The notes beneath the pieces were generated by a model, which was given only the letters and a program-made list of their open reading frames with translations, ran no database searches and was not told where the DNA came from. A program made the position numbers and the translations under genes. This document shows, one piece after another, positions 1 through 64,000 of a DNA stretch of 64,000 nt. The stretch is from Myxococcus dinghuensis (GTDB lineage Bacteria > Myxococcota > Myxococcia > Myxococcales > Myxococcaceae): NCBI RefSeq assembly GCF_024198235.1, contig NZ_JAKCFB010000017.1:1-64000 (forward strand). The letters run 5' to 3'. Position 1 is the stretch's first letter. The number at the start of each line of letters is the position of its first letter.

Positions 1-236
<236 letters not shown>

Positions 237-245
237 TAGACCCCT

Positions 246-292
246 TCCGGCTCCCTCGGACGTCCCTTCCGGGGAATTTCCAGGGAGCCGGA
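246..292 (+). other. Inverted repeat in the tuf-rpsJ gap
   Basis: TCCGGCTCCCT (246-256) is perfectly complementary to AGGGAGCCGGA (282-292), an 11-bp stem with a 25-base loop. It starts 9 bases after the tuf stop and is not followed by a T run. It may be a tuf terminator, an mRNA 3' end stabiliser or a leader element of the S10 operon; the sequence does not decide between these. Confidence 0.55.
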
Positions 293-302
293 GGAAATCC
301 AG

Positions 303-329
303 TTGCATACACCGGGGCGGGATGGTAAT
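303..329 (+). promoter_or_regulatory. Weak candidate promoter for the S10 operon
   Basis: TTGCAT (303-308) and GGTAAT (324-329) resemble -35 and -10 hexamers (four matches each) but are separated by only 15 bases. They sit 109 bases before the rpsJ start, downstream of the inverted repeat at 246-292. This is the best sigma-70-like pair I can see in the gap, but myxobacterial promoters are poorly conserved, so this is only a candidate. Confidence 0.22.
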
Positions 330-437
330 CACCGCGCCCCTTCGTTCTGAAGAAACGGCTCTGTGACAACCAGGGGACGTCGGTCGTAGCGCCTCCCGAG
401 GCGGTGGCACAGGGTTCGTTCTAAGAGGTTCTTGCGA

Positions 438-746
438 ATGGCGACACAGAAGATCCGCATCCGGTTGAAGGCATACGACTCGAAGCTCCTGGACCAGAGC
501 GCTGGAGAGATCGTCGAGACGGCCAAGCGCACGGGCGCGAAGGTGGCCGGTCCGATCCCCCTTCCTACGCGCATCAACAAGTTCACGGTTCTGCGCTCGC
601 CGCACGTGGACAAGAAGAGCCGCGAGCAGTTCGAGATCCGTACGCACAAGCGCCTGCTCGATATCCTCGAGCCCACGCAGCAGACGCTGGATGCGCTCAT
701 GAAGCTGGATCTGTCGGCCGGCGTTGACGTCGAGATCAAGTCCTAG
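438..746 (+). CDS. rpsJ: 30S ribosomal protein S10 (NusE)
   Basis: First gene of the S10 operon, 102 residues, the normal length. S10 sits in the head of the 30S subunit and, as NusE, joins antitermination complexes. The N-terminus [17 protein letters not shown] and the stretch [20 protein letters not shown] are textbook S10. A TTG two codons upstream is in frame, but the ATG at 438 gives the family-standard N-terminus [10 protein letters not shown] and lies behind AAGAGG. The next gene should be rplC but is rplD. Confidence 0.98.
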
Positions 747-749
747 GAA

Positions 750-787
750 GCGGGTGGGCGTCCGAGTGGTTTCACTCCGACCCCCGC
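750..787 (+). other. Hairpin between rpsJ and rplD
   Basis: GTCCGAGTG (760-768) pairs with CACTCCGAC (773-781), one mismatch and a four-base loop, inside an outer GCGGG/CCCGC stem (750-754 with 783-787). It ends just before the rplD Shine-Dalgarno GAGGAAAG. It occupies the place where rplC lies in most bacteria. Confidence 0.5.
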
Positions 788-799
788 GAGGAAAGTGCC

Positions 800-1423
800 A
801 TGGCGAAGTTTGACGTTGTCGACCTGGATTTGAAGAAGGTGTCGGAGATCGAGCTCTCCGACGATGTCTTCGGCGCCGAGCCGAACACGCACCTCTTTTA
901 CGAGGTTGCGAAGATGCAGCAGATCAACCGGCGTCGCGGCACGGTGGGTGTGAAGAACACCTCGCTGGTCAGCGGCGGCGGCAAGAAGCCCTGGAAGCAG
1001 AAGGGCACCGGTCGCGCCCGCCAGGGTTCCATCCGCGCTTCCCACTGGGTGGGCGGCGGCAAGGCGATGGCTCCCAAGGCTCGCGACTACTTCTACCGTC
1101 CGCCCCGCAAGGTGCGCCGCGGTGCGCTGAAGTCCGCGCTGTCCCTGCGCGCCAAGGAGAAGACGCTCATCATCCTGAGCGGGTTCTCCCTGGACGCCCC
1201 CAAGAGCAAGCAGGCCTTCGAGGTGCTCACCAAGCGCCTGAAGCTGCAGAACGCCCTGGTGGTGGACGACAAGGGCAACACCAACCTGCACCGCAGCGTG
1301 CGCAACCTGGCGAAGTTCGACGTGCTGCCCCCCGAGGGTCTCAACCTCGAGGCGGTGCTGAAGCACTCGCACCTGGTTCTCACCTCCGCGGCCGCGAAGT
1401 CCCTCGAAGGGGCGCTCTCATGA
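800..1423 (+). CDS. rplD: 50S ribosomal protein L4
   Basis: L4, 207 residues, binds 23S rRNA and lines the peptide exit tunnel. The extended loop carrying [20 protein letters not shown] and the following [15 protein letters not shown] are diagnostic. The start ATG lies behind GAGGAAAG. The stop overlaps the rplW start (ATGA at 1420-1423), so the pair is translationally coupled. In some bacteria L4 represses its own operon through the mRNA leader; nothing here shows whether that applies. Confidence 0.98.
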
Positions 1424-1713
1424 ATCTCAGTGACGTCATCAAGGGCCCGCTCATCACCGAGAAGCTGGACAAGGCCCGCGAGAAGTTCCGGCAGTATTCG
1501 TTCATCGTCGACCGCAAGGCCACCAAGCACGACGTGGCTCGCGCGGTGGAGACGCTGTTCAAGGTCACGGTCGAGGGCGTCCGCACGAACATCGTCCGCG
1601 GCAAGATCAAGCGCGTGGGTCGGAGCATCGGCAAGCGGCCCAACTTCAAGAAGGCGGTCGTCACCCTCAAGGAAGGCGACTCGATCGAACTCTTCGAGGG
1701 AGGGGCGGCCTGA
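1420..1713 (+). CDS. rplW: 50S ribosomal protein L23
   Basis: L23, 97 residues, sits at the tunnel exit and docks trigger factor and SRP. The motif [20 protein letters not shown] at the N-terminus and [26 protein letters not shown] later are typical. Its ATG overlaps the rplD stop by four bases. Normal length, no anomalies. Confidence 0.98.
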
Positions 1714-1747
1714 CGCTACGGCGTAAGGTCAGCCTGAGGAACACACC

Positions 1748-2593
1748 ATGGGCATCAAGAAGTACAAGCCGACAAGCGCCGCCCGCCGTCTGATGACGGT
1801 GTCCGATTTCGCGGACATCACCAAGGACGCGCCCGAGAAGAAGCTGACCGAGCCGCTGAAGCGCTCGGGCGGCCGCAACGTCCACGGACACATCACCCGC
1901 CGTCACCAGGGCGGTGGTCACAAGCGCCGTTACCGCGTCATCGACTTCAAGCGTCGTGACAAGGACGGCGTGCCGGCCAAGGTCGTGGCGGTGGAGTACG
2001 ACCCGAACCGCACCGCGAACATCGCGCTGCTGCACTACGCGGACGGCGAGAAGCGCTACATCCTGGCCCCCGTGGGCCTGAACGTGGGCGACACGCTCTT
2101 CGCCGGTGACCAGGCGGACATCCGTCCGGGCAACTCCCTGCCGCTGCAGAACATCCCGGTGGGTACGGTCATCCACAACGTGGAGCTCAAGCCGGGCCGC
2201 GGCGCGCAGATCATCCGTTCGGCCGGCACGTCTGGCCAGCTGATGGCGAAGGAGGGCCGCTACGCGCAGGTGCGCATGCCTTCCGGCTCCGTCCGCATGG
2301 TCCTCATCGAGTGCCGCGCCACCGTGGGCCAGGTGGGCAACATCGAGCACGAGATCATCCGCATCGGCAAGGCGGGTAAGAGCCGCTGGCTGGGCATCCG
2401 CCCGACGGTTCGTGGTCTCGCGATGAACCCCGTGGACCACCCGCACGGTGGTGGTGAGGGTAAGTCCGGTCAGGGTAACCCGCACCCGGTGTCGCCGTGG
2501 GGCAAGAAGACCAAGGGCCTCACCACGCGCACCAACAAGCGTACCGACAAGTTCATCGTGAGCGGCCGCCGCCAGGGCGCGCGCAGCCAGTAA
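1748..2593 (+). CDS. rplB: 50S ribosomal protein L2
   Basis: L2, 281 residues, supports subunit association and the peptidyl-transferase centre. The N-terminal half has [20 protein letters not shown] and [10 protein letters not shown]. The C-terminal loop [14 protein letters not shown] carries the invariant histidine near the catalytic centre. A spaced AGGAA precedes the ATG. Length is close to the usual 275-280. Confidence 0.98.
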
Positions 2594-2608
2594 GAGGATT
2601 CGCAAGCC

Positions 2609-2896
2609 ATGGCTCGTTCGATCAAGAAGGGTCCGTTCGTCGACGACTTCCTCGTGAAGAAGATCGAGGACATGATCAAGACGAACAAGAAGACTGTCGT
2701 GAAGACGTGGTCCCGCCGCTCCACCATCCTGCCGGAGTTCGTGGGTCACACCTTCGCGGTGCACAACGGGAAGAAGTTCATCCCGGTGTTCGTCACGGAG
2801 AACATGGTCGGCCACAAGCTCGGCGAGTTCGCCCCGACGCGTACGTTCGGTGGTCACTCGGCGGAGAAGAAGGTCGCCAAGGCGCCGGGCAAGTAG
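2609..2896 (+). CDS. rpsS: 30S ribosomal protein S19
   Basis: S19, 95 residues, forms a head complex with S13 and touches the A-site finger. Motifs [34 protein letters not shown] and [12 protein letters not shown] are typical. It lies 15 bases after rplB, with GAGGA before its ATG. Confidence 0.98.
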
Positions 2897-2931
2897 CCAG
2901 GTGCATTGCCTGAGAAGCTGAGGAGATGACC

Positions 2932-3276
2932 ATGGAGTCGACTGCACATCTGCGTTTCCTGCGCATGAGCCCGCGCAAGCTGTCCACCGTCGCGGCGCTC
3001 GTCCGGGGCAAGCCCGTCGAGGCGGCCCTCAACATCCTGAAGTTCACCCCCCGCGCGGCGGCCCTCCCGGTGGAGAAGCTCATCAAGAGCGCCGTGGCCA
3101 ACGCGACGGACAAGTCCAAGGGGCAGGTCGACGTGGACACGCTCTACGTCAAGACCATCTCCGTGGACCAGGGCCCCACCCAGCGCCGGTTCATGCCGCG
3201 CGCCATGGGCCGGGCAACCCCCATCAAGAAGAAGACCGCCCACGTTCACGTGGTGCTGGCCGAGGCCAAGAAGTAG
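2932..3276 (+). CDS. rplV: 50S ribosomal protein L22
   Basis: L22, 114 residues, lines the exit tunnel. [21 protein letters not shown] at the N-terminus and [19 protein letters not shown] near the C-terminus (hairpin loop residues) are typical. An ATG at 2926 is in frame, but the Shine-Dalgarno AGGAG (2921-2925) abuts it with no spacer while standing six bases from the ATG at 2932, so the later start is chosen. Confidence 0.96.
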
Positions 3277-3317
3277 GACCCGTCGGGCCCTGCCCGGACG
3301 CTTCAAGGAGATTCACG

Positions 3318-3980
<663 letters not shown>

Positions 3981-3996
3981 GAGCCCGCTTGCGCCC

Positions 3997-4019
3997 GGTG
4001 CCCTCGAACAGGGGGCACC
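3997..4019 (+). other. Hairpin between rpsC and rplP
   Basis: GGTGCCC (3997-4003) pairs perfectly with GGGCACC (4013-4019) around a nine-base loop. It lies 28 bases before the rplP start. Confidence 0.5.
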
Positions 4020-4047
4020 CGGAGCAGGGCAGTGAAGGACCACGACG

Positions 4048-4467
4048 ATGCTTCAGCCTGCACGTACGAAGTACCGCAAGATGCACAAGGGCCGCACGCC
4101 CGGCGCCGCGCACCGTGGCAGCGACCTGACCTACGGTGAGTACGGCCTGATGAGCCTCCAGCCGGGGTGGATCACCTCCCGGCAGATCGAGGCGGCCCGT
4201 ATCACGATGACCCGTCACGTGAAGCGTGGCGGCAAGATCTGGATCCGGATCTTCCCGGACAAGCCCATCACCAAGAAGCCCGCCGAGACTCGTATGGGTA
4301 CCGGCAAGGGTGGCGTGGAGTACTACGTCGCGGTGGTGAAGCCCGGTCGCATCCTCTACGAGATGGAGGGTATGACCCCGGAGGTGGCGACGCAGGCGCT
4401 GAAGCTGGCGCAGGCGAAGCTGCCGGTGCTGACCCGCATCGTGAAGCGCTCGGATCTGAGCCTCTAG
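4048..4467 (+). CDS. rplP: 50S ribosomal protein L16
   Basis: L16, 139 residues, helps position tRNA in the A site. [16 protein letters not shown] at the N-terminus, then [19 protein letters not shown] and [19 protein letters not shown], identify it unambiguously. Length is normal. It is preceded by GAAGGACCACGACG and a hairpin. Confidence 0.98.
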
Positions 4468-4475
4468 GCACCGCG

Positions 4476-4504
4476 GCGGGAGCCCCTCTCGAGCGGGCTC
4501 CCGC
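4476..4504 (+). other. Hairpin between rplP and rpmC
   Basis: GCGGGAGCCC (4476-4485) pairs with GGGCTCCCGC (4495-4504), a perfect 10-bp stem with a nine-base loop. It begins nine bases after the rplP stop and ends eight bases before the rpmC Shine-Dalgarno. Confidence 0.6.
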
Positions 4505-4522
4505 ACGCATGTGGAGATTGCA

Positions 4523-4726
4523 ATGGCGACTTCGAAGGAACTGAGGGACCTGTCGGCGGACGACCTGCAGCGGCGGGCGACGGAGCTGCGCGAGACGCTG
4601 TTCCAGGACCAGCTGAAGCGGCGGACCGGCTCGCTGGACAGCCCGGCGGAGCGGACCCAGCACCGGCGCGACCTGGCCCGGGTGCTCGGCGTGCTCAGCG
4701 AGAAGCGGAAGACGTCGAAGGGCTAG
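4523..4726 (+). CDS. rpmC: 50S ribosomal protein L29
   Basis: L29, 67 residues, a small all-helical protein near the exit tunnel. MATSKELRDLSADDLQRRA then LRETLFQDQLKRRTGSLDS and RRDLARVLGVL match the family. A GTG at 4511 is in frame, but GGAG at 4513-4516 lies six bases before the ATG at 4523, so that start is preferred and gives the usual length. Confidence 0.95.
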   Translation: MATSKELRDLSADDLQRRATELRETLFQDQLKRRTGSLDSPAERTQHRRDLARVLGVLSEKRKTSKG

Positions 4727-4828
4727 CCCTCGACGTGGGACACCAAGCGCGCTCGCCCGGAAGCGGGTGCGTGCGGCCATCCGGGAGTGCGAGAGCGCCC
4801 GGGTGCATGAGAGACAGTGAGAGAACAG

Positions 4829-5143
4829 ATGGCTGAAACGACTGAAGCACCCAAGGCTGAGACCTCCACCCGCGGTCGTCCCAAGACGCGCGTGGGCATC
4901 GTGACCTCCAACAAGATGCAGAAGACGGTGGTCGTCACCGTCCAGCGTCGGGCTCCGCACCCGAAGTACGGGAAGATCATGAGCCTGCGCGAGAAGTACA
5001 AGGCGCACGTGGAGGACCACGACTACCCGAAGAAGGTCACCATCAACGAGGGTGACCGGGTCCGGATCGCCGAGACCAAGCCCGCTTCGAAGGACAAGCG
5101 CTGGCGCGTGGTCGAGGTGCTGGAGAAGAGCAAGAACGTCTAG
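4829..5143 (+). CDS. rpsQ: 30S ribosomal protein S17 with N-terminal tail
   Basis: S17, 104 residues, binds 16S rRNA early in assembly. The core runs from [18 protein letters not shown] through HPKYGKIM and the C-terminal half [23 protein letters not shown]. About 20 residues rich in Glu, Ala and Thr precede the core; enterobacterial S17 is near 84 residues. A GTG four codons upstream is also possible. The Shine-Dalgarno is weak. Confidence 0.95.
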
Positions 5144-5150
5144 CACGCAC

Positions 5151-5185
5151 CTCCACCCGGGCCCTCGTGAGACGGCCTGGTGGAG
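5151..5185 (+). other. Hairpin between rpsQ and rplN
   Basis: CTCCACC (5151-5157) pairs with GGTGGAG (5179-5185); inside it GGCC (5160-5163) can pair with GGCC (5174-5177). It ends 11 bases before the rplN Shine-Dalgarno AGGAG. Confidence 0.45.
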
Positions 5186-5209
5186 CCACCGGCGATAGGA
5201 GATTCTCAG

Positions 5210-5578
5210 ATGATTCAGATGACGAGCGTGCTCGACGTGGCGGACAACTCGGGCGCGAAGAAGGTGTTCTGCATCAAGGTGCTCGGCGGTTCGAAGCGCA
5301 AGTACGCGTCCATCGGCGACGTCATCGTCGTGTCGATCCGCGAGGCGCTGCCCAACTCGAAGGTGAAGAAGGGTGACGTCGCCAAGGCGGTCATCGTTCG
5401 CACCAAGCGCGAGGTGGGTCGTCCCGACGGCAGCTTCATCAAGTTCGACGGCAACTCCGCGGTCCTCATCAACAAGGACATGGAGCCCATTGGCACGCGC
5501 ATCTTTGGCCCTGTGGCCCGTGAGCTGCGCGCCCGTAAGTTCATGAAGATCATCTCGCTGGCGCCCGAAGTCCTCTGA
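5210..5578 (+). CDS. rplN: 50S ribosomal protein L14
   Basis: L14, 122 residues, lies at the subunit interface. It starts [19 protein letters not shown] as in nearly all bacteria, and shows [15 protein letters not shown] and FGPVARELR. An in-frame GTG exists 30 bases upstream, but AGGAG (5197-5201) is eight bases from the ATG at 5210 and the family N-terminus begins there. Normal length. Confidence 0.98.
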
Positions 5579-5621
5579 GGGGACCCCAGGCCGGACGGCG
5601 AGCAGCCAGAGAGAGGAAGCC

Positions 5622-5951
5622 ATGCAGAAGATGAAGGTGGGAGACACGGTCCAGGTCATGGCCGGGGCCGAGGCCTCCGAGAAGAGCGCTGCGACCAAGC
5701 GCGGCAAGGTGCTGAAGATCGACCGCGAGGCGGGTCGCGTCACGGTCGAGGGTCTGCGTCTGGTCAAGCGCCATCTGCGCAAGACCGCCCAGAGCCCCGA
5801 GGGTGGCATTGTCGAGAAGCCCGGCACCATCGCCCTGGCGAACGTCCAGGTGGTGTGCGCCAAGTGCGACAAGCCGACCCGTGTGGGTATCCGGGCCGAG
5901 GGCGAGAAGCAGAAGCGGTTCTGCAAGAACTGCGACGCCCTGATTGACTAG
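5622..5951 (+). CDS. rplX: 50S ribosomal protein L24, zinc-ribbon form
   Basis: L24, 109 residues, an assembly initiator near the exit tunnel. The KOW motif lies near residues 5-35 ([12 protein letters not shown], then [11 protein letters not shown]). The C-terminal half carries C79-x2-C82 and C101-x2-C104 around [17 protein letters not shown], the zinc-binding form found in many bacteria but absent from E. coli. AGAGAGGAAG precedes the ATG. Confidence 0.97.
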
Positions 5952-5976
5952 GAGTCCCTGTTGGGGCATGTATGCG

Positions 5977-6014
5977 CGCCCTTCTGTCCACCCAGGTGGG
6001 TGGGTAGAGGGGCG
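5977..6014 (+). other. Long hairpin in the rplX-rplE gap
   Basis: CCACCC (5988-5993) pairs with GGGTGG (5998-6003) across AGGT; the stem continues through CT/AG and CGCCC (5977-5981) with GGGCG (6010-6014). No T run follows. It may attenuate or process the transcript ahead of rplE. Confidence 0.5.
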
Positions 6015-6024
6015 TGCAGGCTAG

Positions 6025-6050
6025 AGGGCCCAGGTATCGGACAGGGCCCT
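6025..6050 (+). other. Second hairpin in the rplX-rplE gap
   Basis: AGGGCCC (6025-6031) pairs with GGGCCCT (6044-6050) around a 12-base loop. It is followed by TGGGTTGTTC, so a weak intrinsic terminator is possible. Together with the hairpin at 5977-6014 it fills half of a 181-base gap. Confidence 0.45.
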
Positions 6051-6132
6051 TGGGTTGTTCACGGATTTTCATCAGAAGGACTGATCGGACGCGCTGGGTC
6101 CACGACGGCGCCCCGAAGCAGAGGACACGACG

Positions 6133-6786
6133 ATGGCTGACGAGAAGAAGGCCGAGCAGAAGGAAAAGAAGGCGAAGCGCGGCAAGAAGGAAGAGGCCAA
6201 GAAGGTTGGCTTCGCGGCGAACATCGAGGAAGGCCTCGAGAGCAAGCCGGCGCGCATGAAGGAGCGCTTCCGCAAGGAAGGCGTCCCCGCCCTCATGAAG
6301 GAGCTGGGTCTGAAGAACCCGATGCAGGTTCCCCGGCTCCAGAAGATCGTCGTCAACATGGGTCTGGGCGAGGCGCTCGCCAACAACAAGATCCTCGAGT
6401 CCGCGGTGGACCAGCTCGCGGCGATCACCGGTCAGAAGCCGATCGTGACGCGCGCCCGCAAGTCGATCGCGAACTTCAAGCTGCGCCAGGGGCAGGCCAT
6501 CGGTGCCGCCGTCACGCTGCGCGGCGACCGCATGTTCGAGTTCATGGACCGCCTCATCACCGTGGCGCTGCCGCGCGTGCGTGACTTCAAGGGCGTGTCT
6601 CCGAAGGCATTCGACGGGAAGGGCAACTACACGCTCGGCGTCCGCGAGCAGATCATCTTCCCCGAAATCAACTACGACCAGATCGAGAAGGTGAAGGGGC
6701 TCAACATCAGCTTCGTCACCACCGCCCAGAACGACGAGCAGGGGCTGGCGCTGATGCGTCACTTCGGCATGCCGTTCCGCCAGTAA
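6133..6786 (+). CDS. rplE: 50S ribosomal protein L5 with charged N-terminal tail
   Basis: L5, 217 residues against a usual 179-190, binds 5S rRNA in the central protuberance. The conserved part begins near residue 40 with [18 protein letters not shown], then [35 protein letters not shown], and [12 protein letters not shown]. The first 38 residues are dominated by Lys, Glu and Ala and have no counterpart in standard L5. No later start has a better ribosome binding site: the ATG at 6133 follows GCAGAGGACACGACG. Confidence 0.96.
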
Positions 6787-6813
6787 GCCCTCGAGCCAAG
6801 GACCTTAAAGACA

Positions 6814-6999
6814 ATGGCCAAGCTCTCCAAGATCGCCCAGGCGAAGCGCAAGCCGAAGTTCTCGGTGCGCCAGTACAACCGCTGCCCGCTCTGCGGCCGT
6901 CCCCGCGCGTTCCTGCGCAAGTTCAAGATGTGCCGTATCTGCCTGCGCAACCGTGCGCTGCGCGGCGAGATCACCGGCGTCACCAAGTCGTCCTGGTGA
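6814..6999 (+). CDS. rpsN: 30S ribosomal protein S14, zinc-binding type Z
   Basis: S14 of the short, zinc-containing type, 61 residues. C24-P-L-C27 and C40-R-I-C43 bind zinc, between [12 protein letters not shown] and [16 protein letters not shown]. It organises 16S rRNA in the 30S head. The 27-base gap after rplE has no room for its own promoter. No zinc-free paralogue is present in this window. Confidence 0.98.
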
Positions 7000-7010
7000 T
7001 GCGGTAGGGC

Positions 7011-7050
7011 AGGGCGCCCGGGATCCCCAGATGGGATCGCCAGGCGCCCT
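7011..7050 (+). other. Two-tier hairpin between rpsN and rpsH
   Basis: AGGGCGCC (7011-7018) pairs with GGCGCCCT (7043-7050); inside, GATCCC (7022-7027) pairs with GGGATC (7033-7038) around CAGAT. It stands 12 bases after the rpsN stop in a 196-base gap. Such a stable element could slow or end transcription, or protect the 3' end of the upstream message. Confidence 0.6.
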
Positions 7051-7195
7051 GGTCGTGCTCCACGAGGGGCACGGCGGAAGAAGCTTCAATGCAGTGAAGT
7101 GGCGACCGACGCGAACCCCCGGGATGGGCCCGGCAGGCGCGGTGGTCGCGAACGCGAGGTGCCCGGAGAGGGGCCTCGCCTCTGGAAGGTAGCCC

Positions 7196-7600
7196 ATGCC
7201 GGTCAATGATCCCGTTGGCGACATGCTGACCCGCCTGCGCAATGCTTCGCGCGCGCGTCACGACAAGGTCGTCATCCCCCACTCGAAGCTCAAGCTCGAG
7301 ATCATCAAGGTCCTCAAGGACGAGGGCTACATCGGGGAGTTCACCATCCACACCCAGGACGGCTCGCCGCAGAGCGAGATCACCGTTCAGCTCAAGTACG
7401 GGCCGGACCGCAGCCCCGCCATCACCGGCATCCGCCGCGTGTCGAAGCCGGGCCTCCGCCGCTACGTGGGCATCAACGACATCAAGCCGGTGCTGGGCGG
7501 AATGGGTATCTCCATCCTCTCCACCTCGCGCGGCATCCTGGTGGACTCCGAGGCCCGCAAGCAGAAGGCGGGCGGCGAGCTGCTCTGCACCGTCTACTAG
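7196..7600 (+). CDS. rpsH: 30S ribosomal protein S8
   Basis: S8, 134 residues, binds the central domain of 16S rRNA and in E. coli represses the spc operon. [19 protein letters not shown] at the N-terminus and [19 protein letters not shown] near the C-terminus are typical. The ATG follows GGAAGGTAGCCC. Normal length. Confidence 0.98.
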
Positions 7601-7603
7601 CCA

Positions 7604-7619
7604 GCGGCCTGGTGGCCGC
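7604..7619 (+). other. Small hairpin between rpsH and rplF
   Basis: GCGGCC (7604-7609), loop TGGT, GGCCGC (7614-7619), beginning four bases after the rpsH stop. Confidence 0.4.
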
Positions 7620-7664
7620 GCCTCGTGAGAGTGCGCGCCCCGGGCATACAGGACCGAGGCAACC

Positions 7665-8231
7665 ATGAGTCGGATTGGAAAACTGGCGATCAAGCTCGGC
7701 GACAAGACGAAGGCCATCGTCGCCGGCCAGCAGGTGAACTTCGAGGGCCCCAAGGGCAAGCTGTCGGTGAAGCTGCCCATCAAGGTCAAGGTCGAGGTCA
7801 AGGACGGTCAGGTCACCGTGCAGCGCGAGGATGACTCCCGCGAGGCGCGCAGCCTGCACGGCCTGACCCGCACCATCCTCGCGAACGCCGCCAAGGGCGT
7901 GTCCACGGGCTTCGAGAAGAAGCTGGACATCCGTGGCGTCGGCTTCCGCGCCGAGGTGAAGGGCAAGGCGATCCACTTCTCGCTGGGCTACTCGCACCCC
8001 ATCGTCTTCAACCTCCCCGAGGGTGTGACGGCGGAAGTGGACAAGCAGGCGCGCACCGAGGACAGCCTCCCCACCGTGGGCCTGACGCTGCGCTCGGCGG
8101 ACAAGGAAGTGCTGGGCGCGACGGCGGTCAACATCCGCTCGCTGCGTCCGCCCGAGCCCTACAAGGGCAAGGGCATCAAGTACGCCGAGGAGCGCATCCG
8201 CCGTAAGGAGGGCAAGACCGGAACGACCTAG
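7665..8231 (+). CDS. rplF: 50S ribosomal protein L6
   Basis: L6, 188 residues, a two-domain protein near the factor-binding stalk. MSRIGKLAIKLGD at the N-terminus, FEGPKGKLSVKLP, GLTRTILANAAKGVSTGFEK and the C-terminal PPEPYKGKGIKYAEERIRRK identify it. GAGG lies just before the ATG. Length is slightly above the usual 177-180. Confidence 0.98.
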   Translation: MSRIGKLAIKLGDKTKAIVAGQQVNFEGPKGKLSVKLPIKVKVEVKDGQVTVQREDDSREARSLHGLTRTILANAAKGVSTGFEKKLDIRGVGFRAEVKGKAIHFSLGYSHPIVFNLPEGVTAEVDKQARTEDSLPTVGLTLRSADKEVLGATAVNIRSLRPPEPYKGKGIKYAEERIRRKEGKTGTT

Positions 8232-8339
8232 TCGTCCCGTCTGTCCTGAGTGGACTCAATCCCGCCGGGCCCTGGAGGCCTGGCGGCATCATCCGGCGGT
8301 GGAAGTCCGTATCGCCGCCGGAAGGAAAAGGAAGCAGCC

Positions 8340-8696
8340 ATGCCGACGAAGATCGATCCCCGTCTCAAGAGGAAGAACCGCATCCGCAAGAAGTTGTCGG
8401 GCACGCCCGAGCGGCCGCGGCTCACCGTTTACAAGAGCCTCAAGCACATCTATGCGCAGGTGGTGGACGACACCACGGGCCGTACCCTCGCGTTTGCCTC
8501 GTCGCTGTCCAAGGAGCTGAAGGGCCAGGACGAAGGCGACAAGAAGGCGGACGCGAAGCGGGTGGGTTCGCTCATCGCGCAGCGGTGCAAGGCTGCCAAC
8601 GTCGAGGCGGTGGTGTTCGACCGCAACGGCTTCCCCTATCACGGGCGTATCGCCGCCGTGGCTGATGCCGCGCGCGAGGCCGGGCTGAAGTTCTAG
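8340..8696 (+). CDS. rplR: 50S ribosomal protein L18
   Basis: L18, 118 residues, binds 5S rRNA with L5. [18 protein letters not shown], the [20 protein letters not shown] helix and the C-terminal [20 protein letters not shown] are typical. The frame is open for 30 codons upstream, but the ATG at 8340 behind AAGGAAAAGGAAG gives the family-standard length and N-terminus. Confidence 0.97.
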
Positions 8697-8715
8697 CTTT
8701 CGAAAGGATTTCCAA

Positions 8716-9237
8716 GTGGCAACTCCGATCAATCCGAACGATCTGGACCTCACCGACCGCGTGGTGAACATCAACCGCGTCGCCAAGGTCGTGAAGGGCG
8801 GCCGCCGGTTCTCGTTCGCCGCCCTGGTGGTGGTGGGTGATGGCGCCGGTCACGTGGGCGTGGGCCTGGGCAAGGCCAACGAGGTCCCCGAGGCCATCCG
8901 CAAGGGTGGCGAGAACGCGAAGAAGAACCTGTTCCGCGTTCCGCTGATGGGTCACACGATTCCGCACGAGGTGCTCGGGCACTTCGGCGCCGGCTGGGTG
9001 CTGCTCAAGCCGGCCAGCGAAGGTACGGGCGTCATCGCCGGCGGCGCGGTCCGCGCGGTGCTCGAGGCAGCGGGTATCCGCAACATCCTGACCAAGAGCC
9101 AGGGCTCGCGGAACCCCCACAACGTGCTGAAGGCCACGGTGGCGGGCCTGAAGCAGCTGCGCAGCGCGGCCCAGGTGTCGCGCCTGCGTGGCAAGGACGT
9201 CGAGTCGGCGAAGCTCGCCGGGGAGCAGAGGGGCTAG
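8716..9237 (+). CDS. rpsE: 30S ribosomal protein S5
   Basis: S5, 173 residues, affects decoding accuracy and mRNA unwinding. [39 protein letters not shown] (double-stranded RNA-binding fold) and the C-terminal [18 protein letters not shown] are diagnostic. It begins with GTG at 8716, behind AAAGGA. Two bases separate its stop from rpmD. Confidence 0.98.
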
Positions 9238-9239
9238 TC

Positions 9240-9509
9240 ATGGCGCTCAAGGTCAAGCTGACGAAGAGCTACGCGGGCGCTTCCGAGGACATGCTGGGCA
9301 CGATCAAGGGCCTGGGTCTGAAGAAGTTCGGTGACGAGCGCCTGCTCAAGGACACGCCGGCCATTCGTGGCATGGCGTTCAAGGTGAAGCACCTGGTCTC
9401 CCTGGAGACGGTGTCCACCGAGGCGCCGGCGCCGAAGCGCCGCAAGCCGCGCAAGATCGCCCTGCGGGATCGCGCGCGCGCCTACCAGGCCAAGCAGGAC
9501 AAGGCCTGA
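9240..9509 (+). CDS. rpmD: 50S ribosomal protein L30 with C-terminal extension
   Basis: The first 60 residues are ordinary L30: [51 protein letters not shown] basic tail of about 28 residues, with [18 protein letters not shown], follows where most L30 proteins stop. Total 89 residues. The ATG lies two bases after the rpsE stop and shares its upstream GGGGAGCAGAGGGG, so translation is probably coupled. Confidence 0.96.
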
Positions 9510-9528
9510 GACGAGAGGACCCAAGACA

Positions 9529-10056
9529 ATGAGCACTCTGCACGGTTTGAAGCGTCCCTCGCGCTCGTGGCACCGCAAGAAGCGGGTGGGCCGCGGCCAG
9601 GGTTCCGGCCTGGGCAAGACGGCCGGTCGTGGTGGCAAGGGTCAGAAGGCCCGCACCGGCAACATGCGGTTCGAGGGCTTCGAGGGCGGCCAGAGCCCGC
9701 TCCAGCGCCGCCTGCCGAAGTTCGGCTTCAACTCCCCCAACCGCACGATGTACGCGGTGGTGAACCTCGCTGACGTGGAGGCCCACTTCGAGGCGGGCGC
9801 CACGGTGGACGAGGCCGGCCTGAAGAAGGCGGGGCTGGTGAAGGGCCGCTACGACGGCGTGAAGCTGCTGGGCCAGGGCGAGCTGACCAAGAAGGTCACC
9901 GTCCGGGTCCACAAGGCCTCCGAGGCCGCGAAGTCCGCGGTCGAGAAGGCGGGCGGCGCGGTGGACGTCCTGCCGCTCATGGCGCACAAGCCGGAGTCGG
10001 CCGCCAAGGCCCACGCGGGCAAGGGCGTCAAGGCTCCTCGGCAGCCCAAGGCCTGA
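9529..10056 (+). CDS. rplO: 50S ribosomal protein L15
   Basis: L15, 175 residues, a late assembly protein. The N-terminal glycine-rich [20 protein letters not shown], then [18 protein letters not shown], and a globular C-terminal part with [20 protein letters not shown] are typical. The last 25 residues (Ala, Lys and Pro rich) exceed the usual 144-150. ATG at 9529 follows GAGAGGACCCAAGACA. Confidence 0.97.
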
Positions 10057-10064
10057 GCATGTCC

Positions 10065-10094
10065 GGCGCGCATCACTTGTCGGTGGTGCGCGCC
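10065..10094 (+). terminator. Strong hairpin between rplO and secY
   Basis: GGCGCGCATCAC (10065-10076) pairs with GTGGTGCGCGCC (10083-10094), a 12-bp stem with one G-U and a six-base loop. ATTTCGCTTGTG follows, a partial T tract. It could be a leaky terminator lowering secY expression relative to the ribosomal genes. Confidence 0.5.
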
Positions 10095-10190
10095 ATTTCG
10101 CTTGTGTAGGCTTCTGCGCCCCTTTCCCGTCCGTGGAACAGGGGCGTTTTGTCGTCCTGGCAGAACCCTCACGAAGAGGATGGCTACCCC

Positions 10191-11537
<1,347 letters not shown>

Positions 11538-11557
11538 GTCTCGACGTTCGCATCCCG

Positions 11558-11588
11558 GGCGCCTCTCCTCGTCGTGGGGAGGGGCGCC
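11558..11588 (+). terminator. Hairpin between secY and adk
   Basis: GGCGCCTCTCC (11558-11568) pairs with GGAGGGGCGCC (11578-11588), 11 bp with one G-U and a nine-base loop. TCGTCGTTC follows, only weakly T-rich. It may be partly terminating, but the gene order suggests read-through into adk. Confidence 0.45.
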
Positions 11589-11683
11589 TCGTCGTTCAAG
11601 CTATCCGGTGGTGCACACGGGGGGCGCATGGGAGCTTCGTGGCCGACGACTTCCGTGCCTTCCTTGGGAGCTGAGAGGAGCAC

Positions 11684-12337
11684 ATGAACCTGATCCTGTT
11701 GGGACCGCCGAACGCGGGGAAGGGTACCCAGGCGAAGAAGCTCTTCGCCGACTTCCACATCCCGCAGATTTCGACCGGCGACATCCTGCGCAAGGCGGTG
11801 GCGGATGGCACGGAGATGGGGAAGATCGCGGGGCCGCTGATGGCGGCGGGCCAGTACGTGCCGGATGACGTCGTCATCGGCATCGTCAAGGACCGCCTGA
11901 AGCACGCGGACGTGGCCAACGGCTTCGTCCTCGATGGCTTTCCCCGGACGCCGGCCCAGGCCGACGCGCTGGACAAGATGCTGTCCGGGCTGGGCAAGCG
12001 CCTGGACGCGGTCATCTCGCTCGAGGTGCCACACAAGACGCTGGTGGAGCGCGGCTCCGGGCGCCGGGTGTGTCCGGCCGACGGCAGCGTCTACCACGTG
12101 GACCAGAGCCCGCCGAAGCGGGCCGGCTTCTGCGACAAGTGCGGCACGGGGCTGGTGCAGCGCCCGGACGACATGCCGGACGTCATCGAGAAGCGGCTGC
12201 AGAAGTACGACGCGGAGACGTCGCCGCTGAAGGACTTCTACGCGAAGAAGGGCATCCTCAAGAGCGTGGACGGCGTGGGTTCGCCGGACGGCATCTACGA
12301 GGAGATCAAGGCGGCGGCGGGCAAGGGCCGCGGCTGA
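11684..12337 (+). CDS. adk: Adenylate kinase, zinc-type LID
   Basis: Adenylate kinase, 217 residues, converts ATP and AMP to two ADP in the cytoplasm. P-loop GPPNAGKGTQ (residues 7-16), AMP-binding STGDILR and FVLDGFPRT, long LID. The LID binds metal through C130, D133, C150 and C153, the positions used by Gram-positive enzymes; Asp takes one of the four places. GAGAGGAGCAC precedes the ATG. The secY-adk-map-infA order is common in bacteria. Confidence 0.97.
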   Translation: MNLILLGPPNAGKGTQAKKLFADFHIPQISTGDILRKAVADGTEMGKIAGPLMAAGQYVPDDVVIGIVKDRLKHADVANGFVLDGFPRTPAQADALDKMLSGLGKRLDAVISLEVPHKTLVERGSGRRVCPADGSVYHVDQSPPKRAGFCDKCGTGLVQRPDDMPDVIEKRLQKYDAETSPLKDFYAKKGILKSVDGVGSPDGIYEEIKAAAGKGRG

Positions 12338-12347
12338 GGGCCGGACC

Positions 12348-12395
12348 GGTCAGCGGGCGGGCAGGGGGCCCTTGCGGCCCTCCCGGACGCTGACC
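12348..12395 (+). other. Long-range hairpin between adk and map
   Basis: GGTCAGCG (12348-12355) is perfectly complementary to CGCTGACC (12388-12395). The 32-base interior can fold further through GGGCC (12366-12370) and GGCCC (12376-12380). It begins ten bases after the adk stop. Confidence 0.5.
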
Positions 12396-12437
12396 ACCCG
12401 TTCCTGCTGGAGCGCGAGAGGCGGAGCGGAGCACGCG

Positions 12438-13196
12438 ATGAGCCAGGCGGAGATCAAGTCCCCGGAGGAGATCGCCTTGATGCGCAAGGCGGGGCGGATC
12501 GTCTCGGAGATCCTGGACGCGCTGGAGAAGGCGGTCGCCCCGGGCGTCACGACCTGGGAGCTGGACGCCCTGGCCGAGCAGTTGATCGCGGAGAAGGGGG
12601 CTCGGCCCGCCTTCAAGGGGTACCTGGGGTTCCCGTGTGTGTTGTGCGCCTCCATCAACGAGGAGGTGGTGCACGGCATCCCCAGCCGGAAGCGGAAGCT
12701 GGTCGAAGGCGACCTGATGAAGCTGGACTTCGGCGTGTCGTACAAGGGGTGGTTCGGGGACTCCGCCCGGACGGTGCCGGTGGGGAAGGTGAGCGCGGCG
12801 GCACAGGCGCTGGTGGACGCCACCCGGGAGTCGTTGCACAAGGCCATCCAGGTGATGAGGCCCGGCAACCGGATTGGTGATATTGGACAGGCCGTCCAGC
12901 GACACGTGGAGGCGCGGGGCTATTCGGTCGTCCGGGACTTCACCGGACATGGGATTGGCCGGAAGCTGCACGAGCACCCCCACGTGCCCAACCACGGGCA
13001 GGCGGGCGGGGGCATGAAGCTGCGGCCGGGGATGGTGCTGGCGGTGGAGCCCATGGTGAACCAGGGCACCTATGAAGTGGAGCTGCTGGAGGACGACTGG
13101 ACGGCGGTGACGGCGGACGGCAAGTTGTCCGCGCATTTCGAGCACACCATCCTCATCACCGACAGCGGTGCAGAGATCCTCACCCGGAGCGCTTGA
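12438..13196 (+). CDS. map: Methionine aminopeptidase, type I
   Basis: MetAP, 252 residues, removes the initiator methionine from new proteins. All metal ligands are present at the same numbers as in E. coli: D97, D108, H171, E204, E235, with H79 in the active site. Motifs are LDFGVSYKGWFGDSART, TGHGIGRKLHEHP and VEPMVNQGTYEV. The frame extends 22 codons upstream, but the ATG at 12438 follows GGAGCGGAGCACGCG and gives the family N-terminus. No N-terminal zinc finger or linker. Confidence 0.97.
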   Translation: MSQAEIKSPEEIALMRKAGRIVSEILDALEKAVAPGVTTWELDALAEQLIAEKGARPAFKGYLGFPCVLCASINEEVVHGIPSRKRKLVEGDLMKLDFGVSYKGWFGDSARTVPVGKVSAAAQALVDATRESLHKAIQVMRPGNRIGDIGQAVQRHVEARGYSVVRDFTGHGIGRKLHEHPHVPNHGQAGGGMKLRPGMVLAVEPMVNQGTYEVELLEDDWTAVTADGKLSAHFEHTILITDSGAEILTRSA

Positions 13197-13264
13197 AAAC
13201 GCAGGGACTGCGGGTGAAATAGGATGGTGTTACGGTGCGTTGGTAGGAATCCGAGTTTTCCTGC

Positions 13265-13309
13265 GCGCGGCGCTTGCCACTAGCGGACCAAAGTGCTATC
13301 CCGCCGCGC
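13265..13309 (+). promoter_or_regulatory. Candidate promoter of the infA/alpha operon, flanked by an inverted repeat
   Basis: TTGCCA (13274-13279, five of six -35 matches) and TATCCC (13297-13302), with a TGC extended -10 before it, are 17 bases apart. The predicted start, near 13309, leaves a 40-base leader to infA. GCGCGGCG (13265-13272) and CGCCGCGC (13302-13309) are perfect inverted copies that bracket the promoter, so a regulator or DNA cruciform could act here; this part is inference. Confidence 0.42.
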
Positions 13310-13347
13310 TTCCAAGAGGTTCGTGGTCCGGGAAGAGGGTTTGACGC

Positions 13348-13566
13348 TTGCCGAAGGATGATTCCATCGAAGTCGAGGGGACGGTGATGGAGCCCCTCCC
13401 CAACGCGATGTTCCGCGTGGTGCTGGACAATGGCCACAAGGTGCTCGCGCACATCTCGGGCAAGATGAGGATGCACTTCATCCGCATCCTCCCCGGTGAC
13501 AAAGTGAAGGTCGAGCTGTCTCCATACGACCTGACGCGCGGACGGATCACGTACCGGGCGAAGTAG
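13348..13566 (+). CDS. infA: Translation initiation factor IF-1
   Basis: IF-1, 72 residues, an OB-fold protein that blocks the ribosomal A site during initiation. [40 protein letters not shown] and [12 protein letters not shown] are invariant family stretches. It starts with TTG at 13348, supported by GGAAGAGGG upstream and by the exact family N-terminus. A TTG start may keep the level of this factor low. Confidence 0.97.
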
Positions 13567-13640
13567 AACGGGCGGCCCCTCCAAGGTAGGGTGGGCGGCC
13601 CGCTGGCTTTTCATCTGTTCGAAGGAAGGAAGTTCGCTCC

Positions 13641-13757
13641 ATGAAGGTTCGGGCGTCCGTCAAGAAGATCTGCGACAAGTGCAAGGTTGTCCGCCGCAAG
13701 GGTATCGTGCGCGTCATCTGCGCTTCCAACCCCCGGCACAAGCAGCGCCAGGGCTAG
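13641..13757 (+). CDS. rpmJ: 50S ribosomal protein L36, zinc form
   Basis: L36, 38 residues, too short for most gene finders but complete: ATG at 13641 behind GAAGGAAGGAAG, stop TAG at 13755-13757. It reads [17 protein letters not shown] and continues to [11 protein letters not shown]. The zinc ligands C11, C14, C27 and H33 are present, so this is the C+ form. It lies between infA and rpsM as in most bacteria. Confidence 0.97.
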
Positions 13758-13810
13758 CAGCCGCAAGGCTGTTGGCTTCAGACCAACTCCACCCCAAAGG
13801 AATACCGAAG

Positions 13811-14194
13811 ATGGCTCGTATCGCCGGCATCGACCTGCCGCCCAACAAGCGCGCCGTGATCTCGCTCCAGTACATCTACGGGATCGGCAACAAGTCCGCG
13901 CACGACATCATCGAGGCGGCGGGCATCGACCCCACCACCCGGACCAAGGACCTCACCGAGGATCAGGCTCGCAAGATCCGTGAGATCATCGAGGCCAGCT
14001 ACAAGGTGGAGGGCGACCTCCGGCGCGAAGTGACGATGAACATCAAGCGCCTGATGGACCTGGGCTGCTACCGCGGCCTCCGTCACCGCAAGGGTCTGCC
14101 CGTGCGTGGCCAGCGTACCCACACCAACGCGCGTACCCGCAAGGGTCCCAAGCGCGGCATCGTCCGGGCGAAGCCGGCCGCTCCGGCCCGGTAA
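13811..14194 (+). CDS. rpsM: 30S ribosomal protein S13
   Basis: S13, 127 residues, contacts the P-site tRNA and forms bridge B1. [32 protein letters not shown] and the C-terminal [18 protein letters not shown] are diagnostic. The ATG at 13811 matches the family start, although the frame is open further up; CCAAAGGA precedes it. Normal length. Confidence 0.98.
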
Positions 14195-14201
14195 ACCTCA
14201 G

Positions 14202-14224
14202 CGTGGGTGCCTGAGGCACCCGCG
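14202..14224 (+). other. Hairpin between rpsM and rpsK
   Basis: CGTGGGTGCC (14202-14211) pairs with GGCACCCGCG (14215-14224), 10 bp with one G-U and a three-base loop TGA. Confidence 0.5.
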
Positions 14225-14256
14225 TCGATCACCTCCTCCCAGGAGCAGCAACTCAC

Positions 14257-14697
14257 ATGGCTGACGAGACCAATACTTCGGCTGCGGCGCCCGCGGGTGC
14301 CGAGGGCGAGGCCCCTGCCGCGAAGAAGGCGAAGCGCAAGGGCAAGAAGAGCATTCTGAACGGCGTGGTCCACATCCAGTCCACGTTCAACAACACCATC
14401 ATCACGATCACGGACGTGTCCGGGAACGTGATCTCCTGGTCCTCCGCCGGCGCGCGTGGCTTCAAGGGAAGCCGCAAGTCCACGCCGTTCGCGGCCCAGG
14501 TGGCCGCTGGCGACGCCGCGGCGAAGGCGATGGAGCACGGCCTGAAGAACGTGTCCGTGTTCGTGAAGGGTCCGGGCGCGGGCCGTGAGTCGGCGCTGCG
14601 CGCGCTGGCCGCCGCCGGGCTGAAGATCAACCTCATCCGCGACGTGACGCCCATCCCGCACAACGGGTGCCGTCAGCCCAAGCGCCGCCGCGTCTAA
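14257..14697 (+). CDS. rpsK: 30S ribosomal protein S11 with N-terminal tail
   Basis: S11, 146 residues, sits on the 30S platform near the mRNA exit. The core starts near residue 32 with [20 protein letters not shown] and includes [34 protein letters not shown] and the C-terminal [15 protein letters not shown]. About 15 extra Ala/Glu/Gly-rich residues precede the usual basic N-terminus. The gene begins 62 bases after rpsM with CAGGAGCAG upstream. Confidence 0.97.
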
Positions 14698-14710
14698 CCC
14701 CTTCGTCCGG

Positions 14711-14742
14711 GCCGCCTTCGCGCTTCCGGGCGTGAGGGCGGC
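14711..14742 (+). other. Hairpin between rpsK and rpsD
   Basis: GCCGCCTTCGCGC (14711-14723) pairs with GCGTGAGGGCGGC (14730-14742), 13 bp with two G-U pairs and loop TTCCGG. It ends 26 bases before the rpsD start. Confidence 0.55.
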
Positions 14743-14768
14743 TCCAGACCACCTCTAAGGAGAAGTCA

Positions 14769-15395
14769 GTGGCCCGTTACACCGCGAGCGCCTGCCGCAT
14801 CTGCCGGCGCGAAAACCTCAAGATGTACCTGAAGGGCGACCGCTGCTACACGGACAAGTGTGCCATCGAGCGCCGCCCGTATCCCCCCGGTCAGCACGGC
14901 CAGGGCCGCGTGAAGTTCTCTGGCTACGGCGTGCAGCTGCGCGAGAAGCAGAAGGTCAAGCGCATGTACGGCCTGCTGGAGAACCAGTTCCGCGGCTACT
15001 ACCACCGCGCGTCCGCCGCCAAGGGCAAGACGGGTGAGAACCTGCTCCAGCAGCTCGAGCTCCGTCTGGACAACGTGGTGTTCCGCATGGGCTTCGCGGA
15101 CACGCGCAACGAGGCGCGCCAGCTGGTGCGTCACGGCCACTTCCAGGTGAACGGCCGCAAGGTGAACATCCCCTCGTTCTCCATCAAGCCGGGCACGACG
15201 GTCGAGGTGGTGGAGAAGAGCCGCAAGGTGCTGCGCATCGCCGAGGCGCTCGAGACGGTGGATCGCCGTGGCGTTCCGCAGTGGATCGACCTGGACAAGA
15301 AGGCGTTCAAGGGCACGGTCAAGACGGTCCCGAACCGCGAGGACCTGACGATGCCCATCCAGGAGCAGCTCATCGTGGAGCTCTACTCCAAGTAG
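14769..15395 (+). CDS. rpsD: 30S ribosomal protein S4, zinc-binding form
   Basis: S4, 208 residues, nucleates 30S assembly; in E. coli it also represses the alpha operon. The N-terminus has C9, C12, C26 and C31 (ACRICRR, then [13 protein letters not shown]), the zinc-binding C+ form. The S4 RNA-binding domain spans about residues 98-160 with [38 protein letters not shown]. It starts with GTG at 14769, after TAAGGAGAAG. Confidence 0.98.
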
Positions 15396-15436
15396 TCCTG
15401 TCGCCGGGCGACATACCCGCCTGGACGTCGCAAACG

Positions 15437-15461
15437 CGCCCTGGCCGAAGAGGCCGGGGCG
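15437..15461 (+). other. Hairpin between rpsD and rpoA
   Basis: CGCCCTGGCC (15437-15446) pairs with GGCCGGGGCG (15452-15461), one G-U, loop GAAGA; TCGTGCTTTGTGC follows, so partial termination is possible. A smaller stem TGTCG/CGACA lies at 15399-15413. Confidence 0.5.
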
Positions 15462-15550
15462 TCGTGCTTTGTGCAGTCCCCACGTGCCCATCCTCCCGCC
15501 GCGCTGGTGGGTAAGTCGGTGGTGGCGCACGGTTCGAAAGGCCGTACATC

Positions 15551-16573
15551 ATGGCAGATACGTTCGTTGCGAAGAACTGGCGTGACCTCATCAAGCCGCG
15601 CCGCATGGAAGTGGACCAGGACAGCCTGTCCCCCACGTACTGCAAGTTCGTCGCGGAGCCGCTGGAGCGTGGCTTCGGCACCACCCTGGGCAACTCGCTG
15701 CGCCGGGTGCTGCTGTCGTCGCTGCAGGGCGCGGCCATCACCTCCGTGAAGATCGAGGGCGTGGACCACGAGTTCACGACCATCCCCGAGGTCTCCGAGG
15801 ACGTCACCGACGTCGTGCTGAACCTGAAGGAAGTCCTCCTTCGGATGCACACGAACGAGACGAAGACGCTGCGCATCGAGGCGGAGGGCCCCAAGGAGGT
15901 GAAGGCGGGTGACATCATCGCCGACGCCGACGTGGAGATCCTCAACCCCGGTCACCACATCTGCACCATCTCCGAGGGTGGCAAGCTGCGCATGGAGCTG
16001 TCGTGCCGCCGCGGCCGTGGCTACGTCCCGGCGACGGTGAACAAGGTGGCGGGTTCGCCCATCGGCACCATCCCCATCGACTCGCTGTTCTCGCCCATCC
16101 GCAAGGTGAACTACCAGGTCACCAACGCGCGCGTCGGGCAGGTCACGGACTTCGACAAGCTGTCGCTCGAGGTCTGGACGGACGGCTCCGTGACCCCTCA
16201 GGACGCGGTGGCCTACGCGGCGAAGATCATCAAGGAGCAGCTGACCGTCTTCGTGAACTTCGACGAGACCGAGGAGCCGGTCATCGCCGAGGCGCCGAAG
16301 GAGGAGGCGAAGCTGAACGAGAACCTGTTCCGCTCGGTGGACGAGCTGGAGCTGTCGGTGCGTTCGGCCAACTGCCTGCAGCAGGCCAACATCAAGACCA
16401 TCGGCGACCTGGTGCAGCGCACCGAGGCCGAGATGCTCAAGACGAAGAACTTCGGCCGCAAGTCCTTGAAGGAGATCAAGGAGATCCTCGCGGAGATGGG
16501 CCTGTCGCTGGGCATGAAGCTGGAGAACTGGCCGCCGAAGCAGGCGCCGGCGCCCGCGCAGCCGAAGGTGTAG
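15551..16573 (+). CDS. rpoA: DNA-directed RNA polymerase subunit alpha
   Basis: RNA polymerase alpha, 340 residues. The N-terminal dimerisation domain (about 1-235) shows [40 protein letters not shown] and [15 protein letters not shown] linker rich in Glu and Pro follows. The C-terminal domain (about 260-330) has [20 protein letters not shown] and [15 protein letters not shown], with the helices that contact UP elements and activators. Length and layout are standard. It lies between rpsD and rplQ as expected. Confidence 0.98.
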
Positions 16574-16729
16574 TGTTCACGCAGGACCTCCCTTCGCGCC
16601 CGCGACATGGTCGCAGGCGGGGCGAGGGGAGGGGAGTTGGACGGAAGCACGTCCCACTCCGAATGGCGGCGGCGGGCCCCGTGTCGGGTCCGCCCTTCCC
16701 ACCCGGTACCTGATACGGCCGGAGTGGTG

Positions 16730-16747
16730 GGCCCCCTGACGGGGGCC
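16730..16747 (+). other. Hairpin abutting the rplQ ribosome binding site
   Basis: GGCCCCC (16730-16736), loop TGAC, GGGGGCC (16741-16747); the Shine-Dalgarno GGAG follows at once (16748-16751) and rplQ starts at 16759. A perfect 7-bp G-C stem touching the ribosome binding site could tune rplQ translation. Confidence 0.55.
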
Positions 16748-16758
16748 GGAGCACGACG

Positions 16759-17172
16759 ATGCGTCACAAGGTCGGACAAAGGAAGCTGCACCGCACCACG
16801 AGCCACCGGCTCGCGATGCTCAACAACATGGTCACCTCGCTGCTCGAGCACCAGGCCATCCGCACCACGCTTCCCAAGGCCAAGGAGGCCCGGAAGCTGG
16901 CGGAGCGCATCATCACGCTGGGTAAGCGTGGTGGTCTCTCCAACGTGCGCCTGGCGGCCCGGACCGTGAAGGACCGTGACGTGCTGCAGAAGGTCTTCAG
17001 CGAGTACAAGGAGCGTTACGCCAGCCGTCCCGGTGGCTACACCCGCATCGTGCGCCTCGGCTTCCGCCGTGGCGACGCGGCGGAGATGGCGCTGCTGGAG
17101 CTGGTGGACCGCCCGGAGAAGAAGGCCGGCGAGCCCGAGGCTCCCTCCACCGAGGAGACCAAGGCCGAGTAA
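16759..17172 (+). CDS. rplQ: 50S ribosomal protein L17
   Basis: L17, 137 residues, near the exit tunnel. [39 protein letters not shown] and [20 protein letters not shown] are typical. The last 20 residues are an acidic Glu/Ala/Pro tail. It is the last gene of the alpha operon and is followed by a strong terminator. Confidence 0.98.
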
Positions 17173-17223
17173 GGCCGGGTCATCGAGTCCCTCCTGAAAG
17201 GGAGGGGCCGGTGGCGACGCGAG

Positions 17224-17251
17224 GGGCGCTCTTCCCACGGGGAGGGCGCCC
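17224..17251 (+). terminator. Bidirectional terminator closing the ribosomal cluster
   Basis: GGGCGCTCTTCCC (17224-17236) pairs with GGGGAGGGCGCCC (17239-17251), allowing two G-U pairs, followed by TTCGTGTTT. A smaller stem CCCTCC/GGAGGG lies at 17190-17207. It lies between rplQ and the convergent gene ending at 17281 and can serve both. Confidence 0.75.
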
Positions 17252-17280
17252 TTCGTGTTTCCAGGGCCCTCCAGCGCGTC

Positions 17281-17940
17281 CTAGCGGGGCTTCTGGAGGC
17301 GCTCCCATTCCTTGCGGAGGTTCTCCGTCAGGTTGGCCTTGTCGTCGTTGGTGCGCATCTCCAGCGTCTCGAAGCGCAGGTCCGCGGGCGCCGCGCCGGC
17401 GCTGCCCATGAGCTGCTTGGGCGTCAGGGTGATGAACTCCCCCGGCCCCACGGCCGGCACCGCCGCGCGGTACTGCCCGTTGACGATGAGCGTGACGTCC
17501 TTCCACGCGTCGCGGCTCTCGTTCCAGATGGTGAGCGACGGGCGATCCATGCGCTCGCTGAGCACCAGCCGCGCGTCCATGTCGCCCGTCCGCACGGAGG
17601 TGCCGGGGCAGGCGATGGCGAGGCTGGCCGCGGACATCACCAGCCAGCCGGCGACGATGGAGGCCTTGTACTTGAAGAAGCGATCCCGCTGACGGAAGTC
17701 CGCCGCGAACTCCTTCAGGACGGCCAGGCCGTTGAGGAGCTGGTTCGACGCCTCGCCCGCCAGGCGCTTGCCGAGCGGGCCGTCCGCGCCGCCCTTCTGC
17801 AGAGGGGCGGCGCGGGCCGCGCTCATCACCCGGAGCGTGCCGGGGTTGGAGGGGGCTTTGGGCATCCCCGGACTGGTGGGCGTCCGGGGCTGGGTGCCAG
17901 GATTCGTTGGCGTGCGCGGAGATTTGCGACCGTCGCTCAT
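17281..17940 (-). CDS. Conserved hypothetical single-pass membrane protein
   Basis: 219 residues of unknown function. The first 45 are low complexity with repeated PGT/PTNPGT units. A region of mixed charge (LLNGLAVLKEFAADFRQRDR) precedes one hydrophobic segment near residues 93-112 (ASIVAGWLVMSAASLAIACPG). The C-terminal 100 residues look like a beta-rich soluble domain (SLTIWNESRDAWKDVTLIVN and FITLTPKQLMG). The segment resembles an uncleaved anchor, so the C-terminal domain is probably periplasmic. It may share a transcript with the TPR lipoprotein upstream (36-base gap). I do not recognise the family. Confidence 0.75.
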   Translation of the reverse strand: MSDGRKSPRTPTNPGTQPRTPTSPGMPKAPSNPGTLRVMSAARAAPLQKGGADGPLGKRLAGEASNQLLNGLAVLKEFAADFRQRDRFFKYKASIVAGWLVMSAASLAIACPGTSVRTGDMDARLVLSERMDRPSLTIWNESRDAWKDVTLIVNGQYRAAVPAVGPGEFITLTPKQLMGSAGAAPADLRFETLEMRTNDDKANLTENLRKEWERLQKPR

Positions 17941-17976
17941 CGGGCTCGGAGTGTAGAGGGCAGGGCCCGCTGGTGG

Positions 17977-19368
17977 CTACTGGCCCTTGAGGGATTGCAG
18001 CGCGCGCGAGGCCACCGCGTTCTCCGGCTGCGCCTCCAGTACCTTGGAGAGCCACCGCTCGGCCTCCCCCGCGGCCTCCTTGCGCGCCTGGGGCCGCGTG
18101 GACTTCTTCGCCTGCTCCGTGAAGAGCAGCCCCAGTCGCAGCGAGAACTCCACGTTCTCCGGGTCCTTTTCGACCACCCGACGCAGCTCGCGTTCGGCGG
18201 CGGGGTAGTCCCCCTCCAACTGGTAGACGAGGGCGAGCTTGCCCCGGGGAGGGACGGCGTCCGGCAGGAGCGAGACGGCGACGGAGAAGGCCTCGCGCGC
18301 GGCCGCGAGGTCTCGCCGCTCGAGGTGCAGGTCGCCCAGGCGGAACCAGGCGACGTCCAGCAGCGGGTGCAGGGTGATGGCGCGCTCGAAGGCGGTGCGG
18401 GCCGCGTCTGGGCGCTGGCGGGACAGGTACAGCTCGCCCAGGTAGAGCTGGTTCTTGCCGTCGCGCGGCGCGCTCTCGATGGCCTGCTTGAACTCGTCCA
18501 CCGCGCGGCCCGCGTCATCCAGGCGCTGGTAGGCCAGGCCCAGCAGCGCGTGCACCACGGCGAGGTCCGGGTAGTCGTGCAGGACCTCCTCGAAGGCGAC
18601 GATGGCGTGCTGGGGCGCGTCCAGGTCGTTGAGCAGGCGCAGGCCCTCCTCGAACTTGGCCTCCGCGGCCTTGGGGATGCCGTTGAAGGGGTTGGAGATC
18701 TGCTCCATCAGCGCGCGCGCGGTGGCGACGTCCGCGGGCGACGGGTGTCCACGCACCACCACGCCCAGCGCCTTCACCGCGCCGTCCAGGTCGCCGGTGC
18801 GGTGCAGCGCCTTGGCCAGGGGCAGGTGCCACGCGGTGCGGTCCGGCACGAGCGCCACGGCCCTGCGCAGGGGCTCCACCGCCGCGGCGTACTGCTCCGA
18901 CTCCAGCCGCGCCACTCCGAGCCGGTAGTGGTACTCGCCGGTGTCGGGCGCCAGGGTGATGGCGCGCTCGAAGGCGGCCACCGCGGGGGCTCCCGCGTCG
19001 CGGGCCCGGGAGAAGAGGGCCAGGCCCAGCATGTACTGGTCCACCGCGCGTTCCTTGGAGCCGATGCGGGCCTGCAACTGGGCGATCCACGCGTCGGCGT
19101 GGCCGGCCTTCACCTGGGCCTCCGTCAGCATGCGGGCCACGTCCAGGTCCTCCGGGGCGCGGCCATGCAGGTCCCCGAGGATCCCCAGCGCCTTCTGGGG
19201 CTGGTTGTCGTCGAGGTAGGCGCGGGCCTTGGAGCGGTCGTCGGACGGACGCTGGACGGTGCCCGCGCCGCTGGCCTGGGTGTGGCCGCAGCCGGCGGTG
19301 ACGAGGCCCAGGCCCAACACCGCGATGCGGGCCCAGGGGTGGAAACGGCGGACGTAGGTCGTCTTCAC
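17977..19368 (-). CDS. TPR-repeat lipoprotein
   Basis: 463 residues. GTG at 19368 gives a lipoprotein signal: basic KTTYVRRFHPWAR, then hydrophobic IAVLGLGLVTAGC with the lipobox cysteine. The mature part is almost wholly tetratricopeptide repeats, such as AVAAFERAITLAPDTGEYHY, AAAVEPLRRAVALVPDRTAW, AVDEFKQAIESAPRDGK and AARTAFERAITLHPLLDVAW. This suggests a scaffold for protein complexes anchored in the envelope. No good Shine-Dalgarno precedes the GTG, which lies 11 bases after the plsC stop, so reinitiation is likely. A specific partner cannot be named. Confidence 0.85.
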   Translation of the reverse strand: MKTTYVRRFHPWARIAVLGLGLVTAGCGHTQASGAGTVQRPSDDRSKARAYLDDNQPQKALGILGDLHGRAPEDLDVARMLTEAQVKAGHADAWIAQLQARIGSKERAVDQYMLGLALFSRARDAGAPAVAAFERAITLAPDTGEYHYRLGVARLESEQYAAAVEPLRRAVALVPDRTAWHLPLAKALHRTGDLDGAVKALGVVVRGHPSPADVATARALMEQISNPFNGIPKAAEAKFEEGLRLLNDLDAPQHAIVAFEEVLHDYPDLAVVHALLGLAYQRLDDAGRAVDEFKQAIESAPRDGKNQLYLGELYLSRQRPDAARTAFERAITLHPLLDVAWFRLGDLHLERRDLAAAREAFSVAVSLLPDAVPPRGKLALVYQLEGDYPAAERELRRVVEKDPENVEFSLRLGLLFTEQAKKSTRPQARKEAAGEAERWLSKVLEAQPENAVASRALQSLKGQ

Positions 19369-19379
19369 GGAAGGACGTC

Positions 19380-20177
19380 TCAGGCTGGGGTGGAAGCGCG
19401 AGAGGAGGTGGAGGCGCCAACGCCCTCGCGGCCGGCGACCGCGACGGCGTCCTCGGGATCTCCCCCCTTGCCCCCGAGCGACAGGCTGTCCGCGATGATG
19501 ACCTCGCGCACGGCGCGGGCCAGTCCCTCGCGATCCCCCTCGTCGAAGCACGTGGTGTCGATGGGCTTGCCGATCTTCACGCGCACGGGGCCCGGGGTGA
19601 TGTTCCAACTGTTCTTGGGCATCAGGGCGCCGGAGCCCTCGATGGTGACGGGGCAGACGGGGACGCGGGCCTTGAGGGCGAGCGCGAAGGGGCCCTTCTT
19701 GAAGGGCAGCACGCGGCCGTCCTCGGAGCGGGTGCCCTCCGGGTACAGGAAGATGCTGATGCCGCCGCGGATCTTCGCCGCCGCCCGGTCCAGCGACGCG
19801 ATGGCCTTCGACCGCTCACCGCGGTTGACGAAGACGTGGCCGGCGAGGGCGAGGTACCAGCCGATGAGCGGCACCCACTTGAGCTGCTCCTTGGCCACGT
19901 AGCGGAACGCCACCGGCACCGCCATGAAGTGGGCGGGGATGTCGAGGGTGGACTGGTGGTTGGCCACGTAGATGGTGGGCCGGTTCGGGTCCACGTTCTC
20001 CTGGCCGATGACCTCGAGCTTCGCGCCGCCCGCCCACAGGAGCACCGGCGACCAGATCTCCCGGACGACCCAGAGCGAGTTCGAGGCCCGGAACGTGACG
20101 ACCATCGCCAGGATGGCCAGGGGGAAACAGACGATCGTCCAGACGCCGGCCGTCAAAATGCAGAAGATCTTGCGCAT
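19380..20177 (-). CDS. plsC: 1-acyl-sn-glycerol-3-phosphate acyltransferase
   Basis: 265 residues. It acylates lysophosphatidic acid to phosphatidic acid at the inner membrane. The acyltransferase signature NHQSTLD gives H74-x4-D79, and YPEGTRS (145-151) is the glycerol-phosphate binding motif; a hydrophobic segment at residues 8-28 anchors it. The C-terminal 40 residues are Gly/Ala/Ser rich and probably disordered. It is first in a likely operon with the TPR lipoprotein. Confidence 0.93.
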   Translation of the reverse strand: MRKIFCILTAGVWTIVCFPLAILAMVVTFRASNSLWVVREIWSPVLLWAGGAKLEVIGQENVDPNRPTIYVANHQSTLDIPAHFMAVPVAFRYVAKEQLKWVPLIGWYLALAGHVFVNRGERSKAIASLDRAAAKIRGGISIFLYPEGTRSEDGRVLPFKKGPFALALKARVPVCPVTIEGSGALMPKNSWNITPGPVRVKIGKPIDTTCFDEGDREGLARAVREVIIADSLSLGGKGGDPEDAVAVAGREGVGASTSSRASTPA

Positions 20178-20410
20178 CCCTCAGCCCCCCTCCGCGGGGC
20201 CGGAAGCGGGCCGGCGAGGGCGCGGCCCGTGGGCATGCCCGAAAGGCGCCACCGCTTCACGGCCGACCGGGCGGGTGCTCGCATCCCGAAGGGGAGCGAC
20301 GCCCGGGGTTGGCGGAAGGGACGGCGTGGGGGCATGCATGTCTTCTACCACGTCCCCCCTTACCTTGTTTCTGGTGCGCGCCGCTCGGCGGGGTTACAAG
20401 CAAGGGTTGC

Positions 20411-21025
20411 GTGGCCAGGAAAAAGTTCATCGCCATCGCGGGCAACATCGGCGCCGGGAAGACGGAGCTCACGTCCTTCCTCTGCCGGAAGTACGGGCTG
20501 ACCCCGTCCTTCGAGCCCAATGACCAGAACCCCTACCTCGCGGACTTCTACAAGGACATGAAGACGTGGGCCTTCCGCTCACAGCTCTTCTTCCTGACGC
20601 ACAAGTTCCGCCTCCACCGGGAGATGGAGGCGACGCCCGGTACCGTGCTCCAGGACCGCACCCTCTACGAGGACGCGGAGATCTTCGCCAAGAACCTCCA
20701 CCGCCAGCGGCTCATCGACAAGCGCGACTGGAAGACGTACTGCGAGCTCTACGAGACCATCTCGGACTCCTTGCGCCCTCCGGACCTGATGATCTACCTG
20801 CGGTGCCCCGTGCAGACGCTGCGCGAGCGCATCCGCATCCGGGGACGGACCATGGAAAAGGACATCCCCACCCGCTATCTCCAGCGCCTCAATGCCCTGT
20901 ATGAGGAATGGTTCGGGGCCTACCAGTTGTCTCCGGTATTGGTGCTGGCCACCGACAAGCTCGACTACTTGACCAACCTGGTGGACCGCGTGGACCTCTT
21001 TCGGCAAATCGAGAAGCACCTGTGA
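20411..21025 (+). CDS. Deoxynucleoside kinase (dCK/dGK family)
   Basis: 204 residues. P-loop AIAGNIGAGKTEL near the N-terminus, DRTLYEDAEIFAKNL (the substrate-binding DRS-type motif with Glu) and the arginine-rich lid LRERIRIRGRTMEKDIP identify a kinase that salvages deoxynucleosides to monophosphates in the cytoplasm. The GTG at 20411 places the P-loop at the usual distance; the frame is open for 34 codons upstream but without a motif. The Shine-Dalgarno is poor. The stop overlaps the start of the next gene (TGATG at 21023-21027). Substrate choice cannot be read. Confidence 0.9.
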   Translation: MARKKFIAIAGNIGAGKTELTSFLCRKYGLTPSFEPNDQNPYLADFYKDMKTWAFRSQLFFLTHKFRLHREMEATPGTVLQDRTLYEDAEIFAKNLHRQRLIDKRDWKTYCELYETISDSLRPPDLMIYLRCPVQTLRERIRIRGRTMEKDIPTRYLQRLNALYEEWFGAYQLSPVLVLATDKLDYLTNLVDRVDLFRQIEKHL

Positions 21026-22197
21026 TGGAGGTCTACCTCCTGGCGACGGAGCAGGAAGGCCCCGCGCCGCTGGATGCCCTGCGGGCCTCGTTCGCGACCG
21101 ACGAGGTGGAGTTCACCCCGAGCGAGGACGGGGAGGGGTTCGTGCTCCGGGCCGACAGCTCGGAGGTCCACGTGCGCCGGACGGTGGGCATGGAAGGCCT
21201 GCCGCGCTTCAACAAGGCGGCCTACAGCGGCAGCCCGGAGGCCTTCACCCGCCTGGGCCGCGCCAAGGCCTTCTACCACCTGTCCCTGGAGCCCGGCGGC
21301 CCCCAGCCCACACTGCCCGTGTTCGAGGCGCTGTGGGCCGTGCGCACGCTGCTGGAGCACGTGCCGGGCGTCCTCGTCGACCTGGCGGCCTACAAGCTCC
21401 ATGAGCCCGAGGATGTCGTGGAAATCACGGAGCTCGATTTCGACATCCGGGACCACGTGCACCTGCACGCGGTGGAGGTGGCCGAAGGGGACACGCCGCT
21501 GTGGGTGCACTCGCACGGCATGGAGAAGTTCGGCGCGCGAGATTTGGAGATCTTCCACCTGGCCGAGCAGGACCTGCTGCCGGCGGAGAGCTTCCTCCAC
21601 GAGCTGTGCACGGATCTGGCCTTCGGGCAGGGGCCGGCGCTGCGCTCGCAGGTGGGCACCAGCGAGGGCCAGGCCTTCATGGTCGTCCCGTCGGAGGAGG
21701 CCCGGACGAACCTGCTGGGGGTGCCGCTGGAGACGTTCGAGGGGCATGAGAGCCGCTTCCTCACCGTGGTCTCTCCCCTGGGGCGGCACAACACGTCCCA
21801 GTTGCTGGCGCCGTACCGCGAGCGCTTCGCCCAGGAGCCGGAGGAGCAGACGGAGTCCATGCGCCGCGAGGCGCAGGCGCTGCTGCCCGCGTTCCTCGCG
21901 CGCTTCCAGCGTAAGGGGCTGATGGAGCCCCTGACGTTCCTCGTCCGCGCGCCGTTCGACACCCATCCGGACGGCAACACGGTGGTGGAGAACCTGTGGC
22001 TGGAGGTCATGGCCCGGGACGAGGGCAGCCTCGTGGGGAAGCTGGTGGATGGCGCGGTGCACACCACGGAGTGGCGCAAGGGCGCTCACGTGGAGGTTGA
22101 AGAGACCCAGGTCAATGCACTGGCGATCAGCCGCGAGGGACGCGCGCTCGACGAGGGTGAGATTCGCGCCTTGTTGAACGCCGAGCGCCCCATGTAG
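21025..22197 (+). CDS. DUF2314-like two-domain protein
   Basis: 390 residues, cytoplasmic, no signal or membrane segment. The C-terminal 90 residues (ENLWLEVMARDEGSLVGKLV, then AVHTTEWRKGAHVEVEE and VNALAIS) resemble DUF2314, a small fold thought to occur next to regulatory or toxin proteins. The first 290 residues are acidic and of a type I recognise only loosely (DUF4026-like). The ATG overlaps the kinase stop, so the two are translationally coupled. Function unknown; a link to nucleotide metabolism is inference from coupling alone. Confidence 0.7.
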   Translation: MEVYLLATEQEGPAPLDALRASFATDEVEFTPSEDGEGFVLRADSSEVHVRRTVGMEGLPRFNKAAYSGSPEAFTRLGRAKAFYHLSLEPGGPQPTLPVFEALWAVRTLLEHVPGVLVDLAAYKLHEPEDVVEITELDFDIRDHVHLHAVEVAEGDTPLWVHSHGMEKFGARDLEIFHLAEQDLLPAESFLHELCTDLAFGQGPALRSQVGTSEGQAFMVVPSEEARTNLLGVPLETFEGHESRFLTVVSPLGRHNTSQLLAPYRERFAQEPEEQTESMRREAQALLPAFLARFQRKGLMEPLTFLVRAPFDTHPDGNTVVENLWLEVMARDEGSLVGKLVDGAVHTTEWRKGAHVEVEETQVNALAISREGRALDEGEIRALLNAERPM

Positions 22198-22250
22198 TGA
22201 CACACGGGGCCGCTTGCCCGGTCCTCCAGGGGCGCTAGGCTCCGCGCTCC

Positions 22251-23948
22251 ATGCCCGCCCTGCTGCTGCTCACCGGCCCTTCCGCGGGACGCCGTTACGA
22301 GATCCACGCGGAGATGGCCATCGGCCGCAGCCCGTCGTGTGACATCCCCCTGCGCGACGACCAGGTGTCGCGCAAGCACGCGCAACTGTCCGTGCAGGAG
22401 GGGCAGGTCCGGCTGAGGGACCTGGACTCCCGCAACGGCACGCTCGTCAACGGCGCTCGCATCAGCGGCGAGGTGGTGCTGCAGGCAGGGGATCGCGTCC
22501 GGGTGGGCGGGACGATGGCCGTCTTCGAGCCGCCCGCGGTGACGCTGGTGGAGGGCGGCCCCACGTCCCCGGGCCACGTCCCCATCGAGGAGGTGCTGCC
22601 CCACGTGGGCGCGGCCGCGGCGCTGTACTCGGCGGGGACGGCGCTCCTGGGCGCCACCAGCGAGGCCATGGTGCTGCGGCGGCTGGCGGACGAGGTCGCG
22701 CGGGCGCTGAGCGCGGACCGCGCCGCCGCGCTCCTGGGCAACGGGACGGGGTTGCTGACGGCCGCCGTGTCGGGCGCGGAGTCCGTGTCGGTGCCGCGGC
22801 TGCTCGCGCAGGTGGCGCTCGACCGCAAGGAGTTGGTCCAGTCGGACTCGGAGATGTGCGCGCCGCTCGTCGCGTCCGGGGGCATGCCCTTCGGCGTGCT
22901 GTACGTGGTGCGCGCGGACTCGCCCTTCACCGGCGGCGAGGGACAGCTCCTGGCCGCGTTGGGGCGACTGGGGGGCGAGGCCTATACGGCGGTGCGCTCG
23001 CGGAGCGAGGGCGAGGCCCAGGCGCCCGCGCTGCTGGGAAGCTCGCGTCCGCTGCGCACGGTGATGGAGAACGCCCGGCGCGCGGCGAACAGCGCCGCCC
23101 CCGTGGTGATTCACGGTGAGCCGGGGACGGGCAAGACGCTGCTGGCGCGGCTCGTCCACGCGCGCTCTCCGCGAGCGCTCGAGCCGCTGGTGGTGGTGGA
23201 CTGCCGTCTGCCACCGGAGCAGGTGGAGGAGATGCTGCTCGGCAGGGCGAGCGCGCCGGGGCAGCCACCCATGGCGTCCGCGCTGCTGCGCGCCGACCGG
23301 GGCTCGCTGGTGCTCCAGCACGTCGGGGCCCTGCCCAAGCCCCTCGCGGAGCGCCTGGCGCGGCTGCTGGCCCGGCGCACCGCGCCCGCGCGTCAGGGCG
23401 GCGAGGAGCCCGTCGACGTGCGGCTGCTCGTCACCGCGCCGGCCCCGCTCGGTGTGATGACCTCGAAGGGAGGGCTGGACTCCGCGCTGGGGCGGAGCCT
23501 GATGGGCTTCGAGCTGGACGTCCCCGCCTTGCGGGAGCGGCGCGCCGACGTCCTGGTGCTCCTGGAGTCCTTCATCACGCGAGCTGCGCGCCGGGTGAGC
23601 CGCGAGCCTCCCGTCCTCGCGCCGGACGCGCGGCGGCTGTTGTCCGACTACGGCTGGCCGCAGAACGTCCGCGAGGTGGAGCTGGTGGGCGAACGGCTGG
23701 GCCTGCTGTACGCCGGCGGGCGCGTGGGCGCGCTCCACCTGCCTCCCGAAATCCAGGACGGCGGAGCGGAAGGGCGGACGCTCCAGGAGCGTGTGTCGCG
23801 ACTGGAGCGCGACGCCATCACCGAGGCCCTGCGCGAGGCTGGAGGCAAGAAGGTCCGCGCCGCGGCGCTGCTGGGCATCAGCCGGCCGACGCTCGACAAG
23901 AAGATCGAGGAGTTCGGCATCACCGTGGAGCGCAATCGCCGGGGGTGA
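22251..23948 (+). CDS. FHA-GAF-AAA regulator with degenerate sigma-54 ATPase motifs
   Basis: 565 residues. FHA domain at about 22-95 (AIGRSPSCDI, VSRKHAQL, DSRNGTLVNG) to read phosphothreonine. A GAF-like region follows at about 125-250. An AAA domain of the sigma-54 activator type spans 260-500: Walker A GEPGTGKT (289-296) and YGWPQNVREVEL. A Fis-type HTH lies at 515-558 (AAALLGISRPTLDKKIEEFG). The GAFTGA loop that touches sigma-54 is absent, and Walker B reads GSLVLQHV where active enzymes have Asp-Glu. It may therefore bind DNA and phosphopeptides without remodelling sigma-54. Only 10 bases separate it from the convergent transporter. Confidence 0.88.
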   Translation: MPALLLLTGPSAGRRYEIHAEMAIGRSPSCDIPLRDDQVSRKHAQLSVQEGQVRLRDLDSRNGTLVNGARISGEVVLQAGDRVRVGGTMAVFEPPAVTLVEGGPTSPGHVPIEEVLPHVGAAAALYSAGTALLGATSEAMVLRRLADEVARALSADRAAALLGNGTGLLTAAVSGAESVSVPRLLAQVALDRKELVQSDSEMCAPLVASGGMPFGVLYVVRADSPFTGGEGQLLAALGRLGGEAYTAVRSRSEGEAQAPALLGSSRPLRTVMENARRAANSAAPVVIHGEPGTGKTLLARLVHARSPRALEPLVVVDCRLPPEQVEEMLLGRASAPGQPPMASALLRADRGSLVLQHVGALPKPLAERLARLLARRTAPARQGGEEPVDVRLLVTAPAPLGVMTSKGGLDSALGRSLMGFELDVPALRERRADVLVLLESFITRAARRVSREPPVLAPDARRLLSDYGWPQNVREVELVGERLGLLYAGGRVGALHLPPEIQDGGAEGRTLQERVSRLERDAITEALREAGGKKVRAAALLGISRPTLDKKIEEFGITVERNRRG

Positions 23949-23958
23949 CGCCGTCGCG

Positions 23959-24867
23959 TCACTTCCTGCGGCTGAGCACCACGCCGGTGATGATGAGCGC
24001 GGCTCCCAGGATCTGCAGGCCGGTGGGCCGCTCGCCGCGCACGGCCCACGCGGTCAGCGCCGCCACCACGGGGACGCCCGTGTTGTAGAGCGAGGCCCTC
24101 GCGCTGCCCACCTGCTGCACGGTGCGACCCCAGATGTAGTAGCTGAGCACGAGCGGAATCAGCGCCGAGTACACCACGCCCAGCCACGCGCCCATGCCGA
24201 TGGGGCGCGGGTCGAGCACGAGCACGGAGGGCACCCCCGCGAGGATGACCCCGGGCGCCCCGGTCAGCATGGTGACGGCGGTGACGCGCAGCGCGGACAC
24301 CTCCGGGCCGATGGTGCGGATGCCCACGGTGTACACCGCCCAGCACACGCACCCGACCAGGATGAGGCCGTCGCCCAGCCGGCTCCCCGCGCCCATGGAG
24401 GGGCCCCGCGCGAGGACGATCATCAACATGCCCACCACCGCCAACGACAGGCCCGTCATCAACGGGCGCGTCAGCCGGTCCACGCCCAGCACCGTGCCCA
24501 GCCCGGCCACCAACACAGGCGTCGTCGCCGTCAGCAGTCCGCTGTTCGCGGCCGTCGTGTTCGCCACGCCGAGGATGAAGCACAGTTGGTACACGGTGTT
24601 GCCCACCAGCCCCAGCCCCGCGAGCTTCAGGAACAACCGCCAGGGGAGGGGCTTCCAGCCTTCGACCTTCCACAGCAGCGCCGCCATGGCCACGGAGGCG
24701 ACGGTGAAGCGCAGCGACATGAAGGCCAGCGGTGGAATCGTGTCCAACGCCTCCTTCACCACCGTGTAGTTGGAGCCCCAGACAACCACCACGCCCAGGA
24801 TGGCCAGGTCCGACGCGGAGAAGGGCCGGGACGCGGCTGCGGGGGCGGTGGCTGTCGAGGAGGACAC
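23959..24867 (-). CDS. EamA/DMT-family transporter
   Basis: 302 residues from the GTG at 24867, with ten hydrophobic segments in two EamA halves (first LAILGVVVVWGSNYTVVKEA; second half GLILVGCVCWAVYTVGIRT). Such inner-membrane carriers export metabolites or amino acids; the substrate cannot be read. The frame is open far upstream, but that part is antisense to psuG. An alternative TTG start at 24906 has a faint GGAAAGG before it. Divergent from psuG, with 100 bases between them. Confidence 0.88.
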   Translation of the reverse strand: MSSSTATAPAAASRPFSASDLAILGVVVVWGSNYTVVKEALDTIPPLAFMSLRFTVASVAMAALLWKVEGWKPLPWRLFLKLAGLGLVGNTVYQLCFILGVANTTAANSGLLTATTPVLVAGLGTVLGVDRLTRPLMTGLSLAVVGMLMIVLARGPSMGAGSRLGDGLILVGCVCWAVYTVGIRTIGPEVSALRVTAVTMLTGAPGVILAGVPSVLVLDPRPIGMGAWLGVVYSALIPLVLSYYIWGRTVQQVGSARASLYNTGVPVVAALTAWAVRGERPTGLQILGAALIITGVVLSRRK

Positions 24868-24967
24868 GACGCGCGAGCCAATACGCCCCGCGGCCTCCGC
24901 GCGCAACCCGACCTTTCCCCACCGGGCCGGCTTGTCCGCATGGCCGGCGTGGCATAAACGCGCGGCC

Positions 24968-25882
<915 letters not shown>

Positions 25883-25910
25883 CACAGGCGATACATCCAC
25901 CCTCCGGTGG

Positions 25911-25929
25911 GGCGCGCGGTGGGCGCGCC
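25911..25929 (+). terminator. Hairpin between convergent psuG and msrC
   Basis: GGCGCGC (25911-25917), loop GGTGG, GCGCGCC (25923-25929), with a second stem CCACC/GGTGG at 25897-25910 just before it. The pair fills the 65 bases between two convergent stops. Confidence 0.55.
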
Positions 25930-25947
25930 TCACCGGACCGGGGCGCG

Positions 25948-26433
25948 CTACTGCTGGAACCAGGCGACCAGCGCCTCCAGTTCGCGCCGGTCCACGTCGT
26001 CGAAGGCCGCCTTGTGCTGGCTGTCGATGTCCAGCACGGCGATGAGCTCGCGGTTCTTGCCGTACACCGGGACGACGATCTCCGACGCCGAGCGCGCGTC
26101 GCACGCGATGTGGCCGGGGAAGGCGTGGACGTCCGGTACGACCTGCGTCTGGCCCGTCTCCGCGGCGGTGCCGCACACGCCGCGGCCGAACTTGATCTCC
26201 ATGCACCCGAGGGTGCCCTGGTAGGGGCCCACGCGCAGCAGCTTGCCGGGCGTCACCACCCGGTAGAACCCCGTCCACAGGTGGCCGAAGGCGTTGTGCA
26301 GCAGGCAGCTGATGGTGGCCATGCCCGCGATGGTGTCATCCATGCCCGCGAGCACCGCCTGGACGTGCTCTCGGAGCTCCGCGTAGGCCTGCTCCTTGGG
26401 AACGGCGCGCAGATCCAGGGTGACTTCAGCCAT
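25948..26433 (-). CDS. msrC: Free methionine-(R)-sulfoxide reductase (GAF fold)
   Basis: 161 residues, a single GAF domain. C77, C87 and C111 have the same spacing (10 and 24) as the catalytic and resolving cysteines of E. coli fRMsr, in GCMEIKFGRGVCG and HIACDARSASEIVVPV. It reduces free methionine-R-sulfoxide with thioredoxin. Cytoplasmic, single gene, convergent with psuG. Confidence 0.93.
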   Translation of the reverse strand: MAEVTLDLRAVPKEQAYAELREHVQAVLAGMDDTIAGMATISCLLHNAFGHLWTGFYRVVTPGKLLRVGPYQGTLGCMEIKFGRGVCGTAAETGQTQVVPDVHAFPGHIACDARSASEIVVPVYGKNRELIAVLDIDSQHKAAFDDVDRRELEALVAWFQQ

Positions 26434-26535
26434 GATGGGAGCCTCGGATTCGGGGGGGCGACCCCAGCGTCAGGGCCGGGGGATGTCGGCGTCCCCACTT
26501 AACACCCTGACTCCCCCGTCGCACAGGAGGCTCCC

Positions 26536-27273
26536 GTGGAACGACTCATCCTCGATGCAGATACCTGGCTGCTCGTCCTCACCGGGGCGGGCGTCTCAGC
26601 GGAGAGCGGCATCGCCACCTTCCGGGGAATGGGCGGTCTCTGGGAGAACCACCCCGTCGAGGACGTGGCCTCGCCGCAGGGCTTCATCAAGGACCCACTG
26701 CTCGTGTGGCGCTTCTACTCGGAGCGGCGCGCCGCGGCGGCGAGTGTCCAGCCCAACCCCGGCCACCACGCGCTCGCGGACTGGGAGCGCCACCTGGGCA
26801 ACCGCTTCCTCCTGGCCACGCAGAACGTCGACGGCCTGCACCTGAGCGCGGGCAGCCAGCGCGTGGTCGAGATGCACGGCAACCTCTTCAAGAGCCGCTG
26901 CACCCACTGCGAGCGCGAACCGTTCGCCGACACCACCGTCTACGCCACCGGCACGTTGCCCCTGTGCGGACAGTGCGGCGAGATGCTGCGGCCCCACATC
27001 GTGTGGTTCGGCGAATACCTCGAGCCGGCGGACCTGGAGCGCATCGAGAGCTTCGTCCACACGGCGCTCGACCACGGCGGAAAGCTCGTGTTCCTGTCGG
27101 CGGGGACGTCCGGCGCGGTGTACCCGGCGGCGGGGCTCGTCAACAAGGTCACCGCGGCGGGCGGCGACACCTGGTCCGTCAACCTGGAGGCGGCGGAGAA
27201 CTCCCACCGCTTCAAGCACTTCGTCCAGGGAAAGAGCGGCGAGGTGCTCCCCGCGCTGGCCGACCTGCGCTGA
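26536..27273 (+). CDS. cobB: NAD-dependent protein deacylase (sirtuin)
   Basis: 245 residues. NAD-binding TGAGVSAESGIATFRG, TQNVDGLH and the catalytic H114 (MHGNLF). Zinc is held by C122/C125 and C144/C147. Y61 and R64 in WRFYSERR form the class III signature that favours succinyl or malonyl lysine over acetyl. It starts with GTG at 26536 behind CAGGAGG. Cytoplasmic. A terminator separates it from the convergent kinase. Confidence 0.95.
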   Translation: MERLILDADTWLLVLTGAGVSAESGIATFRGMGGLWENHPVEDVASPQGFIKDPLLVWRFYSERRAAAASVQPNPGHHALADWERHLGNRFLLATQNVDGLHLSAGSQRVVEMHGNLFKSRCTHCEREPFADTTVYATGTLPLCGQCGEMLRPHIVWFGEYLEPADLERIESFVHTALDHGGKLVFLSAGTSGAVYPAAGLVNKVTAAGGDTWSVNLEAAENSHRFKHFVQGKSGEVLPALADLR

Positions 27274-27280
27274 GACACGA

Positions 27281-27308
27281 ACGCCGCCTCGGGATTCCGG
27301 GGCGGCGT
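27281..27308 (+). terminator. Terminator between convergent cobB and Ser/Thr kinase genes
   Basis: ACGCCGCC (27281-27288) pairs with GGCGGCGT (27301-27308), with further pairing possible inside the loop. It lies between two convergent stops at 27273 and 27316. Confidence 0.6.
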
Positions 27309-27315
27309 CGGGGGA

Positions 27316-29019
27316 CTACTCGAAGACGGAGATGTCCGAGCCGGGGCTCGCCGGCTTGGGCTTGGGCTTGGGCTGCGCGACCCGGATGGGCTCCAGCGTG
27401 ACGTCCACCGTCTGGGTATCACCGGCGACGCGGCTGAAGTTGAGCGTGCGCTCCTCGCTCTTGTGCCCCGCGAGCCGGAAGCTCAGCACGTGCGACTTGT
27501 CGCGCGGCATCTCGAGCTTGATGGGCGTGGTGCCCAACTGCTCCTCGCCCTCGAAGATGGCCGCGCCCGCCGGCGTCGTGTTGAACGTCACCACGAGCGA
27601 CGTGGCTCCCGTGTTGCCGGCGCTGGTCGTGGTCGTGGGCGTCGAGGGCTCGGTCGGACGCGCCGCCACGGGCTTGTCGGGGGCGACCTCCACCACGCGC
27701 GGCATGGGCTGCGGGCCGCTCTTGCCACCGCCGAACACCACCGCCGCGCCCACGCCGAGGAGCACGAGCGGCACCGCCACCAGCGCCACCTTCTTGCCGG
27801 TGGACATGCCGGTGGGCTCCGGCGGAGGGGGCGGAGCGGGTGTCGCGCCGCGCGGGTTGGGCGGCCTGACCCGGCTCTGCGAGGAGCTGCCGCCCGGGCC
27901 CGCACCGGCCTGGCTTCGCGCGACGACGATGTTCGAGGGCGTGGAGCCGGCCCGGCCCGCGCTCGTGGCGGAGCGGGGACGCACGCCGCTGCCACTGCCG
28001 ACGGGGCGGCCCGCGCGGCTCCCCGGACGGCTGCCGCTGCCCCGGTCGTTGACGCCGGAGGTGGAGCCGCCGCTGGGCATCGCGTCGAGCTGCTCGGGCG
28101 ACAGGTCCGCCACCGTGTCCTGCATGGCGTCGATGAACTCCTGCGCCGTCTGGTACCGGTCGTCCTTCTCCGGGGCCAGGGCCTTCTGGAAGAAGGCGTC
28201 CAGCGCCGCGGGCACCGGCGCGCCCTGGCGCTTGGTGTTGACGGCGGGGACCTGCTGCGTGAGCGACGCGGTCAGCGCCTTGCGCACGGTGTTGGCGCCG
28301 AAGGGCGAGCTGCCCGTGAGGCAGAAGTAGAGCACGCCCGCCATCGAATACAGGTCGGAGCGCTGGTCCACGGCCTCGCCACCGGCCTGCTCGGGCGGCA
28401 TGTACTGCGGCGTGCCCAGCACCTGACCGGTGGAGGTGAGCTGCTCCTCCTCCTCGGCCTCGAGCGCCTTCACCAGGCCGAAGTCCAGCACCTTGACGAA
28501 GTCCTTCCCGCCCAGGTCCTGCACCATGATGTTGTGCGGCTTCAGGTCGCGGTGGACGCAGCCCTCCGCGTGCGCGTGCGCCAGGCCCTGCGTCGCCTGC
28601 TCCAGCAGGCTGATGGCGCGACGCAGGGACATGGGCCCCTCGCGCTTGACGACCTCCTTGAGGCTCTCGCCCTGGAGGAGCTCCATCACGTAGTAGCAGG
28701 TGCCGTCCGGCGAGCGACCGAAGTCGAAGATGGTGATGACGTTCGGGTGGCGCAGACGGCTGGCGATCTCCGCCTCGCGACGGAAGCGCTCGAAGAACTG
28801 GGGTGCGGCGGCGAGCGAAGGGTTCAGCGTCTTCACCGCGACGGGGCGCTGCACGGACGTCTGGGTGGCACGGAACACCATGCCCATGCCGCCCTGGCCG
28901 AGCACGCTCTCAATCTTGTAGCGGCCATCGAGCACCTGGCCGATGAGCTGGAGGCTCTGGCCCGAGCAGAGGTGGTCGATGCCGTCGGTGCTTCCGCAAT
29001 GGGGACAAGGGGCAGCCAT
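27316..29019 (-). CDS. Membrane Ser/Thr protein kinase with zinc ribbon and PEGA-like domain
   Basis: 567 residues. A zinc-ribbon-like N-terminus (C5, C8, H16, C18) leads into a Hanks kinase domain at 34-300: G-loop LGQGGMGMVF, K63, HRDLKPHN (156-163), DFG (179-181) and APE-like MPPEQ. A Ser/Gly/Pro linker leads to one transmembrane segment (411-429). The periplasmic tail at about 475-540 (FNTTPAGAAIFEGEEQLGTT) is PEGA-like. All catalytic residues are present. TATACT lies 11 bases before the ATG and no Shine-Dalgarno is visible, so the mRNA may be nearly leaderless. The FHA protein at 22251 could be a reader of its phosphorylation; that is inference. Confidence 0.93.
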   Translation of the reverse strand: MAAPCPHCGSTDGIDHLCSGQSLQLIGQVLDGRYKIESVLGQGGMGMVFRATQTSVQRPVAVKTLNPSLAAAPQFFERFRREAEIASRLRHPNVITIFDFGRSPDGTCYYVMELLQGESLKEVVKREGPMSLRRAISLLEQATQGLAHAHAEGCVHRDLKPHNIMVQDLGGKDFVKVLDFGLVKALEAEEEEQLTSTGQVLGTPQYMPPEQAGGEAVDQRSDLYSMAGVLYFCLTGSSPFGANTVRKALTASLTQQVPAVNTKRQGAPVPAALDAFFQKALAPEKDDRYQTAQEFIDAMQDTVADLSPEQLDAMPSGGSTSGVNDRGSGSRPGSRAGRPVGSGSGVRPRSATSAGRAGSTPSNIVVARSQAGAGPGGSSSQSRVRPPNPRGATPAPPPPPEPTGMSTGKKVALVAVPLVLLGVGAAVVFGGGKSGPQPMPRVVEVAPDKPVAARPTEPSTPTTTTSAGNTGATSLVVTFNTTPAGAAIFEGEEQLGTTPIKLEMPRDKSHVLSFRLAGHKSEERTLNFSRVAGDTQTVDVTLEPIRVAQPKPKPKPASPGSDISVFE

Positions 29020-29029
29020 GTGGGGCCGG

Positions 29030-29035
29030 AGTATA
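29030..29035 (-). promoter_or_regulatory. -10 element close to the kinase start codon
   Basis: TATACT on the minus strand (five of six -10 matches) ends 11 bases before the kinase ATG at 29019. No clear -35 is seen at 16-18 bases. Transcription from it would begin within a few bases of the ATG. Confidence 0.4.
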
Positions 29036-29142
29036 GGCAGGCACGGGGCGGGTCCGGAAAGGGGCCTCTGGGCCCCCTGGGGGCCGGGCGGTCATCTCCG
29101 GCGTTCCCCGTGGGGCCCGAGACTGTTACATCCCCGCCCGCC

Positions 29143-31119
<1,977 letters not shown>

Positions 31120-31132
31120 GGCCGGGTTCGGC

Positions 31133-31813
31133 TCACTGGCCGAACATCCGGGAGAACAGCCACGTGAGCGCGGAGCCCGCGGCGTCTCCCGTGGCGCCCA
31201 CGGCCAGGGCCTCCGTGCCGCCAGCGCCGGAGGGGAACGACGGCTCCGCGCTCGGTCGGGCCTTCGTCAGCTCGTCGGTGAACGGGGCGGCCCCCTCGGG
31301 GGCGCAGCTACCGCAGTAGAGCTTCTCCTCCCAGACGAAGCCGTACCGGGGTTCGAGCTTGCGCCGGCACGCGGCGCAGGTCGACGTCTCCTGCTTGCCG
31401 AGCTGGGGCCGCACGTCGAGTGGCACGCTCCGATACTGCGCCGCGGCCTGCTGGAGCTGTTGCAGCTCACCCGGGTCCAGCGCCACGCCCGCGCAATCCG
31501 GGCAGGCCTCCACCGTGATGCCCAGTGCCTCCACGGCGGGGAGGGGCGCCTTGCCGCAGCGGGGGCAGGTGGGCGCCGTGGCGCCGCACTCGGGGCACGC
31601 GGGGACGTATTGGAGCGACACCGAGCAGCCCTTGCACACGCCCGGCTTGCCCCGCGCCCGCCGCACCAGTGCTTCGGAGAAGGAGCCGCCCAGCACCTTC
31701 GCCAGGGCCTCGCCCTCGAACCAGACGGCCCCGCACCCATCACATTCCTCGCGGGACAGGCCGCCGATGAACGTCGGACGCATCGTCTGCTGACAGAAGG
31801 GACAGGCGCTCAT
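31133..31813 (-). CDS. Multi-zinc-ribbon protein (zf-TFIIB-like)
   Basis: 226 residues. The N-terminal CPFCQQTMRPTFIGGLSREE then CDGCGAVWF matches the zf-TFIIB type found in many small bacterial proteins. More pairs follow: CKGC, CPEC, CPRC, CPDC, then CAAC and CGSC. The C-terminal 40 residues are Gly/Ala/Ser rich and end in a short hydrophobic stretch (ALTWLFSRMFGQ). Cytoplasmic; function unknown. It ends 13 bases from the convergent ABC-F gene. Its start codon lies inside a motif shared with the TetR operator at 40437-40472. Confidence 0.82.
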   Translation of the reverse strand: MSACPFCQQTMRPTFIGGLSREECDGCGAVWFEGEALAKVLGGSFSEALVRRARGKPGVCKGCSVSLQYVPACPECGATAPTCPRCGKAPLPAVEALGITVEACPDCAGVALDPGELQQLQQAAAQYRSVPLDVRPQLGKQETSTCAACRRKLEPRYGFVWEEKLYCGSCAPEGAAPFTDELTKARPSAEPSFPSGAGGTEALAVGATGDAAGSALTWLFSRMFGQ

Positions 31814-31825
31814 GACCGGTCAGTC
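31812..31825 (+). promoter_or_regulatory. Copy of the TetR operator half-site over a start codon
   Basis: ATGACCGGTCAGTC is identical over 14 bases to 40455-40468 in the palindrome before the TetR gene, and contains the palindrome TGACCGGTCA. Here it overlaps the start codon of the minus-strand zinc-ribbon gene. It could be a second operator; chance similarity is possible. Confidence 0.3.
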
Positions 31826-31980
31826 TACGCCAGGTGCGAGTCCGGTATCGGCGAGGCCCACGCCCGTTCGAGGAATCTCAGCCTCGCGTGAATTTTCTCC
31901 AAAGGGCGTCGTCCTCAGCGAGCGCCGATGGAACCCGGGAGCCACGGCACATCCCCCACTCACGCTCGTCTGGAGAAGAC

Positions 31981-32811
31981 ATGTTTTCGCGCGCGCTCGT
32001 CGCAAACGTCGTCGCGTTGTCCCTCGTTGGCTGTGCAGGCGCTACGTTCACCACGACGAGGACGGGGCTGGACGGAAAGACCGTCGTCACCAGCTCCGAC
32101 CCGGCGGAGCAGGCGCGCATCGATGCGGCGGAGCGTGACCGGGAGGCCTACGCCAAGGCCATCGCCGACGCGCCTCGCCGCTCGCCTGGAGCGCCCATCG
32201 AGATCGCCGTCTTCGAGACGACCGTCGCCGAGGAACTCGCCAGGTCCCTCGACCGGAAGCAGCTCGACGAGATGTTGCACCGCGAGCTCTCCAGCGACGC
32301 CACGCTGCGCATCGTCTCCGTGGGGAGCCTGCCCTCCAACCTGAACCGCCTCGGCGCGTCGGATGGGGAGCGCATCGACGCGGCCCGCGCCAAGGGGCTC
32401 TCCCCCGACGTGTGGGTCATGCCGCACGTCCTCCTCGAGGACACGGTGGGGACGAGCGGTGGCAAGCTCGTCTCGGTGAAGGCGTTCACCCTGCGCAGTG
32501 AGCTGTGGTCCGCCTACGGCACGGGCACGACGAAGGCAGAGGCGAAGGGCACCGTCTTCCAGAACGCGCAGGTGGTGATGAGCGCCGCGGCGCGGATCCG
32601 CTCGGCCACCGTGGATGAGCTCGGCCCCAACCTGCCCGACCGCAAGGCGGTGGCCGGCATCCAGGAGGAGCGGCGGAAGAAGCAGCTCGACGCGATCAAG
32701 GAGCAGGCCGGCATCCGCCCCGAGGACGACACCCAGACCCGGCTGCGCAAGCTCTTCGGCGTCAAGGACGAGCAAGCCCAGCCGGCGGAGCAGTCGTCCG
32801 CGAAGGAGTAG
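31981..32811 (+). CDS. Lipoprotein of unknown function
   Basis: 276 residues. ATG at 31981 behind GGAGAAGAC starts a lipoprotein signal with FSRALVANVVALSLVGCAG, lipobox LVGC at about residue 18. The mature part has mixed alpha/beta character: AIEIAVFETTVAEELARSL-like and TLRIVSVGSLPSNLNRLG stretches, and WVMPHVLLEDTVG. The C-terminus is charged and helical. The layout (a short Ala-rich region, then strand-helix repeats) recalls CsgG or penicillin-binding-protein activator type lipoproteins, but I cannot confirm it. Confidence 0.8.
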   Translation: MFSRALVANVVALSLVGCAGATFTTTRTGLDGKTVVTSSDPAEQARIDAAERDREAYAKAIADAPRRSPGAPIEIAVFETTVAEELARSLDRKQLDEMLHRELSSDATLRIVSVGSLPSNLNRLGASDGERIDAARAKGLSPDVWVMPHVLLEDTVGTSGGKLVSVKAFTLRSELWSAYGTGTTKAEAKGTVFQNAQVVMSAAARIRSATVDELGPNLPDRKAVAGIQEERRKKQLDAIKEQAGIRPEDDTQTRLRKLFGVKDEQAQPAEQSSAKE

Positions 32812-32835
32812 CTGCCCAGCCGACGTCGAGGCGGC

Positions 32836-35076
32836 TCAGCCCGCCTTGCGTCGCCGCTCGCGCTTGGTGCGTGGCTCGGGCGGGGAGGGCTTGGGGGGCT
32901 CGCGCAGCTCCTCGGGGACGGGGATGGACTGGGAGATGCGCGTCGCTGGCGGCGGCGTACCTTCCGCGGGCAACCCCTCCACGGGCTTCTCCGCGGGCAG
33001 GGCGGGCAGGCGGATGATGAAGGTCGTCCCCTCGTTGACCTTGCTCTGCACGGAGATGCTGCCTCCGTGGTTCTTCACGATGCGCTGGCAGATGGCGAGC
33101 CCCAGGCCCGTGCCCTTCTGCTTCGTGGTGAAGAACGGCACGAAGATGTGCATCTGCTGGTCCACGGGGATGCCCGGGCCCGTGTCGGAGATGCGGACCT
33201 CCAGCAGCTCGCCCCCGGCGTTGCGGAACTCACCGAAGCGCTCCGGGCGCTCCGTGCGCACGGTGATGCGTCCCTCGCGCGTGTCGAGCGCCTGCACCGC
33301 GTTCTGTACCAGGTTGATGAGCACCTGCTTGAGCTGCTCCGCGTCTCCGTCCACCCGGGGCAGTTGCAGGTCCAGCTCCACCGCCAGCGCGACGTGGGCG
33401 GGCACGTCGTTCTGGATGAGGCGCATGGTGCGCGTGACGACCTCGTTGAGGTCGGTGGGGCCGAAGCTCTGCTTCATCGGCCGCGCGTAGTCGAGGAACG
33501 CCGTCACCACGCCGTTGAGGCGGTTGACCTCCTCGACGATGACCTCCAGGAACTCGCCGTCCTCGCCGGGCAGCCGCACGGGGTCCAGGCACTGCGCGGC
33601 ACCCTTGATGGCGCCCAGCGGGTTGCGGATCTCGTGCGCGAGGCCCGCCGCCATCTCACCCAGCGCCGCCAGGCGGTCACGCTCGCGGATCTTCTCGTAC
33701 AGCTTCGAGTTCTCCAGCACCGTCGCCAGCTTCTCCGCCACCTCCAGGATGAGGGCGATCTCATCCGACGCGAACGCCTCCGGCACCCGCTCGTCCCACA
33801 GATTCAGGAAGCCGATGACCCGGTCGTTCCCCACCATGGGCACGCTGATGCCGGCCCGCATCTGCACCAGCGCCGCGCGCGTGTCGTTCAACCGCTTGAG
33901 CTCGTCGCGATACCGCCGTCCCTCCACCGACTGGAGCCGCAGCGTGGCGCCTCGGCGCTCGACGTTCTCCAGCAGCACCGCCTTCTGGCCGCTGGCCACC
34001 GCGAACAACAGGCCGCGCGCGGCGGCCGTGTCCAGGAACGCCACGGGCAGGGGGCCTCGCGAGTCCAGCAGCCGGTAGCCGGGGCGATCCTCCGCCAGCA
34101 GGTACACCGACGAGTGCGTCACGCGGCCCGTCTCGTGGAGCGTGTCGAGCACCAGCCGCGCCAGCTCGGAGATCTCGATGACGTTGGCCATGCGCGCGCG
34201 CAGCGTCCCCAGCGCGTCCAGCAGGGCGAAGCGCTCGCGGAAGAAGATGCGCACCACCATCTCCTCCACCTTGGCGCGCAGCGGGTCCAGCAGGATGAGG
34301 ATGACGAACGCCGCCACCACCGTGTTGAAGACGAACAGCCCCGTGTCCTCGTCCACCCACGCCGTCAACACCGTGAAGACGGCCGCGAGGATGACGGCCA
34401 GCACCGTCTGCGAGGCGATCTTCCCCAGCAGCTCGTGCAGGTCCATCAGCCGCAGCCGCAGCAGCGTCTGCGCGAGGAAGAACAGGTAGAGCGTGGTGAA
34501 GACCGGCCCCAGCGTCGGGACGGGGACGCCGTAGCGGCTCAGGAAGTCCAGCGCGGAGAAGAGGATGGCCGCGCCCGCGCCGATGGCCAGGTACATCAGC
34601 CGCAGCTGCTCGATGCGGGACTCGTTGCTGCGAACCCGATGGAGCAGCAATGAGACGGAAGCAAGCAGGGAGCCGAGCACCCAGATGCCCATGGCGACGC
34701 GGCCCCACGCCTTGTCTCCGAGCGGGGTGACGGCGACCGCCAGTCCCAGGACGACCGACAGGACGGCGAGCCTGCGGCCGACCAGGTGTGTTCCCTTGCT
34801 GACACCCAAGAACTCGAGGAAGAAGCCCACCGCCGCGCCTGGGACGAGCGAGGCCGCCAGGACGGTGATGCCGAGGGTGATTCGGGACGTCCATGGGTAG
34901 GACGTCGCGGGGAAGATGCTGTGGAAGAAGAACGAGAGGTAGTACCCGGCCACCGTCAGGGCGAAGACGGAGTACAGGGTGAGGACCTTGGGCCGGCCCG
35001 GCCGCAGCAGCATGGACACGCCCAGGGCGAGGCCGATGATGGATGCCAGCAGGGCGCTCTGTGTCCGGATATCCAT
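32836..35076 (-). CDS. Multi-TM sensor histidine kinase with GAF domain
   Basis: 746 residues. About eight hydrophobic segments fill residues 5-265 (7TM-type sensing module), then a GAF-like domain (about 285-455). HisKA follows with H481 in LAHEIRNPLGAIKG, then HATPase: N-box LINLVQNAVQA, DTGPGIP (631-637), FFTTKQKGTGLGLAI. All catalytic residues are present. A 50-residue Pro/Arg/Lys tail ends the protein. There is no receiver domain and no response regulator gene nearby, so it is an orphan kinase, common in myxobacteria. Divergent from the transglycosylase gene. Confidence 0.93.
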   Translation of the reverse strand: MDIRTQSALLASIIGLALGVSMLLRPGRPKVLTLYSVFALTVAGYYLSFFFHSIFPATSYPWTSRITLGITVLAASLVPGAAVGFFLEFLGVSKGTHLVGRRLAVLSVVLGLAVAVTPLGDKAWGRVAMGIWVLGSLLASVSLLLHRVRSNESRIEQLRLMYLAIGAGAAILFSALDFLSRYGVPVPTLGPVFTTLYLFFLAQTLLRLRLMDLHELLGKIASQTVLAVILAAVFTVLTAWVDEDTGLFVFNTVVAAFVILILLDPLRAKVEEMVVRIFFRERFALLDALGTLRARMANVIEISELARLVLDTLHETGRVTHSSVYLLAEDRPGYRLLDSRGPLPVAFLDTAAARGLLFAVASGQKAVLLENVERRGATLRLQSVEGRRYRDELKRLNDTRAALVQMRAGISVPMVGNDRVIGFLNLWDERVPEAFASDEIALILEVAEKLATVLENSKLYEKIRERDRLAALGEMAAGLAHEIRNPLGAIKGAAQCLDPVRLPGEDGEFLEVIVEEVNRLNGVVTAFLDYARPMKQSFGPTDLNEVVTRTMRLIQNDVPAHVALAVELDLQLPRVDGDAEQLKQVLINLVQNAVQALDTREGRITVRTERPERFGEFRNAGGELLEVRISDTGPGIPVDQQMHIFVPFFTTKQKGTGLGLAICQRIVKNHGGSISVQSKVNEGTTFIIRLPALPAEKPVEGLPAEGTPPPATRISQSIPVPEELREPPKPSPPEPRTKRERRRKAG

Positions 35077-35183
35077 GGGCGGGCGGACAGTCTAACCTGT
35101 GTCCAGCTCCGGAAATTTTCCATGTCGTGCCGGTTGTCCTGGGGCGAGCCCGCGCACACCTCCCCGCTTCCCCAGCCCCGCGT

Positions 35184-37580
35184 ATGAAGCCCTTCCTGTC
35201 CAAGCTCGCTGTCGTCGCCTCCGCGGTGCTGTTGTCCGCGCAGGCCCCCGCGCCCAACGTGCCCGAGTCCGAGGGGGAGCCGTCCGAGGCCCCCACGCCG
35301 CACACGGAGAACGCCCCGTCCGAAGCCCAGTTGTCTCCGCCCCCGGACGCGGAGAAGGCGCCGCTGCCGCCCGGCTACGTGGAGGTCCTCAACCCGGCCT
35401 TCCCGAACGCCGCGCCGCCTGCGCCCGTCGTCCACCGGGGACGCCGCTACGCGCAGGAGGACCTGGCGCCGTACTTCGCGGAGGGCAAGAAGAAGGAGGC
35501 GAAGGACGCCTTCGACAAGGGGCAGTACACGCGGGCGCGCGAGCTGCTGAAGAACGAGGGTGAGGCGCCGCCGGTGCGCTACCTCCGCGCGCTGTCCGCG
35601 CTGCGGGCCGGGGACGACGAGACGGCGGCGAAGGAGCTGGCCGCGCTCGCGCCCGACTATCCCGCGCTGAGGGATCGCTGCCTGACGCACTCGGGTGTGG
35701 CGCTGGAGGGCCTGCGCCGCTTCGACGAGGCGGCGGCGCTCCTGGAGCAGGTGCCGCCGGAGTCGCGGCTCTACGTGGACGCGCGGCTGGCGCTGTCACG
35801 GGTGCTGCGCAAGAAGAAGGACTCCGCGGGGGCCATGGCCGCGCTGGAGCCGCTGACCTCGCGCGCCGCTCCGAGCTGGGGGCGCAACGTGGGCGCCGAG
35901 GCGCTGATGGCCATCGCGGACATCGCCGTGGAGAAGAAGGACCGCGCCGCCGAGCGCGCCGCGCTGTGGCGGTTGTGGGGCGCCCATCCGTTGTCACCGC
36001 TGGCGAAGCAGGCCGAGAAGCGCCTCAAGGGACAGACGCCGCCGGTGGAGGCGAAGGTGGCGCGGGGCGAGCAACTGGTGGAGCTGCATCGCAACAAGCA
36101 GGGCCTGACGCAGTTGGAGCCGCTGCTGGCCCAGTTGAAGCTGCCGGACACGCTCGCGTGCCGCGCGCACTTCGCCTACGGCAAGGGGATGCGCAAGGAG
36201 CGCCAGCACACGCGTGCCATCCAGATCCTCTCGGAGGTGGTGGCGCACTGCACGGAGCGCGACCTGCTGGCGCGGGCGCTGTACGTGCTGGGCTCGTCGC
36301 GGTCCATCGTCGACTCCGCGCGCGGCACGGACACGTACGAGCGGCTGGCCCGGGAGTTCCCCGACCACAGCTTCGCGGACGACGCGCTCTTCTACGCGGC
36401 CGACCTGTACGTGAAGACCAGCCGCCCCAAGGAGGCGATGGCGCGACTGGACGAACTGGCCCGGCTCTACCCCCAGGGGGACTTCCTGGGCGAGGCGCTC
36501 TTCAAGGCGTACTGGATCGCGCGCACCACGGGCGCGGAGGACGTGGCGCAGGGCTTCCTGGATCGCATCGAGGCGCAGTTCGCTCGCGCGGACGAGAGCT
36601 ACGACGTCGAGCGCGCGCGGTACTGGCGGGCGCGGACGCTGCAGGACAAGGGCAACATCCAGGGGGCCGCGGAGCTGTTCGAGAAGCTCGCGGTGGACCA
36701 CCCCGCGACGTACTACGGCCTGATGGCGCGCTCGCAGTTGGCGACGGTCGACCCGGCGCGGCTGGAGCGCATCTCCCCGGACATCTTCGCCGTCCCGGAG
36801 GCCGCCAGTCCCTGGCCGCTGTTCGCGGGCCCCATGGGCGAGGACCCGCACTTCCGCGCGGGCGTGGAGCTGTTGCGCCTGGGCTTCCCGGAGGCGGTGT
36901 CGTCCGAGCTGCTCGCGGTCAACCGCGCCAACCAGCCGGCGGAGTCCATCCGGCTGCTGGTGCTGGTGCTGCACGAGGCCGGCGACGAGCGCTCCGCGCA
37001 CGCGGTGGCCCGGCTGGCGCTGCGCAAGGACCTGAGCGGCCGCATCACCAAGGAGACGCGCGTGGTGTGGGAGGTGGCCTATCCCAACGCGTTCCGCGAC
37101 CTCATCGAGAAGCACACGTCCGTCGCGGGCGTGGAGGCGGACCTCTTGCAGGCGTTGATGCGCGAGGAGAGCGCGCTGGACCCGAAGGCGTTGTCCTGGG
37201 CCGGCGCGCTGGGGCTGACGCAGTTGATGCCGTCCACCGCGAAGAACGTGGCGCGCGAGCTGAAGCTCAAGCACTTCAACGTGGACCAACTGCTCCAGCC
37301 GGACCTGAACATCCGCCTGGGCGCGCACTACCTCGGTGGCCTGCTGAAGAAGTTCGGTGGGCACACGCCGTACGCGGTGGGCAGCTACAACGCGGGCCCG
37401 GGCGCGGTGAACCGGTGGCGGTCGGACAAGCCGGACCTGCCGCTCGACGCGTGGGTGGAGGAGATCCCCATCTCCGAGACGCGGGGCTACATCAAGCGCG
37501 TGCTGCGCTCGTACAACACCTACCAGCTCCTCTACGGCCGCGCGCCCAAGCTGCCCGTCATCAAGAGCGCGTCGCGATAG
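35184..37580 (+). CDS. SLT70-like soluble lytic transglycosylase
   Basis: 798 residues. Signal peptide (about 1-21, LAVVASAVLLSAQA), a Pro/Glu-rich region, then a long stretch of TPR-like helices (LLKNEGEAPPVRYLRALSAL, DHSFADDALFYAADLYVKTS) forming the superhelical part. The C-terminal catalytic domain has MREESALDPKALSWAGALGL with E662, then TQLMPSTAKNV and GSYNAGPGAVNRW. It cleaves peptidoglycan glycan strands in the periplasm with 1,6-anhydro ends. The ATG at 35184 is chosen because it starts the signal peptide; no clear ribosome binding site. Probably co-transcribed with the next two genes. Confidence 0.93.
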   Translation: MKPFLSKLAVVASAVLLSAQAPAPNVPESEGEPSEAPTPHTENAPSEAQLSPPPDAEKAPLPPGYVEVLNPAFPNAAPPAPVVHRGRRYAQEDLAPYFAEGKKKEAKDAFDKGQYTRARELLKNEGEAPPVRYLRALSALRAGDDETAAKELAALAPDYPALRDRCLTHSGVALEGLRRFDEAAALLEQVPPESRLYVDARLALSRVLRKKKDSAGAMAALEPLTSRAAPSWGRNVGAEALMAIADIAVEKKDRAAERAALWRLWGAHPLSPLAKQAEKRLKGQTPPVEAKVARGEQLVELHRNKQGLTQLEPLLAQLKLPDTLACRAHFAYGKGMRKERQHTRAIQILSEVVAHCTERDLLARALYVLGSSRSIVDSARGTDTYERLAREFPDHSFADDALFYAADLYVKTSRPKEAMARLDELARLYPQGDFLGEALFKAYWIARTTGAEDVAQGFLDRIEAQFARADESYDVERARYWRARTLQDKGNIQGAAELFEKLAVDHPATYYGLMARSQLATVDPARLERISPDIFAVPEAASPWPLFAGPMGEDPHFRAGVELLRLGFPEAVSSELLAVNRANQPAESIRLLVLVLHEAGDERSAHAVARLALRKDLSGRITKETRVVWEVAYPNAFRDLIEKHTSVAGVEADLLQALMREESALDPKALSWAGALGLTQLMPSTAKNVARELKLKHFNVDQLLQPDLNIRLGAHYLGGLLKKFGGHTPYAVGSYNAGPGAVNRWRSDKPDLPLDAWVEEIPISETRGYIKRVLRSYNTYQLLYGRAPKLPVIKSASR

Positions 37581-37598
37581 GGGCGGGGGCCGTCGGCC

Positions 37599-37976
37599 AT
37601 GGCGGACCTGAAGAACCCACGGCTCATCTACGCGAAGGGGTTCCTGTTCCTCCTGGGCGGGGGGATGGCCTCGGGCCTGCTGCTCTGGGAGGCGCCGACG
37701 TTGCGCGTGGCGCTGCTGCTCGGGGTGGCGGTGTGGTGCTTCGCGCGCTTCTACTACTTCGCCTTCTACGTGATTGAGCACTACGTGGACCCGGGCTACC
37801 GGTTCGCCGGGCTGGGGGACTTCGTCCGCTACCTGTTGTCACGCCGGCCCCGGACCGGGCGGGCGAGGGTGGGCGAGGGGGCCCGCCCGGCCGCAGGGGT
37901 GGCGCCCGGGAGCGGACATCCCCCATCCGAGAAGGATGCAGGGGCGGGCGAGGGTGCTACCGTGCGCCGCGAATGA
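37599..37976 (+). CDS. Small two-TM membrane protein
   Basis: 125 residues of unknown function. Two hydrophobic segments (LIYAKGFLFLLGGGMASGLL and VALLLGVAVWCFARFYYFAF) are joined by a short loop; a His/Tyr-rich stretch YVIEHYVDPGYRFAG follows, then a disordered Gly/Ala tail. It lies 18 bases after the transglycosylase, and its stop overlaps the mltG start (ATGA), so it is probably part of the same cell-wall operon. Confidence 0.78.
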   Translation: MADLKNPRLIYAKGFLFLLGGGMASGLLLWEAPTLRVALLLGVAVWCFARFYYFAFYVIEHYVDPGYRFAGLGDFVRYLLSRRPRTGRARVGEGARPAAGVAPGSGHPPSEKDAGAGEGATVRRE

Positions 37977-38989
37977 AGAAGATCCTCATCGGTCTGGTCG
38001 TCATCGTCGTGCTGGTTGCGGGCGCGGGCGTGAGCGCGTTCGTGTGGGCGGAGAGCGCCGTGCAGCAGGCCGTGGCCCCTCCGGGCGCGGCCACGGTGGA
38101 GTTCACGGTGCCCAAGGGCACCTCCGGCAGGGGACTGGGCGGACTGCTCGTCACTCAGGGCCTGCTCGCGGACGCGCGCATCTGGCGTTGGCACCTCTTC
38201 CGGCGAGGCTCCTTCTCCCCGAAGGCGGGGCGTCACGAGGTGAGCCCGTCGATGACGGTGGCGGAGCTGGCGAAGGCGCTCGAGGGCAATCCGCTCCCGG
38301 ATGACGTGCCGTTCGTCGTGGTGGAGGGCTGGCGCCTGCGCGACACCGACGCGGCCCTGGCCGCTGCGGGCTACATCACCCCCGGCGCCTACATCGCGGC
38401 GGCGAGCAACCCGAGCAAGTTCACCGCGCCGTTCCCGCTGCCCACGACGTCCCTCGAGGGCTACCTCTACCCGGAGACCTACGGCGTCATCAAAGAGAAG
38501 TTCAGCGTGGAGGACCTCATCCAGCGCCAGCTCGACGCGTTCGGCGAGCGCTTCTTCGCGCCCAACCGCGACGCCATCGCGAAGAGTGGCCGCAGCCTCC
38601 ACGAGGTGGTGGTGATGGCCTCCATGCTGGAGCGCGAGGAGCCGGTGCCGGACCAGCGTCCGCTCGTGGCGGGCATCCTGTGGAAGCGCGTGGACAAGGG
38701 CTACCCGCTCGGCGTGGACGCGACGTCGCGTTACGCCCTGGCGCAGTGGAACGACCGTATCGCCTTCCTCAAGCGGCTGCGCGACCCGGAGGACCCGTAC
38801 AACACCCGCCACCGCAAGGGCCTGCCGCCTGGCCCCATCGGCGCGCCCACCGTGGAGTCGCTCCAGGCCGCCATGTCTCCCAAGGCGAGCGAGTTCTGGT
38901 ACTACCTCCACGACGCGGAGAAGCGCCTGCACCCGTCCCGCAACGCGGATGAGCACGAGGCGCTGCGCAAGAAGTACAACGTGTACTGA
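37973..38989 (+). CDS. mltG: Endolytic transglycosylase MltG (YceG family)
   Basis: 338 residues. One N-terminal membrane anchor (ILIGLVVIVVLVAGAGVSAF), a LysM-like segment (about 40-100, VEFTVPKGTSGRGLGGLL), then the YceG fold with LEGYLYPETY, catalytic E220 in MASMLEREE, and NTRHRKGLPPGPIGAP. It cuts nascent peptidoglycan at the inner membrane and can set glycan length. It overlaps the preceding small membrane protein by four bases. Followed by a terminator. Confidence 0.95.
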   Translation: MKKILIGLVVIVVLVAGAGVSAFVWAESAVQQAVAPPGAATVEFTVPKGTSGRGLGGLLVTQGLLADARIWRWHLFRRGSFSPKAGRHEVSPSMTVAELAKALEGNPLPDDVPFVVVEGWRLRDTDAALAAAGYITPGAYIAAASNPSKFTAPFPLPTTSLEGYLYPETYGVIKEKFSVEDLIQRQLDAFGERFFAPNRDAIAKSGRSLHEVVVMASMLEREEPVPDQRPLVAGILWKRVDKGYPLGVDATSRYALAQWNDRIAFLKRLRDPEDPYNTRHRKGLPPGPIGAPTVESLQAAMSPKASEFWYYLHDAEKRLHPSRNADEHEALRKKYNVY

Positions 38990-39005
38990 GGGCGTGATGC
39001 CCCCC

Positions 39006-39049
39006 CCGGACCGGCGCGCGACCGGGAAGTGCTCGAGCGCCCGGTCCGG
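39006..39049 (+). terminator. Terminator after mltG
   Basis: CCGGACCGG (39006-39014) pairs with CCGGTCCGG (39041-39049), with inner GCGC/GCGC pairing; TTCGTTCC follows. It separates mltG from the convergent secreted-protein genes. Confidence 0.65.
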
Positions 39050-39064
39050 TTCGTTCCTCGGAGT

Positions 39065-39547
39065 CTACTGAGGGCAGTTGCCCATCGTCGGCGGCAGGAT
39101 GTACGCGGCGATGCCCTCGTAGGTGTAGCCGCGGTTCCCTTCGCTCCGGGCGATCGTGAAGAAATGGTCGGTGCCGTTCCAGAACCGGTAGAACGGGCAG
39201 GTCCCGTTGTGGGGCGAGGGATACACGTAGCAGGCGACTCCCTCGAAGGCGTAGCCGAAGGCGACGTGGATGTCCCGCTCCTCCGCGGACGTCGTGTAGT
39301 GGTGGTCGCCGAGGAATCCACTGAAGAGGCGGTACAGGGGAACCGTGCCGTACTCCTGTGTGGTGTAGCAGATGCCCGCGGCGCCCTCGAACACGTAGCC
39401 GAACTGGACCGCGTTGACCGCCTCTGGCCAGCTCGTCGTGTAGAAGTGGTCCGTGCCGAGGTTCGCGTAGAGCCGGTAGAGCGCGGCGGGAGCGGCCAGG
39501 GCGGGAGCGCTCGAGGCCAAGAGACCCAGCAGCAAGAGACGGCGCAT
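39065..39547 (-). CDS. Secreted DUF5648-like repeat protein, copy 1
   Basis: 160 residues. Signal peptide RRLLLLGLLASSAPALA, then three or four repeats of about 45 residues of the form ALYRLYANLGTDHFYTTSWP, then Glu, GYVFEGAAGICY. Repeats of the type YRL-DHFYTT-GY-EG are known as DUF5648, found in secreted and surface proteins and probably forming a small beta-propeller or trefoil. Cysteines are spaced once or twice per repeat. The function is unknown. GAGGAGGAACG precedes the ATG. Tandem to copy 2 at 39728. Confidence 0.85.
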   Translation of the reverse strand: MRRLLLLGLLASSAPALAAPAALYRLYANLGTDHFYTTSWPEAVNAVQFGYVFEGAAGICYTTQEYGTVPLYRLFSGFLGDHHYTTSAEERDIHVAFGYAFEGVACYVYPSPHNGTCPFYRFWNGTDHFFTIARSEGNRGYTYEGIAAYILPPTMGNCPQ

Positions 39548-39727
39548 CGTTCCTCCTCATGAAGGACTTGGGGGAGCCAAGGTCTTGTCCCAGGCTTTCC
39601 GTGGGCGCGGCCCCCGCAGGGGCGATGGGGGGCTCTCATGCGGGGACGAGGCGCTCCGGAAACAGGGTGGAAACAGCAGTGGGATGGCAGGAGGCCTCGC
39701 GGTCGCGGGCCTCCTCCGTGCCTCGTG

Positions 39728-40222
39728 TCAGTGCGGGCAGCCACCTCCACCTGGCGCGAAGATGTACCCGGCGATCCCCTCGTAGGTGTAGCGGCTGTTG
39801 ATCGCCTCCTGCATGGACAGGGTGTAGAAGTGGTCGGTCCCGTTCCAGAGTCGGATGAGCGGGCAGGCACCTGCCTGGTTCGACGGGAACACGTAGCAGG
39901 CGACTCCCTCGGAGACATAACCGTGGGTCGCGACGGCGAGGTCTCGCTCCTCCACGGACGCCGTGTAGAAGTGATCGCCCGCACGACCGCTGTAGAGCCG
40001 GAAGAGCGGGGTGGTTCCCGCTTCGTTCGAGTCGTGGCACAGGCCGACGGTGTTCTCGAACGTGTAGCCATGGTGGGTGATCGCGTTGAGCGCTTCGGGC
40101 CAGCTCGTCGTGTAGAAGTGGTCCGAAGCGCGCGAGCTGTAGAGGCGGTAGAGCGGGACAGGGGTGGCCAGGGCCGGAGCGCTCGAGGCCAAGAGGCCCA
40201 GCAGCAAGAGACGGTGCATCAT
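39728..40222 (-). CDS. Secreted DUF5648-like repeat protein, copy 2
   Basis: 164 residues, a close paralogue of the gene at 39065. The signal peptide LLLLGLLASSAPALA is identical in 15 residues, and repeats run PLYRLYSSRASDHFYTTSWP, PLFRLYSGRAGDHFYTASVE and LIRLWNGTDHFYTLS. Two ATGs follow GAGGAGGAACG; the first (40222) has the same four-base spacing as in copy 1. The C-terminus ends GGGGCPH against MGNCPQ in copy 1. Probably the result of a recent tandem duplication. Confidence 0.85.
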   Translation of the reverse strand: MMHRLLLLGLLASSAPALATPVPLYRLYSSRASDHFYTTSWPEALNAITHHGYTFENTVGLCHDSNEAGTTPLFRLYSGRAGDHFYTASVEERDLAVATHGYVSEGVACYVFPSNQAGACPLIRLWNGTDHFYTLSMQEAINSRYTYEGIAGYIFAPGGGGCPH

Positions 40223-40436
40223 CGTTCCTCCTCGGGGATGTCGGGGGAGGCCAAGGTCTCCATCGCGCGTGCGCGGCGACACCTGGCTGCCAGCCGCGCG
40301 CGCTGCCCGAACCCGGACAGCGTCCCGATCTCGCGTCCTAAGGGGCTCGCGGGCATGCACCCCGCTGATGCGGGCGGGGCATCCGCATGCGGGGCGGGGT
40401 GTCCCATCGCGCCAGCGTGTCGAAAGGCCTTGTCCC

Positions 40437-40472
40437 ATGCGACCGGTCGGTCATATGACCGGTCAGTCGCAT
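40437..40472 (+). promoter_or_regulatory. Palindromic TetR operator over the tetR promoter and start codon
   Basis: A 36-base palindrome, 15 of 18 positions matching, centred on CAT-ATG at 40452-40457, with GACCGGTC at 40441-40448 and 40457-40464. It covers a promoter-like pair, TTGTCC (40430-40435) and TATGAC (40454-40459), 18 bases apart, and its last two bases are the AT of the TetR start codon (40471). Placement implies autorepression; the mRNA would be almost leaderless. Confidence 0.6.
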
Positions 40473-41166
40473 GCCCAGGAGCACCTTCTTCAACCTCCCG
40501 GAGGAGCGGCGAAACCGGCTGGTGCGCGAAGCCATCACCGAGTTCGCCGAGCGCGCCTACGTCGAGGCGTCGCTCTCGCAGATCGCCGTGCGGGCTCGCA
40601 TCCCGAAGGGGAGCTTCTACCAATACTTCGAGGACAAGCTGGACCTGTACCGCTGGCTGCTCACGGAAGAGGTGCCGCGGCGCAAGCAGGAGTTCCTGGG
40701 TGTATCACCTCCCGTGGGCGGCTTCTGGGCGCGGTTGGAGCACCACGTCGAGCGGGGCATGGCCTTCCTCGTAGAGCACCCCCGGCTGGCCCGGCTGACC
40801 GCCGCCGCCGCGGACCCCTCGGCCATCGCCGAGGTTCGAGGGCTGCACCGCTCCATCTGCGAGGCCGGTGTCGCGGAGCTGCGAGCGCTCCTCGAGGAAG
40901 GGGTGGCCGAAGGCGCCATCCGCACTCCCGGGGCGGACCTGGAGCACGCCACGCGGCTGGTCTCCGCCGTCATCGGGCCGGGGCTGACGGACCTGGTGCT
41001 CCAGGAGCTGGGCGCGGAGCTGCATGAGGTCCTCGGCTCGGATTCGCTGAGGCGTCGGTTGGGCGGGGCGCGGCGCCGGAGGCTCGCGGCGTGGGCCATC
41101 CAGTTCATCCGTGGGGGCCTGGACACGGGCGCGCCACGGTCATCCACGAGGAAGAGACAGCCATGA
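40471..41166 (+). CDS. TetR-family transcriptional regulator
   Basis: 231 residues. Typical N-terminal HTH: PRSTFFNLPEERRNRLVREA, then SLSQIAVRARIPKGSFYQYF with the FYQYF recognition helix end. The ligand domain is not assignable. A C-terminal Arg-rich stretch LGGARRRRLAA is unusual. The ATG has no Shine-Dalgarno; it lies at the edge of the operator palindrome. The stop overlaps the SDR start (ATGA at 41163-41166), so regulator and enzyme form one operon, and the regulator probably controls the SDR and itself. Confidence 0.92.
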   Translation: MPRSTFFNLPEERRNRLVREAITEFAERAYVEASLSQIAVRARIPKGSFYQYFEDKLDLYRWLLTEEVPRRKQEFLGVSPPVGGFWARLEHHVERGMAFLVEHPRLARLTAAAADPSAIAEVRGLHRSICEAGVAELRALLEEGVAEGAIRTPGADLEHATRLVSAVIGPGLTDLVLQELGAELHEVLGSDSLRRRLGGARRRRLAAWAIQFIRGGLDTGAPRSSTRKRQP

Positions 41167-41927
41167 TTCGCTTCGACTTTTCGGGACGTGTCGCGCTGGT
41201 CACCGGAGGCTCCTCTGGCATCGGGCTCGTCACGGCCCGCGCCTTCGCCCGAGCAGGGGCCGGGGTCGTCATCGCCGCGCGCGGGGAAGAGGCCGGACTG
41301 CGCTCGTGCATGGAGGTGGAGGCCGAAGGGGGACGGGCGCTCTTCATCCAGGCGGATGTTCGCGACGAGGCTTCGGTGTCGCGCGTGGTGGAGAGGGCGT
41401 TGAAGCACTTCGGGCGGCTCGACTTCGCGGCGAACTGCGCGGGCGTGGGCGGGGACATGGCGCCGCTCGAGCAGACGAACCAGGAGGTCTGGGACGACGT
41501 CATGAGCGTCAACGCGCGGGGCGTCTGGCTCGCGATGCGTCACGAGGTTCCGGCCATGCTGGGCACGGGAGGGGGCGCCATCGTCAACATGAGCTCCATC
41601 TACGGCGCGGCCGGCAGGGCCGCCCACCACGCCTATGTGGCCTCGAAGCATGCCGTCGTGGGGATGACGCGCTCGGTGGCGCTCGAGTTCGCCACGCGCG
41701 GCGTTCGGGTGAACGCGCTGTGCGCGGGAGTCACCGCCACGCCCGCGATGCAGCAGGCCCGACAGGCCTATCCCCAGGTCGTCCAGCAGCTCATCTCCCA
41801 GCACCCCATGGGGCGCATGGCGACGGAGGAGGAGGTCGCCTCGGCGGCCCTGTGGCTCTGCTCGGAGGGCGCCAGCTTCGTCACGGGGGCGGTGCTCCCC
41901 GTGGATGGTGGATTCCTCGCGGCGTGA
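41163..41927 (+). CDS. Short-chain dehydrogenase/reductase (SDR)
   Basis: 254 residues, a classical SDR. Cofactor motif TGGSSGIG near residue 15 with an acidic or Arg choice not clear, NCAG (variant of NNAG), catalytic Ser in NMSSIYG, and Y-x3-K in AYVASKHAVVGMT. C-terminal LPVDGG is typical. The reaction is oxidation or reduction of an unknown alcohol or ketone with NAD(P). Translationally coupled to tetR; suggests response to a small molecule substrate. Confidence 0.93.
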   Translation: MIRFDFSGRVALVTGGSSGIGLVTARAFARAGAGVVIAARGEEAGLRSCMEVEAEGGRALFIQADVRDEASVSRVVERALKHFGRLDFAANCAGVGGDMAPLEQTNQEVWDDVMSVNARGVWLAMRHEVPAMLGTGGGAIVNMSSIYGAAGRAAHHAYVASKHAVVGMTRSVALEFATRGVRVNALCAGVTATPAMQQARQAYPQVVQQLISQHPMGRMATEEEVASAALWLCSEGASFVTGAVLPVDGGFLAA

Positions 41928-41941
41928 CGCGCTGCCTCGGT

Positions 41942-41964
41942 GGGCCCGGAGGTCTCGGGGGCCC
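41942..41964 (+). terminator. Hairpin between convergent SDR and TerB-like genes
   Basis: GGGCCC (41942-41947) and GGGCCC (41959-41964) with an 11-base loop; each copy is self-complementary, so the stem works on both strands. It lies in a 48-base gap between convergent stops. Confidence 0.4.
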
Positions 41965-41975
41965 GCGCGCGGAGG

Positions 41976-42314
41976 TCAGGCGGCGATGCCGAGCATCTCG
42001 CGAATCTGGCGCAGCATCTCGATTTCGCCGGGGTGCACGTGGCCGTCGCTGGCGATGAGGGCGTGGGCCGCGTCGATGACGGCGTGAGGCTGCGTCCGCA
42101 GGATGCCCAGGTTCGGGGCGGGCAGCGGCGTGCCCTGCTGGAGGCACCGGGCCAGCTCGGTCAGCTCCGGGAGCGGCACGGACATGCCGCGCGCCGCGTC
42201 GAGGATGTGGTCGATCTCCTCGCGACTGACGGCGTCATCGCCGCTGGCGACCTGGAGCAGCAGCTTGAGGACTTCAATCTGGAAGCGGGCGTCGGGGCTC
42301 GAGGGTGTTCCCAT
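41976..42314 (-). CDS. TerB-like tellurite-resistance-type protein
   Basis: 112 residues, all helical. FQIEVLKLLLQVASGDDAVS then REEIDHILDAARGM and ALIASDGHVHPGEIEMLRQI resemble the TerB fold, in which acidic residues can bind metal. The start at 42314 follows GGAGG by 11 bases, slightly long; a TTG seven codons up is possible. Single gene. Role unknown. Confidence 0.75.
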   Translation of the reverse strand: MGTPSSPDARFQIEVLKLLLQVASGDDAVSREEIDHILDAARGMSVPLPELTELARCLQQGTPLPAPNLGILRTQPHAVIDAAHALIASDGHVHPGEIEMLRQIREMLGIAA

Positions 42315-42404
42315 CCGTGATACATCCTCCAAGGCACTCCAGGCTGACGTGTCCTGGAGTTTCCGTCCACTCCCGCGTCTCCAGTCCACCAGGGAAGTCC
42401 CGCC

Positions 42405-42911
42405 ATGAAAGTCCTCGAAACCCAGCGTCTGCGCCTGCGAGGGATGACGCTGGACGACGCGCCCTTCGTCCTCCAACTGGTGAACGAGCCTTCCTGGCTG
42501 CGCTTCATCGGGGACCGGGGCGTGCGGACGCTCGAGGACGCCCAGCGCTACGTCCGCGACGTGCCCCAGGCCTCCTATGCGCGCCATGGCTTCGGCCTGC
42601 TCCGGGTGGAGGCCCTGGATGGGACGGCCATGGGCATGTGTGGGCTGCTCAAGCGCGAGGTCCTGGAGGACGTGGACATCGGCTTCGCGTTCTTCCCGGC
42701 CTACTGGGGGCAGGGATACGCGTTCGAGGCCGCGCAAGCGGTCCTGGCTCATGCGCGTCAGGAGCTGGGGCTTCCGCGGGTCGCGGCCATCGTCGACCCG
42801 ACCAACGCCAGCTCCATCAAGCTGCTCGAGCGCCTCGGGTTCCGCTTCGCCCGGCCCTTCCGGATGTCGGGCGAGGCCCAGGAGATCTCCCTGTACCTGA
42901 CCCAGGATTGA
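42405..42911 (+). CDS. GNAT-family N-acetyltransferase (RimJ/RimL type)
   Basis: 168 residues. ETQRLRLRGMTLDDAPFVLQ at the N-terminus, GFAFFPAYWGQGYAFEAAQA (acetyl-CoA binding loop Q/G-x-x-G) and NASSIKLLERLGFRF near the C-terminus are the RimJ/RimL pattern. It transfers acetyl to an amine, possibly a protein N-terminus or small molecule. Followed by a hairpin. Confidence 0.9.
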   Translation: MKVLETQRLRLRGMTLDDAPFVLQLVNEPSWLRFIGDRGVRTLEDAQRYVRDVPQASYARHGFGLLRVEALDGTAMGMCGLLKREVLEDVDIGFAFFPAYWGQGYAFEAAQAVLAHARQELGLPRVAAIVDPTNASSIKLLERLGFRFARPFRMSGEAQEISLYLTQD

Positions 42912-42933
42912 GCCCCGCGAGGGCGCGCGGGGC
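42912..42933 (+). terminator. Hairpin between convergent GNAT and desaturase genes
   Basis: GCCCCGCG (42912-42919), loop AGGGCG, CGCGGGGC (42926-42933). It starts directly after the GNAT stop codon (42909-42911). Confidence 0.55.
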
Positions 42934-42947
42934 CCGTGGGGACCGCG

Positions 42948-43739
42948 TCAGGCCGTCTGAGGCAGGCGCTCCGGCTCCGGGTACACGGCGCGCTGGGGCG
43001 TTGCTATCTCGATGATGCCCAGCTTCGCCAGCACCCGCATCACCTGCCACGTGGGGTCCAGCTCCCAGCGGCGCGCGGCGAAGTCCGGGCTCATGCCGTA
43101 CTTGTGGTGGTTGTTCTGGAACAGCTCGCCCATGCACAGCACGTCCACGGGCAGCGTGTTGCGCGAGTCGTCGCCGTTGGAGAAGTTGCGGTAGCCGTAC
43201 TTGTGGCCGCACCAGTTGACGATGGCGCCGTGCACCGGGCCCATCACGAAGTGGATGGGCAGCAGGAGGAACTGCCAGGGCGAGGTGGCGAAGGCGACGT
43301 AGACGCCCGTGTAGAGCGCGACCCAGAGTCCCCGCATCACCCAGGACTGGCCGAGCGTCCTGTCGATGAGCGGCCACTCGGGATAGCCGCCCAGGAAGCG
43401 CGGCTCCGGCTGCCGCCGGTCATAGGCGTAGTCGTCGTACCGCTTCTTCGTGTGGAGCATCATCCGCAGCGCGTTGGGGTGGAACGAGGGCGCGTGGGGA
43501 TCCTTCTCCGTATCGGAGAACGCGTGATGTTCGCGGTGGAGGATGGCGTACCCGCGAGGCGACAGGTACGACGCGCCTTGGACGAGGTAGGTGAGCAGGT
43601 GCATCACCCGCTCGGTGCGCGGCCCCATCGTGTACATGCGGTGCGCGGCGTAGCGGTGCTGGAAGAAGCTCTGGAAGAAGACGCAGAGGACCCAGTGCGC
43701 CGCGAAGAAGGCATAGACCATGGCCGCGGATGTCCGCAT
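42948..43739 (-). CDS. Acyl-CoA/fatty-acid delta-9 type desaturase
   Basis: 263 residues, membrane-bound di-iron desaturase. Histidine boxes: HRYAAHR (H28-x4-H33), HREHH (68-72), and a third box QNNHH, where Gln replaces the first His, as in many members. Four hydrophobic segments. It introduces a double bond into acyl chains, controlling membrane fluidity. The start at 43739 (MRTSAAM) is chosen because a later ATG would cut into the first membrane segment. Divergent from selA. Confidence 0.92.
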   Translation of the reverse strand: MRTSAAMVYAFFAAHWVLCVFFQSFFQHRYAAHRMYTMGPRTERVMHLLTYLVQGASYLSPRGYAILHREHHAFSDTEKDPHAPSFHPNALRMMLHTKKRYDDYAYDRRQPEPRFLGGYPEWPLIDRTLGQSWVMRGLWVALYTGVYVAFATSPWQFLLLPIHFVMGPVHGAIVNWCGHKYGYRNFSNGDDSRNTLPVDVLCMGELFQNNHHKYGMSPDFAARRWELDPTWQVMRVLAKLGIIEIATPQRAVYPEPERLPQTA

Positions 43740-43854
43740 GGCCAGGTCATGGCGGTGTCACGGGGGCGGGGAAACCCCCGCGCCTGCCTGCCCATTCCCG
43801 GGGTCCGAGCGCGTCCCGTCACCCACTCGACACAGCCCCGTCGTTTGGAGATTC

Positions 43855-45279
43855 GTGGTCGGGTCTCCTAGACTCGGTCGCGTGGGCCCACCGTCGAACA
43901 ACGTGGACGGCGGCAAGAACGCGCTGTTGCGCGCGCTCCCCTCCATCGAACAACTGCTGCGGCGTCCCTCGCTGGAGCCCCTTCTGGCCAGCGTTCCCCG
44001 GGCGCGCGCGGTGTCCGCCTTGCGGCTGGCGGTGGACCGCGTCCGGGCCCGCCTGCTCCGGGGCGAACCGCGAGTCTTCCAGGACGCGGACGTGAAGGAC
44101 GCGCTGGACGTCCTCGCCACGCCGCGGCTGCGCCCCGTCCACAACGCCACGGGCGTGGTGCTGCACACGAACCTGGGGCGTGCTCCGCTGGCGGCCGAAG
44201 CGGTGGCCCGGGCGGCGCGCGTGGGACAGGGCTACTCCAACCTCGAGTACGACCTGGACGAGGGCGAGCGGGGCAGCCGCTACGCGCCCGTGGTGGACCT
44301 CCTGCGCGAGCTCACCGGGGCGGAGGACGCGCTCGTCGTCAACAACTGCGCCGGGGCGGTGCTGCTGGTGCTCGCGGCGCTGGCGGCCGGACGCGAGTGT
44401 GTCGTCTCGCGGGGAGAGCTGGTGGAGATTGGCGGCGGCTTCCGCGTGCCGGACGTCATGCGCCAGTCGGGGTCGAAGCTGGTGGAGGTGGGGACCACCA
44501 ACCGCACGCGCCTGGCGGATTATGCGGGCGCGGTGGGGCCGGAGACGGGGCTGCTGGTGAAGGTCCACCGCTCCAACTTCGCGGTGGTGGGCTTCACGGA
44601 GGACGTGGGCGTGGAGGCGTTGGCCACGCTGGGACGGCAGAAGGGGGTGCCCGTGTTCCAGGACCTGGGGTCCGGGGCGCTGGTGCCGCTGGTGGGAGAA
44701 GGACTCGCGGATGAATTGACGGTGCCTCGCGCGGTGGCGGCGGGAGCGGACGTGGTGGCCTTCTCCGGCGACAAGCTGCTGGGAGGCCCGCAGGCGGGAA
44801 TCGTGGTGGGACGCGCGGCGCTGATCTCGCGCATCAAGGCCCATCCGCTCACGCGCGCGCTGCGCGTGGACAAGATGACGGTGGCCGCGCTGGAGGCGAC
44901 CCTGGAGTTGTACCGGGACGGCCGTCCGGATGCGGTTCCCACGTACAGGCTGCTTGCCCAGCCCGCGGACATGCTGCGCGGGCGAGCGGGGCGGCTTCAG
45001 GCTTTGCTGGCGGAACGGGACGTGCGTTCCCGAGTGGATGCGGTGGTGGGACAGGTGGGTGGGGGTGCCATGCCGCTGGCCCGGTTGCCTTCCTTCGCGT
45101 GCGTCCTCAACGTTGAGGCGCCGGAATCACTCCTCGAACGCCTGCGCGGCGGAGGAGTGCCGGTTATTGGCAGGATGTCGGACGGCGAGGTGATCCTCGA
45201 CGTCCGGTGTCTCGCGGAGGAGGAGCTCAGGTCGGTCGCCGAAGAGGTGGCGGCCGCAAGTCCCGGGAAACCACCATGA
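43855..45279 (+). CDS. selA: L-seryl-tRNA(Sec) selenium transferase
   Basis: 474 residues. PLP enzyme that converts Ser-tRNA(Sec) to selenocysteinyl-tRNA(Sec) using selenophosphate. HNATGVVLHTNLGRAPL, YSNLEYDLDEGERGSR, ALVVNNCAGAVLL and SGDKLLGGPQAGIV with the PLP lysine K307 are diagnostic. The start GTG at 43855 lies four bases after GGAG; a GTG nine codons on is the alternative. The stop overlaps the HNH gene by four bases. selB and selD are not seen in the window. Confidence 0.94.
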   Translation: MVGSPRLGRVGPPSNNVDGGKNALLRALPSIEQLLRRPSLEPLLASVPRARAVSALRLAVDRVRARLLRGEPRVFQDADVKDALDVLATPRLRPVHNATGVVLHTNLGRAPLAAEAVARAARVGQGYSNLEYDLDEGERGSRYAPVVDLLRELTGAEDALVVNNCAGAVLLVLAALAAGRECVVSRGELVEIGGGFRVPDVMRQSGSKLVEVGTTNRTRLADYAGAVGPETGLLVKVHRSNFAVVGFTEDVGVEALATLGRQKGVPVFQDLGSGALVPLVGEGLADELTVPRAVAAGADVVAFSGDKLLGGPQAGIVVGRAALISRIKAHPLTRALRVDKMTVAALEATLELYRDGRPDAVPTYRLLAQPADMLRGRAGRLQALLAERDVRSRVDAVVGQVGGGAMPLARLPSFACVLNVEAPESLLERLRGGGVPVIGRMSDGEVILDVRCLAEEELRSVAEEVAAASPGKPP

Positions 45280-45869
45280 TCAACAGCGCCGTCCTCGTCC
45301 TCAACCGGTACTACCAACCGGTGCATGTCACGTCGGTGAAGCGGGCGTTCTCGCTGCTGTATCAGGGCGTCGCCAAGGCCATCGACGCGCAGTACCGGCT
45401 CTACGAGTTCGACGATTGGGCGGCGCTGAGCGCCACGCAGGACTGCATCACCACCATCAACCGGACCATCCGCGTGCCCCGGGTGCTGGTGCTCAGCGCC
45501 TACGACCACCTGCCCCGAGGGCGGGTGCGCTTCTCCCGGCTCAACATCTACGCCCGGGACGCGGACACCTGTCAGTACTGCGGGAAGACGCTGCCGCGCA
45601 GCGACCTGAACCTGGACCACGTGATGCCACGCACCCAGGGCGGGAAGACGACGTGGGAGAACGTCGTCTGCTCGTGCGTGCCCTGCAACCTGATGAAGGG
45701 CGGCCGCACGCCGGAGCAGGCGGGCATGACGCTGCTCAAGAAGCCCGTGCGTCCTCGCTGGACGCCGCTGTTCCGCGGGGCCACGCGCAAGGTGACCTAC
45801 CAGGAATGGCTGCCCTTCCTGCACCTGGCGGACGCCTCGTACTGGAACGTGGAGCTGCTGGACGACTAG
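45276..45869 (+). CDS. HNH endonuclease family protein
   Basis: 197 residues. The HNH domain is at about 95-150: CQYCGKTLPRSDLNLDHVMP, then TWENVVCSCVPCNLMKGG, with zinc pairs CQYC and CVPC and the DH catalytic core. The N-terminal AVLVLNRYYQPVHVTSVKRA and VRPRWTPLF are typical of a broadly conserved bacterial HNH family, not of homing endonucleases. It overlaps selA by four bases. Role unknown; usual in genomes without mobile elements near it. Confidence 0.9.
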   Translation: MINSAVLVLNRYYQPVHVTSVKRAFSLLYQGVAKAIDAQYRLYEFDDWAALSATQDCITTINRTIRVPRVLVLSAYDHLPRGRVRFSRLNIYARDADTCQYCGKTLPRSDLNLDHVMPRTQGGKTTWENVVCSCVPCNLMKGGRTPEQAGMTLLKKPVRPRWTPLFRGATRKVTYQEWLPFLHLADASYWNVELLDD

Positions 45870-46025
45870 CCCGGGGAGGCTCGGCTGGTTGGCTGCTGAA
45901 CAGCCGGGTGAGTCCCGGAAACCGTGTCGCGAGGCCGGGGGAAACGGGGGGCCGTGGCGGCGGAGTGGCCGAGGATTGGCGGGGAGTCGACTCGGGCGGT
46001 AGGACGGGATTTGATGGGAGTCCCC

Positions 46026-47045
46026 ATGCCGAAGCCCTCGCGAGCGCCCCTGGCCGAAGCCCGTGCCCTGGGCACCCCGATCCCCGAAGTGCGTGTCTCC
46101 GGACCGCCGGGGCTGGGAAGTCGTCCGCGCCCCAAGCGCATCATCGCGGTGGGAGGCGGCAAGGGCGGCATCGGCAAGTCGATGGTCTCCGCGAACCTGG
46201 GTGTGGCCCTGGCACAGGCGGGGATGAACGTGCTGCTGGTGGACGCGGACCTGGGCGGGGCCAACCTGCACACGTGCCTGGGCGTGGGACAGCCCGAGGC
46301 GACGCTGTCCGACTTCCTGCGCAAGAACAAGGCGCGGCTGGAGGACGTCATCGTCCCCACGGGGGTGCCCCGCCTGTCGCTGATCGCCGGCGCGCAGGAT
46401 GCGCTGGACGCGGCGAACCTCAAGTACGCGCAGAAGCAGAAGTTGCTCAAGACGCTGATGGGGGCGACGGCGGACTACCTCATCCTGGACCTGGGCGCGG
46501 GGACGAGCTTCAACACCATCGACTTCTTCATCATGGCCGACCACGGCCTGCTCGTGGTGCTGCCGGAGCCGACGTCGGTGGAGAACGCGTACCGCTTCGC
46601 GAAGGCGGCGTTCTTCCGGCGGTTGCAGCAGATGGAGGCCGAGTACGGCATCCAGGACGTGGTGGACAGCGCGTTGACCACGCGCGAGGGGTCGCTGCGC
46701 ACGCTGCATGACGTGCTGGGGCAGGTGCGACGCAAGGACCCGGTGGCCGCGGAGCGGTTGGAGCGGGAGCTGGCCGAGTTCCGCATCCGGCTCATCGTCA
46801 ACCAGGCGCGCACGGACGCCGACCTGAGCGTGGGGGCCGCGGTGGCCGCCGCGTGGAAGAAGTTCTTCGGCATCGACATGGACGACCTCGGTGCCATCCG
46901 CTACGACGACGAGGCCTGGCGCGCGGTGCGCAAGCGCCGGCCCGTGCTCATCGAGCGCCCCGACTCCCCGGCCGCCACGGCCATCCAGCGTATCGCCTCG
47001 CGCCTGCTCGCCCTCGACGGCTCCGACACCTCGCCCAACCCATGA
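46026..47045 (+). CDS. MinD/FlhG-like ParA-family ATPase
   Basis: 339 residues. Deviant Walker A GGGKGGIGKS (43-52), switch motifs DADLGGANLHTCLG and LDLGAGTSFNTIDF, and no C-terminal amphipathic membrane helix seen. The leader of 38 residues is Pro/Arg rich. ATG at 46026 follows GGGAG by five bases; ATG at 46014 is possible. FlhG/MinD-like ATPases place polar or mid-cell structures; no flagellar genes are nearby. The stop overlaps the next gene (ATGA), so it is coupled with the J-like/HTH protein. Confidence 0.9.
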   Translation: MPKPSRAPLAEARALGTPIPEVRVSGPPGLGSRPRPKRIIAVGGGKGGIGKSMVSANLGVALAQAGMNVLLVDADLGGANLHTCLGVGQPEATLSDFLRKNKARLEDVIVPTGVPRLSLIAGAQDALDAANLKYAQKQKLLKTLMGATADYLILDLGAGTSFNTIDFFIMADHGLLVVLPEPTSVENAYRFAKAAFFRRLQQMEAEYGIQDVVDSALTTREGSLRTLHDVLGQVRRKDPVAAERLERELAEFRIRLIVNQARTDADLSVGAAVAAAWKKFFGIDMDDLGAIRYDDEAWRAVRKRRPVLIERPDSPAATAIQRIASRLLALDGSDTSPNP

Positions 47046-48829
47046 AGCCTTTCGCGCAGCAGACCTACTACGAGATCCTGGAGGTTCCCGTCACCGCGCC
47101 GATGGAGGACATCCACGCGGCCTACAAGCGGCTGATGGAGCTGTATGCGCCAGACTCCATCGCCGTGTACGCGCTCGTGGACCCCGATCAGGTCGACGCG
47201 CTGCGTGCCCGGATGACCGAGGCGATGGAGATCCTCACCGAGCCCGACCTGCGGGTCGAATACGACAAGGACCTCGGGCTGCCTGCGCTGCGACTCGTCG
47301 AGGCCGCGACCCCGGCTCCCTCCGCGGTGGAGCGCGCGGCGGAGTCGCTCTCGACCGCCGTCGCGGAGAAGCGCGATGGCGCGGTGACGGCCGAGACGAA
47401 GGGGGCCCCCACCGAGCCGCCCGTGGCGGTCGAAGAGGAGAAGCCCGAGAAGCGTCGTCGCTCCGCGGAGGACGCGGGGGAGGCCTCGAATGGCGTCACC
47501 TCGACGGGAGTCCAGGACTTCCGGGCCAGCTTCTTCACCGGCTTCTCGCTGGGGTATGTGACCAGCTCGTTCCAGATGTCCCCCGCGATGGGGAGCGCCG
47601 TGGATGTCTCGGCCGCGATGTCCCGCGCCGAGAGCGCCTCCAGCGAGGCTCCCGTCGCGAACGCTTCGGCCACGGAGGGCGGCGCGGTCGATGCCCGGTC
47701 GCGTGGGGGCACCCACGGCGAGGCCGCGACGTCGTCGGCTGGAGTGGAGCCTCGGGCCGTGTCGGCGCCGACGGCGGTCGCGAACGGGCTCCAGGATGCG
47801 GGTTCGACTCCTCTGCCCGGGGATGCCGCGGGGCAGGGGAGTGGCGAGGGCACTGTTGCCGCGGAGGCTCGGTCGCGCGCTGTGTCCCCGGCGCCCCAAG
47901 CTCACGCCCTGTCTGTGCCGCCGTCCGCGACGACGACGGTCGCGGAGGTGGCGTCCGAAGCTCACGCCCTGGCTGCTTCTCCGTCCGCGACGACGATGGG
48001 CGCGGAGGTGGTGGCGTCGGAAGCTCAGGCCATGCCTGCGTCGCCGTCCGCGCCGATGCCGGCCCCCGAGGCCGTGGTGTCCCATCCTCAGGCCTCGGCC
48101 TCGACACCGGTCGCCGTGCCTCCGGCCCAGGTTCATGCATCCCCCGCGCAGCCGGTCGCGTCGACCGGCGTGATGGCCTCGGCGCAGGTCGAGGCCAGCG
48201 TCGTGGCCGCCCCGGCGTCGCAGGCCGCGGCCACGAACACGGCGCCCGCTGTGGTGGCCTCCGCGCCCGTGACAGCGCAGGTCGAGGTCTCCCCGGCGCC
48301 ACAGCCCGTGGCTACGACTCCGGTGGTCGCCCCTCCGGTGTCGCAAATCGCCTCCCAGGTCGCGGACGCCCCGCCTGTGGTCACCCAGACCCCTGCGTCC
48401 TCCGAACTCGCCCTGGCGTCCCGACCCGCGTCGCGTCCGTCGCCGGGAGGGCGCCGCCTGGGCGACGCGCAGGTGCTGTCCCAGGACGCGGCCATTGCCA
48501 CGGCGGAGGCCGCCATGGCGCAGGTGGCCGCGCGGGTGCGCGAGGTCCGGCCTCGCATCCCGGACATCCCCTCCGACGCCGAGTTCAACGGCGAGCTGCT
48601 GCGCCGCGTCCGCGAGGCCCGGGGCTACACGCTCCAGCAGGTCGCGGACCGGACACGAATCTCCTCTCGGCACCTCGAGAACGTCGAGGCGGACCGCTAC
48701 ACCGCGCTCCCGGCCCAGGTGTACCTGCGTGGCATCCTCATGAACCTCGCCCGGGAGCTGGGGTTGGATCCGCTCCGGGTCTCCCGGAGCTACCTGGCCT
48801 TGGCTTTTGAGAAGTCGGGCAAGAAGTAA
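47042..48829 (+). CDS. J-domain-like / HTH_25 fusion protein
   Basis: 595 residues. The N-terminus (about 8-78) resembles a J domain: TYYEILEVPVTAPMEDIHAA, YKRLMELYAPDS; but the HPD motif is APD (36-38), so it may not stimulate DnaK. The middle (80-510) is a low-complexity Ala/Val/Pro/Ser region with tandem repeats (286-348). The C-terminus (about 512-585) is an HTH_25 domain as in RodZ: FNGELLRRVREARGYTLQQV, TRISSRHLENVEADRYTALP. There is no transmembrane segment, unlike RodZ. It overlaps the MinD-like gene; the two probably form a complex. Confidence 0.85.
   Translation: MKPFAQQTYYEILEVPVTAPMEDIHAAYKRLMELYAPDSIAVYALVDPDQVDALRARMTEAMEILTEPDLRVEYDKDLGLPALRLVEAATPAPSAVERAAESLSTAVAEKRDGAVTAETKGAPTEPPVAVEEEKPEKRRRSAEDAGEASNGVTSTGVQDFRASFFTGFSLGYVTSSFQMSPAMGSAVDVSAAMSRAESASSEAPVANASATEGGAVDARSRGGTHGEAATSSAGVEPRAVSAPTAVANGLQDAGSTPLPGDAAGQGSGEGTVAAEARSRAVSPAPQAHALSVPPSATTTVAEVASEAHALAASPSATTMGAEVVASEAQAMPASPSAPMPAPEAVVSHPQASASTPVAVPPAQVHASPAQPVASTGVMASAQVEASVVAAPASQAAATNTAPAVVASAPVTAQVEVSPAPQPVATTPVVAPPVSQIASQVADAPPVVTQTPASSELALASRPASRPSPGGRRLGDAQVLSQDAAIATAEAAMAQVAARVREVRPRIPDIPSDAEFNGELLRRVREARGYTLQQVADRTRISSRHLENVEADRYTALPAQVYLRGILMNLARELGLDPLRVSRSYLALAFEKSGKK
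47898..48085 (+). repeat. Tandem repeat of 60/63 bp inside the J/HTH gene
   Basis: Three to four imperfect direct units begin at 47898, 47958 and 48021 with AAGCTCACGCC or AAGCTCAGGCC. They encode units such as AHALSVPPSATTTVAEVASE and AHALAASPSATTMGAEV. Unit lengths are multiples of three, so the frame is kept and copy number may vary between strains. Confidence 0.7.
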
Positions 48830-48914
48830 TCGGCGACCTGGTTTGCAGGCGACCGTCAGCCACCCTGGAAGGAAAGTTGACTCCCTACGGTGCGGTGCCT
48901 ATGTAGGGAGGACG

Positions 48915-49178
48915 ATGACGGACGAGGAAAAGGTCAAGGCGATGCGGCTCGCCCGAGCGATTGCCTCGGATATCTCGCTCTACAACGAGCAGAAGATCAT
49001 CAAGGGCATCGAGCAGGACAATCTCTTCGATGTCCTCAAGGAGGAACTCGAGGAGGGTCGCGAGCTGTACAGGAGTCGCGTCAGCCAGGAGATCTTCACC
49101 AAGGCGAACTTCTTCGAGCGCGCCGTGAATGACATCGTCCTGCGCTCCAAGGCGCACGTGAAGTCGAAGATCTGGTAG
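48915..49178 (+). CDS. Small conserved cytoplasmic protein
   Basis: 87 residues, all helical and charged: DEEKVKAMRLARAIASDISL, YNEQKIIKGIEQDN, ELEEGRELYRSRV. No motif is recognised. ATG at 48915 follows GGGAGGACG. It lies 10 bases before rluD and may be co-transcribed. The strong ribosome binding site and dense helical content support a real gene. Confidence 0.78.
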   Translation: MTDEEKVKAMRLARAIASDISLYNEQKIIKGIEQDNLFDVLKEELEEGRELYRSRVSQEIFTKANFFERAVNDIVLRSKAHVKSKIW

Positions 49179-49188
49179 TCCGCTGAAC

Positions 49189-50229
49189 GTGGCAGCGCCC
49201 GACACCCGCGAGCACCGCGCCGCGCCCTCCGCTCGTGGAGAGCGCGTGGATCAGTATCTCGCGCAGGCGTTCCCCGACCTCACCCGCTCCCGCATCCGCT
49301 CCCTCATCGACGACGGCCATGTCCTCGTTGATGGGCGCGTCGTGAAGGCCGCGTTGCGGCTGCGCGGTGGCGAGCTGCTCACCCTGCACGTCCCCGCACC
49401 CGTCGCCGCCATCCCCGAGGCGGAGGCCCTGCCGCTCACGTTGCTGCACGAGGACAAGGACCTCGTGGTGGTGGACAAGGCGGCGGGCATGGTGGTGCAC
49501 CCCGGCGCGGGCCACGCGTCCGGCACGCTCGTCAACGCCCTGCTGCACCGGGTGAAGGACCTGGCGGGCGTGGGCGGGGAGCTGCGCCCCGGCATCGTCC
49601 ACCGCCTCGACAAGGACACCACCGGCTGTCTCGCCGTGGCGAAGAACGACCAGGCCCTGGTCGCGCTCCAGAAGTCCTTCAAGACGCGCGCGGTGCAGAA
49701 GACGTATCTCGCGCTCGTGCACGGCGCCCCGCCCGCGGAGGGGCGCATCGAGACGCTCTACGGGCGTCACCCCGTCCACCGGCAGCGCTTCACCGGCAAG
49801 GTGAGGGAGGGCAAGCCGGCCATCACCCTCTACCGCGTGCTCGAGGTGTTCGACGGCGCCGCGCTGGTGGAGGTGGACCTGCTCACGGGCCGCACGCACC
49901 AGATCCGCGTCCACCTCTCGGAGGCGGGCCATCCGCTCCTCGGTGACACGCTCTACGGCGCGGGTCGCAAGCCCAAGGGGCTCGCGGGCGAGGCCCAGTC
50001 GCTCGTGGGGCGTCAGGCGCTGCACGCGTGGCGGCTGGCGTTCGCGCACCCGCGTACGGGCAAGGCGCTCTCGCTGGAGGCCCCCATCCCGGCGGACCTC
50101 GAGGCGGCGCTGCGCCTGTTGCGAGGTGCCGGCGCGGAGCCGGAGGTGGAGCCCGCGCCGGCCCGGAAGAAGGCCCCGGCGCGGAAGAAGGCCGCGAAGC
50201 GCGCGGCGCCTACAGGCCGGACACGCTGA
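49189..50229 (+). CDS. rluD: 23S rRNA pseudouridine synthase (RluD-like)
   Basis: 346 residues. S4 domain at about 18-75 (ERVDQYLAQAFPDLTRSRIR), then the RsuA/RluA catalytic domain: GIVHRLDKDTTG with D141, GRTHQIRVHL and LLGDTLYG. It makes pseudouridines in 23S rRNA helix 69, by homology. A basic tail KKAPARKKAAKR extends beyond the family end, perhaps to bind rRNA. GTG start at 49189. The last 20 bases overlap the convergent HD gene. Confidence 0.93.
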   Translation: MAAPDTREHRAAPSARGERVDQYLAQAFPDLTRSRIRSLIDDGHVLVDGRVVKAALRLRGGELLTLHVPAPVAAIPEAEALPLTLLHEDKDLVVVDKAAGMVVHPGAGHASGTLVNALLHRVKDLAGVGGELRPGIVHRLDKDTTGCLAVAKNDQALVALQKSFKTRAVQKTYLALVHGAPPAEGRIETLYGRHPVHRQRFTGKVREGKPAITLYRVLEVFDGAALVEVDLLTGRTHQIRVHLSEAGHPLLGDTLYGAGRKPKGLAGEAQSLVGRQALHAWRLAFAHPRTGKALSLEAPIPADLEAALRLLRGAGAEPEVEPAPARKKAPARKKAAKRAAPTGRTR

Positions 50230-51520
50230 GCGTCTGCTGGCGCTTGGACAGCACCTTCACGGGCTGGATGGCCATGACGCGCATGAAGACCTGGAGCAGC
50301 TCCGGGTCGAACTTGTTGCGCATCTCCGTCCACATCAGCATGAGCGCGACCTCCGGGCCGTAGGCATCCCGGTAGGGGCGCTTGGAGGTGAGCGCGTCGT
50401 AGGCGTCGCAGATGGCGATGATCTTCGCGTAGGCCCCGAGGTTCGTCTTCGGGATGATCATCTGGATGTTGCCGCGAGCGTCGCGCACGGCCGTTCCGAA
50501 GTCCGTCTTGTGCTCGAACGTGGTGACGACGCGCAGCAGGGTGGAGCGGCTGAAGCCCTTCTCCATGAGGATGTTGCGCACGGAGATGAGGGGCGCGCGC
50601 TGCACGGCCACGCGCTCGTCCGCCGTCAGGGCGCCGCGCTTCGTCGCCAGCTCCTCCGGCAGCGTCGTCATGCCCGCGTCGTGGAAGAGGGCGATGTAGC
50701 CCAGGTCGCGCAGCTGCGGCTTGGTGAGCCCCAGCTCCGCGCCGAAGACGATGCTCATCAGGCAGACGTTGACCTGGTGGTACACGAGGTACTCGTGTTC
50801 CCGCTTCATGGTCGTCATGCCCAGGAAGTGCGTCTTCTGCTCGAAGGAGATGTCGACGAAGTCCTGCACCAACCGCAGCGCCTTGGAGGCGTTGATGGGT
50901 TTGCCGGCGCGGACGGACTCCAGGTACTTGCTGATGAAGAAGACCGAGCGCGCGTAGACGGTCATCGCGTACTTCTTCCGGTCGACCTTCTGGTCGCCCG
51001 GATCGTTCATGTCCTTGTCGAGCTTCTCCTTCAGCTTGGAGAACTTGGCGACGCGCATGTTGAGCAGCTTGCGCCCGGCGAGGCCGTCCTCCTCGGCCGC
51101 CGTCGCCTGCTCCTTGCTGAAGATCCACACGAAGTTCTTCAGCTCGGGGACCGTCACCTGCTTGGTGAGGGTGAAGCCGCCCACGTCCTTCGCGCGCATC
51201 TCCGACAGCAGGTAGCGCTGGTTCTCGATGGAGTTGAGGTCCACCTTCACCAGCATGCTGTTCAGGTAGAACGAGTCCTTGACGCCCACCAGCTCCAGCC
51301 GGCCTTCCTTGCCGATGATCTGGTTGATGATGTCCTGGAGCTGGTGCAGCGGCTTCTCGAAGACGGCGTTCTCGGGGTCGTACATCTTCACCGAGCGCAC
51401 CAGCATGTAGAGGCCCGCGACCATCGACCGCGAGAGCGCCTGGAGCTTCTCGTTGTGCTCACGGCCGAACTCGGTCGTGCTCTCGTCCTGGCTCTGGGTG
51501 ACCTTCAGGTTCTCGGCCAT
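50210..51520 (-). CDS. HD-GYP-like protein with degenerate GYP motif
   Basis: 436 residues. The C-terminal half holds an HD domain: YHQVNVCLMS (H248), FHDAGM (H280-D281), and CDAYDALTSKRPYRDAYGP near the end. The region where HD-GYP enzymes have HHExxDGxGYP reads TTFEHKTDFGTA, so the GYP loop is lost and c-di-GMP hydrolysis is doubtful. The N-terminal half (1-200) is an unassigned helical domain. It is three bases downstream of the HEAT-repeat gene, likely one operon. The 3' end overlaps rluD by 20 bases. Confidence 0.85.
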   Translation of the reverse strand: MAENLKVTQSQDESTTEFGREHNEKLQALSRSMVAGLYMLVRSVKMYDPENAVFEKPLHQLQDIINQIIGKEGRLELVGVKDSFYLNSMLVKVDLNSIENQRYLLSEMRAKDVGGFTLTKQVTVPELKNFVWIFSKEQATAAEEDGLAGRKLLNMRVAKFSKLKEKLDKDMNDPGDQKVDRKKYAMTVYARSVFFISKYLESVRAGKPINASKALRLVQDFVDISFEQKTHFLGMTTMKREHEYLVYHQVNVCLMSIVFGAELGLTKPQLRDLGYIALFHDAGMTTLPEELATKRGALTADERVAVQRAPLISVRNILMEKGFSRSTLLRVVTTFEHKTDFGTAVRDARGNIQMIIPKTNLGAYAKIIAICDAYDALTSKRPYRDAYGPEVALMLMWTEMRNKFDPELLQVFMRVMAIQPVKVLSKRQQTLSVSGL

Positions 51521-51523
51521 GGG

Positions 51524-53281
51524 TCAGGTCTCCTCCGGGAGCGCCGAATCACCGAACAGCGTCTTGCGCGTCTGGTACATCGCCTTGCGGGCCGCGGTGA
51601 GCAGCTCCACCGGCAGGTTGCGGTCCTCGACCACCGCTTGCAGCATCTTGTAGCTCTGGATGGAGGTCGCGCCCGCCAGGCCGTTGATGGCGAGCAGCTT
51701 GTCCTCCGTCACCCGCTTCTTGTTGAGCAGGGAGGGCTTCACCGCCAGGAGCTGCTGCATGTGCGAGAGCGCGGCGGGCGTCCCCGTGGAGCCGACCGCG
51801 TGGTAGAGCGCCATGCGCTCGTCGAGCGTCTTCTTCTCGAAGCCGGGGTCGCGGACGATGCGCATCAGGTCGGCGAAGGCCTTGTCGCGGTCGAACTCGG
51901 GCAGCATGCGCGCCGCCGTCATGCGCACCTGGGCGATGGGGTCCGTGAGCGCCTCGGCGATGAGGCGGCGGGCCTCGCCCGTGCGGCCCCGGCCGATGAT
52001 GCTGATGACCTCCAGCTTCACCACCAGGTTGGGGCTCTTGAGCACCTGCCCGAACATCTTGATGCGGTCCGGGTGGTTGCTCTTCTCCAGCACGTAGACC
52101 ATGTCGCGCACCGTCTGCGGACGGTCCGACGTGAGCCGCGACACGAAGGGCTCCGGCAACTCGCGCGCGAAGGGCGCCAGCGCGTCGCACACCAGCGCGC
52201 GGTTCTCCGGAATCTCCAGCGTCTCCAGCACCGTCAGCAGCGGGATGATGGAGTCGCGGTCCAGCGCCTGGAGGTAGCGCATCACGTCCGCGGGGTTCTT
52301 CGGCCGCATGCCCTTGAGCGACTCGCCCAGGCGCATCAGCCGCTGCTCCTCGCCCATCTTGTGCAGGAAGGTCTCCAGCAGCCGGCCCAGGCCGCTGTCC
52401 CTCTGCGACAGCGCGCGCAGCTTGAGGACGATCTGGTTGATGGTGCCGAAGTCGTCCTGGAGCAGGAGCATGTCCAGCAACTGCATGAAGATCTCCTCGA
52501 GCAGGTTGCCGTCCTCCACGCCGCCTTCCACGACCTGGAACACCGCGCTCACCAGCTTGGGGAACAGCCGGGAGCCTTCCTCCTCCATCACCTCACGCTG
52601 GAGCTTCGCCTTCAGCTCGTCCGACGCGTGCCGTCCGCCCACGACGAGGCCGCGGATCTGCTCCACGCCGTCCAGCTTCGCGTCCAGGTCCTCCGCGGAC
52701 ACACGCGCGAAGCGCAGGTAGTCATCCGAGTTCGTCTGGAGGCGGGAGTAGAGGTAGCCCACCACCTTGTCGACCTCGACCTGGACCTCCTCCTCGGAGG
52801 CGTTCTCCATGGAGAAGCCTTCCACCACCACGTACTCGACGTGCTCCATGCCCGCGCGCCACAACTGCGCCAGCACGTCCTCCGCGCCGCGCTCCGGCTC
52901 CGACAGCGCGATGAGCGTGAAGGTGACCAGCTCCTCCACCGCCAACCCCGGCCGGAAGATGAGCTGGCGGATGCCGTCGCGGAAGAACTTGTAGGGGAGG
53001 GGCGTGTCCTCGGAGAACAACGTCTCGCCGTGCAGCATGAGGTTCTGCTGCTCGACCTTGAGCGACAGGGGTCCGAATTTTTCCGTATAGGCGGCGATGG
53101 ACTCCAGCGCCTTGGCGAGGAACTCCGGGAAGCGGCCCTCGTTGTGGCGATACATGCCGATCTGCTTGATGCCCTTGAGCAGGTGGAACGCGAACGTCCG
53201 CGCCATCTCCACCTTCTCGCGGACCTCGGGGGCCAGTTGGCCCTCCGTGCTCGCGTCCTGGGTCTTCTGGGGCTGGGCCAT
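51524..53281 (-). CDS. HEAT-repeat protein
   Basis: 585 residues, cytoplasmic, helical throughout. The last 300 residues hold HEAT-like repeats: NRALVCDALAPFARELPEPF, VVKLEVISIIGRGRTGEARR, DPIAQVRMTAARMLPEFDRD. The N-terminal half contains LLKGIKQIGMYRHNEGRFPE and LKVEQQNLMLHGETLFSED, resembling the N-terminal region of the HD partner (KMYDPENAVFEKPLHQLQ, then VKDSFYLNSMLVKV). This suggests the two proteins share a domain. Function unknown; scaffold for signalling is inference. Confidence 0.82.
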   Translation of the reverse strand: MAQPQKTQDASTEGQLAPEVREKVEMARTFAFHLLKGIKQIGMYRHNEGRFPEFLAKALESIAAYTEKFGPLSLKVEQQNLMLHGETLFSEDTPLPYKFFRDGIRQLIFRPGLAVEELVTFTLIALSEPERGAEDVLAQLWRAGMEHVEYVVVEGFSMENASEEEVQVEVDKVVGYLYSRLQTNSDDYLRFARVSAEDLDAKLDGVEQIRGLVVGGRHASDELKAKLQREVMEEEGSRLFPKLVSAVFQVVEGGVEDGNLLEEIFMQLLDMLLLQDDFGTINQIVLKLRALSQRDSGLGRLLETFLHKMGEEQRLMRLGESLKGMRPKNPADVMRYLQALDRDSIIPLLTVLETLEIPENRALVCDALAPFARELPEPFVSRLTSDRPQTVRDMVYVLEKSNHPDRIKMFGQVLKSPNLVVKLEVISIIGRGRTGEARRLIAEALTDPIAQVRMTAARMLPEFDRDKAFADLMRIVRDPGFEKKTLDERMALYHAVGSTGTPAALSHMQQLLAVKPSLLNKKRVTEDKLLAINGLAGATSIQSYKMLQAVVEDRNLPVELLTAARKAMYQTRKTLFGDSALPEET

Positions 53282-53370
53282 GCGTCTGCAACTCTCCGCT
53301 CGAGCGGTAGGGCAAGCCTACCGCGATTTCTGCTCGCACCCCAGTCAACCGCCGCTGGAACTCCGAGGAC

Positions 53371-53387
53371 TTGGCGTGAGACATGCT
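53371..53387 (+). promoter_or_regulatory. Sigma-54-like promoter before the Bor-like gene
   Basis: TTGGC (53371-53375) and ATGCT (53383-53387) have the exact spacing of -24/-12 elements (TGGC, eight bases, TGC), about 73 bases before the start at 53460. The -12 element has A for the first T. It is a candidate only. Confidence 0.28.
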
Positions 53388-53459
53388 GCGTCACGGGAGT
53401 ATCACTGGAATTTCCGACTAAGGTCCCGCACGCCCCGAGTGCGGAGGAGCCTGAAAGAC

Positions 53460-53783
53460 ATGCTGCGAGCGATGTTCTGTATCGTGGTGGTGGGGACGTT
53501 GCCCGGGTGTTTCCGGATGAGCGTGCGGTCAGGAGCGCCCCGGGAGGGTCTTCCCGTGCAGCGCATGGGGTCCACGCTGGTGTACGGGCTGACGACGTCC
53601 AACGTCGCCGCGCCGGAGTGCCAGCACGGCCTGTCCCGGGTGGACGTGTACTGGCCGTGGTGGAGCCCGCTCGTCTACATGGCGACCTTCGGCATCGTCA
53701 CGCCCCTGCGCGCCGAATACGTCTGCGCGGAGGCCGCGTCCGCCGCGCAGGCCCCCGTGCCGGACTCCATTCCCCCGCTCTGA
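53460..53783 (+). CDS. Bor-family lipoprotein
   Basis: 107 residues. Signal peptide with lipobox LPGC (FCIVVVGTLPGC), then GLTTSNVAAPECQHGLSRVD and TFGIVTPLRAEYVCAE. The end matches the GIYTPLEARVYC motif of the lambda Bor/Iss serum-resistance lipoproteins; the two internal cysteines are kept. It sits in the outer membrane by inference. GGAGGAGC precedes the ATG. No phage genes are nearby, so this is a chromosomal member. Confidence 0.75.
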   Translation: MLRAMFCIVVVGTLPGCFRMSVRSGAPREGLPVQRMGSTLVYGLTTSNVAAPECQHGLSRVDVYWPWWSPLVYMATFGIVTPLRAEYVCAEAASAAQAPVPDSIPPL

Positions 53784-53803
53784 GGCGGGGCGGGGAAACG
53801 CAA

Positions 53804-53835
53804 CGAGGCGGCGGGCCATGGGCCACGCCGCCTCG
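53804..53835 (-). terminator. Terminator between convergent Bor-like and OPT genes
   Basis: CGAGGCGGCG (53804-53813) pairs with CGCCGCCTCG (53826-53835), a perfect 10-bp stem. Read on the minus strand it is followed by TTGCGTTT, so it ends the OPT transcript; it may also serve the plus strand. Confidence 0.72.
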
Positions 53836-53858
53836 CGCAAAACCCCGGTCGGGGACGA

Positions 53859-56321
53859 CTACTTGGCCGCCGGCGGGGGCGACTCGGCGCCGCTGGGGCC
53901 CCTGAGGGCCGAGCGGAGCAGGAACACGGTGATGCCGGCGAAGAAGAGCAGGCCCCACAGGTTGGACCAGAGCGGGTGCGCCATCTCGCTCTCGCCCACC
54001 GCGTTGAGGAAGCCGCCCAGCGCGCCCTCATGTCCGAAGAGCGCCGGGAGGTTGATGGCGCGCGTGCCGGCGCCATCCGTGACGATCTCCAGGAAGGCGA
54101 TGAGCACGCCCGCGATGGAGCCGCCGGCGATGTAGCCGGAGGACAGCAGGGTGCCCGGCGAGAAGTCGGAGTCGCTGGCGCCGCGGATGCGGTCCACCGC
54201 GTAGCGCACCATGCCACCCACGAAGAGCGGCGCGCTGCTGCTGATGGGCAGGTAGACGCCCACGGCGAAGGGGAGGGCGGACACGCCGCACAGCTCCAGC
54301 ATCAGCGCGATGAACACGCCCAGCAGCACCAGGTCCCACGGCAGCCGCTGCGTCAGGATGCCGTCGATGATGAGCGAGAACAGCTGCGCCTTCGGGGCCG
54401 CGTAGCGGGTGAGCGCCTGGCCCTCGTAGCTGCTGATGCGGCCGCCGATGCCCGGGTCCACCACGTACTCGATGGTGCCGCTCGCGTCGACCAGGTACTT
54501 GCCCGCGGGCACCGGGGTGTCCGCGCCGCGCACGTAGCCTTCCTTGAAGGTCCGCTCGGGGCCCGTGGTGACCGCGCCCAGGTCGGACACCTTCACCTGC
54601 GCGCCGCCGGTGGGGTTGAGCGTCACCGCGCCCACCGCCTGGACCGTCTCCTGGCGCCAGGTGCGCAGCACGAGGCCGCCGTTGACGTTGGCCAGCTCGT
54701 AGCCCTGCGCCCAGGCCGCCTTGCGCAGCGCCGCCTCGTCCAGGCCACGCGCCGTCAGCGACTCGGAGGAGACCGCCCACGGGAAGGTGTGCTGCACCCG
54801 CGTCTCGTTGGTCAGCTCCGTCACCTGCACGCCGGGGTGGGGCTCCGGGATGGTGACGGTGGCGCCCTTGTTGAGCGTCACGAGCACGACGCCGATGAAC
54901 ATGGCGCTGGTGAGCACGCCCACGAAGAGGGCCACCTGCTGCTTGCGGGGCGTGCCGCCCACCAGGAAGGCCGTCTTGAGGTCCTGCGCCGTGGTGCCGC
55001 CGTTGGACGCCGCGATGCCGACGATGGCCGCGGTGGTGAGGGCCATGAAGCGGTCCTCGGAGTTCGTCCAGCCGAAGAGCAGGTAGACGAGGCACGTGAC
55101 GAGCAGCGTGGCCACCACCATGCCGGAGATGGGGTTGGAGGAGCTGCCGATCTCACCGGTGATGCGCGCGCTCACCGTCACGAAGAAGAAGCCGAAGATG
55201 ACGATGAGGACCGCGGAGATGAAGTTCACCTGGAGCGGCGGGGCCAGGAAGATGGCGAGCACCAGGAGCACGCTGCCCACGAGCACCACGGTGATCGGCA
55301 GGTCCTGCTCCGTGCGCAGCAGCGTGGGGGCGCCGTTGGAGCGGCTGGCCCGCAGCGACTCCACGCCGCGCTTGAACGCGCCGATGATGGTGGGCAGCGA
55401 GCGGATGAGGCTGATGAGGCCGCCCGTCGCCACCGCGCCCGCGCCGATGTAGAGCACGTACGCGTTGCGGATCTGATCCGGCGACATGTCCTTGATGAGC
55501 ATGCCGTTGTGGACCAGCAGCGGCTGCGTCAGGCCGCTGCCGAAGAAGGAGATGGCGGGGATGAGGATGAGGTAGCTCAGCACGCCACCGGCGAAGGTGA
55601 TGGCCGCCACCCGGGGGCCGATGATGTAGCCCACGCCGAGCAGCTCCGGGCTCACCTCCGTGGACAGCGTGGCGCTCTTGAGGCCCTTGAGCGGGGTGCT
55701 CAGCACCTCGCGGAACAGCTTCATGCCCGAGTAGGCGAACTTGTAGATGCCGCCCACGAGGAAGCCGATGATGACCGTGCGCGCGTTGGTGCCGCCCTGC
55801 TCGCCCACGATGAGCACGTCCGCGCTCGCCGTCCCCTCCGGGTAGGGCAGCTTGCCGTGCTCCTGGACGATGAGGCCCTGGCGCAGGGGGATCATCATCA
55901 GCACGCCGAGCACGCCGCCCAGCGCCGCGGTGAGGAACGCGTGCGTCAGGCTGATGTCGTAGCCCAGCAGCAGCAGCGCCGGGAGCGCGGCCGCCACGCC
56001 GAACGCCAGCGACTCACCGGCCGAGCCGGTGGTCTGGACGATGGTGTTCTCGAGGATGTTCGACTTGCCCAGGGTCCGGAAGATGGCGATGGAGAGCACC
56101 GCCACGGGGATGGACGCGGACACCGTGAGGCCGACCTTGATGGCCAGGTACACGGACGAGGCCGCGAAGACGATGCCCAGCACCGAGCCGAGCACCAGCC
56201 CGCGGAGCGTCATCTCCGTGGGCGACTGGTCGGCCGATACGTACGGCGTGTGGTGGAGGGGCGTGGTCGATTGCGCGATGGGCACGCGATCGTCGACGAC
56301 CGGAGGGGTTCCGTGGGCCAA
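53859..56321 (-). CDS. OPT-family oligopeptide transporter with soluble insert
   Basis: 820 residues, about 14 hydrophobic segments. The N-terminus has MTLRGLVLGSVLGIVFAASS and YLAIKVGLTVSASIPVAVLS, the OPT signature with NILENTIVQTTGSAGESLAF. It imports peptides or metal chelates through the inner membrane. A soluble segment of about 150 residues (about 490-640, from TIPEPHPGVQVTELTNE to VDPGIGGRISSYEG) splits the last third and includes two short beta-rich units. This is longer than in ordinary OPTs. The start at 56321 follows GAGCCTCTCGCTTGG, no clear Shine-Dalgarno. Confidence 0.9.
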   Translation of the reverse strand: MAHGTPPVVDDRVPIAQSTTPLHHTPYVSADQSPTEMTLRGLVLGSVLGIVFAASSVYLAIKVGLTVSASIPVAVLSIAIFRTLGKSNILENTIVQTTGSAGESLAFGVAAALPALLLLGYDISLTHAFLTAALGGVLGVLMMIPLRQGLIVQEHGKLPYPEGTASADVLIVGEQGGTNARTVIIGFLVGGIYKFAYSGMKLFREVLSTPLKGLKSATLSTEVSPELLGVGYIIGPRVAAITFAGGVLSYLILIPAISFFGSGLTQPLLVHNGMLIKDMSPDQIRNAYVLYIGAGAVATGGLISLIRSLPTIIGAFKRGVESLRASRSNGAPTLLRTEQDLPITVVLVGSVLLVLAIFLAPPLQVNFISAVLIVIFGFFFVTVSARITGEIGSSSNPISGMVVATLLVTCLVYLLFGWTNSEDRFMALTTAAIVGIAASNGGTTAQDLKTAFLVGGTPRKQQVALFVGVLTSAMFIGVVLVTLNKGATVTIPEPHPGVQVTELTNETRVQHTFPWAVSSESLTARGLDEAALRKAAWAQGYELANVNGGLVLRTWRQETVQAVGAVTLNPTGGAQVKVSDLGAVTTGPERTFKEGYVRGADTPVPAGKYLVDASGTIEYVVDPGIGGRISSYEGQALTRYAAPKAQLFSLIIDGILTQRLPWDLVLLGVFIALMLELCGVSALPFAVGVYLPISSSAPLFVGGMVRYAVDRIRGASDSDFSPGTLLSSGYIAGGSIAGVLIAFLEIVTDGAGTRAINLPALFGHEGALGGFLNAVGESEMAHPLWSNLWGLLFFAGITVFLLRSALRGPSGAESPPPAAK

Positions 56322-56401
56322 GCGAGAGGCTCCTTACGAGGGAATCCGGCCCCTTCTAGCAGGGCGCGGCCCGGTCGCGAAGCGAAGGCCCACAAATGAA
56401 C

Positions 56402-56433
56402 GGCACCTCCACCCCGGGGAGGGGGGAGGTGCC
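56402..56433 (-). terminator. Terminator after the sigma factor gene
   Basis: GGCACCTCC (56402-56410) pairs with GGAGGTGCC (56425-56433); inside, CCCC pairs with GGGG. On the minus strand GTTCATTTGTG follows. It ends the sigma factor message before the OPT gene. Confidence 0.68.
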
Positions 56434-56483
56434 AGGGAGGCGGCCGCCGGTGGTCGGGGCCGACCTGTCGCGTCAGGCGCGGC

Positions 56484-57371
56484 TCACTGGTGGAGGGCGC
56501 CGGCCTCCGGGTCGACCTCCGCCATGAGCGCCGCCAGCTCCGCCTTCAGCTTGTCCTTGGCGCGGATCTCCAACTGGCGGGCGCGCTCGCGGGAGAAGCC
56601 GAAGTGCTCGCCCAGCTCCTTGAGCGTCATGGGGCGCTCGTTCATCACCCGCTGCTCGATGATGAAGCGCTCGCGCGGGTCCAGCCGCATCAGCGCGGTG
56701 CGGACCCGGGCGTTGATGAGCCCCGCCTCCTCCTTGTCCGCGAACTCGTCGTCCTGCGGCGCGGCGGCGCTGACCACGAAGTCCACGTGGCTGTTGCCGC
56801 CGTCCTCGCCCATGGGCGCGTCCAGGGACAGGTCGCGTCCGCCCATGCGCTGCTCCATCTCCCGGACCTCGCCCGGCTTCACGTGCAGCCGGCGGGCGAT
56901 CTCCTCCACGTTCACCACCGCCTCGCCGTTGCCGAACTTCTCCAACTCGCGGCGCGTCCGGGCGAGGCTGAAGAACAGCTTGCGCTGGGCCTGGGTGGTT
57001 CCCAGCTTCACCAGCGACCAGCTCTTGAGGATGTAGTTCTGGATGTACGCGCGGATCCACCACACCGCGTAGGAGATGAGGCGGATGCCCTTGTCCGGGT
57101 CGAACTTCTGCACCGCCTTCATCAGGCCGATGTTCCCCTCCTGGATGAGGTCGGACATCTTGATGCCGTAGGAGCGGTACTCGTAGGCCACCTTCACCAC
57201 GAAGCGCAGGTTCGAGGTGACGAGCCGGTGGCCGGCCGCCAGGTCGCCCCGGATGAAGCTGCGCGCCAACGCCTGCTCCTCCTCCACCGTCAGGAGCGAG
57301 TAGTGGTTGATCTCCGAGAGGTACATCGCCAGGGAGCCGGAGTTGGACGATTGCTCGGTGGAAGCCTGCAT
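56484..57371 (-). CDS. rpoH: RNA polymerase sigma factor, RpoH (sigma-32) type
   Basis: 295 residues. Region 2: [40 protein letters not shown] (core binding and -10 reading), [14 protein letters not shown]. Region 4: [20 protein letters not shown] and [20 protein letters not shown]. The short region 1 and lack of sigma-70 domain 1.1 place it near sigma-32; related myxobacterial factors are called SigB, SigC and SigE. The ATG at 57371 follows GGGAG by nine bases. In-frame ATGs at 57491 and 57530 would add 40 or 53 residues, without good ribosome binding sites. Followed by a terminator. Confidence 0.9.
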
Positions 57372-57709
57372 GGGTGGTTTCTCCCGACGGGGGACCTCCG
57401 TGGAGGCCGCCTCAAAGGTTTTGGATGTCGCGACGACTTGACGAGAGCGATGTCTGAGCAACCGCGGTGCCACGGAAACGTCCACTGCCATCCCCAATGA
57501 CTCTGGGGGGTTGGCGGACACGGTGCTCATGTACACAGAAGGCGGCCTGTAACCGTTACGGGGGCCCCGGGAACGCGTCCCGACTTCACGCCTGTAGAAT
57601 GTGCGCGGATGTCCACGAGTCGCCTCCTGTGGGAAACGCCTAACGGCCCCCACGGGGGCTGTCCGCGCGCGGGTGCAACACGCTCGGAGGGCGACCAGGG
57701 ACCCGAGGG
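57372..57709. other. 338-base gap upstream of the sigma factor gene
   Basis: No gene is supported. It holds a GCCCCC/GGGGGC stem (57646-57659), an 11-base palindrome GTAACCGTTAC (57549-57559), a CCCC/GGGG stem near 57493-57510, and an open frame that continues the sigma factor gene upstream to 57530. No sigma-70 pair on the minus strand is convincing. It probably carries the sigma factor promoter and leader. Confidence 0.6.
57646..57659 (-). terminator. Hairpin after the transglutaminase gene
   Basis: GCCCCC and GGGGGC (57646-57651, 57654-57659) with a two-base centre, effectively a four-base loop. On the minus strand CGTTAGGCGTTT follows. It probably ends the MoxR operon transcript. Confidence 0.5.
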
Positions 57710-59773
57710 CTAGGAGGCGCGGGCGCGCGGTTCGGAGGGCGGGCGCGCGGCCTTGTCGGCCTCGCGGCGCCAATGCTCCACGGCGCGCCTCAGCGCGCGC
57801 AGGAGGTGCTCGGCCTCACCCGGGCGCAGGGGGCGTCCGCCGAAGCGGGCCTCGAGGTAGCGCCGGGTGACGGGCGTGAGCGTGGACGCGAGGGGATGGT
57901 CCATGCGCGTGAGCCGCGCGTGGAGCTCCTCGAGCGGCTCACCCTCCGCGCGCGGGAGGCGGGCCGTGGCGAGCTGCGCCTCGACGGCGTCGAGGAAGCG
58001 CGTGGCCTCCAGGGGGCGCGCGCGCCGGGCCAGCCGCTCCAGCGCGCGCCACACGAGGTAGGCGCCGAGTCCCGCCACCAGCGCGACGCCGAAGGCGCGG
58101 GGTGGGGGGAGCTTGCTGCGCTCCGCGGGCGCGTCGTCGGGCTGCGAGGGGCGCACGAGGGCTCGCGCCACGTCGATCTGATCCCGGAACGAGTAGTCGA
58201 CGACGGAGTTGCGCCACCGCGACTCCACCGCCTCGTACAGGGCCAGCAGCCGCTCCAGCAGCCGCGAGCCCTGGCTGGGCCGGTTGGCGGGAGGGGTCGC
58301 GTCCACGGTGACGAAGCCGCGCCCGGGGACGAGCACGTGGGTCCAGGCGTGCGCGTCCCCGGCGCGCAGGATGTAGCCGTCGTTGACGCGCTCCCCGCCG
58401 AAGAAGCCGGTGGCGAGCCGCGCGCGGATGCCCTGGGTGCGCAGCAGCAGCGTCAGCGCGGTGGCGAAGTGCTCGCAGTGGCCCGCCTTGCGCCCGAAGA
58501 GGAAGTCGGCCAGCGGGTCGTCCACGTTGCCGCCCAGCTCCAGCGTGTACGCGTACTCCCGCTGCAGCCACGTGGCCAGCTTCTGCGCCGCCGCCAGCGG
58601 CTCGCGCTCGCCGTTGAGCACGCGCGCGGCCGTCTGCGAGACGCGGGGGTCCATCCCCTCCGGCAGCGCCAGCAGCGCGTCCTGCTCGAGCGGTGGCAGG
58701 CGGCGGAAGACGTCCCCGCTGCCGGCCTCCGGCGGCAGGCTGTAGGCCTCGTAGGAGTAGCCCAGCCCCGTCTCCAGCACGCGCACCTCGCCGCCGGACA
58801 GCTCCTGGAGGAAGGTGCGGCGGCTGCCGGTGGTGCTGTTGAGGAACGCGTTGCCCAGCCGGGACGGCGTCTCCAGCGCGATGAGGGTGCGGCCCCCGTA
58901 GGCGGGCAGCAGCTCCACGCGCTGGTGCACGAGGCTGTCGCCGCCCGGGCGCAGGGTCAGCATGGCCTCGCGCTCGCGGCGCACGCCGCCCGCCGTCGTC
59001 CACTCCTGGCCGTCGAAGATGTCGTAGGTGCGGCCAATCCAGTAGGCGTTGAGCGCCGTCACGCCCGGGTCCGGGTTGAGCGTGGCGCGCAGCACGACGC
59101 GCGGGTTGCCCTTGATGGTGCCCGCGCCGCCCAGCCGCACCGTGTTGGAGAAGCCCGTGGTGGGCTCGCCGAAGCCCGGCGAGGCCCGCGGGCCCGTCAT
59201 GTTCCAGTTGAGCCGCGGGAAGAAGACGAAGAAGGCCACCGCGCCCGCCACCGCGAAGCCGACGCCCGTGGCCAGGGGCGGCATCACCGAGCGCACCGGC
59301 ACCGGCTCGCCCTCCGGCACCGCGGCCTCCACCACGCCGAGCGCCAGGGCCACGCTGGCGAGCACCCCGAAGGCGACCAGCAGCACGCCGTAGACGAGCT
59401 CGCCGGACAGCGCGGCGCCGCCGGCCACCATCAGCAGGCCGGACAGGTGCACCTGCCCGTCCGTGGCCGGATCCGGCGCGGACAGGAGGCGGTGCCCGGA
59501 GATGAGGCCGGCGAAGGCGCACGCGGCCACGACGATGTTGAGCGCGCCGTTGAGGACGTTGAGGGCCAGGAGGATGGCGACGCCCAGCAGCAGCAGCGCG
59601 GTGAGCCGCGCGCGCTTCGCGAACAGCCGGAAGCCGGCCAGCGCGCACACCAGCGCCACGCCATACAGGGCCAGCGTCCACAGCGGCAACTGCCCGGACA
59701 CGGCCATGGACGCGAAGGCGCACCCGGAGGCCAGGTCCCTCAGCACCAGCCGCAGTCGCATGCCCGGCTTCAT
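57710..59773 (-). CDS. Membrane transglutaminase-like protein (TgpA/DUF3488 type)
   Basis: 687 residues. Six or seven N-terminal membrane segments (about 15-190), then a periplasmic transglutaminase-like domain with the triad C433 ([14 protein letters not shown]), H475 (DAHAWTHV) and D491 (FVTVDATPP). One more membrane segment (about 585-605) leads to a C-terminal DUF4129-like cytoplasmic part ([18 protein letters not shown]). It is the TgpA layout, an inner-membrane enzyme of unknown substrate. The start overlaps the DUF58 stop (ATGA), so MoxR, DUF58 and TgpA are made together. Confidence 0.93.
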
Positions 59774-60741
59774 GCCGCCGCCTCCTCGTCGCTCTCTGGG
59801 GCCTCGAAGCCCAGCCACGCCAGCGTGCGCAGGATGTGGCGCTCCTGCGCGATGCCGGTCGCCGGCCGCAGCCGCTGCGTCGCCGTGTCCAGGCCCACGT
59901 CATGGCCCTCGTCGAGCAGCCGGTGCGCCTGCGCCGCGACCTCCTCGATGCGGCGCTCCAACTCCTCGCCCGCCAGGCCCGACTCCACCGTCAGCACCCA
60001 GGTGCGCCGCTCCTCGCGCTCGCGCTCCACGCGCAGGAGCTTCCCCTGCGAGGCGCTCTTGAGCCAGTGCACCCGTCGGGCGTCCTCTCCGTCCGCCAGC
60101 TCGCGCAGGCCCGTCACGTCGCCGGTGCCGTCGTTGCGGCGGGGGTTGCCCGCGTCGCCCACCGGCCCGCGCACCGCCTCGCCCGGGTCGCGACAGGCGT
60201 AGCCGCGCCGGGGGTAGACGAGCAGGGTGCCCGGCAGCGGCAGCACGCGCGTCTTGGCGAACAGCCCCAGGGGCCACGTCGTGGTGACGCGCACGCCCGT
60301 CAGCGTCACGGGGCCCCGGCGGGGGGCCGTGAGGTCGGCGCGGACGAGGTGCTCCGCGCCCGCGCGCAGGTAGCCCACGCCGCCCTCGCCGGCCAGCGGC
60401 GCGTCCGCCTCCGCCAGCGTGAGGGCGAAGGCGTGGCCCTGCTTGCGCGCCACCGCCCAGCGGAACGCGAAGGGCTCCCGGGCGAAGGCCGCGTCGGTGC
60501 CCACCCGCCGCACGGTCAGGTCGCGCAGGCAGCGCTCGGACAGCACGCCGGAGACGACCACCATGCTGAGCAGCATGCCCAGGAGCAGGTACAGCAGGTT
60601 GTTGCCCGTGTTGAGCGCGCCCAGCCCCACGCCGAACGTCACCACCAGGTACGTGCGGCCCACGCGCGTCACCTTCAGGGTGCGCGGCGGCCGGAGAAAG
60701 GCGCGCAGCCGCGCCCAGCGCTGCTTCAGCCGGGGGCTCAC
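59770..60741 (-). CDS. DUF58 domain protein
   Basis: 323 residues. Two membrane segments near the N-terminus (TYLVVTFGVGLGALNTGNNL and YLLLGMLLSMVVVSGVL), then a beta-rich region, then the DUF58 box with LRELADGEDARRVHWLKSAS. It is a von Willebrand A-like partner of MoxR ATPases. GTG at 60741 overlaps the MoxR stop by four bases. Function inferred from the conserved MoxR-DUF58-TgpA trio. Confidence 0.92.
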   Translation of the reverse strand: MSPRLKQRWARLRAFLRPPRTLKVTRVGRTYLVVTFGVGLGALNTGNNLLYLLLGMLLSMVVVSGVLSERCLRDLTVRRVGTDAAFAREPFAFRWAVARKQGHAFALTLAEADAPLAGEGGVGYLRAGAEHLVRADLTAPRRGPVTLTGVRVTTTWPLGLFAKTRVLPLPGTLLVYPRRGYACRDPGEAVRGPVGDAGNPRRNDGTGDVTGLRELADGEDARRVHWLKSASQGKLLRVEREREERRTWVLTVESGLAGEELERRIEEVAAQAHRLLDEGHDVGLDTATQRLRPATGIAQERHILRTLAWLGFEAPESDEEAAA

Positions 60742-61724
60742 CGCGGCGCCGCGACCTTCCGGGAGATCTCCTCCAGGAGGTGCGCCGCCTCGTCCCGCGC
60801 CGCCACGCCCTGCACGGCGCTGCGCAGGAGCACGCGGTGGGCCCAGCATGGGCCGAGCACCGCGCGCACGTCACCGGGGGTCACGAAGTCCCGCGACTCC
60901 CACAGGGCCTGGGTCCTGGCCGCGGCGCCCAGCGCGAGCACCGCGCGCGTGGAGGCGCCGCGCTCGATGTCGCCGTGCTCGCGCGTGGCCTGGGCGAGCC
61001 TCACGACGTACTCCGCCACCGTCCCGTCCAGCTTCAGCTCGGCGGCCAGCGCCCGCAGCGCGCCCACCTCGTCCGGCGTCGTCACCGCCTGCACCGACTC
61101 CAGCGGGGGCGCGCCGCCGCGCGTCGCCAGCAGCCGGGCCTCCACGTCCGGGGCGGGGTGGCCCAGGGACAGGCGCACCATGAAGCGGTCCAACTGCGAG
61201 TCGGGCAGCGGGTACGTGCCGGACAGGTCCACCGGGTTCTGCGTGGCCACGACGATGAAGGGCGTGGGCAGCGGGTACGTGTTGCCGTCCAGCGACACCT
61301 GGCCCTGCGCCATGGCCTCCAGCAGCGCGGACTGCGTGCGGGGCGGCGCGCGGTTGAGCTCGTCCGCCAGCACCAACTGCCGGAAGAGGGGACCGGGACG
61401 GAAATGGAAGGAGGCCGTCTGCGCGTGGAAGACCTGGGCGCCGAGGATGTCGGCCGGCATCAGGTCCGCGGTGAACTGGATCCGCGCGAAGCTCAGCCCG
61501 CATGCGCGGGCCAGGGCCTCCGCCAGGGTCGTCTTGCCCACGCCCGGCACGTCCTCCAGCAGCACGTGGCCCCCGGCCACCAGGGCCGTCACCACCTGCC
61601 GGGTCTGGACTTCCTTCCCCTGGACGGCCCGGCCCAGCGCGGAGGCCATCCGCTCCATCGTCGAGCGCGCGGACGCGGGGGTCGGAGCAGGGGCGGCGGC
61701 GAGTACGCGAGCGGGCTGGGTCAT
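60738..61724 (-). CDS. MoxR-family AAA+ ATPase
   Basis: 328 residues. Walker A EDVPGVGKTTL near residue 60, Walker B LVLADELNRAPPRTQSALLE, sensor I VVATQNPVDLSGTYPLPDSQ, sensor II and arginine residues in LDRFMVRL. MoxR ATPases act as chaperones for assembly of partner enzymes. An Ala/Pro leader of 20 residues precedes it. First gene of the operon; no Shine-Dalgarno is obvious. Confidence 0.94.
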   Translation of the reverse strand: MTQPARVLAAAPAPTPASARSTMERMASALGRAVQGKEVQTRQVVTALVAGGHVLLEDVPGVGKTTLAEALARACGLSFARIQFTADLMPADILGAQVFHAQTASFHFRPGPLFRQLVLADELNRAPPRTQSALLEAMAQGQVSLDGNTYPLPTPFIVVATQNPVDLSGTYPLPDSQLDRFMVRLSLGHPAPDVEARLLATRGGAPPLESVQAVTTPDEVGALRALAAELKLDGTVAEYVVRLAQATREHGDIERGASTRAVLALGAAARTQALWESRDFVTPGDVRAVLGPCWAHRVLLRSAVQGVAARDEAAHLLEEISRKVAAPR

Positions 61725-61791
61725 CTGCCCCGGACTCTAGCCGACTCCCCCCGGACCCGGCACGCCCCATGCCAGGGTGCCAGGCCGGTTG

Positions 61792-61813
61792 CCCTCCTCC
61801 TGGAAGAGGAGGG
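61792..61813 (-). terminator. Hairpin between STAS and MoxR genes
   Basis: CCCTCCTC (61792-61799) pairs with GAGGAGGG (61806-61813), loop of six. On the minus strand it follows the STAS stop at 61822 by eight bases, so it can end that transcript before the MoxR operon; a T run is lacking. Confidence 0.55.
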
Positions 61814-61821
61814 GGCTCGCC

Positions 61822-62145
61822 TCAGACGGAGAAGACGTCCTCGGGCGTGTAGTACGGACGATGGGGGGCCACCCCCGTCGCGACGCCGAAGTAGCGGAAC
61901 ATCCGCTCGTGGTGGGTGGCCAGCCCCTTCAGCGTCACCGCCTGCGCCACCACGCTCACCGTGAGTACGCCCACCGCGCTGTCCTTGAACTCGCGCAGGT
62001 GCGTGAAGTCCAGCACCACGTCGCGCCCCCGCAGCTCCTCCAGCGACGCCCGGACCTCCTGGGCCGTCCGTCCGTCCAATACCCCCTCCAGCCGCAGGGT
62101 GATGCCGCCTGCGCCGTCCTCGCGGTGGATCTGCAGACCCGCCAT
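61822..62145 (-). CDS. STAS-domain protein
   Basis: 107 residues, a single STAS fold: ITLRLEGVLDGRTAQEVRAS, DVVLDFTHLREFKDSAVGVL. The Ser in KDSAVGV is at the site phosphorylated in anti-sigma-factor antagonists, so phosphorylation switching is possible; no kinase partner is adjacent. The start at 62145 follows GGGAG by nine bases. Cytoplasmic. Confidence 0.85.
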   Translation of the reverse strand: MAGLQIHREDGAGGITLRLEGVLDGRTAQEVRASLEELRGRDVVLDFTHLREFKDSAVGVLTVSVVAQAVTLKGLATHHERMFRYFGVATGVAPHRPYYTPEDVFSV

Positions 62146-62239
62146 TGCCGTGTTCTCCCAGTGGATGCCGTGTGCGCGATGTCCCGAGTGCTCGGGGCAC
62201 CGCGGCGACAGCAGGATCCGGGCCATTCGGGCCGCCGGA

Positions 62240-62263
62240 AACCCACGCGGATTCCGCGGGGTT
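62240..62263 (-). other. Hairpin between transglycosylase and STAS genes
   Basis: AACCC and CGCGG (62240-62250, one bulged A) pair with CCGCG and GGGTT (62254-62263) around ATT. It lies 110 bases after the transglycosylase stop on the minus strand and may end that message or lie in the STAS leader. Confidence 0.45.
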
Positions 62264-62372
62264 GCGCTCGCCGGGCGCGAACACTGCCCCGGCGCCTGGA
62301 AGAAGTTCAGTCGCGGCGTGGCAAACTCTGCGCGACTGTCGTGTGACGGGCGTCCCGGATGTCAGCTGGCCG

Positions 62373-63110
62373 TCATCCCTGGCCGCCAACCGTCTTCTGT
62401 TGATCGCGCAGGGTCAGCTCGCGCTCCTGCTGCGCCTTCAGCTTGCGGAACTCCTTCACCACCTTGGCGGGGTAGCCGGACATGAACTTCGTGCGCGACT
62501 CCTTCTTCGCGAGGATGCGCTTGGCCAGCCCGGGCCCCGCGTTGTACGCGACGAGCGCCTTCTCCACGGAGCCGAAGCGCTCGATGAGGTCCGCCAGGTA
62601 GGCGGTGCCCAGCTCGATGTTGGTCTCCACGTCGAAGAGGTTGCTGCTGCGGCCCAGCCGCCAGCCGGCGCGGTCCGCCAGCCAGGTGCCCGTGTCCGGC
62701 ATCACCTGCATCAGCCCCATGGCCCCCACGTGGGACACCGCGTAGTTGTTGAACGAGCTCTCACACCGGATGACCGCGACCACCAGGAGCGGGTCCACGT
62801 TGTTGCGCTGCGCCTCGCGCACGATGCTCACCGACAGCCGGCGCTGCTGCCGCTCGGGGAGTCCGGAGGCCCTCACCAGCTCCACCACCCCCAGCCGCTC
62901 GGCCTCCGCGTAGTGCGCCTCGTCCTCGTACACCTGCAGCTTCGCCAGCGCCGACCTCAGCTCCGCCTCGCGCTGCTGCAACTGCGCGCGCAACATCGCC
63001 ACCTCGGACACCTCGCCCTGGGAGTCGGCCGGCAGGTGCTGGGGGAACGCGAACGCCCCCGTCCCCGTCATCATCGCCGCCGCCGCCAACGCCATCGTCC
63101 AACCCCGCAT
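62373..63110 (-). CDS. Lytic transglycosylase (family 1, MltC/SLT-like)
   Basis: 245 residues. Signal peptide (about 1-22, ending GTGAFA), a coiled-coil stretch (EVAMLRAQLQQREAELRSAL), then the catalytic domain: VIRCESSFNNYAVSHVGAMG with E117, LMQVMPDTGTWLAD, AYLADLIERFGSVEKALVAY. It cleaves peptidoglycan in the periplasm. The ATG at 63110 follows GGGAGGGTGGG. Single gene; the third glycan-cutting enzyme in the window. Confidence 0.92.
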   Translation of the reverse strand: MRGWTMALAAAAMMTGTGAFAFPQHLPADSQGEVSEVAMLRAQLQQREAELRSALAKLQVYEDEAHYAEAERLGVVELVRASGLPERQQRRLSVSIVREAQRNNVDPLLVVAVIRCESSFNNYAVSHVGAMGLMQVMPDTGTWLADRAGWRLGRSSNLFDVETNIELGTAYLADLIERFGSVEKALVAYNAGPGLAKRILAKKESRTKFMSGYPAKVVKEFRKLKAQQERELTLRDQQKTVGGQG

Positions 63111-63423
63111 CCCACCCTCCCAGGCGCCCCCGCGCCACCGCGCCGCCACTGCCGGCGCTCGTGCTCGACCACACGGACATTGCGCCCAAGCAGGCGGCAT
63201 GCCAGGGCCGCGAGATGCGGGGAACCGCGCGTGCTCCTCCTTTGAGATCCATTCCTCCCCTGGGTACCGCGCGGTTGTCGTCCGGGCGGATCGGCTTCTC
63301 AGGGGGCGGAAAAAATGCCCGACCAGGGAACTTCGCTTCCTGTGAAAAGCACCGGGTTGCCCGCGGGGACACCCATTCCTAGCTTGCGCCGGTCCGGGAT
63401 AGGGGACGCGGGGAGGTGCGGAA
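63111..63423. other. 313-base intergenic region between divergent genes
   Basis: No gene supported. It separates the minus-strand transglycosylase and a plus-strand small protein. TTGCCC (63357-63362) and TAGCTT (63380-63385), 17 bases apart, and GGAACTT (63327-63333, an ECF-type -35) are possible promoter parts, but none is complete. Confidence 0.5.
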
Positions 63424-63582
63424 GTGTACTGGACGATGGGATTGATCCTCCTGGTGTTGTGGTGCCTGGGCCTGACGGCGGGCTCCACCGAGGGCTACTG
63501 GGTCCACCTGCTGCTGCTGTTCGCGCTGCTGGCCTTCGTGCTGGCCGTGGTGTCGCGAGGGCGGAGGACGGCGGTGACATGA
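63424..63582 (+). CDS. DUF5670-like micro-membrane protein
   Basis: 52 residues, GTG at 63424 behind GGGAGG (63411-63416, seven-base spacing), stop TGA at 63580-63582. It reads YWTMGLILLVLWCLGLTAG then GYWVHLLLLFALLAFVLAVV and a basic tail. Two hydrophobic segments with a short loop match the DUF5670 (lmo0937) family, whose members are small inner-membrane proteins of unknown role. The stop overlaps the next start (ATGA). Confidence 0.75.
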   Translation: MYWTMGLILLVLWCLGLTAGSTEGYWVHLLLLFALLAFVLAVVSRGRRTAVT

Positions 63583-64000
63583 GGGCGGCGATGGAGGTGG
63601 AGGGGCTGGAGCTGCCCCGGGACACCGCGGGCTTCTGTCGCCGCGAGTGCCCGTCCTGCCAGCGCCCCTTCAAGACGCGGCCGGGGCCTCACGACGCCCG
63701 GGCGCTGCTGCACAAGCTCCAGGCCTTCTTCTCGCTGGAGAACGCGCACGAGGGCGAGGAGGGGCTGCCGGAGTGGCGCTGCCCGTACTGCGGGCTGCGC
63801 GCGCAGGCGGACGCCTTCCTCACGCCCGCGCAGCAGACACATCTGGAAGCGGTGGCGCGCGCCTGGGCCAATCACGTGCGCTACGAGCAACTGGCCCATG
63901 TCTCGCGCACGCTGGCGCTCAACCCGCGGCCCACCTTCGTCGCGGTGGCGCCGGAGGCGCTGCCCGGCCCCATGGACCCGGAGCCGGACGAACTGCTGCG
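63579..64000 (+). CDS. Zinc-ribbon protein, 3' end outside window
   Basis: The frame is open from ATG at 63579 to the window edge, 140 codons, so it is a partial gene. It carries two CxxC pairs, CPSCQRPF and CPYCGLR, about 45 residues apart, and no membrane segment. LLHKLQAFFSLENAHEGEEG lies between them. It overlaps the small membrane gene by four bases. The end is unknown. Confidence 0.8.
   Translation, partial: MRAAMEVEGLELPRDTAGFCRRECPSCQRPFKTRPGPHDARALLHKLQAFFSLENAHEGEEGLPEWRCPYCGLRAQADAFLTPAQQTHLEAVARAWANHVRYEQLAHVSRTLALNPRPTFVAVAPEALPGPMDPEPDELL

Follow-up and report, generated by a model that had tools for sequence, protein, structure and literature searches.

The MinD/FlhG-type ATPases dimerise on ATP, and the named partners of ParA/MinD positioning ATPases include ParB, MinE, McdB and PomX/PomY. 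According to PMC10241942, known partners use a positively charged, disordered N-terminus. FleN/FlhG are the ATPases of flagellar number and placement, and FleN binds the transcription factor FleQ (PMC10723142). Proteins of the FlhG/FleN/MinD group end in an amphipathic helix that targets the membrane. The MreB adaptor RodZ has an N-terminal helix-turn-helix (HTH) domain followed by a transmembrane segment. The polarity module of Myxococcus comprises RomX, RomR, MglA and MglB. RomR, which carries RomX, is reported to be polar even without MglA and MglB (PMC7332107), and the portions of the RomR literature searched hold no statement of what brings RomR to the poles. According to a review, MglA-GTP in M. 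xanthus acts by interacting directly with MreB (PMC8144978).

The window, the whole 64,000-nucleotide stretch of Myxococcus dinghuensis DNA analysed here, holds directly upstream of romX the gene for a MinD/FlhG-like ATPase and that for a protein with a J-like head, a linker and an HTH tail (J-HTH). An ATPase gene followed by that of a possible cargo-bringing partner is also the order of the ParA/MinD pairs. J-HTH differs from their known partners in that its first 8 or so residues lead straight into a folded J-like domain. The features are:

45276 to 45869, + strand: HNH endonuclease-like gene (Pfam HNH_5/HNH), a conserved upstream neighbour
46026 to 47045, + strand: MinD/FlhG-like ATPase, 339 residues (open reading frame, Pfam, profile comparisons)
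47042 to 47045, + strand: ATGA overlap of the ATPase stop and the J-HTH start (both reading frames)
47042 to 48829, + strand: J-HTH, J-like/linker/HTH_25 protein, 595 residues (open reading frame, Pfam, AlphaFold)
47063 to 47266, + strand: J-like domain with APD instead of HPD, then an S-x-A-x-Y stretch
47282 to 48466, + strand: low-complexity, mostly disordered linker, 395 residues (AlphaFold, composition)
48467 to 48538, + strand: predicted helix preceding the HTH, residues 476-499 (AlphaFold)
48596 to 48772, + strand: RodZ-like HTH_25 domain (Pfam, structure and profile comparison)
48915 to 49178, + strand: romX, 87 residues, MglA partner of the polarity module (PDB sequence and fold match)
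49189 to 50229, + strand: RluD-type pseudouridine synthase gene, rluD (Pfam), a conserved downstream neighbour

The overlap of the two genes, described in a first-pass annotation of the locus, is borne out by both frames, and the domains named there by the Pfam matches. As the ATPase frame is open from 45924, the start given for it is provisional. A promoter and terminator scan found nothing. By gene order the HNH gene is of the MXAN_3347 type and rluD of the MXAN_3352 type. Long frames also run on other strands and in other frames of this high-G+C sequence.

The ATPase matches the Pfam families ParA, AAA_31 and CbiA. Its deviant Walker A motif, GGGKGGIGKS, conforms to the ParA/MinD pattern KGGxGK[ST] with the signature lysine, and K46, K51, D75 and D155 are invariant in 20 of 20 aligned rows. 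Scores lie below the curated MinD cut-offs (83 against 212.9 bits for minD_bact, 108.5 against 201.75 for minD_arch), and no conserved C-terminal tail follows the last core helix in the 20 rows. The nearest solved structures, compared through the family profile, are the FleN antiactivators (5j1j, E 1.2e-41). FleN/FlhG and the window ATPase have the deviant Walker A and motif order in common, but in the latter about 50 residues are inserted relative to FleN (profile 162-221, FleN 170-178), its family has GGANLHT where FleN has GLANVD, and the profile alignment ends at FleN residue 256 of 285 with nothing conserved beyond. Several other ATPases were set aside as paralogues, some being about 36-41% identical to the window ATPase with no adjoining J-HTH (L067, L068, L089, L100-L103), others having a C-terminal tail that appears PilZ-like by eye (L062, L076).

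The third gene, 48915-49178, encodes RomX, the MglA partner in the Myxococcus polarity module. Pfam gives no match and NCBIfam one sub-threshold match; the identity was reached by structure prediction and PDB searches. The 87-residue protein matches M. xanthus RomX (PDB code 8ZNA) with E 1.6e-49 across all 87 residues, and superposition of the predicted fold gives a VIA Z of 14.6 and an rmsd of 2.9 over 86 aligned residues. No stretch of J-HTH is conserved strongly enough to serve as a scan profile. A scan made with RomX confirmed 308 loci, of which the best 80 come, by genome name, from named myxobacteria, Myxococcota/Myxococcales, ‘Deltaproteobacteria’, ‘Proteobacteria’ and ‘bacterium’ metagenome-assembled genomes (MAGs). 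An earlier guess at a polarity function had missed this neighbour; romX strengthens it, although neighbourhood is not function. The literature searched, part of it in excerpt, names neither the ATPase nor J-HTH within the RomX/RomR/MglA/MglB module, gives no link of either to RomX, though the Nat. Microbiol. 2019 RomX paper or the RomX preprint may mention one, and holds no mention of MXAN_3348.

That the ATPase and J-HTH form a conserved pair in much of the phylum Myxococcota is well supported. A lack of joint conservation had been named beforehand as a refuting outcome; in the phylum the genes are conserved together with some exceptions. At all 111 loci examined the ATPase stop and the nearest J-HTH start codon are -3 to +18 bp apart; 93 of the loci, and 77 of the 93 distinct junction sequences, show the same 4-base overlap (-3). 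At 68 RomX loci the upstream sequence is long enough for comparison. The ATPase is present at 41 of them, always together with the HTH part; J-HTH or the HTH alone is upstream at five, and at 22 no part of the pair lies within 4.2 kb. Of 34 genomes examined for such RomX without the pair, 14 have no ATPase at E 1e-25. Where ATPase orthologues occur away from romX a J domain is next in nine of nine loci (L187-L195). The exceptions include a genome with the ATPase alone and J-HTH still beside romX (G116; L087 and L086), five loci with J-HTH and no ATPase (L084, L085, L088, L092, L134) and four with 0.9-1.8 kb between the HTH part and romX (L057, L058, L060, L061). Two MAGs carry ATPase, J and HTH in one frame (L070, the same as L106, and L202), and two genomes an ATPase-HTH fusion without J (L073; L177, the same as L205, whose record is a MAG). 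A single-base error in the 4-base overlap could fake a fusion, so these frames are support and not proof. Coupling, joint relocation, joint absence and the natural ATPase-J-HTH fusions together give good support to the suggestion, made from the sequence of the locus, that J-HTH is the partner of the ATPase, and the two very probably act as one unit.

We propose that the locus encodes a positioning-type ATPase with its cognate J-HTH adaptor, possibly in MglA/RomX polarity or MreB-linked motility, and give this reading as a whole a probability of roughly 0.45. The two genes would specify a two-protein spatial system in which the ATPase is a MinD/FlhG-type switch, dimerising on ATP. The J-like head, with HPD lost and S-x-A-x-Y conserved, would dock on the ATPase or regulate it, the disordered linker would be a spacer between head and tail, and the anchor-free RodZ-like tail would tether both proteins to a further protein, most likely the MreB cytoskeleton. 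The pair might then serve MglA/RomR/RomX front-rear polarity and motility, for example as a connection between MglA-GTP/RomX action and MreB or the pole. Location near romX suggests such service and makes the pair a good candidate for an extra part of the romX polarity system, but we assign it a role in polarity or motility only tentatively.

Does the position beside romX reflect a shared function? It is conceivable, though somewhat doubtful, that the pair serves positioning or division without any relation to MglA/RomX and that the HNH-pair-romX-rluD order is ancestral synteny. The HNH gene, present at 46 of 89 loci of relatives, and rluD share the same order and are conserved too, so that synteny need not mean shared function; several genomes have the pair away from romX and many have RomX without the pair. 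Such a history fits less well with the breadth of the association. The ATPase lies within 6 kb of RomX in 101 of 124 Myxococcota genomes for which both matches are listed, spanning 10 families, with ATPase matches weaker than about 1e-69 dropped as probable paralogues. Among good-quality genomes 123 have an ATPase match (E 1e-20, paralogues included), and, compared by eye, all but three of these have a RomX match as well; the three (G147, G168, G034) are assembled in 380-1240 contigs.

In J-HTH a Pfam scan finds only DnaJ (E 9.9e-9, residues 8-75) and HTH families (HTH_25, E 6.8e-20, residues 519-577); ParB/Noc, AAA+ and receiver domains are absent. AlphaFold gives high confidence to the J helices within residues 9-78 and to the HTH at 517-592, the middle being mostly disordered. 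The head shares the J fold with DnaJ-family proteins (2och; VIA Z 11.2, rmsd 1.4, 66 aligned residues). It is degenerate, as the first-pass annotation had noted, with APD where DnaJ proteins have HPD. The replacement extends to the family, since none of 83 distinct J domains of J-HTH relatives has HPD, and the relatives conserve the S-x-A-x-Y stretch in that loop. Of the 12 further J domains found in this genome, 11 have HPD and one HPL. J domains with an adjacent ATPase retain the tyrosine of S-x-A-x-Y in 74 of 77 cases, those without one in three of six. The comparison is small and uncorrected for kinship, and the ATPase-less genomes G043 and G096 nonetheless keep the tyrosine. We judge the chance that the J head contacts the ATPase to be about even.

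The head may still address DnaK, because MXAN_3349, its counterpart by gene order, is reported to bind both DnaK paralogues. PMC11019930 lists MXAN_3349 as one of 15 J proteins predicted in M. xanthus and reports that it co-precipitates with MxDnaK1 and MxDnaK2, which a split-luciferase assay confirmed, and that it declines under heat shock. As a pseudo-J cochaperone J-HTH would bind DnaK and bring it to the ATPase, MreB or a motility complex, any ATPase-J contact being secondary or absent. The intact fold, with the DnaK-bound J domain 5nro among its structure matches, accords with this. We nevertheless consider it unlikely, given the family-wide absence of HPD and the ATPase-HTH fusions that dispense with J. 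The mean net charge of the 16 residues before the tripeptide, -0.6 in the J-HTH family against +1.0 in the genome's 12 other J domains, also argues against it, although three of those 12 are negative too. MXAN_3349 is, in addition, equated with J-HTH by gene order and not by sequence.

The C-terminal domain of J-HTH is RodZ-like and has no membrane anchor, in agreement with the first reading of the sequence. HTH_25 and the C-terminal RodZ helices are common to both proteins, and an LP-x-VYLRG segment is conserved in the tail. In contrast to RodZ, the HTH of J-HTH stands at 519-577 of 595 and no transmembrane stretch is found, the best 19-residue hydropathy being 1.22. The same genome separately encodes a short RodZ-like protein with a membrane anchor (L217), for which the value is 2.47. 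Superposition on RodZ of the RodZ-MreB complex (2wus_R) gives a VIA Z of 12.2 and an rmsd of 2.4 over 83 aligned residues, a Z that in a small helical domain may mean merely a common arrangement, as the tool itself cautions. Of 13 PDB sequences found with the HTH profile at E 0.01, only 2wus RodZ, YmfM and CT009 align along the entire domain; the latter two we take to be RodZ relatives. The remaining ten, mostly regulators, span about the first half.

A cytoskeleton-bound adaptor is favoured over a DNA-bound one, since full-length matches to the domain come from the RodZ family alone; we put the chance that the tail binds MreB rather than DNA at about even. FleN works through the HTH protein FleQ, and here the gene next to the ATPase is J-HTH; a regulator pair of the FleN-FleQ kind, in which the HTH would attach to DNA or RNA under the control of the ATPase, would suit the kinship of the ATPase with FleN and the Z of 8-9 of HigA-type DNA-binding domains against the HTH. 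The partial coverage by regulators and the lack of AAA+ or receiver domains in J-HTH make it improbable.

A gene-model artefact or chance adjacency, the former named beforehand as a refuting outcome, is itself refuted: this high-G+C sequence does carry other long frames, but the 83 distinct conserved J domains, the confident domain folds, the -3 overlap at 93 of 111 loci and J and HTH in one frame at 60 of 89 relatives' loci (29 of the 89 with only about 1.5 kb of flank) are more than chance.

The adaptor proposed here has a J domain whose Hsp70 motif is gone and which has acquired a different conserved stretch, with a MinD-type ATPase in the preceding gene. Were it to dock that ATPase instead of Hsp70, the J fold would have been put to a new purpose. 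The fuller scheme makes the pair an unrecognised part of the polarity machinery, in which the MinD-type ATPase, docked on the J fold and joined to MreB by the RodZ-like tail of its pseudo-J adaptor, sets or times the place of RomR/RomX action on MglA. It is a long shot; if true, a positioning ATPase, the actin cytoskeleton and a Ras-like GTPase would form one spatial circuit. The two genes of the proposed ATPase-adaptor pair, which are widely conserved and immediately precede romX, are accessible in a standard laboratory organism.

The linker is of low complexity as first described, but at 395 residues (81-475) a little shorter than the 430 then given. Alanine makes up 23.5%, serine 12.9%, valine 11.4% and proline 11.1%. 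In relatives its length is very variable, with 20-539 residues between the J and HTH domain matches. The median is 189 residues at 97 loci with an adjacent ATPase, some of them the same genome twice; at seven J-HTH loci without one, six linkers have 40-56 residues and one 170, in a comparison uncorrected for kinship whose ATPase-less set includes kin (L084-L086 from one genus, L088 and L139 from one genome).

The ATPase overlaps J-HTH, the protein with a J-like head and a RodZ-like HTH_25 tail, and a third gene follows on the same strand.

46026-47045, + strand: ATPase, an open frame with Pfam matches to ParA, AAA_31 and CbiA
47042-48829, + strand: J-HTH, an open frame with DnaJ at residues 8-75 and HTH_25 at residues 519-577
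48915-49178, + strand: romX, 87 residues, assigned on predicted structure and a sequence match to PDB 8ZNA

The end of the ATPase frame and the beginning of the J-HTH frame have ATGA in common. The first-pass annotation had described an ATPase overlapping the start of a J-like/HTH_25 protein, and the frames, Pfam and AlphaFold bear this out; the linker, put at 430 residues, is somewhat shorter at 395. The AlphaFold model of J-HTH (41 aligned sequences) places the J head and HTH with high confidence and leaves the middle mostly disordered (mean pLDDT 62.4, pTM 0.35), with an extra helix predicted at residues 476-499.

The same annotation had left out the adjoining gene, the product of which has no match in Pfam and only a sub-threshold match in NCBIfam. 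Conservation among relatives is strong, with a mean column identity of 69% over 57 sequences, and the predicted structure has a mean pLDDT of 95.8. The fold resembles Myxococcus xanthus RomX, PDB 8ZNA (Foldseek E 5.3e-10; VIA Z 14.6, rmsd 2.9, 86 aligned), as does the sequence (E 1.6e-49). Judged by sequence and predicted fold, the gene is romX. A KSKIW-like C-terminal end is kept in most relatives. With matches in 170 of 193 Myxococcota genomes (E 1e-10), RomX appears to belong to the core genes of the phylum. RomX is reported to bind MglA, and with RomR has been described as an MglA GEF and polar recruitment complex (PMC9481161, PMC7332107, PMC10329633), whereas a later paper, citing a preprint, presents RomR/RomX as an MglA-GTP effector and not a conventional GEF (PMC12719032).

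The ATPase query has a match in 148 of 193 Myxococcota genomes (E 1e-20; some are paralogues) and the J head query in 110 of 117 (E 0.001; unrelated J proteins included). Among the matches listed, 124 genomes carry a probable ATPase orthologue and RomX, and in 101 of these, from 10 families, no more than 6 kb separates the two (median start-to-start distance 2.1 kb). In 22 of the other 23 they are on separate contigs, some perhaps through assembly breaks, and in one they are 43 kb apart. Both the family to which the window belongs and other Myxococcota families show the order HNH - ATPase - J-HTH - romX - rluD, examples being M. xanthus AM003 (L181) and Anaeromyxobacter oryzae (L109), and in four loci (L057, L058, L060, L061) 0.9-1.8 kb separates the HTH part from romX. 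In nine loci (L122, L145, L148, L156, L157, L167, L171, L178, L182) HNH leads straight into romX and both genes of the pair are missing, which looks like loss of the pair or a site that it never entered. In the window an HD_5 (HD-GYP-type) protein at 50213-51520, - strand, is convergent with rluD.

Coupling of the two genes is close. In 111 loci the distance from the ATPase stop to the closest J-HTH start codon is between -3 and +18 bp, and in 93 of them it is exactly -3; counting distinct junction sequences, 77 of 93 are at -3. Of the best 80 of 308 RomX loci, 12 with incomplete sequence were set aside and 68 scored over 4.2 kb upstream. ATPase and HTH occur together in 41, as separate genes with a J domain in 39, as one ATPase-J-HTH fusion and as one ATPase-HTH fusion; J-HTH is alone in two, HTH alone in three, and 22 have none of the pair within that distance. 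An ATPase lacking the HTH was seen in none of the 68. In a set of 34 genomes, picked mostly because romX lacks the full pair next to it, an ATPase match (E 1e-25; some paralogues) was obtained for 20 and none for 14. The nine strongest matches away from romX (L187-L195) all have a J domain next. The pairing has exceptions: genome G116 has a lone ATPase (L087) and, elsewhere, J-HTH beside romX (L086). J-HTH stands without the ATPase at L084, L085, L088, L092 and L134; profile searches found no ATPase in genomes G043, G096 and G004, nor in that of L134, and in G088 the sole ATPase retained is paralogue-like. That the ATPase and J-HTH form a pair is well supported.

Natural fusions also occur, and the fusion genomes that bear names are metagenome assemblies. 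ATPase, J and HTH share a single frame at L070, whose contig is also that of L106 ('Myxococcota bacterium isolate Bin_71R'), and at L202, from the L165 genome ('Polyangia bacterium isolate 4_bin.22'), and ATPase and HTH, without J, at L073 and L205 (genome of L177). RomX and RluD follow L073 and L205, and RomX follows L070; the 3.6 kb covered by L202 showed no RomX.

Histidine is absent from the HPD position in all 83 distinct J domains of J-HTH proteins, replaced by A (30), S (20), G (20), E (6), D (4), R (2) or L (1). Of the 13 J domains found in the window's genome, the 12 besides J-HTH carry HPD (11) or HPL (1). Mean net charge over the 16 residues preceding the motif is -0.6 in the J-HTH family against +1.0 in the other 12, of which three also carry a negative charge. 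The tyrosine seven positions past the histidine site is kept in 77 of 83 domains: 74 of 77 beside an ATPase and three of six without (Fisher 0.004, kinship ignored). Of the three ATPase-adjacent exceptions, one is the L070 fusion and the other two carry F or H. J-HTH linkers are likewise longer where the ATPase adjoins. Both contrasts fit with a J head that may have been shaped by the ATPase, although the sample is small and the tyrosine is kept in two ATPase-less genomes.

One alternative is that J-HTH is a pseudo-J cochaperone still binding DnaK, the ATPase contact being secondary or absent. In M. xanthus, MXAN_3350 we take to be RomX; by gene order MXAN_3348 is the inferred orthologue of the ATPase and MXAN_3349 that of J-HTH. 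MXAN_3347, the upstream gene by the same order, is described as a nuclease (PMC9738627) and MXAN_3352 as an RluA-family synthase (PMC3546991). The strongest evidence for the DnaK alternative is that MXAN_3349, listed among 15 predicted J proteins, is reported to co-precipitate with both DnaK paralogues, with confirmation by split luciferase; heat shock lowers it (PMC11019930). These data also fit the gene-order assignment of J-HTH. No mention of MXAN_3348 was found in the literature searched.

With a profile of 21 J-HTH tails, 13 PDB sequences were retrieved at E 0.01. The match spans the whole domain for CT009, YmfM and the RodZ of 2wus, and roughly its first half for the other ten. VIA ranks the RodZ of the RodZ-MreB complex first (Z 12.2, rmsd 2.4, 83 aligned), ahead of YmfM (Z 11.0) and HigA-type domains (Z 8-9), with its own caution that such Z for small helical domains may mean a common arrangement. 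RodZ binds MreB through this HTH_25-type region. No membrane segment was found in J-HTH; the genome also encodes a separate short, membrane-anchored RodZ-like protein (L217, G000:C65:47046-47228; frame of about 134 residues, HTH_25 and one hydrophobic segment).

All 20 aligned ATPase rows keep the Walker A motif with its signature lysine unchanged, as well as the catalytic aspartate and the Walker B aspartate, and scores of the ATPase fall under the curated MinD cut-offs. The nearest solved relative is FleN, from which it differs in aligning as two segments around an insertion of some 50 residues (profile 162 to 221, FleN 170 to 178); the alignment stops at FleN residue 256 of 285.

Most likely, a positioning-type ATPase works with J-HTH as its cognate adaptor, the J head of which would address the ATPase and the RodZ-like tail of which would engage another protein, for example MreB, both being putative contacts. 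This is an ATPase-partner system of a known class; in the literature searched we found no description of a partner architecture like J-HTH. MglA-GTP, the target of RomX, is stated to interact directly with MreB (PMC8144978), and a role for the pair in polarity, at the MglA-MreB junction, is therefore a concrete hypothesis.

Relatives of the ATPase without J-HTH exist. At L067 and L068 one is followed by a coiled-coil-like gene, FliJ/YscO-like by eye, and is perhaps a secretion- or flagellum-linked paralogue. Related MinD-like ATPases at L062 and L076 have a C-terminal extension, PilZ-like by eye, and paralogues at L196, L197, L198 and L201 carry long, acidic, proline-rich C-terminal tails, with frames of 613 to 854 residues within the locus.
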